Shown: in pieces, positions 1 through 32,501 of the stretch | Position numbering within the stretch: the stretch's first letter is position 1 | Layout: the number at the start of each line of letters is the position of its first letter | Made by a program: the position numbers and the translations under genes | The notes under the pieces: generated by a model | Database searches by the model: none | The model's input: only the letters and a program-made list of their open reading frames with translations | Told to the model about the DNA's origin: nothing | IMG/VR virus record: IMGVR_UViG_3300008216_000046 | Location: 1 to 32,501 of that record | Origin: a virus | Strand: one strand, 5' to 3' | DNA: 32,501 nt

Positions 1-2
1 TA

Positions 3-2564
3 GCAGAGATACAACAGTTTTCTGGTAAAGCAACAGAGCTTGCTATGTCCCAGATTGAACAGGAAAAGGCTAGGCTTAAGACTCGGTTAGCTCCTTATGT
101 TAGTGCTCTGCCAAAAGGTGACCAGATGTATGATATGGCTGTGGCTATTAGAGAAAGAGAAATGGTTCGTAGAGTGTTAAGACAGAATACTAAAGACCCA
201 TTACTATCTCACGATGAAATGGTATATGAACAGCCTTGGAAACAGATACGAGATGCTTTTTATAAGATTCGTGACAAAAACTTTAAGGTTGTAGTAGATG
301 GTAAGACCCAACTACTTACTGGAAAAGAAGTTATAGATAATATTAATACTATTATCACTAAACAGAATGAAACAACTCACTCTTGGTTAGTTGGTAACAG
401 GGATAAAATTAATAAGTGGTTAGATATATCTAAGGATAAGGGCGGTGAAGATACTTGGGCTGGTTTAGATAAGCTTAGAAAAAAATGGTTCAAGTATAAT
501 GAGGAGCTTATTAGGAAAGGTGAAGCTCTACCTATTGCTGATTTAGGTATAGATGGTATAAGAAATATTGGTAAAAGAGTTTTAGCAAGCTTTACACCTG
601 AACCGTTAAGAACTCGTAATGAATTGTTAAGGATAAAGAAAAACATAGAGATTACTTCTAACGACCTTACTGGTGAACTACCTTTTGAAGCATATTACCC
701 ACACTTAAACTTTGATAGAAAGATAGCAACTGCTAACCTTGATAAAGCTATGGAGCACGTAACAGCTCAGGCTAAGAAAGGGGAAATTACTATAGCAGAG
801 AGAGATAGGGCGTTAAAGAGATTGATGACTCACTATCGTCAGGTTACTGGTGACTGGTTAGCTAAAGATGAGATGGGTGAAAACTTTGATACTATGCAAG
901 AAGTTTTAAATCAGACAGCAATGGGTAGAAAACAGAAAGCAAAGAACATTCTTACTGGTGACCTAAAGAAAGTTGGTAATCAGTTCAGTCGTAAAGCACA
1001 TCTTGGTGGTTGGGACCGTAGTCCTGAAGCTTATGACCAGTATATGAAGTCTATCATTGACACATTTTATAAACAAGCTATGCAGATTCAGAACAGGGTA
1101 GTGATAACTGAGTTTGGTAATAGATTTATTAAAACAAGTAACGACCCAAAACTAACAACGTCTTGGCAGAATTTCTTCAAGCTATATGCTCAAAGTGCTA
1201 TGGGTTATCCAACTCATATACCTGAGTCTGTTATGAATGATAGGAATATGAAGCTAAGAATGACTCCATATAAGTGGTTTGCTGACAGTCAGACTAAAAA
1301 ACGTGTTGATTATATACGTAAGAAGCTTGGTATACAGAGAAAACAGCTCAAGAAATGGGGCTTAGATGAGAAAACTATAGATGAATTAAGTGGTATAAGC
1401 TATGGTAGACTCAATGCTTGGTCTGCTTTGGAGGCAAAATATGAACTGGCTTCACTACTTGCTCACCCAAAGAGCTCTATAGCTAACCTTTATGGTGGTA
1501 CTATACATACTGTAGTTGATACTGGCTTTAGGAATTGGAAGAACGCAAGGAACTTTGAATACTTAAAGACTCACGTTAACCCTGAGTGGAAAGGGATGGA
1601 AGATGTAGAGAGATGGTTACAGAGACTTGGGGTAACAGAAGAGTTCTTAATATATGAAGCTGGACTAAACCCAAACATTAAGTCTGGAAGATATGAAAGT
1701 TTTGTTAGGGATGTTACTAAGAAGCTAAAAGGTGACCCTAACTTATCAGATAAGTCGTTGCTTGAATTGAAAAGGAAGCACAAGTTAACAGATACTATGT
1801 GGAATGCCGCCGCTTCTTTTATGAGAGTACCAGAAAGAATCTTAAGAAGAGATGCTTTTATGGCTCATTATCTACAGGCAAGGGAGAAATTTGGTAATTC
1901 TATTAAAGACTTTGACCATCCATTCCTTATTGAGATGGCAAAACGTGGTGTTAAAGCCACACAATTCTTATATAGTGCTCCGCATAGACCGATGTGGACC
2001 AACAGTGCTCTGGGTAGGGTGTTTAGTAGGTTTCAATTATGGAGTTGGAACAGTGTTAGATTTAGAAATGACCTAATGCGTGAAGCAAAGGTACGTGGTG
2101 TGATGCCCGGTACTGAAGCTTATGAAAGAATGGTAAGGTTAGGTACTGCTGATGCATTTATGTTAGCAATGTCTAATCTGTTTCTATATAGTTTATTTGA
2201 AAGTGCTTTACCAGCTCCTTGGAATTGGTTCCAAGATACTGCTGACTGGTTAATGGGTGACGATACAGAGAGAGAAAGAGCATTCTATGGTTCTGTTCTT
2301 GGACCAGCACAGATGATAACACCACCTTCAATGAGGTTGGTAAGTCCTATGTTTAAGTGGCTTGTACACGGTGATTCTGAACGACTTACTGATTATTATA
2401 TGTGGACGATGCTACCATTTGGTAGAATAATGAGAGATATATGGGGACCGGGCGGTGCTTTAGAGAACCCCTACTATGCAGTAACAAAGATTTCAGGGAT
2501 ACCAATCTCTCAAATAGGTGAAGCTGTCAAAGGTGAACCACCTTATAATCCAAAGGGGTACTAG
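3..2564 (+). CDS. Very large virion-associated protein, 5' end cut by window
   Basis: The frame is open from base 3, so the true start probably lies left of the window; the first ATG inside is at 45 (839 residues from there). The protein is basic, helix-rich and rich in Trp, Tyr and Arg. Near its C-terminal third it has an ATQFLY motif followed by a Trp-rich stretch (SRFQLWSWNSVRF), then a hydrophobic segment at about residues 705-730 counted from the ATG. This resembles large internal-virion or polyvalent phage proteins that accompany podovirus structural genes, but I recognise no catalytic motif. It overlaps the next gene by one base (TAGTG). Internal virion or ejection protein is an inference from size, hydrophobic segment and position; other structural roles are possible. 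Confidence 0.75.
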   Translation, partial: AEIQQFSGKATELAMSQIEQEKARLKTRLAPYVSALPKGDQMYDMAVAIREREMVRRVLRQNTKDPLLSHDEMVYEQPWKQIRDAFYKIRDKNFKVVVDGKTQLLTGKEVIDNINTIITKQNETTHSWLVGNRDKINKWLDISKDKGGEDTWAGLDKLRKKWFKYNEELIRKGEALPIADLGIDGIRNIGKRVLASFTPEPLRTRNELLRIKKNIEITSNDLTGELPFEAYYPHLNFDRKIATANLDKAMEHVTAQAKKGEITIAERDRALKRLMTHYRQVTGDWLAKDEMGENFDTMQEVLNQTAMGRKQKAKNILTGDLKKVGNQFSRKAHLGGWDRSPEAYDQYMKSIIDTFYKQAMQIQNRVVITEFGNRFIKTSNDPKLTTSWQNFFKLYAQSAMGYPTHIPESVMNDRNMKLRMTPYKWFADSQTKKRVDYIRKKLGIQRKQLKKWGLDEKTIDELSGISYGRLNAWSALEAKYELASLLAHPKSSIANLYGGTIHTVVDTGFRNWKNARNFEYLKTHVNPEWKGMEDVERWLQRLGVTEEFLIYEAGLNPNIKSGRYESFVRDVTKKLKGDPNLSDKSLLELKRKHKLTDTMWNAAASFMRVPERILRRDAFMAHYLQAREKFGNSIKDFDHPFLIEMAKRGVKATQFLYSAPHRPMWTNSALGRVFSRFQLWSWNSVRFRNDLMREAKVRGVMPGTEAYERMVRLGTADAFMLAMSNLFLYSLFESALPAPWNWFQDTADWLMGDDTERERAFYGSVLGPAQMITPPSMRLVSPMFKWLVHGDSERLTDYYMWTMLPFGRIMRDIWGPGGALENPYYAVTKISGIPISQIGEAVKGEPPYNPKGY

Positions 2565-2890
2565 TGAGTGAGAGTGACAAACCTAAGACAGCACGGTCGT
2601 ACCGTGGGGCAGTCGTGGATGATAACGCCGTTATTAGTATTAACATTAAGTGGCTTATTCAAGTGCTTATTCTTGTCGGCGTTGTTGTTATGGGATACGT
2701 TCGTATTGAAATGCGAATTGGAGACCTTGAATCAGGACTTGTCGATGCTGATACTGAAATTAAACAACTATTAGAGTCACACGAAGCAGAGCAAGAAGAA
2801 GCTATGGCTAAACTAGAAGAAGAAGTTAAGTGGTATCAGACTGAGTTTAATTTGAATCCACTTAGTTGGAAAAAGAAAAGGAAGAAATAA
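2564..2890 (+). CDS. Single-pass membrane protein with coiled coil
   Basis: This 108-residue protein starts at GTG, which shares one base with the TAG of the upstream gene; AAGGGG lies 5 bases upstream of the start. Residues 28-46 (IKWLIQVLILVGVVVMGYV) form one clear transmembrane helix. An acidic heptad-like coiled coil follows (about residues 50-90), and the tail is very basic (KKKRKK). Small phage proteins of this layout sit beside virion genes and are sometimes annotated as holin-like or spanin-like. A lysis role is possible, but no specific signature is visible. Confidence 0.75.
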   Translation: MSESDKPKTARSYRGAVVDDNAVISINIKWLIQVLILVGVVVMGYVRIEMRIGDLESGLVDADTEIKQLLESHEAEQEEAMAKLEEEVKWYQTEFNLNPLSWKKKRKK

Positions 2891-3060
2891 TGCCGATGCC
2901 ATTTCATTGTATGGAGTGCGATAAACCAGTACAGCAACCACTGCGTGGTCTGTGCCCTAAGTGTAAGAATGAACACGAACAGAAGAGAATGGTTAGTAGC
3001 ACTAAAATAGGAACCAAAATGAAGTTACCGAGTGATGTTGGACAAAGCGAAGATACTTAA
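2890..3060 (+). CDS. Small zinc-ribbon protein
   Basis: This 56-residue protein starts at an ATG that overlaps the upstream stop (TAATG), with GGAAG five bases before it. Two CxxC pairs (CMEC and CPKC), 16 residues apart from first to second cysteine pair, suggest a zinc ribbon. The rest is basic and probably disordered. An earlier ATG at 2866 exists in frame but lies inside the previous gene and lacks a ribosome-binding site. The end overlaps the start of the next gene. Function unknown; a nucleic-acid or protein adaptor is possible. Confidence 0.65.
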   Translation: MPMPFHCMECDKPVQQPLRGLCPKCKNEHEQKRMVSSTKIGTKMKLPSDVGQSEDT

Positions 3061-4741
3061 TAAAGTATATCAAGTAGTAAAGGGTGTAGCACCACGCTAT
3101 GCTGATGAGTCATTAGCGGCGGCAAAAGCTAGTGTACCTGTTGTGCAACCTAAGTTTTATGGCTATGATAAAGCCACAGGAGCATCAAGAAAGACCAATA
3201 CACCTGAACGATTCGGTGAGCTAAGACAGGAAGCTCATCAAACAGCTATGGGTGACGCCGCTAAGGGTGCCTTACATACTGCTAGTAGTATTAGATGGGG
3301 ACATATTTGGAGAGAAAATAGAGTTACTAAAAATATGTATGATAGGATTACTCCTTACATTGACGAAATAAAAGAGACTCTTGACCCCAGAACTATAAGA
3401 AGAGCCAATAAAATGATAAAGGCTGAACAAAGGGGACCATTCCTTGAGGATTTATCTACTGGCAATATGAATAGTAGTAATGTTAGAAGGACATCTAAAC
3501 ATTATGAAATGGATACAAGGTATCTCCAAGATGAAGCACCTGAGTTATTTGAACACGCTATGAAAAGACAAGGGTGGAATCTAGATGGTACAGGACCACT
3601 AGATAAGCTTAAACCTATGCTTATTAGACCTAAACCAAGTGCAGGTAATGCTAACTGGCAAGACATACAGAAGGACGAAAATGTAAAGTTTATACAGTAC
3701 TTATTACATCAAGGTAAAAAGAATAAGTTAAGTCTTGAAGAAGTACAAAAATGGTTTGATGATGATTGGTCAGATTTTATAGTGGGTCAGATAATGAAGA
3801 AGAATAACGGGACTCGTGGTAGACCACTCTGGACCAGAGAGATGACTATAAAGAGCCTTAAAATGAATGGTGGTATGCCTAGGACACAAATAAAGAATGG
3901 TAAATTATATATTGACCAAGTTATTATGTCTAGTGACCAGACTATGGGGTTTGCTCCTGTTAGTATGGAAGTCGGTCGTAATGGTCAAATAAAAGCATTG
4001 GTACACGATGTGTGGGATAATGGTACACCGGGTAGTCCTTTGTGGCAAATGTGGACAGGTAACCAACAAAACTTAGTGTTAAGTCATAGTAAAGTATTTA
4101 ATCTAGAGCCTAGTATATTAAACCTAAGAAAGACAGAGATGTGGGGTAAGGTACAGGCTAAGATAAAAAGAACAGTTAAGAATCCTGAAAGAGCAGGTCA
4201 AGGTAAGGATATTGTTGAAGCGGCTAAGATACAGTACAATGGTGACCATCAGGCTATGTCCGATGAACTTCTTGCCAGACTAGAGACATATCTTAATTAT
4301 CAAGTTAAGCATAATGGTAAGTCACCACTCCGTGCACTAGATGAAGTAAGTCAAAAATTAGGCTCAGGAGATACCAGAAAAGTAGATAAGAAATGGCTAC
4401 AGGAGATAATGAGTAACGATGATATGGTAGCCGTTGATGCTGATGCTTCTATAATTATTGCTGGAGCTAGAGCAAAAGCAGATAAATTTAAAGCTAATAA
4501 GAAGCCTTACAATAAAGAACAGTTGAAAGATATGAACCTTAATCAAAAGATTACTACATCTATGAGTAAGACAGAGAGTAAGGCACTCAAGGAAACAATG
4601 TCATTTTTTAAGAAGATGGAGAATGAAGAATTATCTAACGAAGCGGTCCAAGCATTTATAGATAGAAGAGTTATGCCAATAGCTTTCGGTGGAGCACTTG
4701 CTGGTTCTGGCTACACTATCTACAAAAAATCCCAAGAATAG
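3035..4741 (+). CDS. Large hypothetical protein, probably virion-associated
   Basis: This 568-residue protein is read from the ATG at 3035; a GTG one codon upstream is an alternative, and neither has a strong ribosome-binding site. Composition is Lys/Asn/Met-rich and mostly helical, without a recognisable enzymatic motif. A short hydrophobic segment with small residues (IAFGGALAGSGYTIY) lies about 20 residues from the C-terminus and could be a membrane-active helix. It is the last gene of the left plus-strand cluster and is followed by a terminator. Its size and its position behind the large virion protein suggest a second internal or ejection protein; this is inference. Confidence 0.7.
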   Translation: MLDKAKILNKVYQVVKGVAPRYADESLAAAKASVPVVQPKFYGYDKATGASRKTNTPERFGELRQEAHQTAMGDAAKGALHTASSIRWGHIWRENRVTKNMYDRITPYIDEIKETLDPRTIRRANKMIKAEQRGPFLEDLSTGNMNSSNVRRTSKHYEMDTRYLQDEAPELFEHAMKRQGWNLDGTGPLDKLKPMLIRPKPSAGNANWQDIQKDENVKFIQYLLHQGKKNKLSLEEVQKWFDDDWSDFIVGQIMKKNNGTRGRPLWTREMTIKSLKMNGGMPRTQIKNGKLYIDQVIMSSDQTMGFAPVSMEVGRNGQIKALVHDVWDNGTPGSPLWQMWTGNQQNLVLSHSKVFNLEPSILNLRKTEMWGKVQAKIKRTVKNPERAGQGKDIVEAAKIQYNGDHQAMSDELLARLETYLNYQVKHNGKSPLRALDEVSQKLGSGDTRKVDKKWLQEIMSNDDMVAVDADASIIIAGARAKADKFKANKKPYNKEQLKDMNLNQKITTSMSKTESKALKETMSFFKKMENEELSNEAVQAFIDRRVMPIAFGGALAGSGYTIYKKSQE

Positions 4742-4907
4742 TGATGGATTACCTCCTTATCCTACCGTTAGAACCAGCATTTTTTCAAAACGAATTGAGA
4801 TTTGGTAGTTTTAAGTGAAAAAGCTTAAAAAAAAACGTAAAAACCCGTATTTAATTTTTGGTAAAATTTTCGATTCCTTTAAGACCTAAATAAAAAAAAG
4901 GAAGTAT

Positions 4908-4935
4908 AGGGGACTGACAGAAGAGCCAGTCCCCT
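4908..4935. terminator. Bidirectional intrinsic terminator between convergent operons
   Basis: A perfect 9-bp stem (AGGGGACTG with CAGTCCCCT) closes a 10-base loop. Reading plus, TTT follows directly; reading minus, an eight-T run lies about 10 bases beyond the stem (the A-run at 4892-4899). It lies between the plus gene ending at 4741 and the minus gene ending at 4953, so it can end both operons. The rest of 4742-4952 is AT-rich and I see no gene in it. Confidence 0.8.
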
Positions 4936-4952
4936 TTGCTACTGTATATACG

Positions 4953-5174
4953 CTATGGCAATAAGGATATAGCAGGAGCAACAATACTGTTAAAATAACC
5001 ACAGCCTTCGTTTACCTTACAAGGTTTACCAGCAAGGTCTGTGTCTAACCATTGGTTTAGGTAAGGTTTCTTACCTTCTTTACGTTCTATACGCATCATT
5101 ACTGCGTCACAATTACCGTTGTTCCAATTAGCACAATGGTTACGGGCTCGGTTCAAATTGGTAGCTCTGTTCAT
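4953..5174 (-). CDS. Small cysteine-containing phage protein
   Basis: This 73-residue protein starts at an ATG with GGAGA four bases upstream. Four cysteines occur as two pairs (HC..NC and PC..GC), with a final EGCGYFNSIVAP segment. The pairs suggest a small zinc- or disulphide-stabilised fold of a kind seen near phage nucleotide-metabolism genes. It is the last gene of the leftward operon before the terminator, and its start lies within the end of the upstream gene (overlap 5140-5174). Function unknown. Confidence 0.6.
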   Translation of the reverse strand: MNRATNLNRARNHCANWNNGNCDAVMMRIERKEGKKPYLNQWLDTDLAGKPCKVNEGCGYFNSIVAPAISLLP

Positions 5175-5406
5175 AGTGTCTCCATCTTACTAAGTAATAG
5201 TCTGCTCTATCTAGTTCCCCACTTAATAAAAAGTGGTAGGCTTGTTCTAAAGCAGACGGAGGATATATATCGGTAGCCAACCATTCACCTGTCAGACAAT
5301 CCTTTTCCACACATACGTGTTTATTGTTATTGTTTTCAAGTGATAGATATCCTCCATCAATTATATTGGAGTCCTTATCAATTTGTCTTCGTCTTTCTTG
5401 TCCCAT
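5140..5406 (-). CDS. Hypothetical protein
   Basis: This 88-residue protein starts at an ATG inside the 3' end of the MazG-like gene, with a 46-base overlap and no clear ribosome-binding site; translation may be coupled to the upstream gene. The C-terminal half is helical and aromatic-rich (YYLVRWRHYEQSY). Two cysteines occur near the middle. I do not recognise the family. Both flanking genes overlap it, as is usual in this operon. Confidence 0.5.
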   Translation of the reverse strand: MGQERRRQIDKDSNIIDGGYLSLENNNNKHVCVEKDCLTGEWLATDIYPPSALEQAYHFLLSGELDRADYYLVRWRHYEQSYQFEPSP

Positions 5407-5777
5407 TTACAAGTTGTCTTTATGTCCTGTATCAATTTATCAATGTTGGTACATATGTCCAACTGGTTATTACGATACTGGACGTCATAAAGAGCGTGAA
5501 GACCAGACAAAATTAATCTTATGGAATCAGGTTGAATACTTAAAGAGTTTTTATCGCTCACTATCTTTGTTTGAGTATTCTTTTTATGTTCCAGTTCAAG
5601 GAGAGTAGCGGCTAAATAAACTGCTAAATCAGCCGACTCTTCAATCGATTCTTTCAGGTTATTACGACCACCTTCTCCTTGAATTGGAATATCCTGTCCA
5701 TACTTTTCTTGTCCTAGTTCTAACCTAGAACGCAATAAAGCAAGGACCCTGTCATTGGTAGTTACTTTGTTCTCCAT
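5361..5777 (-). CDS. MazG-like nucleotide pyrophosphohydrolase
   Basis: This 138-residue protein has an N-terminal all-alpha NTP-PPase signature: a helix with LGQEKYGQDIP, then KESIEESADLAVYLAATLL at about residues 42-60, where the EExxD arrangement gives the Mg-binding acidic residues. Family members hydrolyse (d)NTPs to the monophosphate and pyrophosphate; phage versions are thought to adjust nucleotide pools or alarmone levels. The C-terminal half (about residues 75-138) is less conserved and has no clear motif. The next upstream gene (5762-6019) overlaps its start. Family assignment is fairly firm; the substrate is unknown. Confidence 0.7.
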   Translation of the reverse strand: MENKVTTNDRVLALLRSRLELGQEKYGQDIPIQGEGGRNNLKESIEESADLAVYLAATLLELEHKKNTQTKIVSDKNSLSIQPDSIRLILSGLHALYDVQYRNNQLDICTNIDKLIQDIKTTCKWDKKDEDKLIRTPI

Positions 5778-6019
5778 ATTCGAGTACCGTAATTACCTTG
5801 CTCTGTTCTTTTACGACAGATGAACTTTCGGTCAAGCTTCTTTGCATATCGAGCGACCGCTTGAGCCAAGTTTGATGTCTTAAACCTATGCATAGGTATA
5901 AAGACGCTTTGATTAAGATTCAACTCAGCGATGAATCCGTACTTTGACCTATATGGTCCCGACCTACCAGTGGTGGGCTCAGGAATAGGTATATTGTCAT
6001 CGAAGATATAGTTACTCAT
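5762..6019 (-). CDS. Small conserved-type phage protein
   Basis: This 85-residue protein has the layout of small phage proteins with an N-terminal proline-rich lead (DNIPIPEP), a GRSGPYRSKYGF motif, a strand with a conserved SVFIP, and a C-terminal RxW ending (TRIWRTK). The architecture resembles the DUF7303-type small phage proteins, but I cannot test that here. Its stop lies one base from the HNH gene's stop-side boundary upstream, and its 3' end overlaps the MazG-like start by 16 bases. Molecular function unknown. Confidence 0.6.
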   Translation of the reverse strand: MSNYIFDDNIPIPEPTTGRSGPYRSKYGFIAELNLNQSVFIPMHRFKTSNLAQAVARYAKKLDRKFICRKRTEQGNYGTRIWRTK

Positions 6020-6020
6020 A

Positions 6021-6458
6021 TTAGTAACGTCCTCCTTTAGCGAGCTTCTTCATTACATACATACTTATCTCAGCAGGAAGCTCCTGTATCAACTGAATTA
6101 GTATGTTAAAATCCTCTTCATCTAGAGGACCTTTTCTTGTATTACAAGCTTTACAAATAAGCTGTAAATTTTCTATTGTTGTTGGACCACCTTTACTAAG
6201 TGGTACTATGTGGTCACAAGCTATAGTTCTAAAGTTCAATTTCTTCTCACAGTACTTACATTCTTTACCATATATATCATAAAACATCTTTCTTATATCA
6301 TTGCTATCTATATTGTATTCAACATCATAGTCTATACTGCGTCTTTTTAAGCTACTTTTTAATGTGCTCATTTTTGCAGAGAGTTTCTTATAAGCCTTTT
6401 CCCAGAATGTGCGATGTATTGGATACAGTTTATCTTTAAAATCATTCTTTGATAGCAT
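6021..6458 (-). CDS. HNH endonuclease
   Basis: This 145-residue protein has a zinc-bound HNH (beta-beta-alpha-metal) nuclease core: CKYC at about residue 68, then ACDHIVPLSKGGP with the metal-binding and catalytic His, an Asn in ENLQLIC, and the second zinc pair CKAC followed by NTRKG. The N-terminal 60 residues are basic and helical. It is free-standing rather than inside an intron and is transcribed with its neighbours, overlapping the upstream gene by 17 bases. It could be a mobile (homing) nuclease or a phage nuclease involved in host DNA breakdown; the sequence does not decide between these. Confidence 0.85.
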   Translation of the reverse strand: MLSKNDFKDKLYPIHRTFWEKAYKKLSAKMSTLKSSLKRRSIDYDVEYNIDSNDIRKMFYDIYGKECKYCEKKLNFRTIACDHIVPLSKGGPTTIENLQLICKACNTRKGPLDEEDFNILIQLIQELPAEISMYVMKKLAKGGRY

Positions 6459-6654
6459 CTAGCTTTGCCTTTTTCTTACGATAATAAGAAGATTTCAATA
6501 CTTTACTTTCATAAAATGAATCTCTTACTTGAAGATATCTCTTATATCCAGAACTATTTTCTTTAAGTTTACCTTGTTTTATTAAGTTCTCGTAAAACAG
6601 TACAAGTCCCCTTTTAGATATTTTACTGTCAACTCCGTTTCTTATCTTTTCCAT
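6442..6654 (-). CDS. Small basic hypothetical protein
   Basis: This 70-residue, very Lys/Arg/Tyr-rich helical protein is read from the second ATG (6654), which lies six bases after GGGAG; an ATG at 6660 directly abuts that site and is less likely. Its 3' end overlaps the HNH start and its 5' end overlaps the upstream gene by 26 bases. The charge suggests nucleic-acid binding, but no motif supports a specific function. Confidence 0.55.
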   Translation of the reverse strand: MEKIRNGVDSKISKRGLVLFYENLIKQGKLKENSSGYKRYLQVRDSFYESKVLKSSYYRKKKAKLDAIKE

Positions 6655-6901
6655 TTTCATCTCCCGGGTCTCGTGGTGATACCCATTTCGTATCCTTTAT
6701 TGCATCATCATTTATACCGAAGTCTTTTCGTATTTCATCGAATATATGTCTAACATTCTTTTCAAATACAGTCAATACTTCACGTGTAACTTCTACTGCA
6801 ATCCCCTCTATTGCGGAATCATAATTTAATTGACATCCTTTATATTTGCGTAATGTCTTTTGGATTACTTCATAGAATCCTAATGTTCTTTTTTCTTTCA
6901 T
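6629..6901 (-). CDS. Hypothetical protein
   Basis: This 90-residue protein starts at an ATG six bases after AAGGAG. It is predicted mostly helical with a charged, Lys/Asp-rich C-terminal tail (GDENGKDKKRS). It is the first gene after the strong hairpin at 6917-6951, so its expression may depend on read-through of that structure. I do not recognise the family. Confidence 0.6.
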   Translation of the reverse strand: MKEKRTLGFYEVIQKTLRKYKGCQLNYDSAIEGIAVEVTREVLTVFEKNVRHIFDEIRKDFGINDDAIKDTKWVSPRDPGDENGKDKKRS

Positions 6902-6916
6902 ATTTTTCTCCTTGTT

Positions 6917-6951
6917 AAATGGGGGCTAACTCGACCAGCTAACCCCCATTT
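6917..6951 (-). terminator. Strong GC-capped hairpin, possible attenuator
   Basis: A 9-bp inverted repeat (AAATGGGGG with CCCCCATTT) with a 17-base loop sits between the HTH gene stop (6956) and the ribosome-binding site of the next gene. In the minus direction only a short TTT follows, so it may be a leaky terminator or an mRNA-stabilising end rather than a full stop. Confidence 0.6.
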
Positions 6952-6955
6952 ATTG

Positions 6956-7165
6956 CTACGCTAATGTATACTCAGCGTACTTGTTGCCAGTGTGACTTTT
7001 AACTCGTTTGGTCTTAATAGCGTGTCCTTCTGTTCGCAGTACATTAATTACTGCGGCAAGTCGAAAACAACCACACCGATTTAATGCCATCATTGGCGTA
7101 ACAGGTATACCCTGCTTGAGCAAGTCTAAGATAATTAGCTTTTGGCTAGTATTACGTCTTGGCAT
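6956..7165 (-). CDS. Phage-associated helix-turn-helix protein
   Basis: This 69-residue protein is read from the ATG at 7165, six bases after GGAGAG; the longer TTG-initiated frame lacks such a site. The sequence QKLIILDLLKQGIPVTP, then ALNRCGCFRLAAVINVLR, then a G..I.T segment and YAEYTL matches the winged helix-turn-helix layout of the small phage HTH family (HTH_39 type): helix, turn, the conserved GC.RLAA recognition helix, and a beta wing. It probably binds DNA as a regulator. The long hairpin after its stop separates it from downstream genes. Confidence 0.75.
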   Translation of the reverse strand: MPRRNTSQKLIILDLLKQGIPVTPMMALNRCGCFRLAAVINVLRTEGHAIKTKRVKSHTGNKYAEYTLA

Positions 7166-7368
7166 ATATTGCTCTCCGAAACTACTGGGTGTAAATGAAT
7201 CCCGAATTTCCAAATGGAAACTGAGAAATCAAGAGCCTTAGTGCTCATTGTCTTTCCATTATATTGCATTCTGTTGTTTTCTTGATATACTACACCGAAT
7301 TGGAAAAACCTAAATAGTGTAATATAGAAACCTCCATTAACAATGAAAATGTCCAGAAATTTACTCAC
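7135..7368 (-). CDS. Hypothetical protein
   Basis: This 77-residue protein starts at a GTG that shares a base with the TAG of the Gp157-like gene (TAGTG), five bases after AAGGAGG, so the start is well supported. The N-terminal part is aromatic and hydrophobic (IVNGGFYITLFRFFQFGVVY); whether it is a membrane segment is uncertain. Its 3' end overlaps the HTH gene start by 31 bases. Function unknown. Confidence 0.5.
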   Translation of the reverse strand: MSKFLDIFIVNGGFYITLFRFFQFGVVYQENNRMQYNGKTMSTKALDFSVSIWKFGIHLHPVVSESNICQDVILAKS

Positions 7369-7904
7369 TATGACCTCCTTATTCTTTTAACTTTAGAGAT
7401 AGAAAATCCCGGAACTGTAGCACCTTTCGTCATAACTTGTCTTGCCTTTTTCTTATCCACAGCTTCGGTCATTACTACTTTCTTAAAATCATTAGGGATT
7501 TCATCTTCATTAACAATAACGACAGGACCCCAAGTTTCATACAACTTGTATCTTGCGGTATCTGTCTCATAGACTCCATTATCGTCTCCTAGCTCTTCAA
7601 CAACCATTGGAATCAATGAACCGTTGAAATAATCTTTGAGACTTTGGACAGCCTTTCTTCTTACCTTTAGCCTAGTTTCTTCAGCTTTAATAGCTTCGAT
7701 TTCAGCATCAATAAGATGTTCTCTTCTACTGAGCTCAAGCATAAAGTGGTCTATTCCATCGACCTTCCGCTTTATTTGAGACTTGACCTCTTCCATAGAA
7801 TTGAGAACTTCTGTGACATCGGACTCTTCAGTTTGATATTCAGCCTGTATTTCAAGGTCGATATAATCACCTAATAAGTCTTTAGTCGTTTTCTTTACTA
7901 CCAT
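7368..7904 (-). CDS. Siphovirus Gp157-family protein
   Basis: This 178-residue protein is read from the ATG at 7904, nine bases after AAAGGAG; the frame extends nine codons further up but without a site. Residues 10-110 form a long coiled coil with many Lys, Arg and Glu. The C-terminal part has the Gp157 signature: a short strand (YKLYETWGPVVIVNED), IPNDFKKV, DKKKARQVMTKGATVPGF, then a basic end. Gp157 proteins occur in phage replication and recombination clusters, and some have been linked to phage resistance; the biochemical role is not settled. Its position just after the primase-helicase supports a DNA-metabolism role. Confidence 0.8.
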   Translation of the reverse strand: MVVKKTTKDLLGDYIDLEIQAEYQTEESDVTEVLNSMEEVKSQIKRKVDGIDHFMLELSRREHLIDAEIEAIKAEETRLKVRRKAVQSLKDYFNGSLIPMVVEELGDDNGVYETDTARYKLYETWGPVVIVNEDEIPNDFKKVVMTEAVDKKKARQVMTKGATVPGFSISKVKRIRRS

Positions 7905-8082
7905 CTTCGGGCACTCCTTTGTAAAAGACACTTGACGAAACCTTTTCTTGGTCTTGCCTTACGTGTTCTTCAATTATGTACTCGACCTGTTTCTTTAACG
8001 ACCGCTTATTTTTCTTAGCAATCTCAGACAACAGGAATTTGATTTGGGGGCTGACTTCAGCCTTAAGTATGTGATTCTTCAC
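7882..8082 (-). CDS. Small protein, possible ribbon-helix-helix DNA-binding
   Basis: This 66-residue protein starts at a GTG five bases after AAGGAG. The N-terminus reads as a short strand (HILKAEVSPQ) followed by two helices (IKFLLSEIAKKNKRS and LKKQVEYIIEEHVRQ), the size and order of a ribbon-helix-helix domain of the CopG/Arc type. It overlaps the primase-helicase end upstream and the Gp157 gene start downstream, so all three are probably co-translated. A regulator of this operon is possible; the call rests only on secondary-structure pattern. Confidence 0.55.
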   Translation of the reverse strand: MKNHILKAEVSPQIKFLLSEIAKKNKRSLKKQVEYIIEEHVRQDQEKVSSSVFYKGVPEDGSKEND

Positions 8083-9871
8083 AATTACTCCTTTTTACTG
8101 GCAATCTAAATGATGGTTGCCATTCTAGGTCAACTTCAAATAAATCACCATCACTGTTTTTGAATAACTGAACCTCTTTATCTGGACTATCTTGCCTACC
8201 ATTGATACCTATTACTTTGCGTGATGCATTCTCAATCGCTCCACTGCCTTTACCTGCATAGATGTCAAGGACTTCGTTTCGACTATATTCTCTAGATACT
8301 TGAGATATCTGTATGATAATAATATCGCTGTTAATAGCAAGATTGGATAAATAATGCGAGATATACCGTACCTGTTCATATTCACCTCTAACATTTCTTG
8401 GTGTCTCTAATAAATCTATATAGTCTACAATAACAAGAGCAGGGTCTAATTCTTTAATCTTCTTTGGTATCATCGTTACTTCACCAGCGACCGTCTGTAT
8501 TACTATATTCTGTATATATTCTTTAAAAGTCATACCAACATATCTATGACTCTTAGTAACCTCTTCTTTAGTCATTCCACTTGCAATCTGCAAATTCCTT
8601 CTATGCATATACCAACCACTTAATTCTAAAGATAAGAATAATGTTGGTACTTGCCATTCAGTCCTTATACAGTCATTGGCAAAGTCATATCCCAAAGCTA
8701 TATTTTGTGCGAGAGTAGTCTTATTTGACCCTGTTGGACCAAATATTGTTACTAATTCACCCGGATATATAGCACAATCCTTGTCATTCAAACCAAACCT
8801 TTCAGCAAGGTCTATCATCCTACCTGAGAAATCAGTTTCTAATCTTTCAGATAAGTCTTTCTGTAACTCGTCAGCGTTCTTTACATCTACCAGATAATCC
8901 TTATTCTTGTAGTATATGCACCTAGGTTCACATACCGGTACAAGAATTTCATCATCACAACCATATTTATATCCACCATTGTAAGTGGCTTCGACCTTGT
9001 CAATTACAATTTGTGGGTTTAATTGGTTATTATTCCAATGTAATAATGACGACTTAGCGGCTTCACTCGGTATTCCGTGTCTACGCATATGGGATGCTAT
9101 TCGTAATACCGTATTGTTTCTTGTTCCTTCATTAGGACCTCTTTTATAAAGAGTTTGTATACAAGGCACAATATTTCTAGGTTCAGACACTCGTGTCATT
9201 TCCCTAATTTGTGGCACATCTTTGTCAACAAGTTCTCCAAGACTACCATCACCCCATAGTTCTGATTGTCCTGTGCTTAATCTTCTGTCACTAGCAATCT
9301 TATGAATTCCTGCAACAGATGATGTCATTACTTCATTATAAGTTAATGGTACTTTAAACAGTTGTGACTTGATATTCAAAGTATGTGGTAAACGTATTAA
9401 TGCTGTACGTGTATAGACGGCTGGGTCAATGGGCACCAATTCATCAAAGATGCCCATCATAGTTTGCTTTACCGTAAATGGTAAGTCTGAACTTGGTTCA
9501 AAACCAAAGCATTCACTGCTAATATCCACGTGATAGCCATTACCAGAGAAATAAGCTTGGAAGTTACCTTCCTTTAAACTTAACTCATCAGTAAGATGAA
9601 AGATAATAGCCTGTGTTTGCTGTAAGACATATTCATCAGAGTTCTGACCTTTATCAATATCGATTGGTACATCAGTGATACCCCTTGTTCCCAAGAAGTT
9701 CTTTATTGTTCCACTCTTCTTAATAAAGTTCAAAGCTTCATCATCATATGTATATACGCTTTTGTATATAGCTTGGTTACTCCCTTGTTCATAAACTAAA
9801 TCCCATAGTTCCTCGTAAGGAACGAGAGCCCCCCGTCTAGAGGGGCTCCCTATTGCGACTTCTACGTACAA
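8063..9871 (-). CDS. Bifunctional AEP-type primase / DnaB-like helicase
   Basis: This 602-residue protein has an N-terminal archaeo-eukaryotic primase domain, with the metal-binding DxD in VPIDIDKGQ (about residue 70), then FSGNGYHVDIS (the SxH-type motif) and a conserved RTALIRLPHTLN. The C-terminal half is a RecA-fold helicase: Walker A GPTGSNKT at about residue 380, Walker B LVIVDYIDLL at about 480, and IIIIQISQVSRE, as in DnaB-family replicative helicases. It would synthesise primers and unwind the phage replication fork. The start is a TTG immediately after the TAA of the upstream gene with no ribosome-binding site, implying coupled re-initiation. Two tight hairpins lie in its first 70 bases. 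Confidence 0.85.
   Translation of the reverse strand: MYVEVAIGSPSRRGALVPYEELWDLVYEQGSNQAIYKSVYTYDDEALNFIKKSGTIKNFLGTRGITDVPIDIDKGQNSDEYVLQQTQAIIFHLTDELSLKEGNFQAYFSGNGYHVDISSECFGFEPSSDLPFTVKQTMMGIFDELVPIDPAVYTRTALIRLPHTLNIKSQLFKVPLTYNEVMTSSVAGIHKIASDRRLSTGQSELWGDGSLGELVDKDVPQIREMTRVSEPRNIVPCIQTLYKRGPNEGTRNNTVLRIASHMRRHGIPSEAAKSSLLHWNNNQLNPQIVIDKVEATYNGGYKYGCDDEILVPVCEPRCIYYKNKDYLVDVKNADELQKDLSERLETDFSGRMIDLAERFGLNDKDCAIYPGELVTIFGPTGSNKTTLAQNIALGYDFANDCIRTEWQVPTLFLSLELSGWYMHRRNLQIASGMTKEEVTKSHRYVGMTFKEYIQNIVIQTVAGEVTMIPKKIKELDPALVIVDYIDLLETPRNVRGEYEQVRYISHYLSNLAINSDIIIIQISQVSREYSRNEVLDIYAGKGSGAIENASRKVIGINGRQDSPDKEVQLFKNSDGDLFEVDLEWQPSFRLPVKRSNCEESHT
9808..9848 (-). promoter_or_regulatory. Tandem hairpins at 5' end of primase-helicase gene
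   Basis: Two stems lie within the first 20 codons: GAGCCCC/GGGGCTC (9826-9832 with 9842-9848) and GTTCCT/AGGAAC (9808-9813 with 9818-9823), the second with a UACG loop on the mRNA strand. Together with the TTG start lacking a ribosome-binding site, they could limit independent initiation. Regulation is inferred. Confidence 0.4.
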
Positions 9872-10492
9872 TTAGAACTTTGTAGGTTCTGAACCATTTG
9901 ATGTACCAGCACCATTTGGTTGCACGTTAGACATATCGGCTTCCTTGATAAGATTCTTACCTTTTAAGAAAGCTATATAGCCTTCTAATTCAGTTCTCAT
10001 CTTATCGGTATTTGGTACCAACCTAGGATAAACGGTCGTGTATGCCTTGGAGGGGTCCTTTCGACCCGGTTCCTTGTATACGTAACCATACGCATCAAAG
10101 CGTGGTACCAAAGGGTTAGTGACGTGATGTTTCTCCAAATATAATGCGAGATTATCTATGGAATTTCCATCAGCATCAACCCAGTTGCCTTGTACATCAG
10201 GACCTCCTTGAAAGCCCACTACATCAAAGAGCCAATAAAGTCTCTTTAACAGTGTACAGGTCTTTATGTTGCCATTGGATTCTCTATCATATGACCCAAC
10301 AATCTTCATTTCCACAGGATACTGTGAACCTTCTAATTGTAAAGTCACTGATATAAAGACATCAGCCCAATCAAATAAATCGGTCTTGTCTTCATAACCC
10401 ATTATAGCAACAGGTAGAAACCCTAGAAACTTACTCCCACCATCGGGGGCTGTATCTAGGTCTTCTGGACGAAAACGTGTAGTTTCATTCAT
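9872..10492 (-). CDS. Hypothetical replication/recombination partner protein
   Basis: This 206-residue protein starts at an ATG nine bases after GAGGAG and directly follows the stop of the Sak4-like gene. The central part is beta-rich (VFISVTLQLEGSQYPVEMKIVGSYD). A segment GGPDVQGNWVDADGN and a C-terminal disordered tail rich in Asn, Gly and Ser (NVQPNGAGTSNGSEPTKF) follow. The acidic, flexible tail and the place between a Sak4-like ATPase and the primase-helicase are typical of phage single-stranded-DNA-binding partners. I see no decisive motif, so ssDNA binding is an inference from layout and context. Confidence 0.55.
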   Translation of the reverse strand: MNETTRFRPEDLDTAPDGGSKFLGFLPVAIMGYEDKTDLFDWADVFISVTLQLEGSQYPVEMKIVGSYDRESNGNIKTCTLLKRLYWLFDVVGFQGGPDVQGNWVDADGNSIDNLALYLEKHHVTNPLVPRFDAYGYVYKEPGRKDPSKAYTTVYPRLVPNTDKMRTELEGYIAFLKGKNLIKEADMSNVQPNGAGTSNGSEPTKF

Positions 10493-11368
10493 CTACTGTT
10501 TCTCCTCTTTATAATTAAGTATTTCATCACATACTGTTTTATAGTCAAACGGAAGTTGCTTCTGATTCAAAGGCTTGAGTCTAGAGCCAACGACTCTTTC
10601 ATCATAAGCCTCAAATGAAACATAGAAACCACCGTCATCTTTCTTAGCTGTAATATATCCTATTACATCGGCTTTAGCGGCAAGAGAATACCCGAGTCCT
10701 CTCGGGAGCTCAGGTCCTAATTGTGCTTTACCATCAGTTACAACTGTAGACTTTGCGTGTGATATCAATACCAGATTTCCACCTTTTTGTTTTATCAGAC
10801 TTTGGAATCTTTTAATTACGTCAACATTCTTCCGTCTGGCTTTACCCCAGTCGGCTCCCCATTGACCTTCTCCCATTGCTGATATTCCCAGTTCCTCACA
10901 GACTGTAGTTTCAATCCATTCATTTACCTGTCCGATAGTGTCTATAACTATTGTCTCATAAGGCAACGTATCCCACGCTGTCGCTAACCAGTTGTAAACT
11001 TCTATTAATGAATAGGCATCAATAGGTTTACCTTTATCTTTACCAGTACGTGCTAGGAAACCACGTTCATTTGGTGGGATTACTTCTGTTTGCGGTACAC
11101 CACCCTTAGTGACCTGCTTATCTTCGTGTAAGACAGGTCTCATAGGTGGATTTAAGGAAGAAATGGTAACCGCATTGACGCCATCTACGAAATCAGAACC
11201 TAAGTCCGTATCTAATAGAATGACTCCATCATTTCCTTTGTCAGACCATCTGCTTGACGCAGTAGTCTTACCCGTTTTGGGTTGTCCGATTAGAAACCAC
11301 GTTAGACCGGATGGCATTGCTTTCCAGTCCGTCGAGACTTTCCTCACGGTTATGTTGGGTGCTTGCAT
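10493..11368 (-). CDS. Sak4-like RecA-fold ATPase (AAA_24 type)
   Basis: This 291-residue protein is read from the ATG at 11368, six bases after AAGGAG; an ATG two codons upstream abuts that site. Walker A is GQPKTGKTT (about residues 29-37), followed by ILLDTDLGSDF. Walker B-like TIVIDTIGQVNEW is at about residue 140. GGNLVLISHAKS follows, the sensor segment common to RecA-core phage ATPases. Sak4 proteins assist single-strand annealing and recombination, usually with an ssDNA-binding partner, here plausibly the next gene. Its first about 100 bases overlap the 3' end of the E1-like gene in another frame. Confidence 0.75.
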   Translation of the reverse strand: MQAPNITVRKVSTDWKAMPSGLTWFLIGQPKTGKTTASSRWSDKGNDGVILLDTDLGSDFVDGVNAVTISSLNPPMRPVLHEDKQVTKGGVPQTEVIPPNERGFLARTGKDKGKPIDAYSLIEVYNWLATAWDTLPYETIVIDTIGQVNEWIETTVCEELGISAMGEGQWGADWGKARRKNVDVIKRFQSLIKQKGGNLVLISHAKSTVVTDGKAQLGPELPRGLGYSLAAKADVIGYITAKKDDGGFYVSFEAYDERVVGSRLKPLNQKQLPFDYKTVCDEILNYKEEKQ

Positions 11369-12047
11369 TAGCATCTCCTTCAGGTTTTGGTACTACAAGA
11401 GTACCATATTCGACCATATTTGGGTTCAGGCTGGTCCAAATGTAGTCATAATATGCCAGATTTGCAATAATATTATATACTTGGGAAACACCAAGAGATA
11501 CTATATGCTGTGTGGCAAACACTGTATGTTTCATAGAACAAGGAGCTTCTGGAACACTATCTGTAGGAATCCATTCCTTCATATAATTATCCATATCCTT
11601 GGTTACAGTAGACATCTCTACTGTTGTTGCACCCATCCGTAAATCAATTAAGAACTTACGGTTGTCTTGTAGCTTCCAATCTTCATACACTAATTTTCTT
11701 GACTCCATATCATCTGTACATACAATCATCATAGGCAATACAACTGAACCATATTGGAAATTTCTTTCCGGTCTAAATTGTTGCCAGTCTTCTGCATATT
11801 CTTTATGTAAGTCAACTGCCGCATCCTTTTTAAACTTGCCTGTTTGATACAAAGGATACGCCGTAGTACTTAAGTTATGGTCCTCTACTCTATCGCTGTC
11901 ATAACCCCAAATAGACTGCCAGCCCATCATAGTTAAACTTTGAATCATAAAAGAACCAATACCACCGAGACCTACTACACCAATCTCAGTTAATTTAGGT
12001 AAAGGAATTAAATCCTTATTCCTTAGGAATCTTGTTTCCATTGCCAT
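11268..12047 (-). CDS. E1/ThiF-like ubiquitin-activating enzyme
   Basis: This 259-residue protein has a Rossmann-type adenylation domain. The nucleotide-binding VVGLGGIGS is at residues 24-32, and the E1 signature YDSDRVEDHNLS at 49-60 provides the Asp that contacts ribose and the HNL counterpart of the usual SNLNR. CTDDMESRK at 110-118 is the following ThiF-type motif. Cys170 in APCSMKHTVF is the candidate thioester cysteine. Such enzymes adenylate the C-terminus of a beta-grasp protein and pass it on as a thioester. The zinc-binding CxxC pairs of MoeB/ThiF are absent. The last 35 residues look disordered and overlap the Sak4-like gene by about 100 bases. Its partners Ubl, E2 and JAB lie upstream in the same operon. 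Confidence 0.85.
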   Translation of the reverse strand: MAMETRFLRNKDLIPLPKLTEIGVVGLGGIGSFMIQSLTMMGWQSIWGYDSDRVEDHNLSTTAYPLYQTGKFKKDAAVDLHKEYAEDWQQFRPERNFQYGSVVLPMMIVCTDDMESRKLVYEDWKLQDNRKFLIDLRMGATTVEMSTVTKDMDNYMKEWIPTDSVPEAPCSMKHTVFATQHIVSLGVSQVYNIIANLAYYDYIWTSLNPNMVEYGTLVVPKPEGDANASTQHNREESLDGLESNAIRSNVVSNRTTQNG

Positions 12048-12463
12048 TTGATAAAATCCTCCAGCATTTGATGTGCCAATTCCTCACTGCCAAACATACA
12101 AATATCCTTAATCTTTGTGCTTTCAGCACTGATTGCATCCAGTTCTTCTTGATATTTATGTTGAGCTCGACCTACTTCTTCTTCAAACTTTGCTTCCCAT
12201 TTATCGTGGTCTTTAAGTAGTTTGTCTACTGATACACTATTGCTATAGTAACCAGTATACTCAGCTCTACGTCTGTTAAGTATATTGTTTACTAATTCGT
12301 GTATCTCTTGAGGAGATTTGGTCACAATCTTATTGTTCTCGAAATCTTCAGCCAATCGACGTTCTTTATCAAAATGTTTTGACTGAACGGACGCTAATTT
12401 GTCACTAAGTATTCCATCAATCCGTTTTATGAAATACTTCTTCTGTGGTATTGTCATAGACAT
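12023..12463 (-). CDS. Coiled-coil hypothetical protein in the Ubl cassette
   Basis: This 146-residue protein is read from the ATG at 12463, five bases after AAGGAG; a GTG two codons earlier abuts that site. It is charged and mostly helical, with coiled-coil character around residues 20-45 and 80-118 and a single Cys in DICMFGSEE near the C-terminus (about residue 124). It overlaps the E1-like start by 25 bases, so the two are probably translated together. I recognise no family. Its place between the JAB and E1 genes makes it a candidate adaptor, substrate or ligase-like partner; this is inference from position only. Confidence 0.6.
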   Translation of the reverse strand: MSMTIPQKKYFIKRIDGILSDKLASVQSKHFDKERRLAEDFENNKIVTKSPQEIHELVNNILNRRRAEYTGYYSNSVSVDKLLKDHDKWEAKFEEEVGRAQHKYQEELDAISAESTKIKDICMFGSEELAHQMLEDFIKWQWKQDS

Positions 12464-12497
12464 ATACACTCCTTATTTATTAAGTTAAGTTAATCAA

Positions 12498-12604
12498 TAG
12501 GGGTATCCGGCTTTCTCACCAGTTGTACGGCTCGGTGCGGTACAGGGCTCACGTATCCGGTTTTATTACATACTGGCTTCAACCCCTACTGAAAGCGTGA
12601 GGGG
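12498..12604 (-). ncRNA. Candidate structured or switch-like RNA between JAB and the coiled-coil gene
   Basis: This GC-richer stretch of the 12470-12677 gap has several complementary segments. TAGGGGT (12498-12504) pairs with ACCCCTA (12582-12588). The same CCCCT (12583-12587) can instead pair with AGGGG (12600-12604), so the two folds exclude each other. Inside, CACC/GGTG (12517-12520, 12534-12537) and TGTAC/GTACA (12524-12528, 12540-12544) cross as in a pseudoknot. GTATCCGG is repeated directly at 12503 and 12553. I see no open reading frame here. A leader or riboswitch-like control of the downstream coiled-coil and E1 genes is possible; minus strand is assumed from the operon. Confidence 0.4.
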
Positions 12605-12677
12605 ACCCTTTAGCAAGAGCCCCCCCGGTACACTATCATACAGTTGAAGGTAATGTGGAAGGCATTACAATAGTGCA

Positions 12678-12866
12678 CTAATATCCATAATAGCCAGACA
12701 CATATAAATGTGGGTCTATATCAGGACACTCCTTACGGATGTCTTCAGTAAATTGATGTTCGTCTATTTCACAATTATTCAATTTATTAAAGATAACATC
12801 TGCTTTGACCAGTTGACTACCTAAGTCAGCTTCCCCGATAGGTGTATTGTCTTCTGGTCCTTCGGC
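12678..12866 (-). CDS. -1 frame extension of the JAB protein
   Basis: Reading on in the -1 frame from the slippery site gives 62 codons ending at TAG (12678-12680). The peptide starts AEGPEDNTPIGEADLG, continues through a probable helix (LVKADVIFNKLNN) and ends HLYVSGYYGY. It has balanced amino-acid use and no start codon or ribosome-binding site of its own, so it makes sense only as a fusion to residue 227 of the JAB protein, giving a 289-residue product. The alternative is that the extension is the normal end and one base of the A-run is a sequencing error. Confidence 0.7.
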   Translation of the reverse strand, partial: AEGPEDNTPIGEADLGSQLVKADVIFNKLNNCEIDEHQFTEDIRKECPDIDPHLYVSGYYGY

Positions 12867-12886
12867 TTTTTTTCGTCATCTACTCC
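12807..12886 (-). promoter_or_regulatory. Programmed -1 ribosomal frameshift signal in the JAB gene
   Basis: On the minus strand all three dnaX-type elements are present. A Shine-Dalgarno-like GGAG (12883-12886) lies 10 bases before the heptamer A AAA AAG (12866-12872), which is in the correct phase (gaA AAA AAG). Six bases later a stem starts: GACCAG (12854-12859) pairs with CUGGUC (12807-12812), continued by GAC/GUC and ACCUA/UAGGU with an apical loop. The zero-frame stop falls next to this upper stem. Spacings match the known E. coli dnaX arrangement. Confidence 0.75.
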
Positions 12887-13546
12887 ACTAATTCGATTGT
12901 ACCCACCCCAGCCATTATAATAACCACCATAACGACTGTCATTCTGGGTATTAAGGATGTTAAGCTGACCATTCTTGTTATAAACAATCTTAGTCTTCTT
13001 GTTTTCCTTCTCAATCTTCTTTGCTTCTGCTTTCCATTCTTTAGGAACATCCATTTTATAGTCAGCAACTACATCGCCTTCAATAAAATTTGGAAATCCA
13101 AAGTGGTCCCTGTAACTAACACCCGTACAAAATTCATCTTTGTCAGACGCAACTACTGTCGTGAAGAACAGACCTTCTAGAGGTGCTTGTTCTAACGCTG
13201 TGTCTTTATCGGTACCACTAAAGAACGCTCCCATATTATGATGAGAATGTATTAACCCTAGATAACAATTCTTCAATTTCTTGTTTTCCTTGTATATCTG
13301 TGGCAATATTTTGCCCAATTTCTCACCATCAATCTCAGTTTCTGTTGCGTGACCTAAGTCTATTGCAACGAAGTGATTGAGACTAACTTCTGACGGGAAG
13401 CCATTCTTTTCACGCTTATTTACTCCATACCAAGCTGGTCCAGACCACTCTTTACTCTTAAAACGAGTCAAGAGATAATTGATTTTCTGGACTATTAGGT
13501 CTGGTAGGTTCACCGTAAGCGTCAATTTGTTTGCTTCGTTTGTCAT
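12821..13546 (-). CDS. JAB/JAMM-family metallopeptidase (deubiquitinase-like)
   Basis: This 241-residue zero-frame product starts at an ATG six bases after AAAGGAG. It has a complete JAMM zinc-peptidase motif: Glu33 in KEWSGPAWYG, then His100-Ser-His102, seven residues, Ser110, two residues, Asp113 (LIHSHHNMGAFFSGTD). Such enzymes cut isopeptide or peptide bonds after a ubiquitin-like protein, either maturing it or removing it from targets. Residues 165-195 are Lys/Glu-rich, followed by a Tyr/Gly-rich stretch (YGGYYNGWGGY). The start overlaps the end of the E2-like gene by 89 bases. A frameshift signal at codon 227 can replace the last 14 residues with a 62-residue extension. Confidence 0.9.
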   Translation of the reverse strand: MTNEANKLTLTVNLPDLIVQKINYLLTRFKSKEWSGPAWYGVNKREKNGFPSEVSLNHFVAIDLGHATETEIDGEKLGKILPQIYKENKKLKNCYLGLIHSHHNMGAFFSGTDKDTALEQAPLEGLFFTTVVASDKDEFCTGVSYRDHFGFPNFIEGDVVADYKMDVPKEWKAEAKKIEKENKKTKIVYNKNGQLNILNTQNDSRYGGYYNGWGGYNRISGVDDEKKPKDQKTIHLSGKLT

Positions 13547-15044
13547 CAGTAACTCCTTTATAGAGAGCTTTCAGGTAATTCTGAAAAAACTCAAGGGCAT
13601 CTACCTGAAATTTGACCCTGAATTCTGTAACTAAGCCATTAGTGTCATAATTATCTAACACTAATCCCATTTGATTGACTATCGTTCTATATTCTTCTCC
13701 CATTTGCTCTCTTTTCTTAATGGGACGAATACTGTCGTCATTACGTAAGCTTATCCAACCAGACATTATCTGATGTGGATTAAACGAATCAATCACTTGC
13801 TTGAATAAGGGACCAAATTCCCTTATACGCCATATGAAATACAGAACTTTAAAAACCTCTGACTTCATAGGTCTTGTCATACCTGCGGCACGTAAACACC
13901 ACTCACCAACTACTCTATTTACTTCATCATTTTGCATATATACTTTATTTGTTATATCTGTTGGTGTCAGATAGATACGAGTCCTTGCATTAAGTACTTC
14001 TTTAATCTCAGGATAACTCTCATTATCACGATGTGTAAATTGATTAAAGCGATACTTTAAGCCATCAAATGAATTAGGTATACTAAATACTCTGTCCTGA
14101 GCAAACGGGTCGTTACCAGTTCTTATTACACCTGTAAAAGATTGTTCAATCCAAGCATATCCATTAAGTTTATGCGTATTGTATATCTCATCCAGACATT
14201 TACTCATTCCTTCGTTATAAAGTTTCTCTAACATTTGATGCCAACCGTGCATTCGGTCAACTTCTTTGTCTTCTGTGTCTGTTTCATACCTTAAAGTACC
14301 TTTATAAACACAATAAGCCATTAAAGCTTTCTCCCAAGTAACACCCATCGCCTCAAGTTTCTCTTGAGTTTCATCATTACGCATCCAACTGTCAAAATGC
14401 CGCATAATTAGATTGCCACCTAAATCATTTACGATAGCTCTTGCCATCTGTGATAGATATAGCCACTCTCTAAATTGCATACCTCTGCGTCCTTGCATCT
14501 GCCCACTACGTTCAAAACTTCTATGCTGAGTATTAACATCCCAGAAACAATCAACACGTGTCCAAGTATTTAGAAACGCACTAGATATATTCATTAGTGC
14601 AGGTATGTTTCCTTGATTAACTGCTGTAGAAAATGGTCTACCGTAATCACCTAAACAAGGACTTCCATCTGCTGAAATATGTGGATGAACACTCAATGGC
14701 ATATTAGTATCTTCACGTCTGTAGCTTAACCTACGTCTGAGGTCCCACCATTTTTCATAATTGTCTTCATCTGGTTTAATGAGTACTAAACTAGGCTCAT
14801 ATAAACTGAAGTCTAATGAATGTGGTGGTAATGTTAGATGACGTCTTGCCCTCATCTTTGGGTTCCCAAGTCTTACTCTAAAGCTTTTAAACCTTTTACT
14901 TGGGCTGTGGAATTGTACTCCACGCTCTACCAATTCTTCTACTTTCGCTCTTGCTTGATTAACATTCAAACGAGCACGCTCCATAGAATTCTTGGAATTT
15001 AATACTAGCCATCTTTCTGCTAGTTTAGCTAGAACTCTGTTCAT
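13458..15044 (-). CDS. E2-like ubiquitin-conjugating protein with long C-terminal region
   Basis: This 528-residue protein starts at an ATG seven bases after AAAGGAG. Residues about 55-140 read as a UBC-like core ending in LSVHPHISADGSPCLGDYG. His120 and Cys130 are ten residues apart, exactly as in the eukaryotic HPN...CL catalytic motif, with HPH in place of HPN. Cys130 would carry the Ubl thioester. About 390 residues follow that are helical and Trp/Met/Arg-rich with no motif I know, far longer than a normal E2 (about 150-170 residues). They may give target or virion specificity. It lies directly after the Ubl gene and overlaps the JAB gene. Confidence 0.75.
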   Translation of the reverse strand: MNRVLAKLAERWLVLNSKNSMERARLNVNQARAKVEELVERGVQFHSPSKRFKSFRVRLGNPKMRARRHLTLPPHSLDFSLYEPSLVLIKPDEDNYEKWWDLRRRLSYRREDTNMPLSVHPHISADGSPCLGDYGRPFSTAVNQGNIPALMNISSAFLNTWTRVDCFWDVNTQHRSFERSGQMQGRRGMQFREWLYLSQMARAIVNDLGGNLIMRHFDSWMRNDETQEKLEAMGVTWEKALMAYCVYKGTLRYETDTEDKEVDRMHGWHQMLEKLYNEGMSKCLDEIYNTHKLNGYAWIEQSFTGVIRTGNDPFAQDRVFSIPNSFDGLKYRFNQFTHRDNESYPEIKEVLNARTRIYLTPTDITNKVYMQNDEVNRVVGEWCLRAAGMTRPMKSEVFKVLYFIWRIREFGPLFKQVIDSFNPHQIMSGWISLRNDDSIRPIKKREQMGEEYRTIVNQMGLVLDNYDTNGLVTEFRVKFQVDALEFFQNYLKALYKGVTDDKRSKQIDAYGEPTRPNSPENQLSLDSF

Positions 15045-15066
15045 AACTACACTCCTTTAATGAGAA

Positions 15067-15089
15067 TGGGGACGCTCACCACGTCCCCA
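15067..15089 (-). other. Hairpin between Ubl and E2-like genes
   Basis: A perfect 8-bp stem (TGGGGACG with CGTCCCCA) closes a seven-base loop. No T-run follows in either direction. It lies just after the Ubl stop and before the E2 ribosome-binding site, so it may set the ratio of the two proteins by mRNA processing or partial termination. Confidence 0.55.
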
Positions 15090-15107
15090 AACGTCAATTT
15101 CGTGCTT

Positions 15108-15308
15108 TCAGCCTGAAGTTACCTTGCTAGTGGTAAAAGAAACGAAATCATCATCCCTTAGTTCACTATCAAGAGCTACTTTGTCTGAATTCACAGTTAT
15201 GGTGGCATTCTCTACTGAGATACCCAGTTGTTCAGCTATACTAGCTGGACTTGTTGCATCAACAGTTTTGACTGTTCCACCGAAGGTTTGTACAAGTACT
15301 TTAGCCAT
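15108..15308 (-). CDS. Ubiquitin-like beta-grasp protein (ThiS/MoaD-type)
   Basis: This 66-residue protein has the size and pattern of a ThiS/MoaD/PRTRC-C-type beta-grasp fold: a first hairpin (AKVLVQTFGGTVKTVD), a helix (SPASIAEQLGI), strands ATITVNSDKVAL and a terminal strand DDFVSFTTSKV. It ends in Thr-Ser-Gly, a single C-terminal glycine. The family's C-terminal glycine is what an E1 adenylates. It precedes E2-like, JAB and E1-like genes in transcription order, which strongly supports a role as the conjugated modifier. With the glycine already terminal, no processing peptidase would be needed. The ribosome-binding site is weak (AAGG about 12 bases upstream). Confidence 0.8.
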   Translation of the reverse strand: MAKVLVQTFGGTVKTVDATSPASIAEQLGISVENATITVNSDKVALDSELRDDDFVSFTTSKVTSG

Positions 15309-15335
15309 ATGGTCCGTACCTTCACTGTTACGTGG

Positions 15336-15668
15336 TTATTTGGTGCTCTTCTTGGGGCGTCCACGCTTTGGCTTCTTCTCTAGTTCCCTGAGTCTAGCCG
15401 CTACCGTCTCCAAGTCGAGTAATATCTCGTTCACACTATTCTTCATTTGTCGTTGGTCGTAGAATAAACGATTTACTTGCTTCATTAAGCTGAACGTCTT
15501 TTGAGATGCCCAACTGCTGAAATTCTCAGTCGTACTGTTTGACTGATAATCTCTTTTCTGGTGTAATGGATTCCAAGCACCATTACGAGCTTTATAAGGC
15601 TTATAGCCTTTCTTTCCAGCAAACATTTTATATGCTGGACGTAGCATTGATTTTATGTTATTTATCAC
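15336..15668 (-). CDS. Basic coiled-coil hypothetical protein
   Basis: This 110-residue protein starts at a GTG five bases after AAGGAGG. The N-terminal half is basic and Tyr/Asn-rich, residues 60-95 form a probable coiled coil (SVNEILLDLETVAARLRELEK), and the end is an AT-hook-like KKPKRGRPKKSTK containing RGRPKK. The tail may bind AT-rich DNA or RNA. It sits just upstream of the Ubl gene and could be a conjugation target or DNA-linked partner, which is speculation. Confidence 0.6.
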   Translation of the reverse strand: MINNIKSMLRPAYKMFAGKKGYKPYKARNGAWNPLHQKRDYQSNSTTENFSSWASQKTFSLMKQVNRLFYDQRQMKNSVNEILLDLETVAARLRELEKKPKRGRPKKSTK

Positions 15669-15683
15669 AATGCCTCCTTTGTT

Positions 15684-15899
15684 TTAGGGTTCTGGATTAT
15701 ACTCAGGCTCGAAGCGATGACCTAGTTCATCTGGGTCTTCTTGGTGAGAGCACTCTAGGCATATAATGCCAAGTTCGGATTCATCACCCGTACCGGGTTT
15801 GATGTATTCTTCGAATTCTGTATTCTGTGAATCACATTCCGAACACTCAATATGTGCTGGGTCACCGCCTATGGGAACCGAGTTATTGTTCTTCTTCAT
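15684..15899 (-). CDS. Small zinc-ribbon protein
   Basis: This 71-residue acidic protein contains CSEC at about residue 19 and CLEC at about residue 47, two CxxC knuckles typical of a zinc ribbon. The C-terminus is acidic and proline-rich (EPEYNPEP). It overlaps the end of the membrane-protein gene upstream by 17 bases. Function unknown; such ribbons often mediate protein or nucleic-acid contacts. Confidence 0.65.
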   Translation of the reverse strand: MKKNNNSVPIGGDPAHIECSECDSQNTEFEEYIKPGTGDESELGIICLECSHQEDPDELGHRFEPEYNPEP

Positions 15900-16116
15900 C
15901 TATATCCGTACCATCAATTTCTACCTTAAATCCTTTGGCTTTCAAAGCCCATCCACGATAGAAGTCTACCTGTTCCTCCATAATCTCCATCTGCTTTATG
16001 TGATGTTTAATGAACATTATCAATACAACAACACTTAATAATAAAAGCAGATAACTTGTTACTAAAAGCATATCAATGATATACTTATCGACATTAATTA
16101 CACCAAAGATGTCCAT
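15883..16116 (-). CDS. Small single-pass membrane protein
   Basis: This 77-residue protein is read from the ATG at 16116, four bases after AAGGAGG; it overlaps the upstream stop as TAATG. Residues about 14-37 (IDMLLVTSYLLLLLSVVVLI) are a strong transmembrane helix. A cytoplasm-type segment with Lys/His/Glu follows, ending in an acidic tail (DGTDIDEEEQ). It has the look of a phage inner-membrane protein of unknown role; holin or superinfection-exclusion functions cannot be told apart here. Confidence 0.65.
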   Translation of the reverse strand: MDIFGVINVDKYIIDMLLVTSYLLLLLSVVVLIMFIKHHIKQMEIMEEQVDFYRGWALKAKGFKVEIDGTDIDEEEQ

Positions 16117-16367
16117 TATGCCTCCTTTACATCTGCAAGACAAATAAAAGGACCGTCCTCATCGACATCCACATCCCAGTCCGAAGACTGGGAGTGAACA
16201 TCTGTACTCATCTGTGCGTCAATCTGTGCGTCAATGACTTCTTCTATAGACTTCTCTGTTTGGGCTATAGCGTCCGTCAATTCTTGGATAGTCATATCCA
16301 TTGCTTCTTCCAATGTGAGATTCAAAAGTTCACAGGCATATCCCACGACACCTTTAACGGCACCCAC
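16116..16367 (-). CDS. Small acidic hypothetical protein
   Basis: This 83-residue protein starts at a GTG that shares a base with the TAG of the 46-residue gene upstream (TAGTG). It is helical (LTLEEAMDMTIQELTDAIAQ and EKSIEEVIDAQIDAQ) with a strongly acidic stretch (DWDVDVDEDG). No family recognised. Translation is probably coupled to the upstream small gene because no strong ribosome-binding site precedes it. Confidence 0.55.
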   Translation of the reverse strand: MGAVKGVVGYACELLNLTLEEAMDMTIQELTDAIAQTEKSIEEVIDAQIDAQMSTDVHSQSSDWDVDVDEDGPFICLADVKEA

Positions 16368-16507
16368 TAGGATGCCATCCCAACAGATGCCCTTGCTCTT
16401 TTAAAAGCAGTGACCCTGTTATCAGCACGCACTGAAACAATGCGTCCCTTGATGATGAAATACCAAAATGGCATTTCTTTTTTACTGTTGTCCTTTGATT
16501 TAGCCAT
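16367..16507 (-). CDS. Very small basic protein
   Basis: A 46-residue frame reads MAKSKDNSKKEMPFWYFII, then KGRIVSVRADNRVTAFKRAR, ending in GMAS. The ATG lies six bases after AAAGGAGG, and the stop overlaps the next start as TAGTG. The layout (short strand, basic helix) suggests nucleic-acid binding. The strong ribosome-binding site and exact junction make it convincing despite its size. It is the first gene after the large structured non-coding block. Confidence 0.65.
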   Translation of the reverse strand: MAKSKDNSKKEMPFWYFIIKGRIVSVRADNRVTAFKRARASVGMAS

Positions 16508-16589
16508 TTCTGACCTCCTTTAGTTAGGGTTACAACAAAATAAAATCTTTCCGTCTTACATCTTCATACCATTTATGATTTCAGGTCTT

Positions 16590-17130
16590 CTTGAATGCGG
16601 ATACTGTCCTTCGACAGAAAGTATAAATGATGCAACATATCAGACTTAAACCGCAACCTGAGTCTTTCGACTACGGGTTCCTGCTCCGCTAGTTGGAGCA
16701 AGACAGTTGGTTAGTGCTTACCTGATAATAAAGGGTTGTTTTGGTTTAGTGCCCTTTCGGGTCACGTTAATGCCTATCCTGCTCATTACTGAGTTCCATT
16801 ACAATGTTAGTTGCATTTAGAATCAAGACCACGCTCGATTACTCAAGCTTAAGCCTAATGACTTCCAGATATTGTGCTTTAGGGGACAACATTCCCCTAC
16901 ACTTGACATCCCGGCATAGAAGACTTTTATCTTCTAATTTGCCCTTACGTACATCCATTTCATTACGACTATCAGTAGTGATTTCGACCACCGATACCTA
17001 GCACCTGCTATACTTCCCAGCATAACAACCCCTAAGATGAATGCCCTTGGTAACCGCCTTCTAAGCATTTAGTTATCGTTCCAAGGATATGCTTTCGTAT
17101 GATAACACGGCGTGTACACCGCCAATGCTA
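16590..17130 (-). ncRNA. Candidate large structured ncRNA, promoter-distal part
   Basis: I see no credible gene between 16508 and 17605. This part holds many perfect stems: 16604-16617, 16661-16672 (GAAA loop on minus), 16682-16700, 16749-16765 (GAAA), 16782-16793 (GUAA), 16880-16899 (7 bp), 16917-16936 (7 bp), 17045-17086 (CCTTGG plus TAAC). GGGTTGTT (16733-16740) pairs with AACAACCC (17024-17031), an 8-bp helix enclosing 283 bases. Three GNRA loops appear only when read on the minus strand, which sets the likely direction. Size and density of helices fit giant phage RNAs such as GOLLD or ROOL, but no consensus was tested. Confidence 0.6.
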
Positions 17131-17169
17131 CCTTACTACATCATTTAATAATTAAATAAAACTTTAATA

Positions 17170-17600
17170 GAAGTGGGGCAAGCAGACATTACTATCCACT
17201 CACCCCAACTTGGGTTTGGGCTTTTGAGCCACCTTGTCAGTAAACTGACTATCTTTATGTTCTCGGTATACGGGAACGCTACCCGTCATCGACTACTGGT
17301 TGTTCGTAGAGGTAATAGTTGAACAACATATTGCACCAGACCGAATATTTGGAAGAGCTAATACCAACAGGCATTCACGTAAATGGTAGTCAACCCTGTG
17401 ATTTCAGCCACAGTTTTAGATACGTGGGCAACGACCCAAGCTCTTCGCTTTCGTACAAATCTTTATAACCCCTTGACTCACGATTCCTTTAACGTAGGTT
17501 TGATAAAATAAGGTACCTATGCCTGTGTGTGGCTGGGCAGAGGAGAAGTGAGCTATCACCTTCATTCTCGTGCCCAACGCACAGGTTTGAGTACCTTACC
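17170..17600 (-). ncRNA. Candidate large structured ncRNA, promoter-proximal part
   Basis: A long rod (17512-17595) nests GGTAC/GTACC, CCTGTG/CACAGG, GGGC/GCCC and an inner GTGA/TCAC hairpin. GAAGAGCT (17352-17359) pairs over distance with AGCTCTTC (17439-17446), enclosing three hairpins (TACCA/TGGTA 17362-17388; CTGTG/CACAG 17396-17413; TGGG/CCCA 17425-17438), so a four-way junction. Further stems are GTTGTTC/GAACAAC (17299-17327), ACGGG/CCCGT (17270-17286), GTCAG/CTGAC (17236-17249) and GGCT/AGCC (17219-17230). An AT-rich linker (17131-17170) separates it from the other part; the two may be one RNA of about 1 kb or two. Confidence 0.6.
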
Positions 17601-17605
17601 AAGTC

Positions 17606-17968
17606 CTACTTGGGAGAGGAGGCATTAGCGACTTCCATCGTACAGTCAGGCTTGACTGGGCGGTAGAAGTATGCCTTGCTCGCAGGAAGGTCGAGTTCGG
17701 TGTTGGGTTCTAAGTCTATGACTTTGAACTTCTGATACTCTGTATCAGGTACAAACACCAAGTCGGGCTTCTGAGAAGCAAGGTCGCTAATGGCGTCGAC
17801 TTCGAGGACGGCTGGTAACGTAATGTCAGTATCACTGCAAGTGATTCTGATATTGTCACTGGGTATCCAGCGACCATTACGGTCAGTCTCGTGTTCGAAG
17901 ACGCCTTTCACAAGGGAACCACGGTAAGTATTCGATACACGTATCGATATAGTTTTCGTGTTTGCCAT
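17606..17968 (-). CDS. Beta-rich hypothetical protein, first gene of the leftward operon
   Basis: This 120-residue protein starts at an ATG with a weak AAGG about 10 bases upstream. It is rich in beta-prone residues, with repeated strand-turn patterns (TISIRVSNTYRGSLVKGVF and DNIRITCSDTDITLPAVLEV) and an aromatic end (AYFYRPVKP). It may be a small beta-barrel, but no family is recognised. It has slightly higher GC than its neighbours. A hairpin (CCAAGT/ACTTGG, 17599-17613) encloses its stop codon. It stands between two structured non-coding regions, so it may be expressed on its own. Confidence 0.6.
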   Translation of the reverse strand: MANTKTISIRVSNTYRGSLVKGVFEHETDRNGRWIPSDNIRITCSDTDITLPAVLEVDAISDLASQKPDLVFVPDTEYQKFKVIDLEPNTELDLPASKAYFYRPVKPDCTMEVANASSPK

Positions 17969-18003
17969 AACGTATGAACCTTAGTTTATGGGTTATTGGA
18001 AAT

Positions 18004-18193
18004 CCGTTCACCGCAGTGAATCGGCTACAAGTAGCCAGCAGGGGTTAGCACCAGTAGCTGTGCGTTAGCACGCTGTGCGTGTGGTTTAGGCACGATGGGA
18101 CGGACAGATTGTGTAGCCTGAAGGCTTTCTCAATCTGGCATCGACCCATAGGGCGTAAAAACGCACGGGTACGGTGCAGTGTATATCACGTAC
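18004..18193. ncRNA. Structured segment in the divergent intergenic region
   Basis: The 17969-18413 gap starts with dense hairpins: CCG-TTCAC/GTGAA-CGG (18004-18024), GTGC/GCAC (18060-18071), CAGATTG/CAATCTG enclosing AGCC/GGCT (18105-18137), GCGT/ACGC (18153-18164) and GTACG/CGTAC (18169-18193). The loops do not decide the strand. It could be a long 5' leader of the leftward operon or a separate small RNA. A short open frame at 18079-18309 overlaps it but lacks a ribosome-binding site. Confidence 0.45.
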
Positions 18194-18299
18194 TCCCAAT
18201 CTACAGCAAGTTTGAAACCTTTTTTGTTTGGAAGGGTTACTGGGATGAAGAACAGGAATGTGCGAAATATGCTACATATCCTGTAACTCCTTATTTTTT

Positions 18300-18413
18300 A
18301 GTTAGGTAGCCTACTGACCTAAAGTAAATGATAGCTGTTGATTTTTAAAAATATTGGTTTTATTTTTTTTATACTTTTTTTAGTACTTAACTAATTATTA
18401 AGGGGTAGTTTTC
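18300..18413. promoter_or_regulatory. AT-rich divergent control region
   Basis: This stretch is T/A-rich (long T runs around 18361-18382) between leftward and rightward operons, so promoters for both are expected here. A TATACT box is visible at 18370-18375 on plus, but no good -35 box lies at the normal distance, so I do not name a sigma-70 promoter. A hairpin (ACAGGA...TCCTGT) lies just before it near 18252-18284. Confidence 0.4.
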
Positions 18414-19052
18414 GTGCTGGACAGTTACTTATTAGAATCTGGTAAGTTAGATTATCAGAAGTTATGGGCAGAAATGGGGCTAATAACAGGCTTCAGGAAG
18501 CTAGAGAGACAACAAGCATTGTATAAGGAGGTCCTAGATGCGTTCAATTCTAAGGAGGAGTTGGATAATACTCCAACTCGCTACAGACCTAATCCACCTA
18601 AAGGGGAAACTGATGTTTCACCACCTAAAATGGTGGATAGAGGACGTCTTCCTACTGAAGAAGAAGTAGTAGAAAGTGTAAATATGCGGAGCAAACGGAA
18701 GTTTGCAATGACTGAGGATGAGTATTGTACCTATGATGCTGAAGATTCTGATTATGTTGTAGAAGTCAAGGTCCGTAAGAAGTGGTATCCCGATTGTTTG
18801 ATACAATATGACAAATATGACGCTAATAACCGGGAAGCAGAGCGTAGTGGTAGGGAATTTCTCTATATTGTAGCCACAAGTACTGATATATATGTATTTA
18901 ACATTAACACATTACGCAATAAGAAGTATAAATTCCGTTGGGATTGGAAAGAATTGCCTAAAAACACTGATTTTGGGGAATCTGATAATAAAATCGTTAA
19001 ATTTGTTGGCTTTATAGACATTACAGAGGCAAGTGTACACTATAACGATTAA
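18414..19052 (+). CDS. Possible PD-(D/E)XK nuclease-like protein
   Basis: This 212-residue protein starts at a GTG eight bases after AAGGGG and is the first rightward gene. The C-terminal half (from about residue 95) has an acidic strand, EVKVRKKWYPD (ExK arrangement), a QYDKYDANNREAERSG helix with Lys, and alternating strands (FLYIVATSTDIYVFNINTL). That order resembles phage PD-(D/E)XK nucleases, where the ExK lysine and upstream Asp bind metal. The N-terminal 90 residues are charged and proline-rich. Located directly ahead of packaging genes. The nuclease call is tentative. Confidence 0.5.
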   Translation: MLDSYLLESGKLDYQKLWAEMGLITGFRKLERQQALYKEVLDAFNSKEELDNTPTRYRPNPPKGETDVSPPKMVDRGRLPTEEEVVESVNMRSKRKFAMTEDEYCTYDAEDSDYVVEVKVRKKWYPDCLIQYDKYDANNREAERSGREFLYIVATSTDIYVFNINTLRNKKYKFRWDWKELPKNTDFGESDNKIVKFVGFIDITEASVHYND

Positions 19053-19833
19053 CCACAAGGATAAGGGATTAACAGAATATCCAATATATCTTCTAGACGA
19101 CGCCAAAAAAGAAGGAATCTCCTTCAAAAACTGGCAAAAGTGCGAAGAAGGAGAATGGGCATCAACAGACGACGGATATGTTGCTAAAGTTATTAAAAAG
19201 AAGTCATACACTGATGATGCTGGTCGTAAGTCTTATTACTATCGTATGCCTTTTGGCTATATTATGTGGAATCCTAAGTATCCTAACAAAAAGTTCTGTG
19301 CCGGGGGAAGAAGTGCCAACAACACATTTACTGGTAAAAAGTGGCTTGATGTAGTAACTAATACTGAGCCATATAAGGCTTTAGCTATGTGGGCGGCTTT
19401 GACAGAAGACAGAGATGTAGCTATAGACCAAGTCTTTGGACCAGTTTCTGCCAGTAAACGCCGTAAATTAAGACGGCATATGAGAACGGAGAGTTTTAAA
19501 AGTATGAAAAGAGATGAAGCACAAAGACTTTTAACCGATAAACGTATGGATGCCAATTTTTTCATCGATTTGATGAATGAAGGTATCGGTATGGCTAAGG
19601 AAAAGAAGGATGTTAATGCTATTAGGGGTTTTGTTAATGACGGCTTTGAGATACACGGAATGAAGGATAAGGAGACTGTTACTACTACAGAACGCCTTGA
19701 AGCAGTACAAACCCGTAAATTGATTGATAATATCAATGAAGAAGAGGAAAAACTGATAGCAACCCGTAAAGTAGAGGAACCTATCAAGGAGGATAGAGAT
19801 GATACATTGGATACAGACACTTCTGGAGCCTGA
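19033..19833 (+). CDS. Possible small terminase subunit
   Basis: This 266-residue protein starts at a GTG overlapping the previous gene by 20 bases, with only a weak GAGG nearby. The N-terminal half has mixed beta structure (YYYRMPFGYIMWNPKYP). The middle is basic and helical (SASKRRKLRRHMRTESFKSM), and residues about 210-250 form a coiled coil (ERLEAVQTRKLIDNINEEEE) with an acidic tail. Position upstream of TerL, basic DNA-contacting helices and an oligomerising coiled coil fit a small terminase, but sequence evidence is indirect. Confidence 0.45.
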   Translation: MYTITINHKDKGLTEYPIYLLDDAKKEGISFKNWQKCEEGEWASTDDGYVAKVIKKKSYTDDAGRKSYYYRMPFGYIMWNPKYPNKKFCAGGRSANNTFTGKKWLDVVTNTEPYKALAMWAALTEDRDVAIDQVFGPVSASKRRKLRRHMRTESFKSMKRDEAQRLLTDKRMDANFFIDLMNEGIGMAKEKKDVNAIRGFVNDGFEIHGMKDKETVTTTERLEAVQTRKLIDNINEEEEKLIATRKVEEPIKEDRDDTLDTDTSGA

Positions 19834-19936
19834 ACATTTCCCAGCTTGGGAAGCATATTTACTGTTTATGCTCTTATTTTTTGTTAGTATAACATTCAGA
19901 TTGGCTAGAATAGAAAAAAGACTGGAGGACAGATGA
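19799..19936 (+). CDS. Very small membrane protein
   Basis: A 45-residue frame (starting MIHWIQTLLEPEHFPAWEAY) begins at an ATG six bases after AAGGAGG and overlaps the previous gene. Residues 20-36 (YLLFMLLFFVSITFRLA) form one transmembrane helix followed by a basic tail. Its stop overlaps the next ATG (ATGA). It might belong to a lysis or membrane function; no family recognised. Confidence 0.55.
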   Translation: MIHWIQTLLEPEHFPAWEAYLLFMLLFFVSITFRLARIEKRLEDR

Positions 19937-20025
19937 TTGAGTTAGCATTGCTTATTGTTGCTATACTTGTACTTATTAACAGTGAACTGTGGGTGAAGGG
20001 CTATTGGGATAAGAGTGAAGAGTAA
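19933..20025 (+). CDS. Very small membrane protein
   Basis: A 30-residue frame starts at an ATG four bases after GGAGG, overlapping the previous stop as ATGA. Almost half is a hydrophobic helix (LALLIVAILVLI), followed by a Trp-containing polar end (ELWVKGYWDKSEE). Together with its neighbour it forms a pair of tiny membrane proteins. Small size limits certainty, but the ribosome-binding site and exact overlap argue for a real gene. Confidence 0.45.
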   Translation: MIELALLIVAILVLINSELWVKGYWDKSEE

Positions 20026-20179
20026 AAACGTCCAGAAGCCTTGGCGTACAACTAAAGGTTGGGAATTTCCTTATACAGACCCTGTTTGGGAAGATAAACA
20101 GTATCTTCGAGATAGGTCAAAATTATTCCGAGATAACGGAAATGGATGGTGGATAGAGCTTTGGAATCGTATCTGGTAA
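20015..20179 (+). CDS. Small Trp-rich protein
   Basis: A 54-residue frame starts at a GTG overlapping the previous gene and ends inside the oxygenase gene. It has seven tryptophans (for example KPWRTTKGWEFPYTDPVWED and GWWIELWNRIW), unusual for chance reading. No strong ribosome-binding site precedes it, so it may be translated by coupling. Function unknown. Confidence 0.4.
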   Translation: MKSKNVQKPWRTTKGWEFPYTDPVWEDKQYLRDRSKLFRDNGNGWWIELWNRIW

Positions 20180-20736
20180 CAGATAGAGAGGTAAAATTTG
20201 AGAATTGGTACATTGTTAAGAACTTATTCTCAGATGATGAAATAGAGCAGTTATTCCAAGATATAGAGGTATTGCCTAAAAAGAAGGCTAATATACTGTC
20301 TGGTGAGGATAATGATTACCGTGAGAGTATGATTAAGTGGATTCCTAAGTTTAATAGTGATACCTATGGATGGATATACGAAAAAGTATGGAAATGGGTA
20401 GATATCGCTAATAAGGAACTCTGGGACTTCGATTTAGTAGGTATGAGGAATGATGCCCAATATACAGAGTATAACCAAGAAGGACACTATGATTGGCATA
20501 TGGATATACTAGGAAAGGGTATAAATCATAGAAAAATCTCTATCACGGTTCAATTAAATAAAAACTTTAAAGGTGGCGAGTTAGAGTTTAAATTCGGAAA
20601 GGGTTCGGAGAAAATAGCTTTAGAGAAGGGAGATGGTGTTATATTCCCTTCTTTCTATTTACATAAGGTAAATCCCGTAACGTATGGTAAAAGGAAAAGT
20701 CTAGTACAATGGATTTCGGGGAAACCGTACAAGTAA
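20146..20736 (+). CDS. 2OG-Fe(II) oxygenase (prolyl-4-hydroxylase-like)
   Basis: This 196-residue protein has the double-stranded beta-helix oxygenase signature: GHYDWHMDIL provides the His-x-Asp iron ligands (about residues 118-120), and FYLHKVNPVTYGKRKSLVQW near the C-terminus provides the distal His and the Arg/Lys that binds 2-oxoglutarate. GGELEFKF lies between them. The enzyme would hydroxylate a protein or small molecule using 2OG, O2 and Fe(II). Such genes are frequent in aquatic phages, but targets are mostly unknown. It overlaps the TerL gene by 28 bases. Confidence 0.8.
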   Translation: MVDRALESYLVTDREVKFENWYIVKNLFSDDEIEQLFQDIEVLPKKKANILSGEDNDYRESMIKWIPKFNSDTYGWIYEKVWKWVDIANKELWDFDLVGMRNDAQYTEYNQEGHYDWHMDILGKGINHRKISITVQLNKNFKGGELEFKFGKGSEKIALEKGDGVIFPSFYLHKVNPVTYGKRKSLVQWISGKPYK

Positions 20737-22226
20737 CAGATGACTTTGAAGCTAAATATGCCCAAGAACAGGCATTAAAGAAGCTAAGGGATAATATTGG
20801 TCTTTTTGGAAGAACAATGTTCCCTACAGCCCTGAATAAGGCTGTTCCCCAGTTCCATCACGAAATATACAGAAATTTATCCGACGGTCTCAAAAAGCGG
20901 TTACTGATTGCCGCCCCTCGTGGCACAGCAAAAAGCACAGTGACCTCCTTGATTCTGCCCCTTCATCGAGCCGCTTTTAAGCCGTCGGATAAAGATTTAT
21001 TTATAGTTATCATATCTGAGAGCCAAGCTCAGAGTATAAACTTCTTATCAAGGATAAAACACCATCTCCAACATTCTAGGAACTTTATTGATATGTTTGG
21101 TGATTTTGGACCAAATACTGCAAAGAGATGGACTAATAACGATATTGTTCTAGCCAATGGTACAAGAATGATAGCCGTTGGTACCGGTCAAAGAGTTCGT
21201 GGGTTTATTGAGGGAGATACTCGACCAAATCTTATAATAGTTGATGATTACGAATCGGAGCTAAATGCCGCTACACCTGAAGCTAGAGCTAAAAATAGGA
21301 AATGGATTACAGAGGCAGTTATACCATCATTAAGTGATGACGGTAGAATTGTTATGATAGGAACAGTAATTTCAGAGGATTGCTTCTTATATTGGGCAAA
21401 AGACTCTCCAGCTTGGAAAGTTCTGTGGTTTTCTATCACAGATGACGAAGGAGAGAGTATTTGGGATGAAAGGTTCCCTATGTCTAGAATCCACGATATA
21501 AAAGCAGAGTTTGAAAGTGTTGGGAACTTAAATGGATTCTATCAGGAGTATATGAATGAAGCTCAATCGCCAGACAATGCACCGTTTAAGCCAGAATATA
21601 TCAAACTACACCACTACCACTATAAACGTATTAACGGGCAAAATTGTCTCGTTAGGATTATCGATGGTCAGGAAGAGCAAAAACCTGTGGAGGTCTATTG
21701 TGGGATTGACCCTGCTAGTAGTCTCTCTGCTAGGTCAGACTTTTTTGTTATTGCTACTATTGCTCTTGACAATGCTGGCAATAAGTATGTTGTGGATATA
21801 TTCAGAGACAAAGTCGACCCTGCAATCCAGCCTGACAAAATTATCGAAATTTGGAAAAGATATCGTCCGAAGAGGATGAAAATAGAAACAACTGGGTATC
21901 AGGAAGCATTAAGAGCTAATGTACGTAAATTAATGCTTGACCAAGGATTATACATACCCGGACTGGAAAAAGGGATAAAACCTAGGACCAAGAAGTCTGA
22001 AAGACTATTATCTCTTGTAGCACCACTTGCTAGGGGTGAGTTTTTCTTCAGGACACAGGATTTAATACCACAACAAGAGTTCTTATCTTATCCAAGGGGT
22101 AAACACGATGATGTGTTAGATGCAGTCTATTATGCACTAGATGGAGCTAAACAATGTCGTATAAAAGAATTTGACCCAAATGCCATAAAAAAGACGAATA
22201 AAGTTCTTGATTGGCTTACAATGTAG
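20709..22226 (+). CDS. terL: Terminase large subunit
   Basis: This 505-residue packaging motor has the ATPase Walker A APRGTAKST (about residues 69-77), Walker B LIIVDDYESE (about 175-184), and the nuclease domain with catalytic Asp in YCGIDPASS (about 335) and a C-terminal KHDDVLDAVYYA acidic motif (about 461-472). It drives genome translocation into the procapsid and cuts DNA to length. It is followed by the portal, the usual order. The start lies within the end of the oxygenase gene and has only a distant AGGA, so coupling is likely. Confidence 0.95.
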   Translation: MDFGETVQVTDDFEAKYAQEQALKKLRDNIGLFGRTMFPTALNKAVPQFHHEIYRNLSDGLKKRLLIAAPRGTAKSTVTSLILPLHRAAFKPSDKDLFIVIISESQAQSINFLSRIKHHLQHSRNFIDMFGDFGPNTAKRWTNNDIVLANGTRMIAVGTGQRVRGFIEGDTRPNLIIVDDYESELNAATPEARAKNRKWITEAVIPSLSDDGRIVMIGTVISEDCFLYWAKDSPAWKVLWFSITDDEGESIWDERFPMSRIHDIKAEFESVGNLNGFYQEYMNEAQSPDNAPFKPEYIKLHHYHYKRINGQNCLVRIIDGQEEQKPVEVYCGIDPASSLSARSDFFVIATIALDNAGNKYVVDIFRDKVDPAIQPDKIIEIWKRYRPKRMKIETTGYQEALRANVRKLMLDQGLYIPGLEKGIKPRTKKSERLLSLVAPLARGEFFFRTQDLIPQQEFLSYPRGKHDDVLDAVYYALDGAKQCRIKEFDPNAIKKTNKVLDWLTM

Positions 22227-22243
22227 TTCTTAACTTCGTACCG

Positions 22244-24388
22244 ATGGCGTACGTTGAAAAAGAGGGTGATATATCTCCTGATATTGTTGATGATACCCAC
22301 AAGTTGTGGAAGTCATACTCTCAAAAGAGGGATATATGGGCTCAAGCGGCTCAAGAAGATACGGAATTTAGATTAGGAAGGCAATGGTCGGCTGAGCAAC
22401 AAAGAATTTTACTTGAGAGGGGTCAAGCACCACTCGTAGTTAACCGTATCCATCCAGCAGTTGAAGCCGCTAAGGCTTTACTTACTTCAGGTAGACCACA
22501 GTTCAGAGTATCTCCTAGAGAGGACAGCGACAATCAGGTAGCACAGGTATTCAATGGATTACTCGAATATATGTGGTATATCTCCGATGGGACTCAGGCA
22601 CTCCGCAACGTCATAGATGACTACTATACGATGGGTATGGGATGTATGATGGTTTATATTGACCCCTTGAAAGATTATGGAAGAGGTGAAGTCTGCATAA
22701 GAGACGTAGACCCACTTGATGTATATATCGACCCGAATTCTCGGGAACGATTAGGTGATGATGCTGAAAACGTTATCATATCTCGTTTATTCACTAAAGA
22801 CCAAGCAATGGCTATGTATCCTATGTATGAGGAGTCTATTAGAACTGCTCAGAGTGATTTAGATACAGATAGACCTGTAACAGACAGAGTAGATGATAAG
22901 GGGATTGTATTCCCCGAAGATACTGCTACAAAGACCGATATAAGCTGGGGAACACATAACGAATATATTAGGGGATACGAGAGATACTATAAGATTTGGG
23001 TAAAGAGATTTCATATTAAAAATAAGCTTGATGGCAAAGAAGAGGTTCTTTTAGAAGAAGATATGCCTGAATTCCTAGCCAGACCTGCTGTTTCTATTAA
23101 TGGTCAGATTATAACAGACCCTAAGAAAGCAGAAGGTATGATTCAGCAGTTGAGCCAAGAATATGACCAACAAGCTGAACAAGCAAAGATGTCTGACCAA
23201 GATGTCCCTCCCCCACCAGTTGTTGAGCAGTTAACTTTCCAAGATTTAGTAGAACAAGATATCATTGAGACCGTGTCGGTACCCGTGCAAAGGATAAAAA
23301 TGTGTGTGATAATGGGAGACCAATATCTTTATTCACGTATCCTACCTATTGACCATTACCCCATCGTGTTCTTTATGAACATTCATAACAGAACGCCCTA
23401 CCCAGTAAGTGACGTACGAATGGTCAAAGATATGCAGGAGTACATTAATAAGACACGGTCTCTAATTATTGCTCACGCTACTACAAGTACAAATACAAAG
23501 ATTTTAATACCATCAGGCAGTGTAGATATGCAAGACTTTGAACAGCGATGGGCACAACCCGGAGTTGCAATAGAAGTTGATATGGACCAAGGAGCACCTC
23601 AACCAGTTCAACCTACTCCATTACCCAATACATTGTATCAGAATGAATTAGCGGCTAAACAAGATATTGACCATCAGTTAGGATTGTATGAGATGATGAT
23701 GGGTAATACTGAAGCGGCACCACAAACCTATAAAGCTACTGTGTCTCTTGATGAATTTGGACAGCGTAAGATAAAGTCTAAGCTACAGGATATAGAGACT
23801 GGCTTGGTTCGTATTGGTAAGATTGCCATACCATTAATGCAACAACTATTTCAAGCAGAGAAGGTTGTTAGACTAGTACAACCTAATAATTCGTTGACTG
23901 AATACGCTATAAACAAAAAGATTTACGACGATAAATCCGGCGTCACTGACGTTATAAATGATATATCAAGGGGTTCCTTTGATGTAGTAGTAGTTACCGG
24001 AAGTACCTTACCAACTAATAGGTATGCCCAGCTTGAGATGTATATGGATGCTTATGAGAAGGGTATCATCGATAAGACTGAAGTTCTTAAGAAGACTGAA
24101 GTATTCGATATGGAAGGTGTATTAACCAGAACTGACCTTGTTCAACAGTTACAGCAACAAGTTACAGGTATGGAAGACCAGATAAAAGATTTAGAAGGCG
24201 ATTTGCAGACGAGAGAACGTGAGAACTATCATCTGAAGCAGAGAGCTGAATTAGAAAAATTCAAAGCAGACCTCGATAAAGTTTCAACCCAGTCGAAAGG
24301 GGCTGGCAAATTATTCGAGAAACGCCTAGATGATGCACTTGGTCAAGTTAAGACGGAAGTCAAAGAGGCTAACCGTGCGACCAGTTAA
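22244..24388 (+). CDS. Portal protein (P22-like)
   Basis: The reading frame is open upstream to a TTG at 22211, but the ATG at 22244, 17 bases after the TerL stop, gives the natural N-terminus (MAYVEKEGD, 714 residues). Features typical of P22-type portals: RLGRQWSAEQ early, a helical stem region, VDPLDVYIDPNSRE at about residue 165, a long insert rich in Gln/Pro (PQPVQPTPLPN) and a C-terminal coiled coil (TGMEDQIKDLEGDLQTRERE). It forms the dodecameric ring through which DNA passes and binds TerL and the connectors. Its length is in the range of P22 gp1. Confidence 0.9.
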   Translation: MAYVEKEGDISPDIVDDTHKLWKSYSQKRDIWAQAAQEDTEFRLGRQWSAEQQRILLERGQAPLVVNRIHPAVEAAKALLTSGRPQFRVSPREDSDNQVAQVFNGLLEYMWYISDGTQALRNVIDDYYTMGMGCMMVYIDPLKDYGRGEVCIRDVDPLDVYIDPNSRERLGDDAENVIISRLFTKDQAMAMYPMYEESIRTAQSDLDTDRPVTDRVDDKGIVFPEDTATKTDISWGTHNEYIRGYERYYKIWVKRFHIKNKLDGKEEVLLEEDMPEFLARPAVSINGQIITDPKKAEGMIQQLSQEYDQQAEQAKMSDQDVPPPPVVEQLTFQDLVEQDIIETVSVPVQRIKMCVIMGDQYLYSRILPIDHYPIVFFMNIHNRTPYPVSDVRMVKDMQEYINKTRSLIIAHATTSTNTKILIPSGSVDMQDFEQRWAQPGVAIEVDMDQGAPQPVQPTPLPNTLYQNELAAKQDIDHQLGLYEMMMGNTEAAPQTYKATVSLDEFGQRKIKSKLQDIETGLVRIGKIAIPLMQQLFQAEKVVRLVQPNNSLTEYAINKKIYDDKSGVTDVINDISRGSFDVVVVTGSTLPTNRYAQLEMYMDAYEKGIIDKTEVLKKTEVFDMEGVLTRTDLVQQLQQQVTGMEDQIKDLEGDLQTRERENYHLKQRAELEKFKADLDKVSTQSKGAGKLFEKRLDDALGQVKTEVKEANRATS

Positions 24389-24439
24389 ACAATCCTTACC
24401 CCTAGTGCGAAGGGCAGGATAAACAAAAGGAACTCGAAA

Positions 24440-25414
24440 ATGGATGCACCATTTGAAACTACGGAAGTAACCCAACATCCGGCTGAAAATCCGATTGTAG
24501 GCACTCCGCAACAAGAACAAGCACCCCTAGAGCCCTCTCCTGATGAAGTTTTTTCACAGGAGAACCAAGTCGGTGATTTCTTTAGAGCTCAGTTAGCTGA
24601 TGAGCCGGAAAACAAAGAAACCGCACCTCAAGTTCAAACAACCGAACAAGCAGAGGAAGAACCGAACGATACCGTAAGGTATCAATACTGGCAATCAGAG
24701 GCAGATAAGGCTCGTAATGAGAATGAGGCACTGAAAAAACAGTTGGCTCAAAATCAACAAGCACCACAACCTCAGATTGCAGAACCACAGAATCAAAACG
24801 AGATGGAAGGATTTCCACCTCCACCTGAAAAACCTCGCAAACCTGCTGGGTTTAACAGAGAAGAGGCTTGGACAGACCCTCAATCACAATCAGCCGCATA
24901 TCTTAATACTGTAGACGATTGGCGTGATAGTATGGACGAATACAACAGACTGCACAATGATTATAACGCCGCAGTTGTACAGGAAGAGAGAGCCAAGATG
25001 GTGGAAGAGAGGAATGACATCCTAAGAAAACAAGCTGAGAAAGAAGCGTACGATAAGAATATGGTCAACTTACGTGACCAATTAACAGAGAAATATCAGG
25101 CATCTCCAGAGGAGATAACTGACTTTGTTAAGGTTATGGAAAGTCCTGACAGTGTTAACCTCGATAACCTTTTTCAGTTATATCGTTTGAAAAATGGTGC
25201 TCAAGTACCACCCCAACAAGGACAAGCTCCTATAGAGCGTGCAGATAGTCAAACTCCGGCATCGGACAACTTTGACCAAATGAAGCGTGCTCAACAGGTA
25301 CCTTCTCCAATGGGCGTACTTCCGAGTGCGAATAAGAACGTAGCAGGTTCGCCTGAAGATACTGTTATGGATTCTATGGTTCAGGAATACGATAATCGAA
25401 ACCCTTGGACGTAG
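24440..25414 (+). CDS. Capsid scaffolding protein
   Basis: This 324-residue protein starts at an ATG nine bases after AAGGA. It is acidic, Gln/Pro/Glu-rich and low-complexity at the N-terminus, with a helical middle (ARNENEALKKQLAQNQ and VQEERAKMVEERNDILRKQ) and a short C-terminal helix. This composition and its place between portal and capsid genes fit a scaffold that directs shell assembly and then leaves or is degraded. No protease domain is visible. Confidence 0.8.
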   Translation: MDAPFETTEVTQHPAENPIVGTPQQEQAPLEPSPDEVFSQENQVGDFFRAQLADEPENKETAPQVQTTEQAEEEPNDTVRYQYWQSEADKARNENEALKKQLAQNQQAPQPQIAEPQNQNEMEGFPPPPEKPRKPAGFNREEAWTDPQSQSAAYLNTVDDWRDSMDEYNRLHNDYNAAVVQEERAKMVEERNDILRKQAEKEAYDKNMVNLRDQLTEKYQASPEEITDFVKVMESPDSVNLDNLFQLYRLKNGAQVPPQQGQAPIERADSQTPASDNFDQMKRAQQVPSPMGVLPSANKNVAGSPEDTVMDSMVQEYDNRNPWT

Positions 25415-25428
25415 AGGAGTAAATAGCT

Positions 25429-26757
25429 ATGGCAACAGCTTATAGTTTAAGCACAGGTAATGCTAAAGGTTCTTTGGAACAAGTTAGCATTAACGACTCA
25501 CGCCGAATTTTTAATTTCGGTGAGAGAGTGTCAGAGTTAGCTCCACAGCAGAGTCCGTTTTTCGTGTATTTGTCTAAAGTTGCGAAAGCGTCAACTGATG
25601 ACCCCGTATTCAAGTTCCTTGAACAACGTCATCAATGGCAACGTCGTAATTTTATCCTCAAAACTGCTATTGCAAGTAGCATTGCTAAGGGAAGCGATAC
25701 TGCTTCACTTAAGGTAGTTTGTGGATATGATAAGTACGGAGTTGAATCCGCATCTGGTAAGAGTGCGGCTCCACAGTATTTTGTAGTAGGACAAGTAATT
25801 CGTTTAGCTGGTAAAGCTATGCGTATTAAGTCTGTTGATTCAGTCGGTGACGGCGAATCAGCTACATATGCCGCAGGAACCGCCGCAACCTTTTCCGAGA
25901 TTACTTGTACCTGTCTAGAAGCTTCTGGGGCAATAGCCGCAGATAAGCTGGGACAGATTGTAGGTAGTGCTTGGGCTGAAGGTAGCCTTGACCCAGACGG
26001 ATGGAAAGACGAGCTCTATTCAAGAGAAGGATACTGTCAGATTTTTAAGACAGCAATTCAGCTCTTTAGTGGAACTGCTTTGGCAACACGTTATAGAGGT
26101 CGACCCGACGAATATCGTCGAGTTTGGTCTGAAAAGTTAATGGAACATAAAATGGACATCGAGCACGCAATGCTCTATGGTGTTGGAGCTTCTGATGAAG
26201 CCGCTTCCGCCGGACCTGTCCGTTATAGCTGGGGTATTGTACCCTACACTGAACAGTATGGAAATGTATTTAGTTACACCTATGCGAACAGTGACTATGA
26301 CGCCTTCATAGATACTATGGAGTCATTTTTTGCACCAGAATCTGGTAATAGTGGCGACAAGCTTGTACTGGCTTCACGCAAAGTACTTGCTTGGTTAAAC
26401 AAATTGGGTTCCAATTCATTCTTATCTAACACTGTCGGTGCTGACCAGTACCGTATGGATGTTCAGAACATTAAGGGTGCATTTGGACATATGGTTACTA
26501 GAGTTAATACTCTATTTGGTAACCTGCACTTTGTTGCTGAACCACTGTTCCGGAATCAGGATGAGGATATGGCAGTCGCTATTGATTTAGCGAATGTTAA
26601 ATATCGTCCATTATCTGGAAACGGCGTATCAAGAGATACGCACGTTATTACGAACGTACAGAACAACAATGTTGATGGACGGAAAGATATGATTCTAACC
26701 GAAGCCGGTTTGGAGATTAGTCTACCAGAAACTCACGCTGTTATGAAGTGGTCGTAA
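25429..26757 (+). CDS. Major capsid protein
   Basis: This 442-residue protein starts at an ATG 15 bases after the scaffold stop. The place directly after portal and scaffold, its length, and segments such as SELAPQQSPFFVYLSKV at the N-terminus and RGRPDEYRRVWSEKLMEH in the middle are typical of HK97-fold shell proteins of P22-like and N4-like phages. Abundant beta/alpha alternation and few cysteines agree. A strong hairpin follows its stop. The fold call is by context and pattern, not by alignment. Confidence 0.85.
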   Translation: MATAYSLSTGNAKGSLEQVSINDSRRIFNFGERVSELAPQQSPFFVYLSKVAKASTDDPVFKFLEQRHQWQRRNFILKTAIASSIAKGSDTASLKVVCGYDKYGVESASGKSAAPQYFVVGQVIRLAGKAMRIKSVDSVGDGESATYAAGTAATFSEITCTCLEASGAIAADKLGQIVGSAWAEGSLDPDGWKDELYSREGYCQIFKTAIQLFSGTALATRYRGRPDEYRRVWSEKLMEHKMDIEHAMLYGVGASDEAASAGPVRYSWGIVPYTEQYGNVFSYTYANSDYDAFIDTMESFFAPESGNSGDKLVLASRKVLAWLNKLGSNSFLSNTVGADQYRMDVQNIKGAFGHMVTRVNTLFGNLHFVAEPLFRNQDEDMAVAIDLANVKYRPLSGNGVSRDTHVITNVQNNNVDGRKDMILTEAGLEISLPETHAVMKWS

Positions 26758-26774
26758 GAGACGTGGAACGATTT

Positions 26775-26797
26775 ATGGGGGGCATTTAGCCCCCCAT
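26775..26797 (+). terminator. Strong hairpin after the capsid gene
   Basis: A perfect 9-bp stem (ATGGGGGGC with GCCCCCCAT) has a five-base loop and no T-run. It probably marks a processing or partial-termination point that keeps capsid mRNA abundant compared with downstream genes. Confidence 0.6.
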
Positions 26798-26811
26798 AAT
26801 GGGAGAACGCA

Positions 26812-28332
26812 ATGGCATTTGATGCAAAAGTAAAGAAATATGCAGGTGATAGTGCTGGTTTAACTAGTGCCAGTATGTTAGAAGCATTGACTCAAGGAGT
26901 AGACTATACTCTAGGTGTGGTAAAGTCTATGTCTCCACAAAATTTACCATTATTTGGTAGGAATGTTTCAATAGAGTCAGGTATGATAAATGGATATGTA
27001 TCTGGCATTACTATGACATCAGCAGGAAGTGGTTATGCATCTAATGCAACATTGTCTATAACAGGCGGTGGAGGTACTGGTGCAGAAGCTTGGTTAACAT
27101 TATCACAGGCTAATGGCAGTGTTATTACTGGGGTTGGTCTTGGACCTAGTAATATATACCCAGTATCAAAAACTGGTTCTGGTTATACAAGCGTACCGAC
27201 TGCAAGTGTTGTTAGTGCTACTGGTTCTGGAGCTACTTTTACATTAACTGTAGTTATAAAGGATGGTATGGATTTAGGTGCATTAAATATTTTTGATGTA
27301 TTAAAAGTTGAAAGAGATGGTTATGTAGCTCAACCAGCTAAACCAGATAATAGACTTAAGATGACAGATACAAAGAGTATCTATTATGCTCAAGAATCTA
27401 GTCCTACTTATATAACAGATTTTGAAGGAATTTTAAGAATTTATCCAGATACAAAGACTACTGAAAAAGGTAACATATACTGTATATCATCAGGGGCTGG
27501 TAAAACTATTGATTTAGCAAAGGAAGAAATAAAGGATGATGATTTAATATTTGGAACAACTACATCTATTGGTGAAGAGAACTTCCCATCCATATGGAAA
27601 GAGCTTGTTATTTTACACGCATCTGAGTTATTACTTGTTGAAAGGTTAGGTTTATTCAGGCAACAGCTCCCAACAGATTTAGATGATGTCACTGTATTTG
27701 ATAAAATTGCCGATATTGAAATAAGTATTTCTGGTCTTACAAAATCTTTGCCTAGCAACTTTACTATTGCTACAGCTCTTCCAAGCCCAACAGTAGTTGG
27801 ACACCCAACTGCTGAAGTAAACGATGCATTAGCTAAAGCTCAGAGACTTATGGATAGTTCAGCTACTATTACTGGTGATGGAACTGTTCTAAGTGTGCAG
27901 AGTTGGTTAGAGGACGAAGATGAAGATATGGTTCAGTCTACTATTCAGGCAATTACATCTGAATTAAGTAGGGCACAGATGATATTATCCAACCATCAAG
28001 CAAAAGTTCAAGTGTATGCCCAAGATTTTACTTCTGCTGTTACAAAATATACTACTGAGATACAGAAAGAAGCTCAAAGAGTTCAGATAGATATATCAGA
28101 GTATCAGGCAGAATTGCAACACGCATTACAACAAAAGCAGAATGAGTTGCAAGAATATTCAACCAATCTTGGTAAAAAGATGAGTTCTTATACTACTCTT
28201 ATATCAAAGATAAATACCGATTATCAGTGGGTTACACAGCAATTACAGGTAGTTGGTGCAAAAAAACAAGAATTTATACAAGCACTTCAACCCACAGGTT
28301 TAGGTGAGAATCCTATGGAGAAAGCTATATGA
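26812..28332 (+). CDS. Head/neck structural protein with GSGY repeats
   Basis: This 506-residue protein starts at an ATG six bases after GGGAG. Residues about 60-165 hold two copies of a glycine-rich beta repeat (SAGSGYASNATLSITGGGG and KTGSGYTSVPTASVVSATG) of a type found in phage decoration and fibre domains. The rest is mixed, ending in a long coiled coil (about 385-490) with heptads rich in Gln, Glu and Tyr. Its place after the capsid and before connectors suggests a neck or tail-tube component or a surface-exposed structural protein. The repeat looks like a domain inserted into a connector-type protein. Confidence 0.65.
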   Translation: MAFDAKVKKYAGDSAGLTSASMLEALTQGVDYTLGVVKSMSPQNLPLFGRNVSIESGMINGYVSGITMTSAGSGYASNATLSITGGGGTGAEAWLTLSQANGSVITGVGLGPSNIYPVSKTGSGYTSVPTASVVSATGSGATFTLTVVIKDGMDLGALNIFDVLKVERDGYVAQPAKPDNRLKMTDTKSIYYAQESSPTYITDFEGILRIYPDTKTTEKGNIYCISSGAGKTIDLAKEEIKDDDLIFGTTTSIGEENFPSIWKELVILHASELLLVERLGLFRQQLPTDLDDVTVFDKIADIEISISGLTKSLPSNFTIATALPSPTVVGHPTAEVNDALAKAQRLMDSSATITGDGTVLSVQSWLEDEDEDMVQSTIQAITSELSRAQMILSNHQAKVQVYAQDFTSAVTKYTTEIQKEAQRVQIDISEYQAELQHALQQKQNELQEYSTNLGKKMSSYTTLISKINTDYQWVTQQLQVVGAKKQEFIQALQPTGLGENPMEKAI

Positions 28333-28592
28333 AACTAAAGGAAATGGCAGAGAGGATTCAGCAACATCATCCAGATATGGGTATAACTGAAATAGTTAGG
28401 TCCTTAAATGATGCTATGAATGATATGGGATTTAAAACAGAAATTATAGAATCTGCTGACCAGTTTGATACAGTAAAAGACCAGAGGGTCTATAAGCTAA
28501 AGAAACACATTATTAAGGTTAAGGCTGTTGATTATGATGGTAAGTCAATTAAGAAACTACTTGGTAGACCTATAGAGAGAGATTTAAGCTAA
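28329..28592 (+). CDS. Small connector-region protein
   Basis: This 87-residue protein starts at an ATG overlapping the previous stop (ATGA). It has a helical N-terminus (MAERIQQHHPDMGITEIVRSLND) and a C-terminal beta-rich segment (KQHIIKVKAVDY-type). Helix-first small proteins in this spot are commonly head-completion or connector factors. Role inferred from position. Confidence 0.55.
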   Translation: MKLKEMAERIQQHHPDMGITEIVRSLNDAMNDMGFKTEIIESADQFDTVKDQRVYKLKKHIIKVKAVDYDGKSIKKLLGRPIERDLS

Positions 28593-29059
28593 TGGAAAGA
28601 CAAAATCTAAATATTAGTCAAAATGTTTGGTGGGTAGAAAGAGACTCCGTACTCTTGGCTTATTATAGTTCAGCTACTGATAAGTTCACTTCTCCAAGTA
28701 CTGCTGGAATTAAAGTAACACTATTTTATATTCAAAGACCTGATAAGTTTTTATTAAAGGGTGAATCTCCAGAAAGAGATGGTTTTGTAGACGGAGATAC
28801 TTATTTAGGAGTTGAATTAGATTCAAATGTATCTGTTACTAATACTACATTTTGGGACCAAGAACCAGAGATACCTGAACAATTTCACGAAGCTTTAATA
28901 GCTAGAGTAGTAGCAAATGGGTATGAACGTAAGCCAGAGACAATCCAGTTAGCAACTTATTTTTTAAGTAAGTATGATAATGGTGTAAGAGAATGTAGGA
29001 AATATTCTTACAGAGGAAGAGATGGTTCACAAATAGTACCAATGGGACAGGACTTCTAA
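28592..29059 (+). CDS. Head-to-tail connector protein
   Basis: This 155-residue protein starts at an ATG overlapping the previous stop (TAATG). Its C-terminal helices (IPEQFHEALIARVVANGYER and YFLSKYDNGVRECRKYSYRG) match the pattern of phage adaptor/connector proteins below the portal. The N-terminal part is beta-rich. It likely joins the portal to the tail tube. Confidence 0.6.
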   Translation: MERQNLNISQNVWWVERDSVLLAYYSSATDKFTSPSTAGIKVTLFYIQRPDKFLLKGESPERDGFVDGDTYLGVELDSNVSVTNTTFWDQEPEIPEQFHEALIARVVANGYERKPETIQLATYFLSKYDNGVRECRKYSYRGRDGSQIVPMGQDF

Positions 29060-29274
29060 TGGCGTTAGGCGATGGCATAGGTAATATGAGCTTTGATGCT
29101 TTGACTTGGTATTTTGACCAACTCGGAGTTGCTTTTGACAATACCTTAGTGATGTTATTCACTAAGATTAAACCACCTGCTGGACCTAATCTTATAAGAG
29201 TACAGTTTCCTTCTTCTCCAACAATGACAAGAGTAGAAGCACCAGTAACACCAACATATACGAGGATACCATAA
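29059..29274 (+). CDS. Small tail-associated protein
   Basis: This 71-residue protein starts at an ATG overlapping the previous stop (TAATG). The N-terminal half is helical and the C-terminal half is proline/threonine-rich with a PSSPTMTRVEAPVTPTYTRI repeat-like pattern (P-x-x-T-R-x twice). It is likely a small structural or fibre-attachment protein; family not recognised. Confidence 0.55.
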   Translation: MALGDGIGNMSFDALTWYFDQLGVAFDNTLVMLFTKIKPPAGPNLIRVQFPSSPTMTRVEAPVTPTYTRIP

Positions 29275-29622
29275 ATGGGTGGAACTTTAACTAGTCCTAA
29301 TAAGATAAAGGACGTATACACAAAATTAGTCTGGTATAACACATCAGACAGCAAGTTTTACAGAGACAATGGAACGGCAGACGTAGAAGTGCCTGTTGGT
29401 TCTGACCTTGTCACTGGAAACATTTTGAAACATCAAACTTCTGGGACTGTAAGTTCTGGCGATTTGTTTCAAATATTAAACAACAGCACAGAAGTGTTCT
29501 CTGTAGATTATCAGGGAGCAGTGCATTTAAAACCAATGACCTCAGCACCAACAGATAATTCTGAAGGAACTCTCTATTATGATAGTTCTAATGACACACT
29601 GGTGGTCTCTGTGGAAGAATAG
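29275..29622 (+). CDS. Tail-fibre/appendage-type protein
   Basis: This 115-residue protein starts at the ATG directly after the previous stop. Segments such as DVYTKLVWYNTSDSKFYRDNG and SEGTLYYDSSNDTLVV are typical of phage fibre and hub repeats (Y-Y-D-S-x-N-D-T-L). Beta-rich throughout. It lies just ahead of the long fibre gene and may form the fibre's base or a small companion spike. Confidence 0.6.
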   Translation: MGGTLTSPNKIKDVYTKLVWYNTSDSKFYRDNGTADVEVPVGSDLVTGNILKHQTSGTVSSGDLFQILNNSTEVFSVDYQGAVHLKPMTSAPTDNSEGTLYYDSSNDTLVVSVEE

Positions 29623-29634
29623 GAGAATAAGACT

Positions 29635-31062
29635 ATGGCAAAAGTCTGGAAAAAACTCCAGAGAGCAGACAGTGCTTTCGAGGGTAACGTCACTGGTACA
29701 GTAGACGGGACTGCGGCTGGTACTGTTAAGTCTGGAGCAACAGCTGGAACGGCGGCAAAGGTAATTACGGACGCCGCCTTTGATAGTAGCACTAAGCTGA
29801 AAGCGGCAAATGCTGTTGATGCTTTGGTGAATGCAAATACAACGAAAAGTGATGTTGGACTGGGGAATGTCGATAATGATTCGACATCTACAATTCGGTC
29901 TGGTACCACAAAAGCTGATGTCGGATTAGGGAATGTAGACAATGACTCTACATCTACCATTAGGTCTGGCACAACTGCCGCTAATGTAGGCTTAGGCAAT
30001 GTAGCAAACGAATCAAGAGCTACCATTTTAGGTGGTAACTTGACAGGAACAGTTGATAGTGTTGCAGTTGGCACCATTAAAACCGGGGCTTCTAAAGGAG
30101 CCGCCGCACCTATCACATTTAGACAGGATGGAATACCAACAGCACTAAATGCTGGTGACGTTTGGTTTGACACAAACGATAGTAATAAGCAATACAGGGC
30201 TACTGCTACTGGAGATGATGCAATCACCTCTGGAGAATGGGAAAGCGTTGTACAGGGTAAGATTCACTCTTACTCAAAAAGCGATGTTGGTCTCGGTTCT
30301 GTCGACAATGACAGTACTGCAACCATTCGGTCTGGTACCACTGCCGCTAATGTAGGCTTGGGTAATGTAACTAACGAATCAAAAGCAACTATGTTTGCAG
30401 GACCCACATTCACGGGTACTGTAGCAGGTGTTTCTAAAGCACACGTTGGCTTGGCTAATGTTGATAATGATTCCACATCCACAATTCGGTCTGGCACAAC
30501 TGCCGCCAATGTTGGTTTGGGGAATGTTACTAATGAGTCTAAGGCTACTATGTTTACTAGTCCAGCGATTACAGGAACTCCAACAGGTGTTACTGCAACT
30601 CACGTTGGATTAGGAAATGTAAGTAACATTACTACTGCGACTATGAGAGATGGAGTAACTAAGGCTAATGTTGGTCTTACTAATGTTATCGACCAAGCAA
30701 TTACCGTTGCAAGTGGTAAACTCAAGTTTGGGTCTACTACTCAAACACTAGATGCTGATACAGTTGATGGAGATTCTAAGGCTACTATAAAAGCCGCCGC
30801 AGTAACAACTGCTGAAACAAACATTATCGGTAGTGCACCGGGGGCTTTGAATACTCTTGATGAGTTAGCCGCCGCACTTAATGATGATGCGAGTTTCAAT
30901 AGTACGATTACTACATCAATCGCAACGAAAGGCAAGGCACCAATGACTCTAACAGCAGAAGACGTTGATGGAGATTCAACTTATGATAATGACCCGGCAA
31001 GTGAAGCGATTGGACAAATTGGCGTTTACTCCGGTCAATCATACGCAGTGATGGATATTTAA
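29635..31062 (+). CDS. Tail fibre protein with VGLGNV repeats
   Basis: This 475-residue protein starts at an ATG with GGAG eight bases upstream. The N-terminus (AKVWKKLQRADSAFEGNVTG) is shared with the partial gene at the end of the window and probably is the virion-attachment part. About ten imperfect repeats of around 20-35 residues follow, centred on VGLGNVDNDSTSTIRSGTT, interrupted by a fibre motif (GDVWFDTNDSNKQYRA). These repeats form trimeric beta shafts in many phage fibres. The C-terminal part (about 370-475) would hold the receptor-binding or trimerisation region. Confidence 0.85.
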   Translation: MAKVWKKLQRADSAFEGNVTGTVDGTAAGTVKSGATAGTAAKVITDAAFDSSTKLKAANAVDALVNANTTKSDVGLGNVDNDSTSTIRSGTTKADVGLGNVDNDSTSTIRSGTTAANVGLGNVANESRATILGGNLTGTVDSVAVGTIKTGASKGAAAPITFRQDGIPTALNAGDVWFDTNDSNKQYRATATGDDAITSGEWESVVQGKIHSYSKSDVGLGSVDNDSTATIRSGTTAANVGLGNVTNESKATMFAGPTFTGTVAGVSKAHVGLANVDNDSTSTIRSGTTAANVGLGNVTNESKATMFTSPAITGTPTGVTATHVGLGNVSNITTATMRDGVTKANVGLTNVIDQAITVASGKLKFGSTTQTLDADTVDGDSKATIKAAAVTTAETNIIGSAPGALNTLDELAAALNDDASFNSTITTSIATKGKAPMTLTAEDVDGDSTYDNDPASEAIGQIGVYSGQSYAVMDI

Positions 31063-31601
31063 TGGCTAAAACGATTAAATCATTCAAACTTAGCGACTTA
31101 TCTTGCTCTATCCCCGATAGTGGACAATACGAAGAGAAAAGTGTTGGCTCTTCGGGGAAAGAGTATATAGGTCTACCACCTTATGCTTATCAAGGATTAA
31201 AAGCGTCTTTAGTAGCAAAAGGTTATAAACCAGAACAATATGATTACATAGTGTGTACTGATGCTGGTAAAGTATTGTATGGTGGTCGCAGAGTTTGGCT
31301 GATGCAGAAGGATATGGGACTTGACCAGAGTACAATGGTTGAGTGTGAAATCTGGACAGAAAAAGAGTTCGTTTTGGACTTGAGAGCAAAGATGGGCTTA
31401 ACAGCAGATATGGTTGCTAAAAAAGATAAAGAAGGAAACTGGGTAGAACCAGTACAAAAGACTGTTAACTCATTGAAGTCGGCTGATGTTAAAGGATATC
31501 CTAACCTTGTAGCACGTCATAAAAAGAAAGCAAATATTGATGGATATGATTATGCTTTTAAAGGTTCTGATGGTAAAGTAATAGATGCCGGAAAGTCTTA
31601 A
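31062..31601 (+). CDS. Hypothetical protein, possible ParB-like fold
   Basis: This 179-residue protein starts at an ATG overlapping the fibre stop (TAATG). Residues about 38-100 (YAYQGLKASLVAKGYKPEQY, then VLYGGRRVWLMQKDMGLD) read like the ParB/Srx-type pattern: helix, strand, a GGRR turn in place of dGxHR, helix. The rest is basic and without motifs. A fibre chaperone is the alternative because it lies between two fibre genes. Low certainty for either. Confidence 0.45.
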   Translation: MAKTIKSFKLSDLSCSIPDSGQYEEKSVGSSGKEYIGLPPYAYQGLKASLVAKGYKPEQYDYIVCTDAGKVLYGGRRVWLMQKDMGLDQSTMVECEIWTEKEFVLDLRAKMGLTADMVAKKDKEGNWVEPVQKTVNSLKSADVKGYPNLVARHKKKANIDGYDYAFKGSDGKVIDAGKS

Positions 31602-31852
31602 TGGGCTTTTGGGATAAAGCAGAACAAAAATCTGCGAAAGGAAAGAACGAAGAGGTTGTCATTGACCTTCAGAAGAAACTCTCTAAACTAGAGTTCTCTG
31701 ATGTTGACTATATCTACAACTTAATATTAAATAATCAATATAGGGGAAGAGAGATAGAAAAGGCAACTACGGTTCTATTGAAAATAAGGTTCATAAGGAG
31801 CCAATTAAAGGAGGAAACGATAAGTGAATCAACCAAAACTGAAGACAGTTAA
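31601..31852 (+). CDS. Small hypothetical protein between fibre genes
   Basis: This 83-residue protein starts at an ATG overlapping the previous stop (TAATG). It is helical and charged (VVIDLQKKLSKLEFSDVDYI), with a Ser/Thr-rich acidic end (KEETISESTKTEDS). It might be an assembly factor; family not recognised. Confidence 0.55.
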   Translation: MGFWDKAEQKSAKGKNEEVVIDLQKKLSKLEFSDVDYIYNLILNNQYRGREIEKATTVLLKIRFIRSQLKEETISESTKTEDS

Positions 31853-32045
31853 GTTAACAACACAAGAGCTACACGCTATGGTTACGTTACTTGAAGGTGT
31901 CAAAGTAGAAATAAAAGAAGGACTGTGGCTATATAGAATGTATGAAAAGATATTGAATGCATTTAAATCTGCGGCAGAAGCCGACCCTGATTGGGTTGAA
32001 GTTGAAGCAGAGGAAAAAGAAGCTCCAGTAGTACAGAATGGCTAA
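31824..32045 (+). CDS. Small hypothetical protein between fibre genes
   Basis: This 73-residue protein starts at a GTG nine bases after AGGAGG and overlaps both neighbours. It has two helices (TTQELHAMVTLLEGVKVE and LWLYRMYEKILNAFKSA) and an acidic end (EVEAEEKEAPVVQNG). With the 83-residue gene it may form a pair of fibre assembly or chaperone proteins, an inference from position. Confidence 0.55.
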   Translation: MNQPKLKTVKLTTQELHAMVTLLEGVKVEIKEGLWLYRMYEKILNAFKSAAEADPDWVEVEAEEKEAPVVQNG

Positions 32046-32501
32046 ACAGTGGAAAAAACTGCAACGGGCTGATTCAGCTTTCACTGGAGATGTCACAGGT
32101 TCTATTAATGGTGCCTCTGCCGCTTCAATTAAGAGTGGTTCTGCACTAGGAGCTAGTTCCAATCAGGACTCTACTTCTACAATAAGAAGTGGAGTTACTA
32201 AAAGTGATGTTGGTCTTAGCAATGTAGATAACGATTCTACTTCTACTATTAGAAGTGGTGTTACTAAAGCTAATGTAGGTCTCGGAAATGTTGAAGATAA
32301 GAGTGCGGCTACAATTATGGCTGGTACCTTTACTGGTAACATTGGTGGTACAAGTGCGGCTGATATTAAGACAAAAGCTGTTGCTGGTGAAGCGGCAAAG
32401 AGTGCTGTAGATGGTAATGCCGCCGTTACTATGGTTGGCGGTAGTATCAATATAGGTTCTGGTGAATGGACTGTAGATTCTGATGGTAACCAAGTAACCA
32501 A
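32038..32501 (+). CDS. Second tail fibre protein, 3' end cut by window
   Basis: This frame is open from the ATG at 32038 to the window end (about 154 residues seen). Its N-terminus (AKQWKKLQRADSAFTGDVTG) is nearly the same as that of the first fibre. It then carries at least two repeats of the same type (SDVGLSNVDNDSTSTIRSG and ANVGLGNVEDKSAATI). It is a paralogue of the gene at 29635, with different codons for the same peptide, so the duplication is not recent. The receptor-binding end lies outside the window. Confidence 0.85.
   Translation, partial: MAKQWKKLQRADSAFTGDVTGSINGASAASIKSGSALGASSNQDSTSTIRSGVTKSDVGLSNVDNDSTSTIRSGVTKANVGLGNVEDKSAATIMAGTFTGNIGGTSAADIKTKAVAGEAAKSAVDGNAAVTMVGGSINIGSGEWTVDSDGNQVT

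Follow-up and report, generated by a model that had tools for sequence, protein, structure and literature searches.

A Ubl-E2-JAB-E1 gene set in the replication module of marine bacterial viruses, a likely reversible conjugation system

The virus record IMGVR_UViG_3300008216_000046 from IMG/VR, whose positions 1 to 32,501 are the window analyzed here (32,501 nucleotides), carries a cassette encoding a ubiquitin-like modifier (Ubl), an E2-like protein, a JAB/JAMM peptidase and a ThiF-type E1. The cassette is found in a family of marine bacterial viruses, where the Ubl-E2-JAB-E1 set counts among the core genes of the replication module, and it is likely to be a phage-encoded, reversible Ubl-conjugation system that acts during replication. 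Bacterial Ubl conjugation has hitherto been studied mostly as an antiphage weapon, whereas here phages themselves possess a full and apparently reversible set.

Organization of the cassette

A complete set within a phage replication operon had been recognized in the first-pass annotation of the window, and this is borne out: the Ubl, E2-like, JAB and E1 ORFs all lie on the minus strand where that annotation had placed them, and the gene order of the cassette is fixed among relatives. The reading frames of the E2-like protein and JAB overlap by 89 bases. The features of the region are as follows, in window coordinates.

15684..15899, minus strand: small CxxC...CxxC putative zinc-ribbon protein, upstream of the Ubl (co-conservation)
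15108..15308, minus strand: Ubl, 66-residue beta-grasp modifier ending K-V-T-S-G (AF2 model, fold matches, invariant KVxSG)
13458..15044, minus strand: E2-like protein, 528 residues, N-terminal UBC-like domain followed by a long helical C-terminal region (AF2, VIA-align)
14436..14972, minus strand: UBC-like domain, E2 residues about 25-203 (span aligning to E2 structures)
14655..14687, minus strand: predicted E2 active site, HPH (120-122) to catalytic Cys130, HPHISADGSPC (conservation, UBE2W alignment)
12821..13546, minus strand: JAB/JAMM peptidase, zero-frame short product, 241 residues (Pfam Prok-JAB, invariant JAMM residues)
12866..12872, minus strand: slippery heptamer A_AAA_AAG in the JAB register, candidate -1 frameshift site
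12678..12866, minus strand: tail of JAB in the -1 frame, 62 codons and a stop codon (tail conserved in relatives)
12470..12680, minus strand: structured spacer from the JAB tail to ORFX (fold z -3.3)
12023..12469, minus strand: ORFX, 148 residues, without convincing curated family
11268..12047, minus strand: E1/ThiF-type adenylating enzyme, 259 residues, candidate catalytic Cys170 at 11538-11540
10493..11374, minus strand: Sak4-like recombinase, directly downstream of E1 (phrog_124, 6.9e-26)
8063..9871, minus strand: primase-helicase (DnaB-type), anchor of the core-gene test (Pfam DnaB_C, phrog_19)

ORFX is optional, being carried by only part of the relatives. Of the 54 loci that extend 1 kb or more upstream, some of which overlap one another, 52 have the CxxC...CxxC protein, which scored above the cut-off of no curated family.

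The core-gene test was based on 80 helicase-anchored viral loci, those with enough flanking DNA being testable for a given gene. E1 was present in 49/49 testable loci, JAB in 36/36, Ubl in 27/27 and E2 in 25/28, with E2 undetected in the other three; the Ubl was also present in all seven terminase-anchored loci (7/7). The cassette is kept as strictly as the helicase, which implies a need in ordinary replication. Alignment scans with E1 and JAB, sensitive to close relatives only, found no bacterial copies in 84,980 genomes.

In Dulem, Flavobacterium and crAss001-type phages, too, JAB adjoins ThiF, and the genes around the pair are for primase, recombination or repair. A similar gene order is seen in the cultured phages crAss001 (Bacteroides intestinalis), DAC15 (B. 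thetaiotaomicron) and FpV4 (Flavobacterium psychrophilum), which makes the targets and purpose of viral tagging directly testable; the putative E1 of crAss001-type gut phages is annotated as "thiamine biosynthesis protein". The candidate Ubl and E2 of the crAss/Flavobacterium phages were not supported as homologues by profile (hhalign probability 0.1 to 7%), their PDB searches were empty or irrelevant, and they fell in no Pfam or NCBIfam family; gene order and the K-x-x-SG and H-S-H...C-x-G motifs are no more than suggestive of the assignment. A jumbo-phage group has an HPH-CLG protein next to ThiF (hhalign probability 46%, 54 columns, for the block in one jumbo phage), and the jumbo-phage protein P0018, which ends in SGG, was rejected as a Ubl for want of profile support.

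Predicted structures and catalytic residues

The profile searches that had been proposed for the four proteins gave a divided result: JAB (27.7 against Pfam Prok-JAB, gathering score 25) and E1 (35.5 against Pfam ThiF, gathering score 28.1) scored above the gathering score, while the Ubl and the E2-like protein exceeded the cut-off of no curated model in the family-model libraries searched. Folds other than beta-grasp and UBC, and unconserved catalytic residues, had been named as grounds for giving up the proposal; the models are beta-grasp and UBC-like, and the residues are kept across relatives. Counted over unique ORFs, some of which are truncated copies from overlapping loci, conservation is complete for K62, V63, S65 and G66 of the Ubl (45/45), H120, P121 and H122 (54/54) and C130 (55/55) of the E2-like protein, E33 (69/69) and H100, H102, S110 and D113 (72/72) of JAB, and C170 (87/87), D112 (85/85) and K73 (83/83) of E1. 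Judging from the aligned relatives, chance is excluded as the source of the conserved catalytic residues.

The Ubl has the 66 residues and terminal Gly ascribed to it, ending ...KVTSG, and its AF2 model (pLDDT 86) adopts a strand-strand-helix-strand-strand beta-grasp fold. The best fold match is TtuB (Z = 9.3, 1.6 Å across 61 residues); MoaD, as the acyl-adenylate bound to MoeB, gives Z = 8.7, SAMP and ThiS are likewise among the best matches, and SAMP2 was found in PDB by the Ubl profile (E = 0.006). All 45 ORFs have SG rather than the GlyGly of the MoaD/ThiS/SAMP class at the C-terminus of the domain, and the invariant terminal Gly may act like a GlyGly end. The Ubl of this phage ends directly at SG; among 40 distinct domain-plus-tail sequences, 7 are tailless and 33 carry 1-19 unconserved residues past the invariant SG. 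Such a variable tail after K-V-x-S-G is the pattern expected of a JAB-cut precursor.

The E2-like protein contains the HPH...CLG motif with H120 and C130 described for it (HPHISADGSPCLG), and was modeled with a pLDDT of 88. In VIA-align, where missing families are not usable as evidence, ranks 1-18 are ubiquitin-conjugating enzymes throughout, with Ube2w first at a moderate Z of 5.7; Foldseek alone gave no E2 in its top 50. The best PDB sequence match of the E2 profile is also UBE2W, with HPH and CL aligned (HPHISADGSPC to UBE2W HPHVYSNGHIC), yet with E = 1. The protein is thus predicted to be UBC-like, with UBE2W, at this moderate Z and at E = 1, its nearest relative by sequence and structure. 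Model and conservation point to a UBC fold with a catalytic Cys, in which HPH (54/54) takes the place of the HPN of the UBC/E2 superfamily. The C-terminus, QLSLDSF, resembles a beta-clamp peptide motif; it was dropped as a clamp-binding motif because the same bases encode the conserved JAB K-I-N-Y-L-L, to which the E2/JAB overlap extends in 41 of 46 loci, and Q and L are fixed by the JAB Ile-Asn-Tyr codons.

JAB has the Glu...HxH...S...D arrangement of JAMM peptidases, made up of exactly the five residues listed in the first-pass annotation. Its ORF is located as that annotation had it, but the frame given is probably that of the short product only, a -1 tail running on to 12678. A programmed -1 frameshift at A_AAA_AAG is probable, the case for it consisting of the slippery site and the reading frames. 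The long JAB that would result, of about 289 residues, is near the length of relatives with an in-frame tail, full-length JAB relatives being mostly 276-304 residues. An RNA hairpin was rejected as frameshift stimulator: best-of-nine z-scores seemed strong, yet single-locus hairpins were not significant against a control in which 24% of 308 random coding positions lay at z <= -2.7. In relatives, the spacer that corresponds to 12470..12680 contains a covarying RNA stem.

E1 is a single ThiF domain of 259 residues with the expected GLGGIG, DSDRVEDHNL and C170, and with invariant R117 and R137. The Arg of the MoeB-type E1 motif NLxRQ is missing, position 61 being T, S, G or N in relatives. The conserved Cys170 could form a thioester.

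Proposed mechanism and alternatives

In the conjugation system that we consider likely, JAB would trim the precursor tail after ...KVxSG where a tail exists, as the tail pattern suggests. From its invariant residues, the ThiF-type E1 would adenylate the C-terminal Gly of the Ubl and then hold it as a thioester on Cys170; Cys130 of the E2 would take over the Ubl, and the HPH site would pass it to a target amino group. No E3 was identified for the Ubl system. JAB would later strip the tag off targets, since it is kept in phages whose Ubl already ends at SG. Genomic context makes replication and recombination fork proteins, of phage or host, the likeliest targets. UBE2W attaches its tag to protein N-termini, and by analogy with this HPH-type enzyme the active site would predict N-terminal alpha-amino rather than lysine linkage; this is the preferred but weaker part of the proposal, HPH by itself being no proof of N-terminal specificity. 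A fuller version, in which a UBE2W-like HPH E2 tags the N-termini of fork proteins, frameshift isoforms of JAB keep the balance, the system is exclusive to phages and the same class operates in crAss001-type gut phages, is tentative and doubtful as a whole.

The closest folds of the Ubl (TtuB, MoaD and ThiS) are sulfur carriers and ThiF models score on the ThiF-family E1, as would suit a pathway in which E1 activates the Ubl and thiocarboxylate sulfur goes to a metabolite, tRNA or base, as with ThiS, MoaD and TtuB. We regard this as quite unlikely, as a UBC-like E2 with invariant HPH-Cys almost always adjoins, the JAMM peptidase is retained even where the Ubl requires no trimming, and none of the ten scanned cassette and replication proteins matched rhodanese, TtuA, ThiG or MoaE, the five from the cassette having been compared with additional model sets as well. 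TtuB does both sulfur carriage and protein modification, and a dual role is conceivable for the Ubl.

Counter-defence genes are usually patchy in distribution, while this set is found in nearly every testable relative, embedded among replication genes, and no PADLOC model scores except generic E1-E2 and JAB. It is therefore unlikely that the set serves to turn off host immune proteins (e.g. CBASS, Bil or Bub components) by adding or removing the tag, even though CBASS and Bil are described in the available text as bacterial antiphage systems with E1, E2 and JAB, with which a mimic could interfere. Near-universal presence and the replication-block setting in unrelated phages make a role during replication more probable than an accessory one in counter-defence. 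Joining of the Ubl to capsid or tail proteins has in its favor that portal and terminase genes lie opposite the cassette, on the other strand of the same genome, and that Ubl and JAB proteins are described among lambda-type tail genes in the available text of PMC1779556; it is nevertheless very improbable, given that the cassette sits with the minus-strand replication genes, apart from the plus-strand structural genes.

Comparison with known systems

No description of a phage-encoded complete set was found in the literature searched, outside of which lay preprints and most subscription papers. Bil and Bub comprise a Ubl, E1, E2 and deconjugase, as the phage set does; both systems are mentioned in the available text of PMC11354881 and PMC13373217. 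The accessible description of the BilD E1 gives it two adenylation domains, one inactive and one active, whereas the phage E1 has one ThiF domain in its 259 residues; Bil/Bub is a bacterial immune locus, while the phage set is carried by phages.

The type 6d operons of Iyer 2006 (Ubl, JAB, E1, E2 and a helical protein) and the plasmid PRTRC cassettes consist of separate genes, as here, and share with the phage set a Ubl with C-terminal Gly (available text of PMC1779556). The same text gives type 6d E2s as lacking the upstream His, unlike the phage E2 (H120 in 54/54), and type 6d/PRTRC sets are sporadic whereas the phage genes are core. The kinship with PRTRC that had been suggested holds, though as a more distant one: the NCBIfam models score far under their cut-offs (PRTRC_ThiF 28.7 against 144.75, PRTRC_A 14.5 against 101.8), and the Ubl and E2-like protein match no PRTRC model in NCBIfam.

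CBASS Cap2/Cap3, like the phage set, combines E1 and E2 activities with a JAB, and Cap2 chains are among the E1 profile matches (E about 9e-4). Cap2 is an E1-E2 fusion in the available text of PMC12355090; unlike CBASS, the phage has separate E1 and E2 genes and a Ubl, and no CD-NTase, as in CBASS type II, was found among the ten scanned cassette and replication proteins. TtuB, SAMP, MoaD and ThiS resemble the phage Ubl in fold and length, with GG in place of its SG end and variable tail. UBE2W is described with HPH rather than HPN (available text of PMC4630614) and has the His-to-Cys spacing of 10 of the phage E2, which differs in its helical extension of >300 residues and in a very low identity of 14%.

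Gene layout and core status of the cassette

In the 32.5 kb bacteriophage record (an IMG/VR virus record), terminase, portal and structural genes are encoded on the plus strand, and the replication genes form a block on the minus strand. The genes discussed here are located as follows:

15108-15308 (-): Ubl, first of the cassette in transcription order
13458-15044 (-): E2-like protein
12821-13546 (-): JAB, above Pfam gathering score
12023-12469 (-): ORFX, 148-aa ORF between JAB and E1
11268-12047 (-): ThiF-type E1, above Pfam gathering score
20709-22226 (+): terminase

Downstream of E1, the minus strand encodes a Sak4-like recombinase, then an unknown gene and a primase-helicase, and after these a small gene and one of Gp157/Gam-like type. 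Neither the Ubl nor the E2 reached the cut-off of any curated Pfam, PHROGs, NCBIfam or PADLOC model. The E2 gene has its last 89 bases in common with JAB (13458-13546), QLSLDSF at the E2 C-terminus sharing bases with the conserved KINYLL of JAB, and the overlap is present in 41/46 loci. Just upstream of the Ubl lies a small putative zinc ribbon (CxxC...CxxC, 15684-15899, minus strand), conserved in 52 of the 54 loci with at least 1 kb upstream, overlapping loci included, which is possibly a target adaptor. On the plus strand, the protein immediately ahead of the terminase (20146-20736) has an HxD pattern reminiscent of 2-oxoglutarate/iron hydroxylases, and GLGNVDNDSTSTIRSGTTKADV-type repeats, as in phage tail-fibre proteins, were seen by eye at 29635-31062 and 32038-32501.

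Relatives gathered by scan comprise 35 loci with E1, 40 with an E2 alignment and 35 with a Ubl alignment. Presence was tested with less bias by two scans anchored outside the cassette, on the helicase (best 80 of 111 relatives) and on the terminase (best 80 of 398 relatives); a helicase locus was considered testable with a minimum of 2700 (E1), 4600 (JAB), 5600 (E2) or 5800 (Ubl) bases upstream of the helicase ORF. Among the best 80 helicase relatives, E1 is present in 49/49, JAB in 36/36, E2 in 25/28 (not detected in L155, L157 and L163) and Ubl in 27/27 testable loci, and among the best 80 terminase relatives all seven loci that extend 8 kb or more upstream contain the Ubl. The cassette is thus almost as constant a feature as the helicase. 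Scans of 84,980 genomes of bacteria and archaea with the E1 and JAB alignments found no close relatives.

The catalytic residues are invariant in a count over unique ORFs, among them truncated copies from overlapping loci and, for E1 and JAB, also crAss-type and Flavobacterium sequences. These are HPH (54/54), P129 (54/54), C130 (55/55) and G132 (55/55) in E2; E33 (69/69) and H100, H102, S110 and D113 (72/72 each) in JAB; and G26 (81/81), D50 (81/81), K73 (83/83), D112 (85/85), R137 (86/86) and C170 (87/87) in E1. Since all but one of the other 30 E2s share only 11-36% identity with that of the window and yet keep these residues, selection evidently acts on the E2 active site.

Predicted folds and proposed activity

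The AlphaFold2 model of the Ubl (pLDDT 86) is a beta-grasp, with TtuB (Z 9.3, 1.6 Å), MoeB-bound MoaD (Z 8.7), SAMP1/2 and ThiS as best structural matches. Sequence matches of its profile include SAMP2 and PF1061 (E 0.006-0.009), ranked under one repeat-protein match. The C-terminus is K-V-x-S-G in all 45 sequences reaching that far, followed by 0 to 19 residues with no common pattern (none in 7 and some in 33 of 40 distinct domain-plus-tail sequences); an invariant Gly with a disposable tail resembles a Ubl precursor that its own peptidase would trim. Because phages with a Ubl already ending at SG, the window phage included, also keep JAB, we infer that JAB does more than trimming, most simply removal of the tag from targets.

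The E2 model (pLDDT 88) comprises N-terminal helices, a beta-meander, a loop with HPH and Cys130, further helices and then more than 300 helical residues. The first 18 rows of the VIA-align search are all ubiquitin-conjugating enzymes, covering residues about 10-209, with Ube2w on top (Z 5.7); Foldseek alone placed no E2 among its top 50. UBE2W also ranks first, though weakly (E = 1), when PDB sequences are compared with the E2 profile; HPHVYSNGHICL aligns to the phage motif, and both proteins have a His-to-Cys spacing of ten. According to PMC4630614 and PMC9527308, HPH instead of HPN is a feature of the UBE2W family among eukaryotic E2s, and this family ubiquitinates N-terminal amino groups. 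As two methods select the one eukaryotic E2 family with HPH, we predict by analogy that the phage E2 links to N-terminal amino groups. The type 6d bacterial E2s described by Iyer et al. 2006 (PMC1779556) lack the upstream His, which places the phage E2 on a different branch.

Observed features of the cassette are its genes with their predicted folds and invariant catalytic residues, the tail pattern, and its core status and replication context. In the proposed pathway, the Ubl would be matured, activated, passed along a thioester relay and conjugated, by the N-terminal linkage, to targets that may be replication-fork proteins, and later deconjugated. Sulphur carriage is a rival function of the Ubl that would suit its structural closeness to TtuB and MoaD, but it is at odds with the E2 and JAB in the same cassette. 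Counter-defence is less likely for a gene set that is always present and sits in the replication block, and tagging of the virion is a further rival to conjugation at the fork.

JAB reading frames and a candidate RNA in the spacer

Three minus-strand features concern JAB and the spacer that follows it:

12866-12872 (-): A_AAA_AAG candidate -1 frameshift site in the JAB gene
12678-12866 (-): JAB tail in the -1 frame
12470-12680 (-): structured RNA candidate in the spacer between JAB and ORFX (fold z -3.3 in the window)

In the window and in four other unique JAB ORFs (L002, L039, L060 and L071), the -1 frame encodes the conserved JAB tail, and all five have an in-register A_AAA_AAR heptamer at the point where a -1 shift would join the tail, giving in the window about 289 residues instead of 241. 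Many relatives with an in-frame tail have the heptamer at the matching place, where a -1 shift would truncate JAB; the zero frame thus encodes a short JAB in the window and a long one in many relatives. The heptamer occurs 114-139 codons after HSH in 28/60 unique JAB ORFs and is absent there in the other 32, with three elsewhere in JAB. It proves nothing alone, as conserved in-register heptamers were also found in the terminase gene (42 in 31,587 codons); the switch of frame is the stronger point. These sequences are most simply read as a programmed -1 frameshift that yields a long and a short JAB; single loci may instead have true indels or assembly errors in the A-run. Hairpins downstream of the heptamer were not significant at single loci.

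In the JAB-ORFX spacer, eight relatives (L004, L005, L006, L014, L018, L019, L020 and L027) share an 8-pair stem with four pairs changed on both sides and 98.2% of cells paired, and its covariation score was reached by 0/500 shuffles. When the spacers of twelve loci, the window's among them, were folded automatically to a consensus, almost no common structure emerged, so the window element may differ from the stem of the relatives. No Rfam family was found at gathering for the spacer in the window or in six loci tried.

Similar gene sets in other phages and known systems

Relatives of E1 were detected in 79 phage records out of 50,697. They come mainly from crAss-like phages of Bacteroides (Steigviridae) and phages of Flavobacterium, and also from Dulem virus 41 and Xanthomonas and Erwinia jumbo phages. 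The JAB profile matches the gene just ahead of ThiF in DAC15 (2.8e-23) and FpV4 (2.4e-19). In crAss001 (L098, 1238-5648) the order is gp79-gp78-gp77 (metalloprotease)-gp76 (ThiF, annotated as a thiamine biosynthesis protein), adjoining DNA primase and uracil-DNA glycosylase, a layout repeated in the other Steigviridae records examined. Judged from sequence, crAss001-type phages would thus have Ubl-precursor-like, E2-like, JAB and ThiF genes in the order of the window, the first two as candidates: in gp79-type proteins the first domain ends in K-K-I-[KR]-S-G or a similar motif with some 100-200 residues after it, and in the second gene H-S-H and C-x-G are invariant. Profile comparison did not bear out homology for these two. 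In cr106_1 (L100, 677-1880), an HNH endonuclease gene splits the Ubl-like domain, two residues past SG, from its former tail.

In Xanthomonas phage PhiXhv-16 (L104, 2736-6612), ThiF adjoins an 892-aa protein with HPH...CLG that matches the E2 profile with a probability of 46% over 54 columns, and whose cysteine-rich ends might be a zinc module. A 140-aa protein ending in SGG, without profile support as a Ubl, lies upstream, and no JAB is annotated within the 12.5 kb examined. The same ThiF neighbour and SGG-ending protein were seen across the Xanthomonas and Erwinia jumbo phages.

The literature searched contained no description of a complete phage-owned Ubl-conjugation set. Prokaryotic Ubl conjugation itself has been known since Iyer et al. 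2006 (PMC1779556), and also from CBASS (PMC12355090), Bil and Bub (PMC11354881, PMC13373217). By PRTRC models the cassette is not a member of PRTRC; it is set apart from Bil by its E1 architecture and from CBASS by its gene layout.

Follow-up and report, generated by a model that had tools for sequence, protein, structure and literature searches.

A dnaX-like signal in a phage JAB metallopeptidase gene very likely directs −1 frameshifting into a conserved C-terminal domain

Overall, our analysis indicates that a JAB/JAMM metallopeptidase gene in an uncultured virus record is very likely expressed via a dnaX-type programmed −1 ribosomal frameshift. The sequence signals, their conservation, the homology of the extension and the purifying selection acting on it are shown; the slippage itself and its efficiency are inferred, as there are no expression data. 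Across the family, the conserved trait is very probably a dnaX-like signal from which two JAB isoforms arise, one carrying a C-terminal domain and the other lacking it, while the frame that encodes the long form has flipped; here again, slippage is inferred. The window, meaning the whole 32.5-kb stretch of DNA analyzed, belongs to a phage whose marine origin is inferred from the contig collection and its relatives. A reading of the letters alone had claimed a dnaX-like −1 frameshift that extends the JAB peptidase, and this claim was supported: the heptamer, the frame relation and the extension are kept in lineages 71-75% identical. The features of the gene and its signal are as follows.

12821..13546, minus strand: JAB/JAMM metallopeptidase gene, zero frame, short form of 241 aa (Pfam Prok-JAB, E 2.7e-6, above cut-off)
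12883..12886, minus strand: Shine-Dalgarno-like GGAG, 10 nt 5′ of the heptamer (sequence)
12866..12872, minus strand: slippery heptamer A AAA AAG, read in the JAB phase as GAC GAA AAA AAG, kept in the linker and avoided at other sites of these genes
12860..12865, minus strand: 6-nt spacer (sequence, fold)
12807..12859, minus strand: putative stimulatory stem-loop, 53 nt, −17.8 kcal/mol (MFE fold)
12821..12823, minus strand: zero-frame stop TAG, 14 residues past the heptamer (sequence)
12681..12866, minus strand: −1-frame extension of 62 sense codons, giving a long form of 289 aa (homology, profile match, model)
12678..12680, minus strand: −1-frame stop TAG (sequence)

Every element claimed by the sequence-only reading held in the sequence and the MFE fold, namely the GGAG, the 10-nt distance, the in-phase heptamer, the 6-nt spacer and the stem pairs GACCAG/CUGGUC, GAC/GUC and ACCUA/UAGGU, as did its counts of 14 zero-frame residues past the shift and 62 sense codons in the −1 frame. 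The best hairpin starting 5-9 nt past the heptamer reaches −17.8 kcal/mol in the window, −24.2 in the related contig L001 and −19.4 in L002, at distances of 6, 8 and 6 nt, respectively, and was equaled in 0/60, 0/60 and 1/60 dinucleotide shuffles. The fold of the signal region as a whole is only modestly special (z −2.0), and Rfam covariance models gave no relevant match at the signal up to E 10. A contig from another metagenome (L006) is identical in DNA here, the seven A included. The −1 frame of the window is closed just 3 codons upstream of the heptamer; it lacks ATG altogether and has no ATG, GTG or TTG ahead of the conserved domain. The intergenic DNA 3′ of the −1 stop (12560-12684, minus strand) also has a strong predicted fold (−43.0 kcal/mol for 125 nt), possibly as a terminator or structured RNA; it is near-identical in L001 and differs in L002.

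A search with the JAB protein retrieved six related viral contigs, and a wider search gave 80 loci. The JAMM motif (H100-x-H102-x7-S110-x2-D113) is invariant in the JAB alignment. The JAB of L001 is 75% identical to that of the window and those of L002-L005 are 71% identical; in all of them, too, the JAB frame has an in-phase A AAA AAG a short way before its stop, and the −1 frame encodes the same extension, with the common consensus ...HxFxxxxRxxCPDxDPHLxxSGYYG. The run consists of 7 A in the window and L001 and of 6 A preceded by C in L002; therefore, the −1 arrangement is not one shared homopolymer error. Between the window and L001, the extension has a dN/dS of 0.33/1.16, and 15 of its 24 differences fall at third codon positions. 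The extension is under purifying selection, as coding sequence would be.

In most close relatives, the same C-terminal domain lies in the JAB reading frame. A profile built from in-frame members only matched the window −1 ORF at E 9e-18, its sole match among 861 six-frame ORFs. Counted as distinct sequences, the domain is in the −1 frame in 4, in frame in about 50 and in the +1 frame in none; this count places L006, which is a partial sequence of the window type, among the in-frame members, and the low-score in-frame assignments are weak. The four −1 sequences (the window, L001, L002-L005 and L008) all have the domain behind a slippery heptamer and represent two independent origins, although the L008 case rests on a run of A10 present in just one assembly. 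All sequences are metagenome assemblies, and they represent only a modest number of independent lineages. The extension had been regarded as an add-on, and this part of the sequence-only reading is corrected: being in frame in most relatives, it is a conserved C-terminal domain normal to the family. That reading had named a homologue alignment as a check, in which the heptamer and extension indeed proved conserved; it had also held that homologues encoding the extension in frame without a heptamer would refute it, and such homologues were found among more distant relatives. Against this result, the largest in-frame clade retains the heptamer, at which slippage would have the opposite effect.

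This clade, clade B, has 25 members (L011, L016-L020, L022-L024, L027-L032, L034-L041, L051 and L098). An in-phase A AAA AAR occurs in the linker between the JAB and C-terminal domains in 21 of the 25, and A AAA AAT or A AAA AAC occurs there in L023 and L029, which brings the total to 23/25. The codon before the heptamer varies (GAA, GCA, CAA, AAA), with A always as its final base. Lys-Lys pairs are encoded by the heptamer at 19/33 positions in the linker versus 1/68 in the remainder of these genes (Fisher p 8e-11, merely indicative because the sequences are related); outside the linker, the pairs are mostly AAG-first, and the first Lys codon is AAA in 9/68 cases compared with 28/33 in the linker. 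Synonymous conservation along the clade B gene shows its largest excess immediately behind the heptamer. A −1 shift at this point would terminate after 4-26 codons, so the clade B short form would arise by slippage, like gamma of E. coli dnaX. We also considered selection on the short-form tails themselves (VILLGP in clade B; TIHLSG, TIILGE or VIHL in the window's clade) and left the matter undecided; the clade B tail overlaps conserved W-D codons and the stem, which precludes a decision there.

Stimulatory elements accompany the heptamer in part of the family. Six clade B members with A AAA AAG (L017, L018, L019, L035, L036 and L041) have a stem of ~7-12 bp, TCCTCTTGGGA...TCTCAAGAGGA, exactly 6 nt downstream, and L027 has one at 7 nt, with TGC/GCA in place of CTC/GAG and the register moved by one base. 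Individually, the clade B stems outdo only about 75-98% of shuffles, and a hairpin scan found no well-placed stem in L008 or most A8-A10 members. Of 10 A AAA AAG members, 8 have an SD-like motif 7-16 nt upstream, compared with a background of 11% elsewhere along these genes; none is clearly present within range in L002 or L017.

As a control, an in-phase A AAA AAG was noted at 22187 on the plus strand of the window, 13 codons before the stop of the terminase ORF (20709-22226). Two relatives of 88% identity (L188 and L189) share it; the L004 and L005 genomes have this heptamer, and four clade B genomes lack it. The −1 reading at this heptamer closes within 2-5 codons. Because this heptamer is conserved in the terminase of the window and its close relatives, heptamers at Lys-Lys pairs can persist without a known use.

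Maximum-likelihood analysis of the JAB core groups the window with L001 and L002 in one clade (99/95). L008 also has its domain in the −1 frame, there preceded by a run of 10 A; it branches as sister to L009 and L010 (97/94), both of which are in frame. Since L008 groups with in-frame members and apart from the window clade, polarity has changed at least twice.

The extension of the window, modeled alone with 36 relatives, forms a confident three-helix unit (core pLDDT >90), and a structural search with this model gave no significant match. A full-length model of an in-frame homologue showed a disordered linker and three C-terminal helices; its confidence was low (pLDDT 54), and it was left out of the fold search. 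RST, SHOCT and EF-hand domains emerged only as weak sequence leads for the C-terminal domain, and no membership is claimed. Because the intact JAMM motif sits in the shared part, both forms could be catalytic, with cleavage of a ubiquitin-like conjugate being inferred; the extension would alter the partners or targeting of the peptidase.

We therefore provide a putative mechanism. Ribosomes reaching ...GAA AAA AAG, in the disordered linker past the JAB domain, would be held by the stem-loop and by an internal Shine-Dalgarno contact, and two Lys tRNAs would re-pair one base back, on AAA AAA, although the Lys tRNA set of the host is unknown. Ribosomes that do not slip would stop 14 codons on and release a 241-aa catalytic core, whereas those that slip would make a 289-aa enzyme with the three-helix C-terminal domain and a Tyr/Gly-rich tail. 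In sister phages, the same signal would operate with the frames reversed, the zero frame giving the long form and the −1 frame the short one. The long form may dock the peptidase to a partner, perhaps the neighboring conjugation or replication proteins, while the short form would remain free.

These neighbors form a ubiquitin-like gene cassette beside replication genes, in the minus-strand order Ub-like, probable E2-like, JAB, 148-aa protein, E1-like ThiF, AAA ATPase, 206-aa protein and primase/helicase.

15108..15308, minus strand: ubiquitin-like protein, 66 aa, C-terminal Gly (weak TGS/ThiS-like matches; synteny)
13458..15044, minus strand: probable E2-like protein, HPHISADGSPCLG motif (motif and synteny)
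12023..12469, minus strand: 148-aa protein of unknown function, judged helical by eye only
11268..12047, minus strand: E1-like ThiF-family protein (Pfam ThiF, E 7.6e-9)
8063..11374, minus strand: replication genes adjoining the cassette (AAA ATPase, 206-aa protein, primase/DnaB-type helicase)

This order is kept in the relatives within contig coverage, except that the synteny comparison did not detect the 148-aa protein in some of them. The E2-like assignment is inferred from motif and position only, with no family match above cut-off. The Ub-like protein is 98% identical to that of the window in L001 and 95% in L002, compared with 35-57% for the adjoining E2-like protein, an unusually strong constraint. 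Several cassette genes overlap: AAA and E1 by ~107 nt, E1 and the 148-aa protein by 25 nt (both within 11268-12469) and E2-like and JAB by 89 nt (13458-13546), all on the minus strand. Synteny suggests, without showing, a possible link between the Ub-like system and phage DNA replication. The cassette DNA had zero matches among 50,697 phage records, and cultured relatives offer only distant JABs; the host is unknown because genome contigs gave one distant match only.

Four rival explanations were weighed. The one that survives best, although we consider it unlikely, is a tolerated indel, whereby the long form is the only one of importance, slippage serves just to restore it, and the short form arises incidentally. 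In its favor, close in-frame relatives without the heptamer have the long form as their only evident product, and there have been at least two polarity flips. However, the clade B long form does not depend on slippage, and yet the heptamer, the SD-like motif and the stem are retained there, and the heptamer is avoided elsewhere.

Somewhat less probable is RNA polymerase slippage on the A-run, which would give mixed mRNAs and the same two proteins. Polymerase slippage of this type has reportedly been described for Thermus dnaX, and runs of 9 A or T cause slippage in bacteria (PMC5009743); it is plausible in the several relatives that have A8-A10 runs without a downstream stem. The window, however, has just 7 A, and L002 and L019 have 6, and this explanation gives no role to the heptamer phase, the SD-like motif or the stem at +6.

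The last two rivals are very improbable. A sequencing or assembly error, or a decaying pseudogene, might be suspected from a homopolymer within metagenome assemblies, but L006, from a second sample, has the same bases, the L002 type occurs in four contigs, run lengths differ (6 and 7) with the same frame relation, and both parts of the gene are under purifying selection. Separate production of the extension by re-initiation or an internal start finds support in an ATG directly ahead of the conserved domain in L001, but the window −1 ORF opens 3 codons before the heptamer without ATG, GTG or TTG before the domain, and relatives encode the domain fused to JAB.

Returning to the frameshift reading, a bolder version holds that frameshifting sets the ratio of two deubiquitinase-like isoforms throughout the family, and that this ratio regulates replication-coupled phage Ub-like conjugation. 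Under this version, slippage near one half would make the choice of long-form frame nearly neutral, and the frame would therefore flip between lineages. We lean slightly against the regulatory claim and near-neutral flipping both being correct. The earlier suggestion that two isoforms tune cleavage against conjugation remains speculation, neither upheld nor refuted.

No frameshift in a JAB gene has been described in the open-access literature that we searched, in agreement with the sequence-only reading, which knew of no such case. If true, this would be the first recoding signal reported for a JAB/deubiquitinase-like gene within that literature. It would indicate that these phages need two forms of a Ub-removing enzyme, and it would offer a handle on the function of phage-encoded Ub-like systems and a natural comparison of one signal in both polarities. 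Annotation pipelines will cut the window protein short and overlook the short form in relatives.

The cassette resembles bacterial Ub-like/JAB/E1/E2 operons (Iyer et al. 2006, PMC1779556, row 6d) and PRTRC cassettes in having a small Ub-like protein with a terminal Gly, an E1-like protein, an E2-like candidate, a JAB with an R/W-containing N-terminal region and one additional small protein. Unlike these, it is phage-encoded and adjoins replication genes; no recoding is mentioned in the relevant sections of PMC1779556. The cassette was not assigned to PRTRC because its E1 and JAB score far below the model cut-offs (ThiF, 28.7 bits vs 144.75; JAB, 14.5 vs 101.8). The JABs of crAss-like phages and Flavobacterium phage FpV4 belong to the same family (about 30% identity) and have replication-gene surroundings, but their long C-termini are different. 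In FpV4 (L185), DAC15 (L186) and cr128_1 (L187), the distant JAB lies near primase, toprim or uracil-DNA glycosylase genes, and the FpV4 stretch has a ThiF-like neighbor too. These three have no obvious counterpart of the frameshift signal; no comparable linker heptamer was found in DAC15 or cr128_1, and FpV4 has only A AAA AAT. In phage tail-assembly-chaperone and capsid genes, −1 slippage also yields two forms (PMC10885494), but those are structural proteins with another genomic place and other partners, and the JAB here is not a tail gene. In anatomy, the signal is like that of E. coli dnaX (tau/gamma), which has an in-phase A AAA AAG, an internal Shine-Dalgarno and a stem-loop of about 10-11 bp, and which yields two isoforms with a common N-terminus, one of them without the C-terminal domain(s). 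The protein is unrelated, however, and slippage produces the short form there and would produce the long form in the window. A few bacteria have been reported to show such a polarity reversal in dnaX (PMC5009743), and, by analogy, the JAB family appears to repeat this reversal in another gene.

Follow-up and report, generated by a model that had tools for sequence, protein, structure and literature searches.

Genomic setting of the gap

The window, that is, the whole stretch of DNA that was analysed, is itself the record of an uncultured virus, 32,501 bases in length. Genes for the large terminase, a P22-like portal and the major head protein are read rightward, starting at 20709. The genes below 17968 are read leftward; among them are a ubiquitin-like gene set and genes for a primase-helicase and an AAA protein. 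A gap at 16508-17605 sits within this leftward operon. On one side it is bordered by the stop of gp120 (17606-17968, minus strand), a 120-aa upstream gene of unassigned function, and on the other side by the start of gp46 (16367-16507, minus strand), a downstream gene encoding a small 46-aa protein with a WYFI motif. The sequence AAGGAGG is found ahead of the gp46 start at 16514-16520. The original prediction that no credible gene crosses the gap was confirmed, as the longest reading frame in 16508-17605 was 65 aa on the wrong strand and no frame was conserved in the corresponding gap of relatives.

Relatives were gathered using gp120, gp71, the terminase and the ubiquitin-like protein (UBL) as scan queries, resulting in more than 120 related phage loci, with gp120 and gp46 used as synteny anchors. 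The gene order terminase - gp266 - gp212 was kept in one direction and gp120 - gap - gp46 - gp83 - gp86 - gp71 - gp110 - UBL in the opposite direction. The gap is conserved in place, flanked by the same two genes.

The leftward operon encodes a 66-aa ubiquitin-like/ThiS-like protein, a 528-aa protein without a Pfam match, a Prok-JAB protease (E 2.7e-6) and a ThiF/E1-like protein (E 7.6e-9), located at 15108-15308, 13458-15044, 12821-13546 and 11268-12047, respectively, all on the minus strand. Judged by these predicted products the operon carries what looks like a complete set for ubiquitin-like conjugation, and this set is conserved across the phage family. A second long stretch with no frame of at least 70 aa (351 nt, 12470-12820) was observed inside the same operon, and a comparable frame-free stretch is present in relative L006 at 11125-11495.

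Minimum free energy (MFE) compared with shuffled sequence had been suggested as a check on structure in the gap. The minus-strand MFE of the gap was -351 against -294 +/- 9 for shuffled sequence (z -6.2), and the part described below as C RNA reached z -7.1. For the gp120 coding region at 17606-17968 an unusually stable fold was predicted whichever strand was taken (z -8.8 and -7.5), more stable than that of the non-coding block. Single-sequence MFE was rejected as a diagnostic because a coding region scored lower still, a result which by itself would suit a spacer with incidental hairpins. The decisive evidence for structure in the gap is comparative.

A large RNA with a conserved fold

A large structured non-coding RNA of about 523 nt, designated C, lies at 16625-17147 on the minus strand and is supported by alignment A4. 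This alignment is a modest set of 11 copies of C, about 46-91% alike, several of them closely related (up to 91%). The consensus, including a pseudoknot, contained 141 pairs in 27 helices. Covariation among related phages, proposed in the original prediction as a check, was extensive. Consensus pairs were canonical in 91.2% of 1496 cells, compared to 38-41% when partners were slid by 1-3 columns, and 93 pairs had changes on both sides. Doubly changed cells numbered 262 against a mean of 82 in shuffles, and the covariation score was 0.530 against 0.08-0.10 for slid partners. None of 500 shuffles reached the value of C for canonical pairing, double changes or covariation.

Folding of the consensus by RNAalifold with ribosum scoring gave an energy of -158.7, compared to -51.8 +/- 5.0 for 60 column-shuffled alignments. 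The complementary strand folded more weakly (-101.6), and G-U pairs in the consensus numbered 237 for the minus strand but only 29 for the complement. C was assigned to the minus strand because of the G-U pairs and the folding energy. The same strand asymmetry bears on the idea that the structure is an origin, packaging or recombination site acting as DNA, with no role for an RNA. Single-stranded DNA can form inverted repeats too, and the GC skew of the record switches sign near 17.2-17.5 kb; G-U pairs, however, would gain no preference in DNA, and the far better minus-strand energy is likewise at odds with such a site, which is considered highly improbable.

A held-out test was performed in which the structure was derived from eight distant homologues, leaving out the window, L002 and L005, and then scored on those three. 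Pairing was found in 74% of cells for the window, 67% for L002 and 73% for L005, compared to 36-46% with slid partners. Where both bases were unlike the training consensus, 101 of 141 cells still paired. Covariation and held-out prediction together refute the reading of the gap as a spacer with chance hairpins, and syntenic conservation also speaks against it, so that the probability left to it is negligible. A dozen or more related phages share the fold of C, while its sequence diverges among them.

Anatomy of C

All positions given here are window coordinates on the minus strand. C is closed by a terminal stem of 17146-17139 (AAAUGAUG) with 16632-16625 (CAUCAUUU), the pairs of which were read by eye. 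The sequences of this stem differ between groups; UUAGGAGU/ACUCCUAA was read in the same way in L005 and UUGAGAG/CUCUCAA in L034. A T7-type promoter considered at ATTAAGGGAG, at the start of C, was dropped, as this sequence makes up the 5' strand of the stem that closes C. A search for a phage RNA polymerase found none, and its controls were also silent.

An inner helix (17093-17089/16635-16631) belongs to the consensus; in the window alone, its 3' end runs into the terminal stem. Four further helices were 100% paired in A4, namely 17044-17037/16958-16951, 16909-16905/16774-16770, 16871-16868/16778-16775 and 16726-16720/16645-16639. A long-range helix between 16942-16948 (5' strand, GUAAGGG) and 16728-16734 (3' strand) was paired in 77 of 77 cells, with double changes in five of its seven pairs. 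A different long-range helix, 16733-16740 with 17024-17031, had been proposed and proved to be spurious, since only 0-50% of its pairs could form in ten homologues; its 3' strand partly pairs with 16942-16948 instead. The core is multibranched, and terminal hairpins complete the interior.

A systematic search for helices beyond the nested structure returned one strong case, a 7-bp covarying pseudoknot missed by the original prediction. Its 5' strand, AGAAGGC (17056-17062), lies within a hairpin loop and pairs with GUCUUCU at 16918-16924. The pseudoknot was 96% canonical in A4 with 15 doubly changed cells, and its covariation score of 0.59, against 0-0.18 for slid partners, was reached by none of 500 shuffles. 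The same pairing can be read directly in the sequences of L135 and L136, both outside A4.

Among the hairpins that had been pointed out from the window alone, the one at 16749-16765 was kept in all homologues, with an invariant GAAA tetraloop cap in 11 of 11 rows and a stem that shows C-G/U-A covariation. The GUAA hairpin noted at 16782-16793 does occur, with a loop and pairs that differ between homologues, and the GAAA hairpin at 16661-16672 is present in the window but otherwise only in L002. GNRA-like loops occur at four hairpins of C (GAAA in 11/11, GUAA/GUGA/GCAA in 11/11, GGGA in 10/11 and GAGA in 8/11). An internal loop consists of CCUAAG or close variants and bears a resemblance to half of the 11-nt tetraloop receptor. 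GNRA caps and receptor-type internal loops are used in tertiary contacts. A compact tertiary fold of C is suggested because of the GNRA loops and the pseudoknot.

The size of C, its GNRA loops and the receptor-like internal loop may also recall group I and II introns and RNase P, and C could accordingly be viewed as the remnant of a self-splicing intron or as a self-cleaving ribozyme. Against this, the intron, ribozyme and RNase P models of Rfam all failed even at E values of 5-10, C is intergenic, and an intron-encoded protein is absent. A catalytic RNA is regarded as very unlikely.

Distribution and position among relatives

A nucleotide profile built from the gap of the window and L002 detected remote copies of the 3' half of C in many relatives, and its iteration gave 13 distinct copies. 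Pattern scans of viral contigs added L133, L135 and L136; the 3' half and the pseudoknot are both present in the latter two. R1, a covariance model built from the 3' half, was run on 50 related virus records and detected C in 11 of them with E values of 1e-39 to 1e-69. Three additional weak matches (E 0.006-0.05) are probably due to chance. Those R1 matches whose position was placed were all on the operon strand.

Six records (the window, L002, L006, L022, L034 and L095) have C flanked by gp120 or its counterpart on one side and by gp46 on the other, and in L133 a gp46-like start follows directly after C. In L051, L072 and L108 it was located between gp71 and UBL. The material 5' of C differs between phages. 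Action in trans is inferred because C remains unaltered next to different neighbours, at either of the two operon sites.

Accompanying elements

An element of about 95 nt, designated B, was found separate from C at 17352-17446 on the minus strand. The original prediction that a helix between 17352-17359 and 17439-17446 closes a four-way junction was borne out, as the helix is kept in two other phages, where B recurs at 6182-6302 of L072 and 2723-2854 of L022 (both minus strand). Over the three phages the mean column identity of B was 73%. The junction sequences are strongly conserved (GGGUCGUUNCCC, AUCUAAAAC) and the stems compensated, the hairpin stem showing double changes. B is a candidate for a riboswitch-like or protein-binding element. 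An iteratively widened B profile was discarded, as it drifted into the gp46 coding region.

A third element, A (17497-17595, minus strand), consists of a rod hairpin of 84 bases (17512-17595) and a conserved TATTTTATCAAACC following it at 17497-17510. The rod, already noted in the window, is real and recurs elsewhere after the same gene with different stem sequences. In about 30 distinct relatives A always followed gp120, or the counterpart of this gene, whatever comes next. The rod stem varies in sequence between phages, and the tail is near-invariant (TATTTTATCACACCYAC; conserved TATTTTATCANACCYAC). A is thus a family-wide signal that probably serves as a terminator and/or processing site. 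A terminator-like hairpin of 15 pairs is located between B and C in the window sequence (17174-17207, minus strand) and was not found among homologues.

In L022 B follows C on the 3' side, and in L072 it precedes C by more than 1 kb. Because the order of B and C changes between phages, the block is regarded as a cassette of separable RNAs. It is a string of three or more such elements, all on the minus (operon) strand, and forms an RNA cassette between two phage genes. The proposed giant phage RNA therefore stands in the form of C, a large, ornate and conserved minus-strand RNA, but not as a single RNA of 1.1 kb.

The main rival to action in trans is that C, as well as B, forms a long 5' UTR structure controlling translation or termination of the next gene in the operon. 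C is often directly 5' of a ribosome-binding site, ending only a few tens of bases before the Shine-Dalgarno sequence and start codon in L006 and L095, and the A element, like the terminator-like hairpins, points to transcription signals close by. The downstream gene differs, however, being gp46 at one site and another gene before UBL at the other, and the distance from C to gp46 in the window is 118 nt. With 520 nt, a closing stem and a pseudoknot, C is also far larger than usual riboswitch aptamers, and B and C can change order (L022) or be apart (L072). A leader acting in cis is unlikely on balance, more so than the trans-acting RNA, and still the most probable of the rivals.

At the gp120-gp46 site of L014, L016 and L038, all of which are without C, another structured RNA of about 450 nt, designated D, was found. 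In these three sequences 88 pairs were formed in all three phages, 33 of them doubly changed, and the folding energy was -227.7 compared to -161.8 +/- 7.4 for shuffled sequence. No profile similarity between D and C was observed.

Comparison with known RNAs and phages

C shows extensive covarying secondary structure with a pseudoknot, as expected of a large ornate non-coding RNA. It had been suggested that the block is a giant RNA such as GOLLD or ROOL, or else a new class, and OLE and HEARO had been named among the models to search with. Rfam scans at gathering score and at relaxed E values gave no family match, only hits at chance level, and OLE and HEARO were without a match in the full scans. 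Covariance searches with GOLLD (RF02032) and ROOL (RF03087) found neither in any of 14 C- or D-bearing records at E <= 10; the GOLLD search gave weak sub-threshold signals in five control genomes, indicating that it ran, while no positive control signalled for ROOL. In the general identification of neighbourhood genes, neither IscB nor an OLE-associated protein was noticed. Membership was thus not supported, and the alternative of a new class was retained. A match to the SAM-III riboswitch at 16505-16601 (minus strand), over the gp46 Shine-Dalgarno sequence, scored 18.7 bits of the 45 required (E 0.79) and is probably due to chance.

GOLLD is a large pseudoknotted non-coding RNA of phages and prophages with unknown function, a conserved 3' part and a variable 5' part (PMC12286853). 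C is similarly large, pseudoknotted and phage-encoded, with variable preceding 5' material. Unlike GOLLD, which exceeds 800 nt and is often associated with tRNAs, C is about 523 nt and has no tRNA in or beside it, and its secondary structure was derived independently here. No tRNA or tmRNA was found in the window, and 14 relatives scanned contained one tRNA-Leu, in L117, a record with D and without C. ROOL, of about 580-660 nt, is phage-encoded, contains pseudoknots, forms RNA-only cages and has no known function (PMC12286853). C is similar to ROOL in size, pseudoknot and phage origin, and differs in lying away from any tRNA island. With OLE and HEARO, which are large ornate bacterial RNAs, C shares its kind only.

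No DNA similarity to the window was found in 50,697 phage records, and L108 gave one trivial match of 26 nt; no sequenced isolate of a cultured phage had similar DNA. A pattern scan of bacterial genomes returned four matches, all chance by profile score. In the literature, covered incompletely so that an earlier description of C is possible, only the work on GOLLD, ROOL and OLE was comparable (PMC12286853). C matches no family catalogued in Rfam and appears to be a large viral RNA of a new class.

Proposed role of C

The best explanation is that C represents a new class of large structured RNAs acting in trans, to which a probability of roughly three in four is assigned. C is co-oriented with the replication and ubiquitin-like operon, as a cassette-mate of the terminator-like A and the small junction RNA B, and would be transcribed together with the operon. 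The transcript would then fold, perhaps after trimming, into a discrete compact RNA bounded by the terminal stem, and its change of position points to action in trans.

Given a real RNA, the leading guess for its role, put forward tentatively and at somewhat less than even odds, is a structural scaffold or particle made during infection, RNA-only or with protein, by analogy with GOLLD and ROOL. Loop-receptor and loop-loop contacts could mediate self-assembly or the binding of a host or phage factor. To our knowledge, bacteria and phages have only a few known RNA classes that are this large and complex. Ordered assemblies made of RNA alone were recently discovered for GOLLD, ROOL and OLE, a finding of yet open generality (PMC12286853). 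As an apparently unrelated new class with a fold proven by covariation, defined ends and natural variants, C would offer a direct test case.

One slot filled by either C or the unrelated D suggests that phages swap large RNAs like protein cassettes. A bolder proposal, held with a little less confidence than the scaffold, is that C founds a new class of RNA-only or RNA-protein assemblies of uncultured phages, in a swappable cassette beside the ubiquitin-like operon, where one slot would be filled with either C or D in different phages, and B may or may not accompany them. If true, such slot-swapping would fit a rapidly evolving RNA used against, or recruiting, a host factor.

Other long gene-free stretches were observed in relatives, at 6563-7301 and 7599-8255 of L079, 4020-5230 of L051, and 3964-4980 and 5668-6595 of L072. 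Those of L051 and L072 contain C or B plus several hundred extra bases, which may be more RNAs.
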